The notes beneath the pieces are model-generated. The model was not told the origin of the DNA. It saw only the letters and a list, made by a program, of their open reading frames with translations, and did not search any database. The translations under genes were made by a program, and so were the position numbers. This document shows, piece after piece, positions 1 to 31,797 of a stretch of 31,797 nucleotides of DNA (position 1 is the first letter of the stretch; each line of letters begins with the position of its first letter). This DNA is from Desulfurobacterium atlanticum (lineage in GTDB: Bacteria; Aquificota; Aquificia; Desulfurobacteriales; Desulfurobacteriaceae): assembly GCF_900188395.1 (NCBI RefSeq), contig NZ_FZOB01000016.1, forward strand, positions 1-31,797, in the 5' to 3' direction.

Positions 1-28
1 CGTGGTATAGGTTTATATTTAGCTGCAT
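1..28 (-). CDS. 5' end of a gene running off the left edge, probably an IS transposase (partial)
   Basis: Only nine codons are visible (MQLNINLYH), read leftwards off the window. The start is convincing because a textbook AGGAGG sits at 35-40 on the minus strand, six bases before the ATG. The peptide alone cannot be assigned. The transposase call is an inference from its surroundings: about 100 bases upstream there is a 22-base sequence that recurs in inverted orientation at the right edge, where a transposase-like C-terminus is encoded. A leader hairpin also covers the ribosome binding site, as is common in mobile-element genes. It could equally be an unrelated small gene. Confidence 0.5.
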
Positions 29-34
29 GGTTGT

Positions 35-106
35 CCTCCTGGTAGTGGTTTTGGTTTTCTGAAAATTTGAATGTTTAGTGCTCTTAATATTTTAACTACC
101 AGGTGG
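35..106 (-). promoter_or_regulatory. Leader hairpin that would sequester the ribosome binding site of the left-edge gene
   Basis: On the minus-strand transcript CCTGGTAGT (103 to 95) is perfectly complementary to ACTACCAGG (46 to 38). The pairing extends past one A/A mismatch to two further base pairs (106-105 with 36-35). The downstream arm includes the AGGAGG ribosome binding site, so folding should block initiation. The loop is about 48 bases. Such fold-back leaders are known in several IS elements, where they suppress translation from read-through transcripts. The complementarity is seen in the sequence; the regulatory role is inferred. Confidence 0.5.
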
Positions 107-127
107 GCAGCCTTTTTCCTTTGGTGT

Positions 128-149
128 GGGTGGGGAGTATGTGTATACC
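128..149 (-). repeat. Left copy of a terminal inverted repeat
   Basis: The plus strand reads GGGTGGGGAGTATGTG followed by TATACC. Its reverse complement matches 31639-31660 at 18 of 22 positions, including an uninterrupted ten-base GGGTGGGGAG and an ATGTG block. It lies just upstream of the putative transposase start, where the end of an IS is expected. The exact outer tip of the element could not be fixed. Confidence 0.5.
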
Positions 150-176
150 TATGCAGGGAAAAATCTTTCAAAAAGG

Positions 177-203
177 TTGACACTTTTTGAAAACAACCTA
201 TAT
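177..203 (+). promoter_or_regulatory. Sigma-70-type promoter of the tRNA-Val/tRNA-Asp operon
   Basis: A perfect -35 TTGACA (177-182) is followed after 15 bases by TATATT (198-203); reading the -10 one base later as ATATTT gives 16. Transcription would start near 210, about ten bases before the first tRNA. The tRNA-Leu promoter near the right edge has the same TATATT box. Confidence 0.65.
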
Positions 204-220
204 TTCTTTATCGTCAATTC

Positions 221-296
221 GGGCGGATAGCTCAGCTGGGAGAGCACCAGCCTTACAAGCTGGGGGTCACAGGTTCGATCCCTGTTCCGCCCACCA
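221..296 (+). tRNA. tRNA-Val (anticodon UAC)
   Basis: A complete cloverleaf of 76 bases. The acceptor GGGCGGA pairs with UCCGCCC, the anticodon stem is CCAGC/GCTGG with loop CTTACAA (anticodon UAC, reads GUA), and the T-arm is ACAGG-TTCGATC-CCTGT. The discriminator A is followed by an encoded CCA. Confidence 0.97.
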
Positions 297-306
297 CTTT
301 TATCAT

Positions 307-385
307 GGGGACGTAGTTCAGTTCTGGTTAGAACGCCGGCCTGTCACGCCGGAGGTCGCGGGTTCGAGTCCCGTCGTCCCCGCCA
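307..385 (+). tRNA. tRNA-Asp (anticodon GUC)
   Basis: A complete cloverleaf. The acceptor GGGGACG pairs with CGTCCCC, the anticodon stem is CCGGC/GCCGG with loop CTGTCAC (anticodon GUC), and the T-arm is CGCGGG-TTCGAGT-CCCG. The discriminator G is followed by an encoded CCA. It follows tRNA-Val by ten bases, so the two are co-transcribed. Only six bases separate its end from the convergent thiD stop codon, and no clear intrinsic terminator is visible between them. Confidence 0.97.
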
Positions 386-391
386 CTTAGT

Positions 392-4198
<3,807 letters not shown>

Positions 4199-4215
<17 letters not shown>

Positions 4216-5287
4216 CGGATGTAATTCCTTCCATTCTGAGTTTAAGATCGTCTGCTCTCGTTGCATATTTAAGAGCGTCTTCTTTTGTAATAAAGCCTTT
4301 TTTCCACAGTTCGTAGAGAGATTGGTCAAATGTTTGAGAACCATAAGTTTCTTTACCTTTTTCAATGAAAGATGGTATCTCTTCTGTAAGTTCTGGATTA
4401 AGAATTCTTTCCTTTATCGCTTCTGTTACTACCATAACTTCAACGGCAGGAACTCTACCTTTGCCTTCAGCTTTGGGGATAAGCCTTTGGGAGATAGTTG
4501 CTTTTAAAACGGAAGCCAGCTGGTATCTAATAGCCTGTTGATGGTATGGAGGAAAGAAGGATACAATTCTGTAAATTGTTTCTTTCGCGTCAAGGGTGTG
4601 AAGTGTGGAGAAAACAAGGTGACCGGTTTCAGCTGCATCAAGGGCAGTTCTTACAGTTTCAGGGTCTCTCATCTCTCCAACAAGAATAACATCAGGGTCT
4701 TCACGAAGAGCTGCTTTTAGTGCAGTGAAAAAGTCTTCTGCGTCAACGCCAACTTCCCTTTGGTAAAAAATTGATTTTTTGTCTCGGTGAAGGAATTCTA
4801 TAGGGTCTTCAATTGTAATAACAACTCTTGAATCTTTTTCATTTATTTCGTTTAGCATTGCTGCAAGAGTTGTTGATTTACCAGAACCTGTTGTTCCTGT
4901 TACCAGGACAAGTCCTCTGTGTTCAAGAGCTATTTTCTTTATAACCTCAGGCAGGTTAAGTTTTTCTATGGTTGGAACTTCTGTTGGAATTGTTCTCATA
5001 ACTATTGCGAAAGTGTTTCTTTGTTTGAAAATATTTACTCTAAATCTCCCAACGCCGGGGATACTGTATGATGTATCGTAGTTTTTAAGAATTGGTATCT
5101 CCTTTTTCTTTTCTATAGGTAAGATGGTTTTAACGAACTCAAATATATCTGAACCAGATAGTTCAGGAAAATTTGTTTTAACAAGTTTCCCCTGAATCCT
5201 GAATATAGGAACCATTTTCATTCTCAGATGAATATCTGATGCTCCAAGGGCAAGGGCTTTTTCAAGAATATCATTCAGGCTTACCAT
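4199..5287 (-). CDS. pilT: PilT/PilU-type twitching motility ATPase
   Basis: A hexameric cytoplasmic ATPase that powers type IV pilus retraction. The 362-residue protein shows all secretion-ATPase boxes: Walker [10 protein letters not shown] (131-139), the Asp box [10 protein letters not shown] (158-167), Walker [11 protein letters not shown] (199-208) and the His box [11 protein letters not shown] (221-231). The N-terminal GASDIHLR element (15-22) is typical of PilT. The usual AIRNLIRE motif of PilT is not present; the region reads [11 protein letters not shown] and then [18 protein letters not shown], which leans towards PilU-like proteins. The ATG overlaps the recA stop by 17 bases, with GGGAGAAAC upstream. 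No other pilus gene is in the window, so the rest of the machinery must be encoded elsewhere. Confidence 0.92.
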
Positions 5288-6272
5288 AAAGTTTCTCCCT
5301 TATTTTGCTTTCTATCTCTTCTGCTATTTCTGGGTGTTCTTTTAGGTATTTTCTCGCCTTTTCTTTCCCCTGTCCAAGCCTTATATCTCCGTATGAGTAC
5401 CAAGCGCCACTTTTTTTAACAATTCCCAGTTTTTCTCCCAGTATGAGAAGCTCTGCGAATCGTGATATTCCCTCTCCGTAGTAGATTTCAACAATTGCTT
5501 CTCTGAAAGGAGGAGCTAGCTTATTTTTTACAATTTTTATTTTTGCTGTATGGCCAAGTCTCTCTTCCTCTTTTCCTTTTATACCACCGATATTTCTTAC
5601 ATCTATCCTTAAAGAAGCGTAAAATTTTAAAGCTCTTCCGCCGGTGGTTGTTTCGTTTGGACCATAGCCCATTCCGCCTATCTTTTCCCTTAGCTGATTT
5701 ATAAATATTAAAGCTGCGTTACTTTTGTTTGTGGCAGCTGTTAATTTTCTTAAAGCCTGACTCATAAGCCTTGCCTGTAGTCCTACATGGGAATCTCCCA
5801 TATCCCCTTTAAGTTCTGCAGAAGGGACAAGGGCGGCTACAGAGTCTATTACAATAACGTCAACTGCTCCACTTCTTACAAGGGTTTCAGCAATTTCAAG
5901 GGCCTGTTCACCACTGTCAGGTTGTGAAATTAAAAGTTCATCAAGGTTTATTCCCAGTTTTTTGGCATATAAGGGGTCAAGGGCGTGTTCTGCATCTATA
6001 AATGCAGCAACTCCACCCTCTTTTTGAGCATTTGCAATAACATGAAGTGCAAGGGTTGTTTTACCAGACGATTCCGGTCCGTAAATTTCCGTTATTCTTC
6101 CCCTTGGAATACCTCCTATTCCTGTGGCATAATCTATACCTATGGAACCTGTGCTTATGGATGGAATTTCTACAGAAGGTTTCTCTCCTAAAAACATTAT
6201 GGAGCCTTCACCGAAAGCCCTTTTTATCTGCTTTAAGGCTTCTTTTAAAACTTTTTCTCTTCCTTCTTCCAT
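5271..6272 (-). CDS. recA: RecA recombinase
   Basis: ATP-dependent DNA strand-exchange protein and co-protease for LexA-type repressors. The 333-residue product has Walker A GPESSGKT (near 65-72), a Walker B region ending [10 protein letters not shown], the conserved [10 protein letters not shown] and the ssDNA-binding loop around [15 protein letters not shown]. The ATG at 6272 has GAGAGGAAAACAG in front of it. It follows the metallophosphoesterase gene by 20 bases and overlaps the pilT-type gene, so it sits inside a housekeeping operon rather than being a single transcription unit. I saw no obvious LexA-type operator directly upstream. Confidence 0.98.
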
Positions 6273-6292
6273 CTGTTTTCCTCTCTTAATTA

Positions 6293-7009
6293 TTAGATAC
6301 CTTTTATCAGCCTTGCAGCCATTATAGGCGGTAGTCCTGCTTCCAAAATGCTTTTCGCTGCAGCTTTTACATCATACTCTATCCTTTTTATTTTAATATT
6401 TTTTTCTTCAGAATCGTAAATTCCATAAGAAGCTTTTGGGTTGTTGTCTCTTGGTTGGCCTACACTGCCAGGGTTTATTAAAAACCTTCCTTCCTTCACA
6501 CTGAAGTATGAAATTTTTATAGTTTCTGCACCTATAGAGGATAATTTATAACCTATAGGGATATGGGTGTGTCCGAAAAAGCAGATATCCGTTTCCTGTT
6601 TTAGTAGAGATTTTGTTGCGGTAGCGTTGTCCAGTATGTAAATCATGCTTCCCGGCGTGAGCGGATTATCGTGAACAATAGATATGTTTTGATTTTTATA
6701 TACAAGTGGCAGTGTTTTAATATATTCAATCCACCGGGGAGAAATTGTTTTTTTTGTCCAGTTTAAACACTCGTTAACCACAGGGCTGTCAACTTCTGCA
6801 TATCCTAAGAGCATAAGTTCGTGGTTTCCAAGGATAGAAACAGAGCAATTGTTCATAACCCAGCTACAACATTCGTTTGGAAAAGCACCGTAGTTGATAA
6901 TATCTCCAAGACACCACACTTCCTCAATCTGTTCTTTTTCCATATCGGATATAACGGCCTGAAGTGCATGTAAATTTGCATGGATATCTGATATTATTCC
7001 TATTTTCAT
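6293..7009 (-). CDS. YfcE/MJ0936-type metallophosphoesterase
   Basis: A two-metal calcineurin-like phosphoesterase of 238 residues. The metal-binding signature is complete: SDIHAN (residues 7-12), GDIINYG, GNHE and the C-terminal GHTHIP. A second [10 protein letters not shown] motif is typical of the YfcE (Metallophos_2) subgroup, whose members hydrolyse phosphodiesters or dinucleoside polyphosphates; the substrate here cannot be told. The ATG at 7009 gives the usual [12 protein letters not shown] start. A TTG nine bases further out is also open and has AAAGAG in front, so the start is uncertain by three codons. It is the first gene of the minus-strand operon ahead of recA. Confidence 0.88.
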
Positions 7010-7220
7010 GATAAGCAAATTTTACTCTTTAAGTGGTTAACATGTAAAGAACAGTTGAAAGGCTGTTTTGAAACTTTTTTCTTTAAGATGAAAAGGGATT
7101 TTAGAATGACAAATGAAGTCAGTATTTGGGCTAAATTTGAAGAAATTTTCACACAATTGGCTTGTGGTAAAAAGATTTTTTAATGTTAAAATAAAATTAA
7201 ATAATGAGAGGTGTTTTGTG
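7010..7220. other. Divergent intergenic region between the recA operon and queF
   Basis: 211 bases without a convincing gene. It must hold the promoters of both flanking units. On the minus strand a TTTACA and a TAAAAT 18 bases apart sit very close to the metallophosphoesterase start. On the plus strand TTGTGG and TAAAAT near 7162-7192 are a weak pair for queF. I looked for a preQ1 riboswitch ahead of queF and did not see one. The queF frame is open back to 7113 but that stretch has no ribosome binding site. Confidence 0.4.
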
Positions 7221-7712
7221 ATGGAAAGGGATGATTTTGGAACAGTGAAATCTCTGGGAAAGGAAACAAACTATGTATTTACCTATAAACCTGAACTTCT
7301 TGAAAAATTTCCGAACAGATTTCCCGGTAATAGATATTGGGTTTCTTTTAATTGCCCTGAGTTTACTGCATTGTGTCCTATAACTGGACAACCAGATTTT
7401 GCAACTATCTATATTCAGTACATTCCTGACAAGTGGCTTGTAGAAAGTAAATCTTTAAAACTTTACCTGTTCTCTTTTAGAAATGCCAGAGATTTTCATG
7501 AGGATACTGTTAATAGAATAGCTGAAGATTTATTTAAGTTGCTTGAGCCTTTTTATATAGAAGTTTATGGGGAATTTAATCCGCGAGGAGGAATTTCTAT
7601 AGACCCTTTTGTTCAAAAGTTTAAAGATTATGACTGGGTTAAGGAGCTTGCTAAAGAGCGGTTTAAACTTCATAGGATAACACCACCTGATATTAAGCGG
7701 AACAGGGGGTAG
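7221..7712 (+). CDS. queF: NADPH-dependent 7-cyano-7-deazaguanine reductase QueF (preQ0 reductase)
   Basis: Reduces the nitrile of preQ0 to preQ1, a step of queuosine tRNA modification. At 163 residues it is a single-domain (type I) QueF. The catalytic cysteine is C52 in FTALCPITGQPDF with the proton-donor aspartate D59. The QueF motif ESKSLK (75-80), which binds NADPH, and the H93-E94 pair are present. The start is the ATG at 7221, preceded by GAGAGG and matching the family's short N-terminus; a 36-codon in-frame extension upstream looks non-coding. The phosphorylase gene begins two bases after its stop, so the two are co-translated. No other queuosine gene is in the window. Confidence 0.96.
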   Translation: MERDDFGTVKSLGKETNYVFTYKPELLEKFPNRFPGNRYWVSFNCPEFTALCPITGQPDFATIYIQYIPDKWLVESKSLKLYLFSFRNARDFHEDTVNRIAEDLFKLLEPFYIEVYGEFNPRGGISIDPFVQKFKDYDWVKELAKERFKLHRITPPDIKRNRG

Positions 7713-7714
7713 TT

Positions 7715-8575
7715 GTGATTTTAGTGCTTGGTGGAAGCGGTGCTTACTTTATTGATAAAGAGAAGTTTGGGAAAGTTTTATGGAAAAGAAGGATAGAAAC
7801 GCCTTTTGGGTTATCAAATCCTGTTTATAAAATTAAAGCTCTTAATGGTTTTGAGTTTCTTTTCCTTTCAAGACATGGAGAAAAGGACTATGAGGTGACG
7901 GCTCCATTTGTAAACTATAGGGCAAATATATATGCAGCTAAAGAGTGCGGTGCTGAAAGGATAGTCGCGTGGACAGGGCCCGGGTCGATGAGAGATGATT
8001 ATAAGCCGGGGGATTATGTTGTTCCTGATGATATTATAGATTTTACAAAGAAGAGGAACTATACCTTCTTTGAGAAAAAGGGTCTTGGATTTATTCGTCA
8101 AAATCCTGTTTTTTGTCCTCAGATAAGGGAAGGATTGAAAAAAGTTCTTGAAAAACTTGATTTTTCCTTTCATGATGGTGGTGTGTATGTTTGCACTGAG
8201 GGCCCGAGACTTGAAACTCCGGCGGAAATAAGGATGTTTAGGCAGCTTGGCGGTGACCTTATAGGGATGACTCTTGTTCCGGAAGTTTTTTTAGCTAAAG
8301 AGCTTGAGATGTGTTACGGAGCTATCTGTTATGTTACAAACTATGCAGAGGGTATAAAACCTTACGGGTTTAAAGAGGGGATTTTATTTGAAGGGATGCT
8401 TACTGATGAGCAGAAGAAACTTGTTGATAGAGCTGTGGAAAGATTTCCTGAGATAATGCTTGCTCTTATAGAATATCTTTATAAGCTTGATAGAACTTGT
8501 CCTTGTGGAAACTTGATGAAAAGGTACAAATTAAAGGGAATGATAGGAGAGAATTGGAGAGATTGGGTTAAATAA
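7715..8575 (+). CDS. MTAP/PNP-family nucleoside phosphorylase, possibly 5'-methylthioinosine-type
   Basis: Phosphorolyses a purine (methylthio)nucleoside to free base and (methylthio)ribose-1-phosphate. The 286-residue protein has the phosphate-binding GGSGAYF start, SRHG, and GPRLETPAEIRMFRQLGGD followed by GMTLVPEVFLAKE. In MTAP the purine-contacting position after this block is Asp (TDY), while 6-oxopurine PNPs have Asn (TN); here it is TNYA with N209. The enzyme may therefore prefer hypoxanthine or guanine nucleosides over methylthioadenosine. A C-terminal tail with CPCG (262-265) lies beyond the catalytic core. The start is a GTG, set by GGGGG upstream and by the queF stop two bases before. 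Substrate is not certain. Confidence 0.85.
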   Translation: MILVLGGSGAYFIDKEKFGKVLWKRRIETPFGLSNPVYKIKALNGFEFLFLSRHGEKDYEVTAPFVNYRANIYAAKECGAERIVAWTGPGSMRDDYKPGDYVVPDDIIDFTKKRNYTFFEKKGLGFIRQNPVFCPQIREGLKKVLEKLDFSFHDGGVYVCTEGPRLETPAEIRMFRQLGGDLIGMTLVPEVFLAKELEMCYGAICYVTNYAEGIKPYGFKEGILFEGMLTDEQKKLVDRAVERFPEIMLALIEYLYKLDRTCPCGNLMKRYKLKGMIGENWRDWVK

Positions 8576-8595
8576 GTTAAAGTTGGATTGGATGG

Positions 8596-9627
8596 ATGCT
8601 GATGAAAGAGTTGTTGAAAGAGAAAATGTCTGCTTTTAGTACTGAAAAAGATTCTAACATTGTTGAAATTAAAACTTTAAAATATTTAATTTTAATTTCT
8701 CTTGTAACTATACCTTTTGCAGCTATTTTAAGGAATTTATATCTTGATTTAGAAAAGATAGTTGTGACTGCAATTATCGCTGAAGTTTTAATGTTTATAG
8801 CTTTTCTTTTTCATCTTAAGAATAGGTATGATTTGTCCAGGTTGCTTACTATTATAGCTATTGCTTCTATTCTGTTTGGATTGGTTTTTCAAAACATCCA
8901 TTTTAACTATATGTGGGTTGCACTTTTTCCTTTGGTATCTTTTATACTTTATTCTTACAATACCGCTGTTATATTTTCTTCTATCTTTCTATTTGCTTTT
9001 TTATTTCTGGATTTTGGAATCTCCAGAGTTCCATTTTGGATGAAGTTATTCTATCTTCAAGAAATTTCTACTTTTTATCTTTTTATGGTTTTAGGAGGCT
9101 ATTTTTATTCAAAAACATTGAAAGAGCATGAAACTGTTATGCAGTATTTTGCAACGAGAGATATGCTAACGGGAGCTTTAAACAGACATAAGTTTTTGGA
9201 ATTTTTGTCTCACGAATTTGAAAAATCCAAGAGATTTAATCTGCCTCTTTCTTTAATAATGTTTGATATAGATTTTTTCAAAAAGGTTAATGATACGTAT
9301 GGACATGATGCAGGTGATATGGTTTTGAAAAGAGTTGTAGAGATAGTAAAAAATAATATCCGAAAGATAGATAAACTTGTTAGATGGGGTGGAGAGGAGT
9401 TTATTATACTTGCTCCAAATACTGATGTGAAAGGTGCGGTTTGTCTTGCTGAAAAGTTGAGGGAGGAAATAGAGAAAGCGGATTTTGGAAAGATTGGTAA
9501 AATTACTGCAAGTTTCGGTGTTGCTGGTATGGCAGATGGTGATACTGTGGATGATTTATTAAAGCGTGTAGATGAAGCTCTTTATAAAGCTAAGCAGAAA
9601 GGAAGAAACAGAGTGGAAATCAATTAA
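8596..9627 (+). CDS. Membrane diguanylate cyclase (GGEEF), first of a tandem pair
   Basis: Should make cyclic di-GMP from two GTP. 343 residues: about six predicted transmembrane helices (about 28-175) with no recognised sensor domain, then a GGDEF domain. The catalytic domain looks intact: FDIDFFKKVNDTYGHDAGD (223-241) with the guanine-binding N232 and D241, the signature GGEEF (265-269) and an inhibitory I-site RKID (256-259) at the standard spacing. The final ALYKAKQKGRN motif is canonical. The start could be 8596 or the ATG at 8602; the ribosome binding site is weak. The next gene is a full-length paralogue with matching residue numbering, so the pair arose by tandem duplication. Confidence 0.92.
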   Translation: MLMKELLKEKMSAFSTEKDSNIVEIKTLKYLILISLVTIPFAAILRNLYLDLEKIVVTAIIAEVLMFIAFLFHLKNRYDLSRLLTIIAIASILFGLVFQNIHFNYMWVALFPLVSFILYSYNTAVIFSSIFLFAFLFLDFGISRVPFWMKLFYLQEISTFYLFMVLGGYFYSKTLKEHETVMQYFATRDMLTGALNRHKFLEFLSHEFEKSKRFNLPLSLIMFDIDFFKKVNDTYGHDAGDMVLKRVVEIVKNNIRKIDKLVRWGGEEFIILAPNTDVKGAVCLAEKLREEIEKADFGKIGKITASFGVAGMADGDTVDDLLKRVDEALYKAKQKGRNRVEIN

Positions 9628-9639
9628 GAGGGATTTGCT

Positions 9640-10674
9640 GTGGGTGAACAGTCGATAAGAGGGAAAAGAGATATTTGCTCTTTATGTGATATTAGTGAAC
9701 TTGAAGGTTTAAGAGAGACAATTCTGTTCTATTTCATTCTTGCTGGACTTGTTACGGTTCCGTTTTTTGGCATTTTAAGGAACTATTTTCTGGGAAAAAC
9801 AGTTATAGCTGTTGCTGCTCTAATTTCTGAATTTATCCTGATTGTTGCGTACTTTTTCTACTCTAAAAAGAAAATTGCAATATCAAAGTTGATGTTTCTT
9901 ACAGCTATAGGGGTAATGTTAGTTTCACTTATTTTTCAGAATGTAAAATTTATGTACATGTGGTTTGCTCTCTTTCCCGCTGTTGCATTTATGCTTTTCC
10001 CTGCAGAGACAGGTTTGATTTTCTCGGTTATTTTTGGATTGATAGTTTTTATTGCTGACTTTTTTATTCACTCTTCTTCTAATCGGGAAGTTTATTTTCT
10101 TCAGGAGATGGTTGTTTTCTATCTTTTTATGATTGCTGGAGGGTTTTTGTATGCAAAAATTCTTGAAAGACAGAAAATTCTTCTTTCCTGGCTTGTCTCT
10201 GAAGATTCGTTAACTGGAGTTATGACACGCAGGCGATTTTTGGAGCTGCTTGATATTGAGATTCCTAAAGCTAAAAGATATCAAATTCCAATTTCTGCTG
10301 TTATATTTGATATTGACAGGTTTAGAGAACTTAATAAATCTCATGGAAGTGAAGCTGGAAATAGGATGTTAAAAGATATAGTAGAAGTTATAAAAGAGAA
10401 TATACGTAGGGCTGATGTTGTTGTAAGATGGGGTGGAGATGAGTTTATTGTCTATCTGCCTTTTACAGATTTAAAGGGAGCGTGGTCTGTAGCTATGAAA
10501 CTTAAAAATGCAGTGGATAAGGTGATTTCCAATTATGCTGTTGAGGGAATTTCCGTAAGTATGGGCCTGGCGGAATTTAAAGGAAATAAGGATAAGGAAG
10601 AGTTTATCAGAAGGCTTGAAGAAGCCCTTTATATTGCCAAGAATAAAGGCGGTAATGTAATAGAATCTGTTTAA
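9640..10674 (+). CDS. Membrane GGDEF protein with altered nucleotide-binding residues, second of the pair
   Basis: 344 residues, same layout as the gene before it: a multi-helix membrane region (about 26-175) and a GGDEF domain with FDIDRF (223-228), GGDEF (265-269) and an I-site RRAD (256-259). Three conserved positions differ. The usual N-D-x-x-G-H-x-x-G-D reads NKSHGSEAGN, so the His becomes Ser (S237) and the guanine-contacting Asp becomes Asn (N241). The C-terminal GRN becomes GGN. The signature itself is intact, so it may be an active enzyme with changed base selectivity or a degenerate c-di-GMP-binding sensor. An N-terminal CSLC (13-16) is absent from its partner. The GTG start has AGAGGGA six bases upstream, twelve bases after the first gene. 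Confidence 0.9.
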   Translation: MGEQSIRGKRDICSLCDISELEGLRETILFYFILAGLVTVPFFGILRNYFLGKTVIAVAALISEFILIVAYFFYSKKKIAISKLMFLTAIGVMLVSLIFQNVKFMYMWFALFPAVAFMLFPAETGLIFSVIFGLIVFIADFFIHSSSNREVYFLQEMVVFYLFMIAGGFLYAKILERQKILLSWLVSEDSLTGVMTRRRFLELLDIEIPKAKRYQIPISAVIFDIDRFRELNKSHGSEAGNRMLKDIVEVIKENIRRADVVVRWGGDEFIVYLPFTDLKGAWSVAMKLKNAVDKVISNYAVEGISVSMGLAEFKGNKDKEEFIRRLEEALYIAKNKGGNVIESV

Positions 10675-10684
10675 CGGGGGAGAG

Positions 10685-12121
10685 ATGATTAAAGGTTATA
10701 TGTTAATAGGTGGAGAGAAAGTTTGTAAAGATAGGGAGATAGAAATCTTATTTCCCTATGATGAAACTGTTGTTGGAACCATTCCAGATGGAGATAAGGA
10801 GGATGCTGAACGGGCTGTATCTGTTGCACTTAAAGGTTTTGAGAAGATGAATCAGATGACTGCTTATGAGAGATATCAGTGTCTTAGCAGGGCTGCAAGG
10901 ATTCTTTCAAATAGGAGTTTTGAAATAGCAGAGTTGCTTACAAAGGAAGTGGGAAAAACACTTAAAGAGGCTCTCGGGGAAGTTGGGCGTGCTGTTAATA
11001 CTCTTACACTTTCTGCTGAAGAGGCAAAGAGATTAAAAGGGGAAGAAATTTTATTTGATGCTGCTCCTGGAGTGAAAGGTAAGGTTGGTTTTTACAGAAG
11101 GGTTCCTCTTGGAGTAATAGGATGTATAACACCGTTTAACTTCCCTTTAAATCTTACATGTCATAAGGTTGGTCCTGCTCTTGCAGCGGGAAATAGTGTA
11201 GTTATTAAACCTTCTGAAAATACTTCTCTGGTTGTTATAAAACTTGCTGAGATACTTATAGAGGCAGGGTTTCCTCCAGAAGCTGTGAATGTAGTTACAG
11301 GCTATGGAGAAAAGGTTGGTGATGCTCTTGTAAGAGATGAAAGGGTTAAAAAAATAACTTTTACAGGAAGTGTTCCTGTTGGAAAGATAATTATGTCCCG
11401 TGGAGGACTTAAAAAGTACGCGATGGAGCTTGGTTCAAATGCTGGAGTTTATATAGATAGTGATCAGGTAGATAAACTTGATTTTGTGGCTGAAAAGGTG
11501 TGCCGTGGTGGTTTTACGATGGCAGGGCAGGTGTGTATATCTGTTCAGAGAGTTTTTGTGAATGACACTATATTTGATGAATTTATTGAAAAAGCTGTTT
11601 CTTTTACTAAGAGTTTAAAAGTAGGGAATCCGTTTGATGAAAATACAGATATTGGTCCTGTTATTGATAAGGCTTCGGCAGACAGAATAATGGAATGGAT
11701 AGAAGAGGCGGTTAGTGCGGGTGCTGAGATTGTTGTAGGTGGCAGGAGATTGTCCAATACATTAATAGAACCAACGATACTTATTAATGTACCTGAAGAT
11801 GTAAAACTCTTCACTGATGAGGTTTTTGGTCCTGTAATTGTTGTAAATAGAGTTAAAAATGTGGAGGATGGTATAGAGAAAATAAATCTCTCAAGATATG
11901 GACTTCAAGCGGGAATATTTACCAATGACATAAGAAAGGCTTTGAAATTTGCTGATGAGGTGGAAGCTGGCGGAATAATGATAAACGAAATTCCTACTTT
12001 TAGAGTTGACCAGATGCCTTACGGTGGTATGAAAGAGAGCGGTATAGGCAGGGAGGGACCTTCTTTTGCGATTGAAGAGATGACAGAGATAAAGGTTATC
12101 TGTTTTGATTTGAACCAGTAA
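10685..12121 (+). CDS. NAD(P)-dependent aldehyde dehydrogenase, non-phosphorylating GAPDH/lactaldehyde-dehydrogenase type
   Basis: Oxidises an aldehyde to the acid. The 478-residue protein has every ALDH superfamily element: N152 in TPFNFPLN, the cofactor lysine in VIKPSEN, the Rossmann turn FTGSVPVG (226-233), the general base E248 in MELGSNA and the catalytic nucleophile C284 in GQVCISVQR. ELGSNAG in place of ELGGKSP, together with its length, points to the subgroup of thermophile enzymes annotated as lactaldehyde, succinate-semialdehyde or non-phosphorylating glyceraldehyde-3-phosphate dehydrogenases; substrate cannot be settled here. A strong GGGGGAGAG precedes the ATG, ten bases after the GGDEF gene. 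The unit ends in the hairpin at 12152. Confidence 0.9.
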   Translation: MIKGYMLIGGEKVCKDREIEILFPYDETVVGTIPDGDKEDAERAVSVALKGFEKMNQMTAYERYQCLSRAARILSNRSFEIAELLTKEVGKTLKEALGEVGRAVNTLTLSAEEAKRLKGEEILFDAAPGVKGKVGFYRRVPLGVIGCITPFNFPLNLTCHKVGPALAAGNSVVIKPSENTSLVVIKLAEILIEAGFPPEAVNVVTGYGEKVGDALVRDERVKKITFTGSVPVGKIIMSRGGLKKYAMELGSNAGVYIDSDQVDKLDFVAEKVCRGGFTMAGQVCISVQRVFVNDTIFDEFIEKAVSFTKSLKVGNPFDENTDIGPVIDKASADRIMEWIEEAVSAGAEIVVGGRRLSNTLIEPTILINVPEDVKLFTDEVFGPVIVVNRVKNVEDGIEKINLSRYGLQAGIFTNDIRKALKFADEVEAGGIMINEIPTFRVDQMPYGGMKESGIGREGPSFAIEEMTEIKVICFDLNQ

Positions 12122-12151
12122 GCAATAAAAAGCAACTTACATTACTGTTAG

Positions 12152-12180
12152 TTAAAGCCCCGATGATTTCGGGGCTTTAA
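12152..12180. terminator. Bidirectional intrinsic terminator between the aldehyde dehydrogenase and fur genes
   Basis: TTAAAGCCCCGA (12152-12163) and TCGGGGCTTTAA (12169-12180) form a perfect 12-base-pair stem with loop TGATT. The A/T ends of the stem give short T-runs on both strands, so it can serve both convergent genes. Confidence 0.85.
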
Positions 12181-12211
12181 AATTTAAAAGGAGGTGTGAA
12201 GATAGGATGAA

Positions 12212-12601
12212 TTATCTTTCTTTTTCTCTGCATAGTTTACACTTTCCAAAGAAAGTGTGTTGTGCTCCTTCTATTTTATGTCCTGGTCCTTCCACACAGT
12301 TTCGTGCCATTTCACATATAGGGATGTCTATGTCAAAAATTTTACCACAGTAGTTACACACAAAGTGATGATGATATTCAGTTTTGAAGTCAAATCTGGA
12401 TTGTTTATTAATTATGATTTCTCCGATTTTTCCTTCTTCTACAAGTTCCTTCAGAACACGGTATACAGTTGCGAGGCTTAGTGTTTTAAGTTCTTTTTTC
12501 GCTCTCTCATATATCTGTTCAGCTGTAGGGTGGTCTTTTGACTCTTTAGCTATTCTGTATATAACCGTTTTCTGTCTGGTCTGTCTTTTGGTTTTTACCA
12601 T
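12212..12601 (-). CDS. Fur/PerR-family metalloregulator
   Basis: A DNA-binding repressor of 129 residues. It has an N-terminal winged helix (HPTAEQIYERAKKEL and LATVYRVLKELVEEG) and a C-terminal dimerisation domain with two structural zinc pairs, CNYC (82-85) and CKLC (121-124). The His-rich YHHHF (77-80) and the RFDF before it are the regulatory metal region. H24 in DHPTAEQIY corresponds to the N-terminal metal ligand of PerR, and the overall wording is closer to PerR than to Fur; the metal and signal are not decided. The ATG at 12601 has GAGGT six bases upstream. A good promoter and a Fur-box-like palindrome sit directly upstream, suggesting autoregulation. Confidence 0.9.
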   Translation of the reverse strand: MVKTKRQTRQKTVIYRIAKESKDHPTAEQIYERAKKELKTLSLATVYRVLKELVEEGKIGEIIINKQSRFDFKTEYHHHFVCNYCGKIFDIDIPICEMARNCVEGPGHKIEGAQHTFFGKCKLCREKER

Positions 12602-12636
12602 TTAATACCTCATATTTCAGAATGTAGTAATAAAAC

Positions 12637-12655
12637 GAAAATAAGTGTCATTTTC
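12637..12655. promoter_or_regulatory. Candidate Fur/PerR operator
   Basis: GAAAATAAGTGTCATTTTC is a 19-base imperfect palindrome with perfect six-base outer arms; seven of nine base pairs match. Length and A/T-rich arms resemble Fur/PerR boxes. It begins two bases downstream of the fur -10 box, so a bound repressor would block initiation. Confidence 0.5.
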
Positions 12656-12656
12656 A

Positions 12657-12685
12657 ATTATATAAAAAGTGTAACATTTTTTCAA
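12657..12685 (-). promoter_or_regulatory. Promoter of the fur/perR gene
   Basis: On the minus strand TTGAAA (12685-12680), a 17-base spacer and a perfect TATAAT (12662-12657). The remainder of the 182-base intergenic region must also hold the promoter of the plus-strand phosphorylase, for which I see only weak A/T-rich candidates near 12731-12738. Confidence 0.75.
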
Positions 12686-12783
12686 TTTTTGCTATGGGAG
12701 ATGTTTAATTAGCTGTTGTGTGTAATAAAATATAAAATACTGTAAGCTGTAAGGAGAATGTTAACCATTTTTGGAGTTAAGTT

Positions 12784-13569
12784 ATGGAACTGTCTGCTGA
12801 ATTTATTAAAAAAGCTGTGGGATTTTCTTCCTTTGATATAGCGGTTGTTCTTGGTTCTGGTGTTGAGCTACCAGGGAAAAAGGTGCAAACGATTTCCTAT
12901 TCGGATATTCCATCGTTTCCATCTACTCAAGTGGAAGGCCATAAAGGAGTTTTTGAAGCTATAGAATTGAAAGGTTTGAAAATAGCCGTTTTTAAGGGAA
13001 GGTTTCACTACTATGAGGGAAGGACTGATGAAGAGATAAGGGCTATTCCACTTTTATCTGCCCTGCTTGGATGTAAACTTTTCGTTACAACATGTGCTGT
13101 GGGAGCTGTTTCTCGACGGGCAGCGGCAGTTGATTTTGTGGTTATAGAGGATCATATAAATCTCCAGGGGAAAAATCCTCTTGTAGGTCTTATAAAGAAG
13201 TATGGAAGCAAAGTTTTTGTTGATTTAAAAGGGTGTTATGATAATGATTTCAGTGATACTTTTTTGAAGGTTGCACTTAATAAAAATGTAAAAGTTTGTA
13301 AGGGAGTTCTTGCTGCAATGCTTGGGCCAAGTTATGAGACGTTTGCGGAGATAAAGATGTTAAATTCTATGGGGGTTGATGTTGTTAGCATGTCCACGGT
13401 TCCAGAGATTATCGTTGCCAGGTTTTTGGGAATGGATGTTGGGGCAGTGGCTGTTGTTGCAAATGATACTATGATGGAAAATGTGAACCATGATTTGGTT
13501 TTGACACAAGTAAAAAAGCGCAATAATCTCTTGGCAGAATTGTTAAATGAGACTTTAATAAAATTATGA
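12784..13569 (+). CDS. Purine nucleoside phosphorylase, PunA-like but divergent
   Basis: A 261-residue member of the trimeric PNP family that should phosphorolyse purine nucleosides. Conserved parts are LGSG (23-26), GHKGVFEA, the GRFHYYEG loop (72-79), EDHINL, GPSYETFAEIKML and MSTVPEIIVARF (203-214). The base-contacting Asn is N227 in VAND, consistent with a 6-oxopurine. The usual phosphate-loop TNAAGG reads TCAVGA (103-108), so an otherwise near-invariant Asn is Cys. The protein is short, about 20 residues under the typical length. The ATG has GGAG eight bases upstream. It stands alone between the regulator gene and the cytochrome cluster and is the second phosphorylase of this superfamily within 5 kb. 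Confidence 0.87.
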   Translation: MELSAEFIKKAVGFSSFDIAVVLGSGVELPGKKVQTISYSDIPSFPSTQVEGHKGVFEAIELKGLKIAVFKGRFHYYEGRTDEEIRAIPLLSALLGCKLFVTTCAVGAVSRRAAAVDFVVIEDHINLQGKNPLVGLIKKYGSKVFVDLKGCYDNDFSDTFLKVALNKNVKVCKGVLAAMLGPSYETFAEIKMLNSMGVDVVSMSTVPEIIVARFLGMDVGAVAVVANDTMMENVNHDLVLTQVKKRNNLLAELLNETLIKL

Positions 13570-13590
13570 TTTTATATATGGATTATACTC

Positions 13591-13619
13591 TTGACACTGT
13601 AGAAAAATTTTTCTAACAT
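13591..13619 (+). promoter_or_regulatory. Promoter of the multiheme cytochrome gene cluster
   Basis: A perfect -35 TTGACA (13591-13596), a 17-base spacer and TAACAT (13614-13619). The spacer holds AGAAAAATTTTTCT (13601-13614), a perfect 14-base palindrome that could be an operator. The first ribosome binding site of the cluster is about 20 bases beyond the predicted start. Confidence 0.65.
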
Positions 13620-13654
13620 ATCCTTTGGATGTTATGGTGGGATAGGAGGTTGAT

Positions 13655-13729
13655 GTGGAAAATAAAGAAGAGATAGCTTATAGAGGGGTTTACAAAAAAA
13701 CACTTTCTGATGAGGATGGGGAAAGATGA
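13655..13729 (+). CDS. 24-codon leader ORF of the cytochrome cluster
   Basis: Reads MENKEEIAYRGV then YKKTLSDEDGER from a GTG start. The case for translation is positional: a perfect AGGAGG (13644-13649) lies five bases before the GTG, and the TGA stop overlaps the ATG of the diheme lipoprotein gene (ATGA). It is charged, with no signal peptide, cysteine or membrane segment. It might be a small cytosolic protein, or a leader whose translation sets expression of the next gene. The ATG two bases earlier opens only a seven-codon frame. No known family is recognised. Confidence 0.5.
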   Translation: MENKEEIAYRGVYKKTLSDEDGER

Positions 13730-14118
13730 GAAAAGTACTGTTTTTATCACTGCTTGCTGGTTTTGTAGTTTCCTGTGCTGGCTCAAAAACGGAGCCTGTG
13801 AAAACGCAGCCTCAACCTGAAAAAAAGGTTGAGAAGGTTGAGAAAAAAGAGGAGGAACAAGGGAAACAACCTGAGAAGGTGGAAGAGATTAAGAAAGTTG
13901 CCCCTTCTGTAGAAGTGCCAGAGTCTAAGTTGGTTCTTTCTAAGTTTAAGCACAGCGACCACGTAAAAGTTATCAGGGAGTATGGCTGTATTCCGTGTCA
14001 TCATTTTAATGTAGAGATGCATGTTCCAGATGTTAATCGGGCACATCAGGTTTCTCAGAAATTTTTAAAGCCATCTGAAGCAAGTTGTAAAGTTTGTCAC
14101 ACAAAAGGAGTAGAGTAA
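13726..14118 (+). CDS. Diheme c-type cytochrome lipoprotein
   Basis: 130 residues. The N-terminus is a lipoprotein signal with lipobox VVSC (C17), so the mature protein should be tethered to a membrane by lipid and face the periplasm or outside. Residues 20-60 are a Lys/Glu/Pro-rich flexible stalk. Two heme c sites follow: CIPCH (88-92, with an additional His) and CKVCH (121-125). Histidines before the first site (KHSDH, 75-79) and HVPDVNRAH are likely distal ligands. The compact two-heme domain resembles c7/cytochrome-c3-like folds. No exact family is recognised. It is the first substantial gene of the cluster and overlaps the leader ORF by four bases. Confidence 0.85.
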   Translation: MRKVLFLSLLAGFVVSCAGSKTEPVKTQPQPEKKVEKVEKKEEEQGKQPEKVEEIKKVAPSVEVPESKLVLSKFKHSDHVKVIREYGCIPCHHFNVEMHVPDVNRAHQVSQKFLKPSEASCKVCHTKGVE

Positions 14119-14158
14119 TGTTTTTAAACAAAGAAACTTATAGTGTAGGGGGTCTGGA

Positions 14159-15271
14159 GTGAGAGCTTTTATAATGTTCTTCTTAGGATTGCTAACCCTC
14201 TGTGGAACAGCCCAGGCTAAGGTGAATATTGGAGATGACGGTTGTCTTTACTGTCACAGAATGAAAGGGCTGATGACTGTGGAAGTTGGTAAAGAGGGTG
14301 AAAAGAAGATTGTGGACTGCAGTATTAATGATGCCAAGTATATGCATTCGGTCCACAGAAACATTCACTGTACAGAATGTCATACGAAGGCTGTATCTTA
14401 TCCTCACGATAGGGCAAAAGTAAGAGAAGTAAACTGTGCTGCTAAATGTCACGTGATTGACCCTGCGACAAAGAGGCCGTTCTCACACGCCAAGGTATAT
14501 GAAACATGGAAGGAAAGTGCTCACGGTAAGAATTATGACAAAGCACCTGATATCTATCCTTCCTGCCAGTACTGTCATACGAACAGATTGCTTGTGGACA
14601 TTAAAAAGTTTGAAACACTTGAAGGAAGTTTTGACAGATGTTATGCGTGCCACAATGATGAGAAGTGGTCAGCAGACAGACTTGCTCACATGGCAAGTAG
14701 AATGGATATCCCGGATATAAGAAACGGCTATGTTTTCCAGTTTATTAAGACAAGAAGGGATGGATGGGAGATAGTAGAGCTTTGTGCAAGCTGTCATGAA
14801 AATGAAAAACTTATGGAGCAGGCAATAGAGATTGAAGGTATTCATAACAAATATAAAATCAAAAGAATTCTTGATGCTGTTCCAAGTTATCAAAAGACAA
14901 TGCACTCAAAAATGCTCTACCTTGATAGAAGTGATTTAAGGGCTGCTGACTGTCTTGACTGTCATACAAAGAAAGGAAGTGATTATCATGATATCTTCCC
15001 AAAAGAGGATCCGAGGGCTTCTACGAATCCGAAGCACATTCAGGTTACCTGTGGAAGATCTACAGAGTGTCATCCACTTGCTCCTAAATACAACATGAAA
15101 AACTTTGCTGAGACCAAATGGGTTCACGTTGATCCTGTTCTTGGGGAGAGTCTGGGACAGACTATTGTTTGGATTGTTGAAGAGGCGATGTTCTGGATTG
15201 CAGCTTGTGTGATTCTCTTTGCAGCAGTGGTGGTTATCCTTGACACCCTTAAATACATAAGGAGGCAGTAA
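14159..15271 (+). CDS. Membrane-anchored multiheme cytochrome c (7-8 hemes)
   Basis: 370 residues with an N-terminal signal peptide (ending near AQA, 18-20) and one C-terminal transmembrane helix (about 341-364), so the heme domain lies in the periplasm on a membrane anchor. Canonical CX2CH sites begin at C29, C71, C136, C161, C209 and C265. Two further motifs are unusual: CAAKCH at 93-98 (CX3CH) and CGRSTECH at 298-305 (CX5CH). FSHAKVYETWKESAHG (108-123) recalls the W-x-x-S-x-H element of cytochrome-c554-type multiheme proteins. The GTG start is favoured by AGGGGG six bases before; an internal ATG 15 bases on is also possible. It directly precedes the cytochrome b gene and probably carries electrons from it. 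Exact family unknown. Confidence 0.85.
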   Translation: MRAFIMFFLGLLTLCGTAQAKVNIGDDGCLYCHRMKGLMTVEVGKEGEKKIVDCSINDAKYMHSVHRNIHCTECHTKAVSYPHDRAKVREVNCAAKCHVIDPATKRPFSHAKVYETWKESAHGKNYDKAPDIYPSCQYCHTNRLLVDIKKFETLEGSFDRCYACHNDEKWSADRLAHMASRMDIPDIRNGYVFQFIKTRRDGWEIVELCASCHENEKLMEQAIEIEGIHNKYKIKRILDAVPSYQKTMHSKMLYLDRSDLRAADCLDCHTKKGSDYHDIFPKEDPRASTNPKHIQVTCGRSTECHPLAPKYNMKNFAETKWVHVDPVLGESLGQTIVWIVEEAMFWIAACVILFAAVVVILDTLKYIRRQ

Positions 15272-15273
15272 GC

Positions 15274-16200
15274 ATGTGGGGTTGGTTTAAAAGAAAGTTT
15301 AGAATGAGAGAAGATTATGAAAAGCTTATCATTGTTGACGGTGATAAGTTTTTCATAGAGAAGTGGACTGTTCTCCAGTGTTTGATGCACGTTGGTATTA
15401 TGACGATGATTATGCAGGTTATTACAGGTTTTCCACTTAAATACTGGAACACTCCGTGGGCGAAGTATATAGTTGATGCTCTTGGAGGAATAAACGGTCT
15501 TATGACCATTCACAGGATAGAAGGTGCAATAATGTTTTTTGACTTCCTGTTTGTGGTTTTCTACTGTATTATCTTTATGATTGTAAACAGAGATAGAGTT
15601 AAGAAGTATGGTATTTGGGATACCTATAGACTTCTTCCAGGTCCAACAGATATTGCTGCTGTTCAGTATTTTGCCTATCTCCTTGGTTTTAGAAAAGCAC
15701 CGCCGGATTATGATGAGTATATGTGGGTTGATAAGTTTGATTTTTACGCAGTTGGTTGGGGTATGATTGCCATTGGTATCACTGGATGGATTTTGTGGCT
15801 TCCTGAAGTGTTCTGCGGATTTTTTGGTTGGCCACCAGAAACGCTTCAGATAGCTCTAATTGCTCATGCTGATGAAGGTATGGTTGCTGTTGGTTGGATT
15901 GCTCTTGTTCACCTTTATATGGTTCACTATAGCCCTCACAAGTTTCCAATGGACTGGGTATGGCTTACAGGTATTTCTCCTGAGCTTGAGTGGATGGAGG
16001 AAAGGCCCCGCTCATGGAGAAGAATTATCAAAAGGACAGCCGAACATGAGCCAGAACTTCTTGAAAAGTATCCAGCTTTAAAAGAGAGATATGAGTTTGT
16101 TAAGGCTATAGAAAATCTTCCTAATGAAGAAATTGTCCTAAAGATTCATGAGTATGCGCATCACCTTCTTGAAAAGGAACTTAGCGAGGAGGCAGCATAA
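15274..16200 (+). CDS. Integral membrane cytochrome b subunit, di-heme type
   Basis: 308 residues with four main hydrophobic helices (about 34-52, 84-103, 157-175 and 200-218) and a soluble C-terminal tail of about 80 residues. Histidines at usual heme b positions are H39 (first helix), H80 (before the second) and H198, H213 and H218 around the fourth, a pattern like the cytochrome b561/formate dehydrogenase-gamma class that exchanges electrons with quinone. The ATG follows the previous stop within the same ribosome-binding segment (AAGGAGGCAG), and its TAA overlaps the next ATG by one base, so it is tightly coupled to both cytochrome c genes. Quinone oxidation or reduction is inferred from family and context. 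Confidence 0.83.
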   Translation: MWGWFKRKFRMREDYEKLIIVDGDKFFIEKWTVLQCLMHVGIMTMIMQVITGFPLKYWNTPWAKYIVDALGGINGLMTIHRIEGAIMFFDFLFVVFYCIIFMIVNRDRVKKYGIWDTYRLLPGPTDIAAVQYFAYLLGFRKAPPDYDEYMWVDKFDFYAVGWGMIAIGITGWILWLPEVFCGFFGWPPETLQIALIAHADEGMVAVGWIALVHLYMVHYSPHKFPMDWVWLTGISPELEWMEERPRSWRRIIKRTAEHEPELLEKYPALKERYEFVKAIENLPNEEIVLKIHEYAHHLLEKELSEEAA

Positions 16201-16943
16201 TGAGAAAACTTATAGTTACAATAGCGACTCTTTTTCCAATAACAGCTATGGCAGGAGGAGTTATTAGTCCACTGCTGAAAGGCACTCCTTCTCCAGATGT
16301 AGATGAGTGGAAAAAGAAGATAGAAGAGCAGCTTAAAGAAAAGCCGAAGTTTCCTGAGGAGAAAGAGTATCCTCAGCCGTTTCATGCACCTAACGGTTAT
16401 GAGTATCCTGTAAAAGATGTGTGTGTGGCATGTCACTCTTATGCTGCACATACAAAGGATGAGACACTTGCTCCCTTTTACAATGCTCATTCAACCTTTA
16501 TGAGCTGTACAACCTGCCACTATAAGGCTTCTGACATTTCATATGCGTGGGTTGAGATTGATGATGAGGGAAATGCAAAAATTGTGAAAGATACGCAAGA
16601 TATGTACGGTGTAAGATATGTTAAGGCTGGTGGTAGAGTTGCTTTATCAGGTATTGATAGTGATGCAAGGATTACACCAGTTGTGAACGGTAAACCTGTG
16701 GAGATTCCTCTAAAAGGCAACGAAGGAATACTTCACGATCCTGGTGCAGTTTCAATTATCTATAGTAATCTTGCTAAAGATCCGTTTAAGTGTGCAGACT
16801 GTCACAGTGCAAATCCACCTTTAAACCTTGTAGGTTTAGGTTTTTCTCAAGAAAGGATCCAGGATATAGAAAACAATGAAGTTGTAAAAGGCCTTTTACA
16901 GGAAGGAAAAATTTACTTCCCAAACTTCATCTGGAAGAGGTAA
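16200..16943 (+). CDS. Periplasmic triheme c-type cytochrome
   Basis: 247 residues with a cleavable signal peptide (MRKLIVTIATLFPITAMAG) and no other membrane helix. Three heme c motifs: CVACH (75-79), CTTCH (103-107) and CADCH (198-202). The roughly 90 residues between the second and third sites have no cysteine and look beta-rich, so the protein is a three-heme carrier with an inserted domain. A Pro/Lys-rich stretch (28-60) precedes the first heme. Its start codon overlaps the cytochrome b stop. The position after the b subunit suggests it docks on the complex as an electron-transfer subunit. Family not recognised. Confidence 0.82.
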   Translation: MRKLIVTIATLFPITAMAGGVISPLLKGTPSPDVDEWKKKIEEQLKEKPKFPEEKEYPQPFHAPNGYEYPVKDVCVACHSYAAHTKDETLAPFYNAHSTFMSCTTCHYKASDISYAWVEIDDEGNAKIVKDTQDMYGVRYVKAGGRVALSGIDSDARITPVVNGKPVEIPLKGNEGILHDPGAVSIIYSNLAKDPFKCADCHSANPPLNLVGLGFSQERIQDIENNEVVKGLLQEGKIYFPNFIWKR

Positions 16944-16947
16944 GGCG

Positions 16948-17754
16948 ATGAGATTTTTAATGTTAAGTTTGCTTATGATGGTTTCTCTTATCTCTTCGGC
17001 ATTTGCCGGAGAGATAAAGGGGAATTTCAAATTTCCTTCAGATATTGCTGTTAAGAAAGGTAATATTTTCGTGGTGGATGGCTTAAATAACAGGGTTGTT
17101 AAGCTTAATGAAGATGGAGATGTTGTTTCTACTTTTGCTGTGAAGAAACCTTACGGTATTTATGTTTCAGATGAAAAAATTTACCTTTCAACCACAGATG
17201 GAAATATTTTGATTCTTGATTTTTCCGGAAATGTTCTTAAAAAGTTTAATGTTGGTGGAAGGCTTGTTGACCTTGTCGTTCTTGGTGGGAAAATATGGGT
17301 TGTTGATGCTTCTAATGATTGTGTAAAAATTATCTCTGAAGATGATGGAAATCTGGTTAAAATTGTTGGTGAGAAGGGCTCAACACCTGGAGAGTTTGTT
17401 TCTCCTTTCATGATAGCTACTGACGGTGATGAAGTTTACGTTGTTGACTCTATCAACGCACGGGTTCAGGTATTTAACAAAAAAGGTGAGTTTGAAAGAA
17501 CCTTTGGAGAGTTTGGTATTGAGGAGGGAGATCTTTTCAGGCCTAAAGGAATAGCTGTATTTAACGGTGAGGTTGCAGTTTCTGATGTGATTACCGGGGC
17601 GGTTCAGCTTTTCAACCCCTATGGAGCGTTTGATGGAGTTGTTGCAAAAGGATTACAGTATCCTATGGCTATAGCTTATGAGAAAGGTGTAATTTATGTG
17701 CTTGAGCCTCTTAAAAACAAGATACTTACATTCAAAGTACAAGGGGTTAAATAA
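16948..17754 (+). CDS. Secreted NHL-repeat beta-propeller protein
   Basis: 268 residues with a clear signal peptide ending AFA (about 19-21). The rest is a run of about six NHL/YVTN-type blades, visible as repeated units of the form P-x-x-I-A-V then I-x-V-V-D then N-x-R-V-x-x-F (for example FPSDIAVKKGNIFVVDGLNN, and later INARVQVFNKKGEFERTFGE). There is no heme motif. NHL propellers are scaffolds and occur beside multiheme cytochromes in other electron-transfer clusters, so a structural or docking role is the simplest reading. It is joined by overlap or a few bases to both neighbours. Confidence 0.85.
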   Translation: MRFLMLSLLMMVSLISSAFAGEIKGNFKFPSDIAVKKGNIFVVDGLNNRVVKLNEDGDVVSTFAVKKPYGIYVSDEKIYLSTTDGNILILDFSGNVLKKFNVGGRLVDLVVLGGKIWVVDASNDCVKIISEDDGNLVKIVGEKGSTPGEFVSPFMIATDGDEVYVVDSINARVQVFNKKGEFERTFGEFGIEEGDLFRPKGIAVFNGEVAVSDVITGAVQLFNPYGAFDGVVAKGLQYPMAIAYEKGVIYVLEPLKNKILTFKVQGVK

Positions 17755-20279
17755 TGAGGAAGACCTTAGCTATACTTCTATCAGTGGTTGCTATACCAAC
17801 AGTTTCTCATGCGAAGAAACTTGAGAAAAGCATGAAGAAGGACTGTCTGGTGTGTCACCAAAACTGGCTGTTAGAAGCTAAGGTAAGCTCTCCTAAGCTT
17901 CTTACTGATAAAAAGATTCTTGCTGGTGACACGATAATGTGTTTAACCTGTCATGATGGTTCTATGGCAGATGACAGGTTAACTTTCCTTAACTTTGATA
18001 AACATTCTCACCCGGTTGATGTGAAAGTTCCGGATAATATGGATATTCCTGATAAGTATCCTCTTAATGACGGGAAGCTATTCTGCGGTACCTGTCACAC
18101 GCCTCACTCTGAGGTTGGCAGTCAGGATAAACTTGACTACACGTTTATGAGATTTAAGAACACAGATTCTTCTATGTGTATAGATTGTCACAGGAACAAT
18201 ACAGGACATGGTAATCACCCTGTGCTTGAAGAAACAGCCGAGAAAATGTCTCCTGAGATTGTTGCAAAGATTAAAGAGCTTAACGGTAAAGTGGGAGAAA
18301 ATAACGAAGTTACATGTCAATCATGTCATGCTGCTCATAAAGGTCAGGGAGAACATGCTTTAATAGTCTCTAATAAAAACTCTCAACTTTGTGCAGTATG
18401 TCATATGGAAGAAGTTAATTCCCCTGAACATAAAAATCCTATGTCTCATCCGATAGCTGTTTCTGTTGAGGAAGCTGGTGTTAATCCTGAAAGAATAAAC
18501 TTAAAGCTTAACGGAAGCAATATTGAGTGTTATTCATGTCATAAAGTTCACCACTCTCAAGAGGAAAAGCTACTGGCAGAGCAGAAAAAGCAGCTTTGTG
18601 TGGCGTGTCACACTTCTGAAGCCACTGTGCTTCACAGCAAGCACGCCTTTGAAGATAAAGATGCCTGTCTTGAATGTCACACCGCACATAAAGCTGTTGG
18701 TCCTAACTTGTGGGGTAGAGAGCTTTCAGACAAAGCGGAAAGTTATGCTGTCTTTCTTGAGGCTGGAGAGAAAGATAGAATGTGTATCTCCTGTCACTAT
18801 CCTGGTGGTGAAGCGCCGGATATGGGAACAATTTCTCACCCGACAAATGTTAAAAGTAGCGTGAAATCGCTACCTCTTGATGATGGAAAGGTAGCATGTA
18901 TGTCATGTCATGATCCTCACAGATGGAGTGTTGTTGATAATCCTGTATCAAAAGCTGATGCGAGCTTCTTGAGAGTTCCAGAAAGAGAGCTTTGTGGAAG
19001 ATGTCACGCAGGTAAGCTTGAGTGTGCTCAAGGTGTTCATGCTAATATTAAAAATAGAAACGTTCTTGGGGAAACATCCGATAATGCAGGTGTTTGTGCT
19101 GCGTGTCACGTTCCGCACAGGGCTACAGGTAAGTATCTTAAAGGTGTTGAAGGTGCTGAAGGAAAAGATGCTGTTACAGCATTTTGTATGGCATGTCATG
19201 GAGAAGGTGGCGTAGCAAAAGCTAAAGTTATGTCAGGTAAGTTTGCTGATCACCCTGTTGATGTGATGACAGAAGATGGAAAGCTTGTAACATGTGCAAG
19301 TTGTCATAATCCTCATAATGCTAAGAAGTTTGCTCTTGCTGCACCTGTTAAAGGAGATTCTGCTTTATGCCTTGAGTGCCATAAAGGAAAGAGTGTGAAA
19401 GAGACAGCTCATTATCTTGTTGATAAAGATGAAACTATAATGGAGCATGGTCAGTGTTACGCATGTCATAAGCCTCACAATCCTGAAGGTCCTACACTCT
19501 GGAGCAGGGCTCTTGGAGAAGGTAAGACAGTTAATGAGAAACAGTGTACATCATGTCATGCAAAAGGTAAGATGGCAGCTGATTTAACAACAGGTAAAAT
19601 AACCCATCCACTTGGAGGAGATGTTGTTTCAAATGACCTTCCTGCAATCAACCAGCAAACAGGAACACCGGGAATGGGAGTTCTTGATTGCGGCAGCTGT
19701 CATGACCCTCACGGTGATGCAAAAGCTTCTCCGTTTCTCAGGCTTTCCAATAAAGGCAGTCAGTTGTGTATCTCCTGTCACAAAGAAGAAGTTGCTATTA
19801 AAGGTACAGGACACGATATTAATGGTCAGATGTGTGCTGCGTGCCACGTGCCTCACCAGGCTAAAAGTGCATTCTTGTGGAAGATGGAGCTTAAGAACTT
19901 TACATATCCAACTGGAGAACCTGTTGATAGAGCGTCAACATACTGCCTTACCTGTCACAATGAAAGCGGCATAGCTTCAGATGCAACAGTTAAGTATTAT
20001 TTCCATCCGTATAAAGACTTTGATCTTGTTGCTTCTGATAGACCTGGCAGAAAAGGTAAGTGGCCGCTTTACGCTGAAGATGGTTCAGAAGTTGAAAGAG
20101 GTGGTGCTATAGCCTGTGAAACATGTCACGATGCTCACATTCATGGAAAGACATACTTCTTAAGAAATAAGACAGTAGCTGGAAGTACATGTGTTGACTG
20201 TCACGGAGATGAGGCTGTGATAAGATATATGTGGTATCATACAGATAAGGTTCGTCAGCCTCATCCAAGCTACAAATAA
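17754..20279 (+). CDS. 24-heme c-type cytochrome made of repeated four-heme modules
   Basis: 841 residues with a signal peptide (cleavage near SHA, 18-20) and no other membrane helix or lipobox. I count 24 CX2CH motifs, with first cysteines at 31, 63, 111, 142, 188, 213, 259, 282, 305, 344, 382, 414, 448, 478, 514, 539, 568, 598, 646, 672, 694, 731, 788 and 813. Many read CxxCHxPH, the doubled-CXXCH signature. From heme 10 on a unit recurs every 120-134 residues (344, 478, 598, 731): a lone CxxCH, an HP pair, CxSCHxPH, LCxxCH, CxACHxPH and a hydrophobic LW or YL. The density (one heme per 35 residues) suits a long periplasmic or extracellular heme wire. The ATG overlaps the NHL stop by one base. 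Confidence 0.93.
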   Translation: MRKTLAILLSVVAIPTVSHAKKLEKSMKKDCLVCHQNWLLEAKVSSPKLLTDKKILAGDTIMCLTCHDGSMADDRLTFLNFDKHSHPVDVKVPDNMDIPDKYPLNDGKLFCGTCHTPHSEVGSQDKLDYTFMRFKNTDSSMCIDCHRNNTGHGNHPVLEETAEKMSPEIVAKIKELNGKVGENNEVTCQSCHAAHKGQGEHALIVSNKNSQLCAVCHMEEVNSPEHKNPMSHPIAVSVEEAGVNPERINLKLNGSNIECYSCHKVHHSQEEKLLAEQKKQLCVACHTSEATVLHSKHAFEDKDACLECHTAHKAVGPNLWGRELSDKAESYAVFLEAGEKDRMCISCHYPGGEAPDMGTISHPTNVKSSVKSLPLDDGKVACMSCHDPHRWSVVDNPVSKADASFLRVPERELCGRCHAGKLECAQGVHANIKNRNVLGETSDNAGVCAACHVPHRATGKYLKGVEGAEGKDAVTAFCMACHGEGGVAKAKVMSGKFADHPVDVMTEDGKLVTCASCHNPHNAKKFALAAPVKGDSALCLECHKGKSVKETAHYLVDKDETIMEHGQCYACHKPHNPEGPTLWSRALGEGKTVNEKQCTSCHAKGKMAADLTTGKITHPLGGDVVSNDLPAINQQTGTPGMGVLDCGSCHDPHGDAKASPFLRLSNKGSQLCISCHKEEVAIKGTGHDINGQMCAACHVPHQAKSAFLWKMELKNFTYPTGEPVDRASTYCLTCHNESGIASDATVKYYFHPYKDFDLVASDRPGRKGKWPLYAEDGSEVERGGAIACETCHDAHIHGKTYFLRNKTVAGSTCVDCHGDEAVIRYMWYHTDKVRQPHPSYK

Positions 20280-20302
20280 TTGGTAAGAGGAGGAAACCTC
20301 AG

Positions 20303-20464
20303 ATGGCAAAAGAGATGACAAGTAAAGAGTTTGAAAGATATGCATGGAAAAAGGCATGGATAGTTCTTGCAGCTACATTTATAATACTGTTTGGACCATG
20401 GATTATGGTGTGGGTTGTTAAGTTTATCCATTGGTATGCACAGTCTTTCTTTATGTGGCTTTAA
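20303..20464 (+). CDS. 53-residue single-span membrane protein of the cytochrome cluster
   Basis: Begins MAKEMTSKEF and contains one hydrophobic, tryptophan-rich helix (about 19-39) after a positively charged segment, so the N-terminus is likely cytosolic. The short tail FIHWYAQSFFMWL is aromatic. The start is supported by AGAGGAGGAAAC upstream and by its place 23 bases after the 24-heme gene. It has no cysteine; H43 could be a ligand. Small one-helix subunits are common in respiratory complexes, so an accessory subunit of the b/c complex is plausible. No family recognised. Confidence 0.7.
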   Translation: MAKEMTSKEFERYAWKKAWIVLAATFIILFGPWIMVWVVKFIHWYAQSFFMWL

Positions 20465-20490
20465 TAGTATTGGAAAATTGGAGGTGAAGG

Positions 20491-20667
20491 ATGGGACATA
20501 CTCACGATCCTGTAGTTGAAGAAAAGATGCAGAAGATTAAGTATTTTAAGGACTGGATTTCTGCTTTTCAGCTTTTAGTTGCTCTTTCTGCTTTGATTAT
20601 CACATGTATTTATTGTCTTGGTAATATATGGCATCTTTATATGATCTTTTTCGGTGGTGGACATTAA
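20491..20667 (+). CDS. 58-residue His-ended single-span membrane protein of the cytochrome cluster
   Basis: Starts MGHTHDPVVEEKMQKIKYFK and ends FFGGGH. One hydrophobic helix (about 23-45) contains two cysteines (C39, C42) in CIYC. Histidines lie at both ends (H3, H5, H49, H58). The ribosome binding site GGAGG is eight bases before the ATG. It follows the 53-residue gene by 26 bases, and the next gene, the solute-binding protein, begins seven bases after its stop. A small subunit or assembly factor of the cytochrome system is a reasonable guess; no family is recognised. Confidence 0.68.
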   Translation: MGHTHDPVVEEKMQKIKYFKDWISAFQLLVALSALIITCIYCLGNIWHLYMIFFGGGH

Positions 20668-20674
20668 AGGAATT

Positions 20675-22429
20675 ATGAGTTTTAACAGGGGTAAAAGGGT
20701 TCTTATAGGGATTCTTTTACCCCTTTCTCTTTTTTTCTGCTTTTCCTGTGAAGAGCCTGTTGAAACCTTTTCATCTGATAACACGATTCTTGGAAAAACT
20801 GTTAATCTTGAAAATGTAAAGTTTGAAAAAGGAATATACGGGGGAACTCTTTACGATTCAACATCTTCAGATCCGAAAACTTTTAATCCTGTTTTTGCCC
20901 ATGAAACATCTTCAACGGTAGCTGTTGCCGGTATTTTTGAAGGGTTGACAGATGTTGATATTAAAACGTTGAAGCCTGCCGGCAGGCTTGCTGTTTCCTG
21001 GGAGTTTAAGGACAACGGAACAACCTGGGTTTTTCATTTAAGAAAAGATGTTAGATGGTCTGACGGTAAACCATTTACAGCAGATGATGTTGTTTTTACC
21101 TATAATAAAATCTACTTCAACCCTGAATATCCAAACTCTGTTAAAGATATGTTTGAGATAGACGGAAAACTTCCGAAGATTAAGAAATTAGATACATACA
21201 CGGTTGAAATAAAACTTCCTCAGCCATTTGCTCCACTTTTATACTCTCTTTCGGCGGATATTTTCCCAGAGCATCTGTTAAGGGAAATTGTTGAGAGTGG
21301 AAAGTTTAAAACTTTCTGGACGGTGGCAACTTCACCTGAAAAACTTGTGGGAACAGGACCCTATAAACTTGTAAAGTATGTTAACGGTCAGTATCTTGTT
21401 TATGAAAAAAATCCTTTTTATTATGAAAGTGATGGTTACGGAAGCAAACTACCTTATGTTGAGAAAAAGGTTATTTATATAGTTCCTCAGAAAGATACTG
21501 CCCTTTTAAAGTTTAAAAATAAAGAGCTGGATTTCTATGGACTTTCAGGAGATGATTTTCCATCTTTAAAGAAAGGGGAGAAAAACGGTAACTACACAAT
21601 TTACAATCTTGGTCCTTCCTTAACTGCCGATTTTATCTGTTTTAATCAAAAAAGAGAAGTTCTTCCTGAGTGGAAGTTGAAACTGTTTTCAAATGCAACT
21701 TTTAGAAGGGCTATCTCTCATGCAGTTGATAGAAAGGGTATAGTTTTAACAGTTTATAACGGTCTTGGATTTCCTGTTTACTATCCTGTAACAAAAGCCA
21801 ATAAGCTTTACTATGACCCTGAAGCTCCAAAATTTCCGTATGATTTGGAAAAAGCAAAAGAGCTTCTTGAGTCTATAGGGCTTAAAGACAGAAATGGTGA
21901 TGGCTGGCTTGAAACGCCGGACGGTCATAAGGTTGAGTTTTCTCTTTTAACCAATTCAAATAATCCAAATAGAGTTCAGATAGGTTCAATTTTAAAATTT
22001 GATTTAAAGAGGCTTGGAATAGATGTTCATTTTCAGCCTCTTGATTTTAATAATCTTGTTGAGAAACTTCTTAATACCCACGATTTTGATGCTGTTATTA
22101 TCGGTCTGACAGGTTCCATAGATCCTAACGGCGGGAAGAATGTGTGGAAAAGTAGCGGGCAGCTTCATTTGTGGAATCCCAATCAGAAGAGACCTGCAAC
22201 GCAGTGGGAAGCTGAAATAGATAGGTTGTTTGATGAAGGAGTTAAAGAGCTTGATTTTAAAAAGAGAGTGGAAATTTACAAAAGAGCTTACCGTATAATT
22301 GCTAAAGAACAGCCTGTTATCTATATTGCTGCTCCTCTTGTATTTGAGGCTGTTAGAAATAGAGTGAAAAATTATTTTCCAACAATCTGGGGGACATACA
22401 AACCCACACGAATTTTTATAAAAGAGTGA
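20675..22429 (+). CDS. Peptide/nickel-type ABC solute-binding lipoprotein (SBP_bac_5), orphan
   Basis: 584 residues of the extracellular family 5 binding-protein fold: GGTLYDSTSSDPKTFNP near the mature N-terminus, WEFKDNGTTWVFHLRKDVRW, FTADDVVFTYNKI and VGTGPYKLVKY are the family's classic signatures. A hydrophobic signal ends in CFSC, an imperfect lipobox, so it is probably a lipoprotein. These proteins bind oligopeptides, nickel chelates or other small ligands; specificity cannot be read here. No permease or ATPase genes are near, which is unusual for a transporter component. The ATG at 20675 follows AAAGGA, with short spacing. It may be co-transcribed with the cytochromes. Its TGA stop forms part of the next promoter. 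Confidence 0.9.
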   Translation: MSFNRGKRVLIGILLPLSLFFCFSCEEPVETFSSDNTILGKTVNLENVKFEKGIYGGTLYDSTSSDPKTFNPVFAHETSSTVAVAGIFEGLTDVDIKTLKPAGRLAVSWEFKDNGTTWVFHLRKDVRWSDGKPFTADDVVFTYNKIYFNPEYPNSVKDMFEIDGKLPKIKKLDTYTVEIKLPQPFAPLLYSLSADIFPEHLLREIVESGKFKTFWTVATSPEKLVGTGPYKLVKYVNGQYLVYEKNPFYYESDGYGSKLPYVEKKVIYIVPQKDTALLKFKNKELDFYGLSGDDFPSLKKGEKNGNYTIYNLGPSLTADFICFNQKREVLPEWKLKLFSNATFRRAISHAVDRKGIVLTVYNGLGFPVYYPVTKANKLYYDPEAPKFPYDLEKAKELLESIGLKDRNGDGWLETPDGHKVEFSLLTNSNNPNRVQIGSILKFDLKRLGIDVHFQPLDFNNLVEKLLNTHDFDAVIIGLTGSIDPNGGKNVWKSSGQLHLWNPNQKRPATQWEAEIDRLFDEGVKELDFKKRVEIYKRAYRIIAKEQPVIYIAAPLVFEAVRNRVKNYFPTIWGTYKPTRIFIKE

Positions 22430-22435
22430 TATAAT
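22427..22435 (+). promoter_or_regulatory. Extended -10 promoter ahead of the Na+/H+ antiporter gene
   Basis: TGATATAAT is a perfect extended -10 (TGnTATAAT), overlapping the TGA stop of the binding-protein gene. There is no good -35, which extended -10 promoters can do without. The predicted start is about 35 bases before the antiporter ATG. Confidence 0.55.
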
Positions 22436-22476
22436 TTGTTCTGTATAGATTTTTCTCTTTTGAGAGGGAGGTTTTG

Positions 22477-23823
22477 ATGGTAGAAGAGATAGGTGTGCAC
22501 ATGCCATTGTGGCTTACAATTCCTTTTGCTGGAATTTTGCTTTCAATTGCGGTTTTACCTCTTGTGGCTCCCCATTTCTGGCATAAACACTTTGGAAAAG
22601 TATCCGCCTTCTGGGCACTTGCCTGCGGTATTCCTTTTGTGCTTCTTTATAAAGGGGCGGCGGTTCACAGTATTCTTCATACAATACTTGTTGAATATAT
22701 TCCGTTTCTTGTTCTTCTTGGAGCCCTTTACACAATTGCCGGTGGAATATACATAAAAGGTTCCTTTGTTGGAAGGCCTGTTTTTAATTCGGTGCTTCTT
22801 TTTATAGGGGCAATGCTTGCTTCTTTAATGGGAACTACAGGTGCTGCAATGCTTTTAATAAGACCTCTTATAAGAGCAAACAGATGGCGTCAGTATAAAA
22901 CTTTTACGGTTGTATTTTTTATTTTTCTTGTAGCAAATATCGGTGGTGCACTTACACCTCTTGGAGACCCACCACTGTTTTTAGGTTTCTTAAAAGGTGT
23001 TCCGTTTTTCTTTACTTTAAAGCTTATTCCTATATGGGCGACAGCTGTGGCTATAGTTTTAGGAATATTTTTTGCTGTTGATTCATACTTTTATGCAAAA
23101 GAGGATAAGACCAAGATACCAAATCCTGATGAGAAGTTTGAGATACTTGGTAAGATAAACTTTCTGTTTCTTTTTGGTGTTCTCGCTGCTGTTTTATTAA
23201 GCGGTATTGTTCATCTGCCTCAGATTAATGTTTTGGGAGTTCATCTTTACCTTCAGGATGTATTAAGGGATATAGCTTTGGTTGTTCTCGGTGTTTTATC
23301 CCTTCTTCTCACACCACCTGTTGTAAGGGAGAAAAATGAGTTTACGTGGTTTCCTATAAAGGAAGTGGCAATTCTCTTTATAGGTATATTTATTGCCATG
23401 ATTCCCTGTCTAAAGATTCTTGAAGCTGGCGAGCACGGTCCTGCTGGGAGCTTGATTCATATCCTTTCAGAGCCTTACCACTATTTCTGGACCACGGGAG
23501 TTCTTTCATCGTTCCTTGATAACGCTCCGACCTATTTAACATTTTTAATGACAGCTCTTGGTAAATTTTATCCCGGTGTTCCTGTTAAAGAGGCTGTTCA
23601 TAAGCTTATAGAAACCCATTCTCTATATCTTGAAGCTATCTCTGCAGGTGCTGTTTTCTTTGGGGCTGTTACTTATATAGGAAATGCTCCAAATTTTATG
23701 GTTGCTTCAATTGCGAGGGAGCAGGGTGTTGAGATGCCATCTTTCTTTGGATATATAATAAAGTATTCTATCCCTGTTCTTATTACGACGTTTGTTGTGC
23801 TTACTTTCCTTTTCTTTATGTAA
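22477..23823 (+). CDS. NhaD-type / CitMHS-like sodium:proton antiporter
   Basis: 448 residues, about 12 hydrophobic helices. The loops GDPPLFLGFLKGVPF, MGTTGAAMLLIRPLI and the later LDNAPTYLTFL and YIGNAPNFMVA are the paired signature hairpins of the ion transporter superfamily as found in NhaD-type antiporters. Function is inferred as Na+/H+ exchange at the inner membrane. The ATG at 22477 has GGGAGG a few bases upstream; a TTG one codon earlier is less likely. It has its own promoter and a strong terminator, so it is an independent unit, though it could be reached by read-through from the cytochrome cluster. A citrate-type carrier of the same fold remains possible. Confidence 0.85.
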   Translation: MVEEIGVHMPLWLTIPFAGILLSIAVLPLVAPHFWHKHFGKVSAFWALACGIPFVLLYKGAAVHSILHTILVEYIPFLVLLGALYTIAGGIYIKGSFVGRPVFNSVLLFIGAMLASLMGTTGAAMLLIRPLIRANRWRQYKTFTVVFFIFLVANIGGALTPLGDPPLFLGFLKGVPFFFTLKLIPIWATAVAIVLGIFFAVDSYFYAKEDKTKIPNPDEKFEILGKINFLFLFGVLAAVLLSGIVHLPQINVLGVHLYLQDVLRDIALVVLGVLSLLLTPPVVREKNEFTWFPIKEVAILFIGIFIAMIPCLKILEAGEHGPAGSLIHILSEPYHYFWTTGVLSSFLDNAPTYLTFLMTALGKFYPGVPVKEAVHKLIETHSLYLEAISAGAVFFGAVTYIGNAPNFMVASIAREQGVEMPSFFGYIIKYSIPVLITTFVVLTFLFFM

Positions 23824-23834
23824 GGAAATCGTCC

Positions 23835-23860
23835 AGCGGGGTTAATCAACCCCGCTTTTT
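23835..23860 (+). terminator. Intrinsic terminator of the antiporter gene
   Basis: AGCGGGGTT (23835-23843) pairs perfectly with AACCCCGCT (23848-23856) over loop AATC, followed by TTTT. The hairpin contains the stop codon of the convergent glycosyltransferase gene. The minus-strand side lacks a T-run, so it should act mainly on the plus strand. Confidence 0.85.
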
Positions 23861-24831
23861 ATCATCATTTCAAGGGTATGTTTAACAACATCTTTTGGAG
23901 AAATATCAAGACATTTTCTATCAAAGCATCTTACCTTTCCGTGAAGAGAACATGGATTACAGGGGAGGTCTTTTCTTATAACAATTCCTTCTTCAGGTAG
24001 AGGCGCGAATCCAAAACAGGGATGGGTTGCTCCGTAAATTACTGCAACTTTTGTTTTTACAGCTCTTGCCATGTGTGTGACTGAAGAGTCATTACATATA
24101 ACTGCTCTTGCGTGTTTTATAACGGCCATAGATTCTATGAGTGAAAGTTTTCCGCAGAGGTTAAATCTATCACTTCCAGCTATTTCCTGTCCCGCTTCTA
24201 TGTCTTCTTCTCCTCCTACTGTTATAACAGCGTAACCCAGTTTTTTGAAAGTGTCTCCGACTTTTTTAAATTTTTCCGGAGGATAAATTTTCCCTTCCCA
24301 TTTTCCGCCTGGAGCTATTACTATAAATTTCATAGGGGGAAGATACTTTGAGATAGTTTCTTCTACATTATCTGGAATTGGTATATAGGGTGTTGGATTT
24401 TTCTGTATTTTTATACCTGCTTTTCTTAAAGCTTCTGCGTAAAGTTCTGGAACATAGAGATTATATTTTCGTTTTAGAAATTTAAAAATAAGAATTTCTC
24501 TTCTTAAAAAGGAGCGTTTGTTGTAAGTAATTGTTTTAAAAGGAAGGAGTTTTGTCAAAAGTTTTGTTTTTGGTATTGCATGAAGGTCAAACACGAAATC
24601 ATATTTTTCCTTTTTTAAAGTTGCTGCTAATTCTTTTATCCCTCTGAAGGAGAGTTTCTTTTTATCAACTTCCATAACTTTATTTAATCTCGGGTCTTCT
24701 TTGAAAATGGTTGCGATACTTTTGTCGGTCAAAAGATCTACCTTGGTATCTTCTTTATTAAGATCGTTGAAAAGAGAGGAGGTTAATATTACATCTCCAA
24801 TAGCAGATAATCGGATAATGAGAATTCTCAT
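23842..24831 (-). CDS. Glycosyltransferase family 9 (ADP-heptose:LPS heptosyltransferase-like)
   Basis: 329 residues of GT-B fold. The N-terminal MRILIIRLSAIGDVILTS is the GT9 signature; the C-terminal domain has the nucleotide-sugar-binding APGGKWEGKIYP, the LCGKLSL turn and NDSSVTHMARA followed by VIYGATHP. A Cys-rich segment (CNPC, then RCFDRKC) near 295-312 is common in bacterial members. It should add a heptose or related sugar to lipid A-core, which implies an outer membrane with lipopolysaccharide. The gene stands alone on the minus strand and its stop codon lies inside the antiporter terminator. Exact sugar and acceptor unknown. Confidence 0.87.
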   Translation of the reverse strand: MRILIIRLSAIGDVILTSSLFNDLNKEDTKVDLLTDKSIATIFKEDPRLNKVMEVDKKKLSFRGIKELAATLKKEKYDFVFDLHAIPKTKLLTKLLPFKTITYNKRSFLRREILIFKFLKRKYNLYVPELYAEALRKAGIKIQKNPTPYIPIPDNVEETISKYLPPMKFIVIAPGGKWEGKIYPPEKFKKVGDTFKKLGYAVITVGGEEDIEAGQEIAGSDRFNLCGKLSLIESMAVIKHARAVICNDSSVTHMARAVKTKVAVIYGATHPCFGFAPLPEEGIVIRKDLPCNPCSLHGKVRCFDRKCLDISPKDVVKHTLEMMIKSGVD

Positions 24832-24872
24832 TTTTCACCTTCAATTTTATTTTTGAAATTAACTTATCATAA

Positions 24873-24890
24873 ATTGAACGGTGGTTCAAT
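24873..24890. promoter_or_regulatory. Perfect inverted repeat in the divergent GT9/DUF475 promoter region
   Basis: ATTGAAC GGTG GTTCAAT: perfect seven-base arms around a four-base centre. It lies 42 bases from the GT9 start and 63 from the DUF475 start, a good place for an operator controlling one or both. Each arm also contains a TTGAAC box that can act as a -35 on its own strand, so bound protein and polymerase would compete. No regulator family is suggested by the motif alone. Confidence 0.45.
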
Positions 24891-24953
24891 AGTGGTATGT
24901 CAATAGATTAAGATGTAAAATATCTTTTGATTTTCAAAGGTTAGGGGAGCTTT

Positions 24954-25967
24954 ATGAAAAAGGATTTAAGAAAGCTTTTAGTAGAGTTTTTTGTAATTCT
25001 TGGTATTAGCTGGATTGTAGAGTTTCTTTATATGGGTTTTAGGGGTGTTGCTGAAGGGACAATGCTTTCCTTTCTTGAAATATCTCTCTCTTTTGATAAT
25101 GCAGTTATGAATGCTCTTGTTCTTTCAACGATGACTCCAAAGTGGAGGAAGCGGTTTCTTACATGGGGGATGTTGATAGCTGTTTTTGGAATGAGATTTC
25201 TGTTTCCGGTTTTAATAGTTTCTTTAACTTCCAATATTTCTTTTAGAGATACTTTGAGTCTTGCCTTTGAACATCCGGATGTTTACGGTAAAGCACTTGA
25301 ACATTCAAGACCTTTAATTCTTGCTTTTGGTGGTTCTTTTCTTTTGATGGTTTTTATAGACTGGCTTTTTGATGCGGGAAAGGAGCTTCACTGGATTAAG
25401 ATTTTTGAAGAGAAAGCGTCTAAAATTGCAAAACTTGGAGAAGTAAAGCTTATAGTTGCTCTTTTTGTTATTTTTCTAATAGGGATCCTTAGAAATGATG
25501 AGGGTATAACGCTCTCTATGGTTTTAGGTGTTCTACTTTTTGAGATTGTACATTTTGTAAAAAATGCTGTAGAGTATTTTAAGGATAAAGATATCTTTTC
25601 AGGAGACAGCGGATGGGCAAGTTTCTTATATCTTGAACTTCTTGATGCCTCCTGTTCTCTTGATGGAACTGTTGGAGCGTTTGCCATTACGCAGAATCTC
25701 ATCATAATAACTGTGGGACTTTCTGTTGGAGCGTTTATACTTCGTTCTTTAACAGTCTATTTTGTAAATAGTGGAAAACTAAAAACTCTTCCATACCTTG
25801 AGCACGGTGCTCACTGGGGTATAGGAGGACTTGGGCTACTCATGCTGTTTGAGCTTTTCTTTGAAATACCAGAAGTTGTTATAAGTTCTTTAGCTTTGGT
25901 GTTTATTGTGAGTTCTTTTTATTCCTCTTTAAAGAGAGGGGAAAAGATTGTTGAAAAAATCGGATAG
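24954..25967 (+). CDS. DUF475 / TerC-like integral membrane protein
   Basis: 337 residues with about eight to nine hydrophobic helices. The acidic membrane motifs LEISLSFDNAVMNA (about 42-55) and LELLDASCSLDGTVGAF are the paired signature of DUF475, a branch of the TerC family; members are thought to handle metal ions such as manganese, but function is poorly known. The ATG has GGGGAG upstream. A single-gene unit is likely, divergent from the glycosyltransferase, with the chemoreceptor gene 42 bases downstream under its own promoter. Confidence 0.85.
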   Translation: MKKDLRKLLVEFFVILGISWIVEFLYMGFRGVAEGTMLSFLEISLSFDNAVMNALVLSTMTPKWRKRFLTWGMLIAVFGMRFLFPVLIVSLTSNISFRDTLSLAFEHPDVYGKALEHSRPLILAFGGSFLLMVFIDWLFDAGKELHWIKIFEEKASKIAKLGEVKLIVALFVIFLIGILRNDEGITLSMVLGVLLFEIVHFVKNAVEYFKDKDIFSGDSGWASFLYLELLDASCSLDGTVGAFAITQNLIIITVGLSVGAFILRSLTVYFVNSGKLKTLPYLEHGAHWGIGGLGLLMLFELFFEIPEVVISSLALVFIVSSFYSSLKRGEKIVEKIG

Positions 25968-25978
25968 ATACCGATAAT
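25951..25978 (+). promoter_or_regulatory. Promoter of the chemoreceptor gene
   Basis: TTGAAA (25951-25956), 16 bases, GATAAT (25973-25978), overlapping the end of the DUF475 gene. A short hairpin ATCGG-ATAGATA-CCGAT (25959-25975) occupies the spacer and may be a regulatory site or a weak terminator. Confidence 0.5.
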
Positions 25979-26009
25979 AACAGATATATTTTAGTTTTAG
26001 GAGGGATTT

Positions 26010-28727
26010 ATGAAATTTATGGAAAAGTTGGGACTTGAGAAGATTAGTCGCCAAATATTGTTTATTGTGTTTATTCCTATACTTTTTGTCCTTGTTATTC
26101 TTTTGAGGCAAACCTATACGGAATATACAACTGTCTATAGACCTGCTACTGTTGTTAATGAGCATTTTCCTTTGATTAAAAAGATAGCAAAACTTGCACA
26201 TGACCTTGCAGTGGAGAGGGGCCTTTCTGTTACTTTTCTCTCAAAAGGTGGTGATAAAACTTCAGCTGTCTATAAAAAGCTTTTAAATCAAAGAAGGGAA
26301 GTAGATAAGGATGTAGCTGAGGTAGAGAATATTTTGATTACTCATGGATGGGTGGAAAAGCCGGGGATTCCTGTTTCTATGTTAAATGAGATAAGAAGAA
26401 AAGTGGATGATCTTGAAATTGATGGAATGGTTATTCTTTCAAAATATACAGATTTAATGAATGAGGTAATTAAAAATATTGAACACCTTGCTACAGTTGA
26501 TTTAAAAGATACTGTCTTTGAAAAGGACCTTTACTCTCTTTCTTTTTTTCTGAAATATAAAGATACTTTTGGAAGAGAAAGGGCAATTGCATCAAGTATT
26601 GCCGCTGTTTTACACTCAGGAGATAACGAATCTTTAAGGGAACTAGAAATAGCGTTTTATTCACTTCAAGATAAGAAAAATACTTTAGGTGAAGTTGTAG
26701 AAGCTCTATCTTTTAAGGAAGTTAAAGAGAGGTTTGTAAAATTAAAAGATACTCCTGAATATAAGAAAATTGTATATTTTGAAAATCTTGTAAGGAATGA
26801 AGATTTTAATAAACTTTCTTCCTATACTCCGTTGCAGGTGTTTGATATTTATACATCTTTTTTAAAGGTTTTAAAGCAGTTTCAGGATAAATATATTTCT
26901 CTTTTAGAAAAGAGAGTCTTGAATCTTTACAGTCAGGCTGAAATAAGAATGGTTTTTGATGTTGTGCTTGTTTTTGCTTTAATTATTATTCTTGTTTTTG
27001 TTTTCTCTTTGAGAAAGAAATTAAAGAGTTCCACTTTCGAAATAAGGGAGCTTCTTAACGCTGTTAATAATGGACATTTTGACGTTTCTTTGAATTCAAT
27101 TGCAGGTAAAGATGAGTTTTCTGAGATTAAAAGACTGATTAATGGACTTGTAAACAGTTTTAAAAATGTAATCTCTGAAGTTGAAAAAGTTTCAAAGGGA
27201 ATTTCTGAAGGTAATTTTGATGTTTCTGTTGATAGAAAAATATTTAAGGGGGATTTAAAGTCTCTTGAAAACAACCTTTTACAGATAGTTAATACTTTAA
27301 AGACCTTTATAAAGGAGATTGATAAAGTAACAGAAAGTTTATCATTTGGAGATATAAAAACGGAAGTTGATGTTTCAAAGTTTAAAGGTAAGTATAAGGA
27401 TATAGCAGAAGGACTTAATGAAATTGTTGAAAACTTTAGAAAGGTAGTGAAAGTAGTTGATGGTATTACAGAGGATCTTGCCAGCGCTAAGTTTAAAACT
27501 TACGATGAAAGGTTGCTACCTGGTGATTTGAGGGAAATTATCATAAATGTAAACAGAGCTTCAGAAGATATAAGAAAAGCTCTTGATACACTTGCAGCTA
27601 TTTTAGAGAAAGCAGATATAAACCGTGATATTGATGTTGAATCGTTTAAGGGGGATTTGAGGAAGGTGGGAGAAGCTGCAAACACTTTCACTGTTACTAT
27701 TAGAAGTATTATTAATGAGATAAACAGATTTGTTAATGAACTTGAAAACGGAAATCTGTCTGTAGAAATAGATAATTCCAGGTTTCCTGAATCACTGATT
27801 TCCCTTAAAGAAGCTTTACTGGGTATTCAAGAAACTTTCCTTACAATTAAGCGTTCTCTTCTTATGGTAATGAAAAAGCTTGCTGATGGAAATCTTTTAG
27901 TAAGAATGAATGAAAATGAACTTAAAGGTGATTTAAAAGAGATAGCTATTTCATTTAATAAAGGTGTTGAATCTCTTGGAAACTCTATAGGTATTTCTGT
28001 TAAGACTTTAAAAGAAGCTGTTAATCTGCTTGAAGAGAAGGTAAATAATCTTTCAGAGGTTATGAAAAATATTCTGGAACAGACAGATAAGACGGAAACT
28101 GTGTCAACTGAAGTGGAGGAAGCTTCCAGAGATATAGACTCTCTTGCAAAAGAGGTGTTGAAATTAACCGACCTTTCTTCTAAAAACCTTGCTACAGTAA
28201 GTGATGCTGAAAAGATTATTGAAGAGATTAAAAAGCTGCTTGATCAAAGAACGAAGGAGCTTGCTTCTATTGTTGAAATAATTTTCCAGATTGCAACTCA
28301 AACAAACCTTCTTGCTCTTAATGCTGCAATAGAGGCAGCAAGGGCAGGAGAAGCGGGAAGAGGTTTTGCAGTTGTTGCTGATGAGGTAAGAAAACTTGCT
28401 CAAAAGGTTGTTTCTGCAACAGATCAGATAAAAGCTACAGTTTCCAATATTAATAGTGATATTCAGGAAAAGGTTATAGGTAATGTTTCAAAAGCTTTTG
28501 AGAATATCAAAGAGTCTATGGAGGAGCTTGAGAAAATTGTTATGACTGTTTCAGAAGGTGCGAAAGAGGAAGCTGAATCTATGGAGAAAGTTGCAGAAAC
28601 TGTTAAAGATGTTGCAAGTATGGCTTCTGAAAACTTAAATGACCTTAAGGAAGTTGTTGAAGGAATTACGAGAGTATCAGAGAAAATTAAAGAGCTTGAG
28701 GAAGAGTTAAATAGATTTAAAACCTGA
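26010..28727 (+). CDS. Methyl-accepting chemotaxis protein with a NIT sensor domain and a long HAMP array
   Basis: 905 residues. One N-terminal helix (about 15-33), a periplasmic domain (about 45-310) with the NIT signature [17 protein letters not shown] (62-78), a second helix (314-334), then a cytoplasmic region. NIT domains are linked with nitrate or nitrite sensing. Residues 340-640 are about seven HAMP-like repeats: GHFDVS (355), GNFDVS (401), GDIKTE (447), AKFKTY (493), INRDID (538), GNLSVE (581), GNLLVR (627), spaced 43-46 residues. The signalling tip is canonical: [20 protein letters not shown] then [18 protein letters not shown] (760-797). There is no CheR-docking pentapeptide at the C-terminus. 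AGGAGGG lies before the ATG. No chemotaxis partner genes are in the window. Confidence 0.93.
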
Positions 28728-28744
28728 TTGGCAGTTGTGTAGTA

Positions 28745-28778
28745 AAAAAATAAGGGGGCTTAAGCCCCCTTATTTTTT
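28745..28778. terminator. Perfect bidirectional terminator
   Basis: A 34-base perfect palindrome centred on TTAA: AAAAAATAAGGGGGC and its complement. Poly-T tails occur on both strands, so it ends both the chemoreceptor transcript and the convergent MBL-ffh-rpsP-khpA transcript. Confidence 0.92.
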
Positions 28779-28782
28779 ATGA

Positions 28783-29022
28783 TTATTCTATTATTTCAAG
28801 GACGGCTCTTTTTCCACTTTTTGCTGCAACAGAAGAGATAAGGGTTCTTATAGCTTTTGCTGTCCTTCCCTGTTTTCCTATAACTTTACCAAGATCTTTA
28901 GGATCAACTTTTAGTTCTACAATAACAGTTCTTTCACCTTCTGTTTCAATAACGTTTACTGCATCTGGGTTGTCAACAAGTTTTTTAACAACGCACTCAA
29001 CAAGCTCCTTTACTGCGGACAT
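28783..29022 (-). CDS. khpA: KH-domain RNA-binding protein KhpA
   Basis: 79 residues, essentially one KH domain with the RNA-binding [18 protein letters not shown] loop (GxxG as GKQG). KhpA-type proteins act with KhpB/Jag as RNA chaperones and in some bacteria affect cell envelope growth. The ATG has CAGGAGGC upstream. It lies 21 bases after rpsP, the usual neighbour of this gene, and is the last gene of its operon before the bidirectional terminator. Confidence 0.93.
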
Positions 29023-29043
29023 GGCTGCCTCCTGTTTTGAGAA

Positions 29044-29286
29044 TTACTGGGCTACTTCAGATTGGGCAAGTTTAATAAGTGAAGCCACTCTTGGTGTAGG
29101 TTCTGCTCCTTTTGCTATCCACTCTCTGGCTTTTTCAATGTCAAGTTTGAGTTCTTTTGATTTGGGATTATAGGTTCCTAAGATTTCTACCGCCTTTCCG
29201 TCTCTTTTTGCTCTTTCATCAGTTACAACGATTTTATAAACTGGAAGCTTTTTCCTTCCCATTTTCTTAAGTCTTATCTTTACCAA
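29044..29286 (-). CDS. rpsP: 30S ribosomal protein S16, with a TTG start
   Basis: 80 residues, the standard S16 length and sequence (VKIRLKKMGRKKLPVYKIVV, then LGTYNPKS). The family's N-terminus is M-V-K-I-R-L; here the first codon is TTG (29286-29284), with a strong AAAGGAGG about eight bases upstream and no ATG before residue 9. It sits between ffh and khpA, a common ribosomal/SRP arrangement. A possible promoter lies in the ffh-rpsP gap. Confidence 0.96.
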   Translation of the reverse strand: MVKIRLKKMGRKKLPVYKIVVTDERAKRDGKAVEILGTYNPKSKELKLDIEKAREWIAKGAEPTPRVASLIKLAQSEVAQ

Positions 29287-29324
29287 CTTCTCTCCTCCTT
29301 TAAAAATCTATTTTGTAAAAGGTA

Positions 29325-29352
29325 ATTTTATACCAAAGGTAATTTAATACAA
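29325..29352 (-). promoter_or_regulatory. Possible internal promoter for rpsP-khpA
   Basis: On the minus strand TTGTAT (29352-29347), 16 bases, TAAAAT (29330-29325), in the 68-base gap after ffh. The same gap carries an 11-base direct repeat AAAGGTAATTT (plus strand, 29318-29328 and 29335-29345), its units 17 bases apart. Either a promoter or a regulatory repeat is possible. Confidence 0.35.
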
Positions 29353-29354
29353 GC

Positions 29355-30701
29355 TTACATAAAAGGAAAGGGCATTTTGCCGCCTTTTTTTGCCATCTTT
29401 TTCTGCATCTTTTTCATCTGTTTCATCATCATTTTAGCCTGGGCAAACTGCTTTAGAAGAGCATCCACATCTTTTACACTTGTCCCACTTCCCTTTGCTA
29501 TTCTTCTTTTTCTGCTTGCGTTTATTATTGCGTGGTTTCTTCTTTCTTCCGGAGTCATTGAGTTAATAATTGCTTCTATTCTCTTAAGTTTTTTGTCATC
29601 AACGGCTTTATCAAGTTGCTTCATTATTTTTTGACTTGATAATCCTGGAATCATTTTTATAAGCTGTTTTATAGGTCCCATTTTCTGTATCATCTCAAGT
29701 TGTTTTTTGAAATCTTCAAGGGTAAACTCGCCTGATAAGAGTTTTTCTTGCATGGAGAGAGCTTCTTTTTCGTCTATAACTTCCTGTGCTTTTTCAACAA
29801 GAGAAACAACATCTCCCATTCCGAGAATTCTTGAAGCCACCCTGTCTGGATAGAAAGGCTCAAAGTCCTCTATCTTTTCACCAACACCGGCAAATTTTAT
29901 AGGTTTGCCGGTAACTCCTTTTACTGAAAGGGCGACGCCTCCTCTTGCGTCTGAGTCAAGTTTTGTAAGAACAATTCCTGTCATTCCGACATTCTCATCA
30001 AACGCTTTGGCAATATTTACAGCTTCCTGGCCGGTCATTGCATCTGATACGAAGAGGATTTCATCAGGCTTCACCTCTTCTTTTATTTTTCTTGCTTCTT
30101 CAAGCATCTCATCATCTATGTGGAGTCTTCCGGCTGTATCAACTATGAGAACATCGTACTGCTCTTCTTTCGCTTTCTCTAAAGCTTCTTTGGCGATTTT
30201 GGCTGCGTCTTTTTCGTTTTGATTAAGATAGACTGGGATATCTATCTGTTTACCTAACTTTTCAAGCTGTAGCATTGCCGCAGGTCGGTATATGTCAACG
30301 GATGTTAAAAGAACCTTTTTTCCCTGCTTCTTTAGATAGTTTGCCAGTTTTGCAGCAGTTGTTGTTTTACCAGAACCTTGAAGACCTATAAGAAGGATTA
30401 CAGATGGTTTACTTTTAAGTTGAAGTTTTTCTGCTTCTCCTCCAAGTGCTTTAACAAGTTCATCGTTTACTATCTTTACAAGTTGTTGAACGGCTGTTAC
30501 TCCTTTTGTAACTTCTGCACCGAGGGCTTTTTCTTTTATATCTTTGATAAAGTCGGAAACAACTTTGTAGTTTACATCCGCTTCAAGGAGAGCTAATTTT
30601 ATTTCTCTTAATCCTTTATTTAATGTTTCTTCATCTATCCTTCCTTTTTTGGCTATTTTTCCTATTGCAGATTGTATTTTTTCCGCGAGTGCGTCAAACA
30701 T
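29355..30701 (-). CDS. ffh: Signal recognition particle protein Ffh
   Basis: The SRP54 GTPase that binds signal sequences of nascent inner-membrane proteins and docks with FtsY. 448 residues: N-terminal helical bundle, G domain with P-loop GLQGSGKTTTAAKLA (about 105-119), DTAGR and TKLD, then a methionine-rich M domain ending in a Met/Lys-rich tail (AKMMMKQMKKMQKKMAKKG) that binds 4.5S RNA and signal peptides. The ATG has CGGAGGAAAAG in front. It follows the MBL-fold gene by 16 bases. Confidence 0.97.
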   Translation of the reverse strand: MFDALAEKIQSAIGKIAKKGRIDEETLNKGLREIKLALLEADVNYKVVSDFIKDIKEKALGAEVTKGVTAVQQLVKIVNDELVKALGGEAEKLQLKSKPSVILLIGLQGSGKTTTAAKLANYLKKQGKKVLLTSVDIYRPAAMLQLEKLGKQIDIPVYLNQNEKDAAKIAKEALEKAKEEQYDVLIVDTAGRLHIDDEMLEEARKIKEEVKPDEILFVSDAMTGQEAVNIAKAFDENVGMTGIVLTKLDSDARGGVALSVKGVTGKPIKFAGVGEKIEDFEPFYPDRVASRILGMGDVVSLVEKAQEVIDEKEALSMQEKLLSGEFTLEDFKKQLEMIQKMGPIKQLIKMIPGLSSQKIMKQLDKAVDDKKLKRIEAIINSMTPEERRNHAIINASRKRRIAKGSGTSVKDVDALLKQFAQAKMMMKQMKKMQKKMAKKGGKMPFPFM

Positions 30702-30717
30702 CTTTTCCTCCGAAAGG

Positions 30718-31428
30718 TTAAAAGGTTATTTCTGTTCCTGCTTTGCAATAGATAAATCTATCCTTAAAAGTTTCTTTGAACACCTTTACAGCTTTTTCAC
30801 CTGTGCAGTGGCAGGGGGCTATGTATTCTGTCATACGTTTTAGTTCTTCGGCAATTTTTTTCACATTTTCGTTTTCTGTTTTATAGAGATGAAACCCACC
30901 TAAAATAAGGAAAAGTTTTTCTTCTGTAATTTCTAAAGCTCTTTGGGTTATTTTCACTATTCCCGGGTGAGAGCAACCTGTAATTAGAATGTATCCTTTC
31001 GGAGTTTTTCCGATAAAGGCGTGTTCAAAGGAAGGATTATCTATCCCTGTTTCTAAAATTCCTGTGGAAAAGATTTCCGGAGCTATAACTGTGGGAGTAA
31101 GTATCGGGACAACAACAGCTTTATCTTTAACCTTTTCTTCCATCTCTTCAGCGTCACTTTCTGGAATGAAAATGTCGGGAGTTTTTGATATGGAGATTAC
31201 CTTTTCTATGCATCCTGTGTGGTCCCAGTGATTATGGGAGATAAAGATACTTTCTGTTTCTTCAAGAGGAATTTCTGCATTCTTGCAGTTTTTTATAAAA
31301 ATATCCGGTTTTGCTCCTGTATCAAATAAAATAGGATTTTCTCCGTCAAGAAAAGCACTGAATCCCCAATCACCTATAAAGCCCTCTTCTGCCAGATTAT
31401 CATATATAACGGTAATACTATTTATCAT
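30718..31428 (-). CDS. MBL-fold metallohydrolase of the dihydropteroate-synthase-like group (cd07713 type)
   Basis: 236 residues. The metallo-beta-lactamase motif HNHWDHTG (residues 65-72) and the second-domain GCSHPGIV match the subgroup once named after methanopterin synthase; bacterial members have no settled reaction. The early FSAFLDGENPILFDTGA strand-turn is the family start. The ATG at 31428 is chosen because it precedes MINSITVIYDN, the usual first strand, with GGAGAAGAG upstream; a 55-codon in-frame extension runs antisense through the tRNA-Leu promoter and is not credible. A perfect TATAAT on the minus strand (31471-31466) with a weak -35 probably serves it. It heads the ffh-rpsP-khpA operon. 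Confidence 0.82.
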   Translation of the reverse strand: MINSITVIYDNLAEEGFIGDWGFSAFLDGENPILFDTGAKPDIFIKNCKNAEIPLEETESIFISHNHWDHTGCIEKVISISKTPDIFIPESDAEEMEEKVKDKAVVVPILTPTVIAPEIFSTGILETGIDNPSFEHAFIGKTPKGYILITGCSHPGIVKITQRALEITEEKLFLILGGFHLYKTENENVKKIAEELKRMTEYIAPCHCTGEKAVKVFKETFKDRFIYCKAGTEITF

Positions 31429-31495
31429 TTTATTTCTCTTCTCCGTGAATTTGTCCAGTTTAATGATTATATAAGTTTTTGCTTTTTTGAAAAAG

Positions 31496-31523
31496 TTGAA
31501 AAAATTTTTTGTCAAGTTATATT
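31496..31523 (+). promoter_or_regulatory. Promoter of tRNA-Leu
   Basis: TTGAAA (31496-31501), 16 bases, TATATT (31518-31523). The predicted start is about eight bases before the tRNA. Promoters for the divergent MBL-fold gene share the same short region. Confidence 0.6.
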
Positions 31524-31537
31524 TTACTCTGAAATCT

Positions 31538-31624
31538 GCCCGGGTGGCGGAATTGGCAGACGCGCAGGACTCAGGATCCTGTGGTGGAAACACCGTGCGG
31601 GTTCAAATCCCGCCCCGGGCACCA
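31538..31624 (+). tRNA. tRNA-Leu (anticodon CAG)
   Basis: A class II tRNA of 87 bases with a long variable arm. The acceptor GCCCGGG pairs with CCCGGGC, the anticodon stem is CAGGA/TCCTG with loop CTCAGGA (anticodon CAG, reads CUG), and the T-arm is GCGGG-TTCAAAT-CCCGC. The discriminator A is followed by an encoded CCA. Only two bases separate it from the stop codon of the convergent transposase-like gene. Confidence 0.97.
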
Positions 31625-31626
31625 CT

Positions 31627-31797
31627 TTAAAGGTAGGGGGTGAGCACATTCTCCCCACCCTTTTCCAATACCCCCAGCCTATTAGCCACCACAAAAACAT
31701 CTTCAAGCAGCACAACAGGGAAACAAGCAACATTAAGATTAAACAAACAATCCCACTTACTCTTTAAAACCTCAAAAGGCGTTCTCCCATTCATACC
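31627..31797 (-). CDS. C-terminal end of a transposase-like gene running in from the right edge (partial)
   Basis: 56 in-frame codons enter from the right edge and end at TAA (31629-31627). The visible start GMNGRTPFEVLKSK has the G-x-T-P-x-E element found after the catalytic domain of DDE integrase-type transposases; the rest (about 40 residues ending GGENVLTPYL) is hydrophobic and unassigned. The coding region runs through the inverted repeat at 31639-31660, a known arrangement in compact IS elements, and the stop may come from flanking DNA. An overlapping frame antisense to the tRNA is a false ORF. The family call (IS481- or IS3-like) is tentative. Confidence 0.55.
   Translation of the reverse strand, partial: GMNGRTPFEVLKSKWDCLFNLNVACFPVVLLEDVFVVANRLGVLEKGGENVLTPYL
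31639..31660 (+). repeat. Right copy of a terminal inverted repeat
   Basis: GGTGAGCACATTCTCCCC followed by ACCC. It matches the reverse complement of 128-149 at 18 of 22 positions. It lies at the 3' end of the transposase-like gene, as the other end of an IS should. The GGGG and CCCC runs could also form an imperfect hairpin after tRNA-Leu and assist termination. Confidence 0.5.

Follow-up and report, generated by a model that had tools for sequence, protein, structure and literature searches.

In the genome of Desulfurobacterium atlanticum, a hot-vent bacterium of the family Desulfurobacteriaceae, one operon probably specifies the inner-membrane and periplasmic part of an electron-export chain, but not the exit through the outer membrane that normally goes with it. 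It occupies positions 13591-20667 of the window, by which we mean the whole 31,797-nucleotide stretch analyzed, contig C16 of a 1.74-Mb genome (G000). The gene content, heme motifs, conservation and promoter of the operon, as well as the presence or absence of a porin, were read directly from the DNA.

The operon consists of a promoter followed by eight clear, tightly spaced plus-strand genes, with intergenic gaps of 40, 2, -1, 4, -1, 23 and 26 bp in order. A promoter scan by itself performed at chance level (25 found, 21.3 expected); the sigma-70-type promoter at 13591-13619 on the plus strand (TTGACA-N17-TAACAT) keeps both hexamers and the 17-bp spacer length across the window, L022, L023 and L043, the four genomes of the genus. 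The original prediction of a consensus-like promoter ahead of same-strand genes with overlaps or short gaps was therefore borne out, and its gene identities and coordinates were correct. Of its count of at least nine genes, eight are clear, the ninth candidate being a predicted 24-codon leader ORF (VENKEEIAYRGVYKKTLSDEDGER; 13655-13729, plus strand) that overlaps the lipoprotein start at ATGA. Similar counterparts of this leader occur in L022 and L043, and one in L023 was judged by eye.

At the downstream end, a hairpin of 17 pairs (20687-20724, plus strand), which resembles an intrinsic terminator by pattern match only, may close the operon. It sits inside the 5' end of the following coding sequence (20675-22429), that of an SBP_bac_5 lipoprotein, and attenuation is possible. 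Two genes upstream of the operon, a putative Fur/PerR-like regulator, assigned from its sequence, is encoded on the minus strand (12212-12601), and its position is kept in congeners.

The first gene (13726-14118; all eight are on the plus strand) encodes a diheme lipoprotein with the lipobox VVSC followed by a K/E/P-rich linker. It is followed by an octaheme c cytochrome (14159-15271) with a signal peptide and a C-terminal transmembrane helix, which carries six CXXCH motifs plus two atypical ones, a CX3CH and a CX5CH, that do not vary among relatives. The octaheme shares 63% identity with that of L030 and 67% with that of L033; its profile matched no PDB sequence, and its predicted structure (pLDDT 48.5) was too poor for docking or fold comparison. 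The third gene (15274-16200) encodes a cytochrome b of the Ni_hydr_CYTB (b561) family, scoring 39.5 bits against PF01292, above the gathering cut-off of 30.1. Its histidines H39, H80, H198 and H213 are invariant and suit two b hemes, and the spacing of the pairs H39-H80 and H198-H213 resembles the ligand pattern of FdnI. The cytochrome b profile likewise matched no PDB sequence, and no relatives were detected in the plasmid and viral collections.

A periplasmic triheme c cytochrome with three CXXCH motifs (16200-16943) comes next; its profile gave one weak match among PDB sequences (E 0.006). The exported NHL beta-propeller (16948-17754) passes PF01436 and contains no heme motif. The largest product is a 24-heme c cytochrome (17754-20279) built of doubled-CXXCH repeats, with a signal peptide and no other transmembrane helix; when its residues were shuffled, CXXCH occurred 0.17 times on average and three times at most. 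Two predicted single-helix membrane proteins complete the operon, one of 53 aa with invariant H43 and W44 (20303-20464) and one of 58 aa ending in GGH (20491-20667). A matching ORF for the former was found in 17 clusters retrieved from relatives, and most sister genera have an ORF similar to the latter in the corresponding position. The CXXCH counts of the lipoprotein (2), membrane cytochrome (6), triheme (3) and large cytochrome (24) total 35, and the two atypical sites of the membrane cytochrome bring the number to 37. These results agree with the anticipated 36-37 heme c sites and two probable heme b, and the profile searches, both above Pfam cut-offs, confirmed the NHL propeller and the b subunit.

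We next consider distribution, surveyed across 136 Aquificota genomes. The octaheme was found in 21 of these, all within the window's order, and the cytochrome b in 21 of 22 Desulfurobacteriaceae genomes. The order octaheme, cytochrome b, triheme, NHL, large cytochrome and mini-protein was kept in all retrieved loci long enough to show it, and this block is core to the family. In L023 the triheme is also present, overlapped there by another frame. In sister genera the large cytochrome has either 24 or 28 hemes, as against 13 in the outgroup family f2. Among congeners, the octaheme, cytochrome b, triheme and 24-heme proteins are about 75-93% identical and free of stops. The only near-complete family member lacking the octaheme and cytochrome b is G007 (98% complete), in which the porin is also absent and no PF09699 match was obtained at E 0.001; multiheme systems have apparently been lost in this genome.

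The outer-membrane half of the system distinguishes the window's genus from its relatives. In six of the seven genera, the operon is headed by a porin of about 420 aa and two 7-heme cytochromes, one of them a lipoprotein. The porin was predicted as a 22-strand barrel (pLDDT 78), and the model matched outer-membrane barrels in Foldseek. Pcc porins of 18-22 strands are reported in the accessible text of an earlier survey (PMC4245776); the predicted strand number lies within this range, supporting the electron-export reading. Neither the window operon nor any of the four genomes of its genus yielded a porin in single-sequence and profile searches to E = 1, a search that would miss a strongly diverged or unrelated replacement, and the window operon has no periplasmic multiheme cytochrome gene adjoining a porin. 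This absence is not a contig break, because the sequence continues into conserved genes upstream of the operon in the window, L022 and L023.

Remnants or counterparts of the two 7-heme proteins are nevertheless present in the window's genus. Its lipoprotein has two hemes versus seven in sister genera and aligns with the N-terminal two-heme part (residues 22-94) of their lipoprotein, and a shorter orthologue of the second 7-heme protein lies away from the operon (G000:C1:29057-29833). In a rooted tree of the octaheme, cytochrome b, triheme and NHL proteins, the window's genus was sister to the remaining family members. Porin and 7-heme genes were not detected in the outgroup f2 either, so both a loss of the porin in the window's genus and a later gain elsewhere are compatible with these data.

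We infer a quinol donor, an outward direction of flow, the order of the carriers and every endpoint as follows. The diheme b subunit would oxidize menaquinol and pass electrons to the octaheme, anchored beside it by the C-terminal helix; the two one-helix proteins are likely to belong to this complex as small subunits. Electrons would then cross the periplasm by way of the triheme and 24-heme proteins, and the NHL propeller may act as an assembly or docking factor. In the six sister genera, electrons would cross the outer membrane through the porin holding the multiheme cytochromes from the operon head, an exit suggested by the gene arrangement. The window's genus has no porin and only the lipid-anchored diheme protein, so its chain would have to end in the periplasm or leave the cell otherwise.

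Several observations support export. The b subunit scores above its family cut-off with four invariant histidines, the octaheme carries a C-terminal helix, synteny is kept wherever the locus occurs, and the porin and 7-heme genes lie directly upstream in six genera. Against it, relatives are known to use sulfur compounds and nitrate for growth, the open-access literature describes none growing on iron or electrodes, and NrfH/NapC-like tetrahemes encoded beside two HAO-like octahemes give the genome other routes from quinol to periplasmic reductases. The original prediction of a quinone-linked complex with a periplasmic wire appears to hold in part: a b561-type subunit beside an anchored octaheme and a long periplasmic multiheme protein are consistent with it, and the electron-export component is strengthened by the porin and the two additional cytochromes in the operon of sister genera, whereas the external acceptor is weakened by the missing conduit in the window's genus.

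Other cytochrome loci in the genome bear on where the electrons might go. On contig C3, L070 (4761-11744) contains a 5-heme cytochrome gene by NHL-type genes, together with genes for a PpiC-like protein and 6-heme and 8-heme cytochromes; on C12, a 5-heme cytochrome gene adjoins NHL-type genes in L074 (7051-9359). Each of the four genomes of the window's genus encodes the 5-heme proteins of both loci, and the 18 other family genomes do not. Their CHTMHN motif prompted a comparison with solved cytochrome filaments, which gave no match, and we do not call them nanowires. Three HAO-like octahemes are encoded in L071 (5111-6670), L075 (4262-6299, minus strand) and L076 (4069-6157, minus strand), the latter two judged from sequence; all are candidate reductases for nitrite or another N-oxide, and two of the three genes adjoin NrfH/NapC-like tetraheme genes. 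An OTR-like octaheme with a C-terminal helix (L069, 6187-7794, minus strand) is divergent from a NiFe hydrogenase operon, and a 12-heme cytochrome gene (L077, 4083-5231) stands alone downstream of two-component regulator genes.

The strongest alternative, which we regard as a serious contender at somewhat below an even chance, is that electrons go no further than the periplasm in the window's genus, without extracellular transfer. The 24-heme protein would then store electrons or deliver them to soluble reductases or polysulfide. The lack of the porin in all four congeners is consistent with this, and the three HAO-like octahemes, the OTR-like octaheme and a 3-heme c7-type protein could accept the electrons; moreover, thiosulfate and sulfur reduction in D. 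thermolithotrophum proceeds without an identified respiratory enzyme (PMC12724263). However, the tetraheme genes adjoining two of the HAO-like octahemes indicate that other quinol-oxidation routes to periplasmic reductases exist, sister genera retain the same inner half together with the conduit, and the window's genus has secreted multiheme/NHL loci of its own. We slightly favor another outer-membrane route over a periplasmic end. Such an exit might be provided by the two genus-only loci, which encode NHL proteins and cytochromes of 5 to 8 hemes, and we suggest tentatively, and with more doubt than confidence, that the inner half was kept while the C3/C12 loci replaced the porin conduit.

Inward flow, in which a donor outside the cell or in the periplasm would supply the electrons that reduce quinone, seems unlikely. 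Quinone enzymes of the CbcL/MtrH/MtoC type have been implicated in both directions (PMC6295460), but hydrogenases are thought to reduce menaquinone already during growth on H2 (PMC12724263), and the open-access literature mentions no external donor. It is highly improbable that the operon is decaying after the loss of an export system, as the missing porin and the reduced lipoprotein might suggest, given that the remaining genes are intact, without stops and well conserved among congeners, and that the promoter is kept across the genus.

Nearly every member of the family retains this operon, and the accessible literature gives no settled route for thiosulfate and sulfur reduction in the family (PMC12724263, PMC5441870). 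A genus without the porin beside six that bear it offers a natural comparison of whether the inner b/c module needs a conduit. The same comparison may serve to probe what the NHL propeller and the pair of one-helix proteins do, all of them conserved in the operon. If replacement of the conduit by the C3/C12 loci is true, the inner and outer halves of such electron chains would be exchangeable modules in nature.

Among known systems, the quinol oxidases CbcBA and CbcL of Geobacter come close. In CbcBA, a b-type subunit is paired with a multiheme c cytochrome of the membrane. CbcL fuses a b-type HydC/FdnI-like subunit with a membrane multiheme c cytochrome (PMC6295460). The window shows the same pairing of a b-type HydC/FdnI-like subunit with a membrane multiheme c cytochrome, a likeness that for CbcBA is one of architecture only. 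In contrast to CbcL, a single fused polypeptide with nine hemes, the window has separate subunits with eight c hemes; the c and b domains that share one polypeptide in CbcL, MtrH and MtoC are encoded here by two genes. The triheme protein scored 24.8 bits against TIGR03153, below the cut-off of 134.2, which places it outside the NrfH/NapC/CymA quinol dehydrogenases. Aquificota are not named in the accessible main text of the CbcL/MtrH/MtoC survey (PMC6295460) or of a large survey of outer-membrane cytochromes. The accessible text of the T. ammonificans genome paper treats NirA and SQR and describes no multiheme chain (PMC5441870), and three c-type cytochromes responded to H2 in the proteome of D. 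thermolithotrophum HR11 published in 2025 (PMC12724263).

The closest known systems are the Pcc clusters described by Shi et al. in 2014, whose accessible text includes the octahemes Dester_0351 of D. thermolithotrophum and Theam_0871 of T. ammonificans (PMC4245776). The octahemes of L030 and L033 are 79% identical, the value printed there for Theam_0871 and Dester_0351, so we identify L033 and L030 as the published loci. The window octaheme is an orthologue of these proteins, with six CX2CH and two CX3-5CH motifs and a membrane anchor. The original prediction did not recognize this exact gene set, but the octaheme and porin-cytochrome cluster had thus been published; the set is not new, and its downstream genes may figure in the same study. 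According to the available 2014 text, the octaheme itself weakly resembles cytochrome b; in the window the octaheme has no cytochrome b Pfam match, and the b subunit is the next gene. Unlike the clusters as published in that text, the window's genus has no porin, a two-heme lipoprotein and the other 7-heme gene elsewhere, a gap that may already have been reported outside the open-licence literature. In the Pcc and Mtr conduits (OmbB-OmaB-OmcB and MtrCAB), a porin adjoins multiheme cytochromes, an arrangement not found in the window's genus and shared by the operon of the six sister genera.
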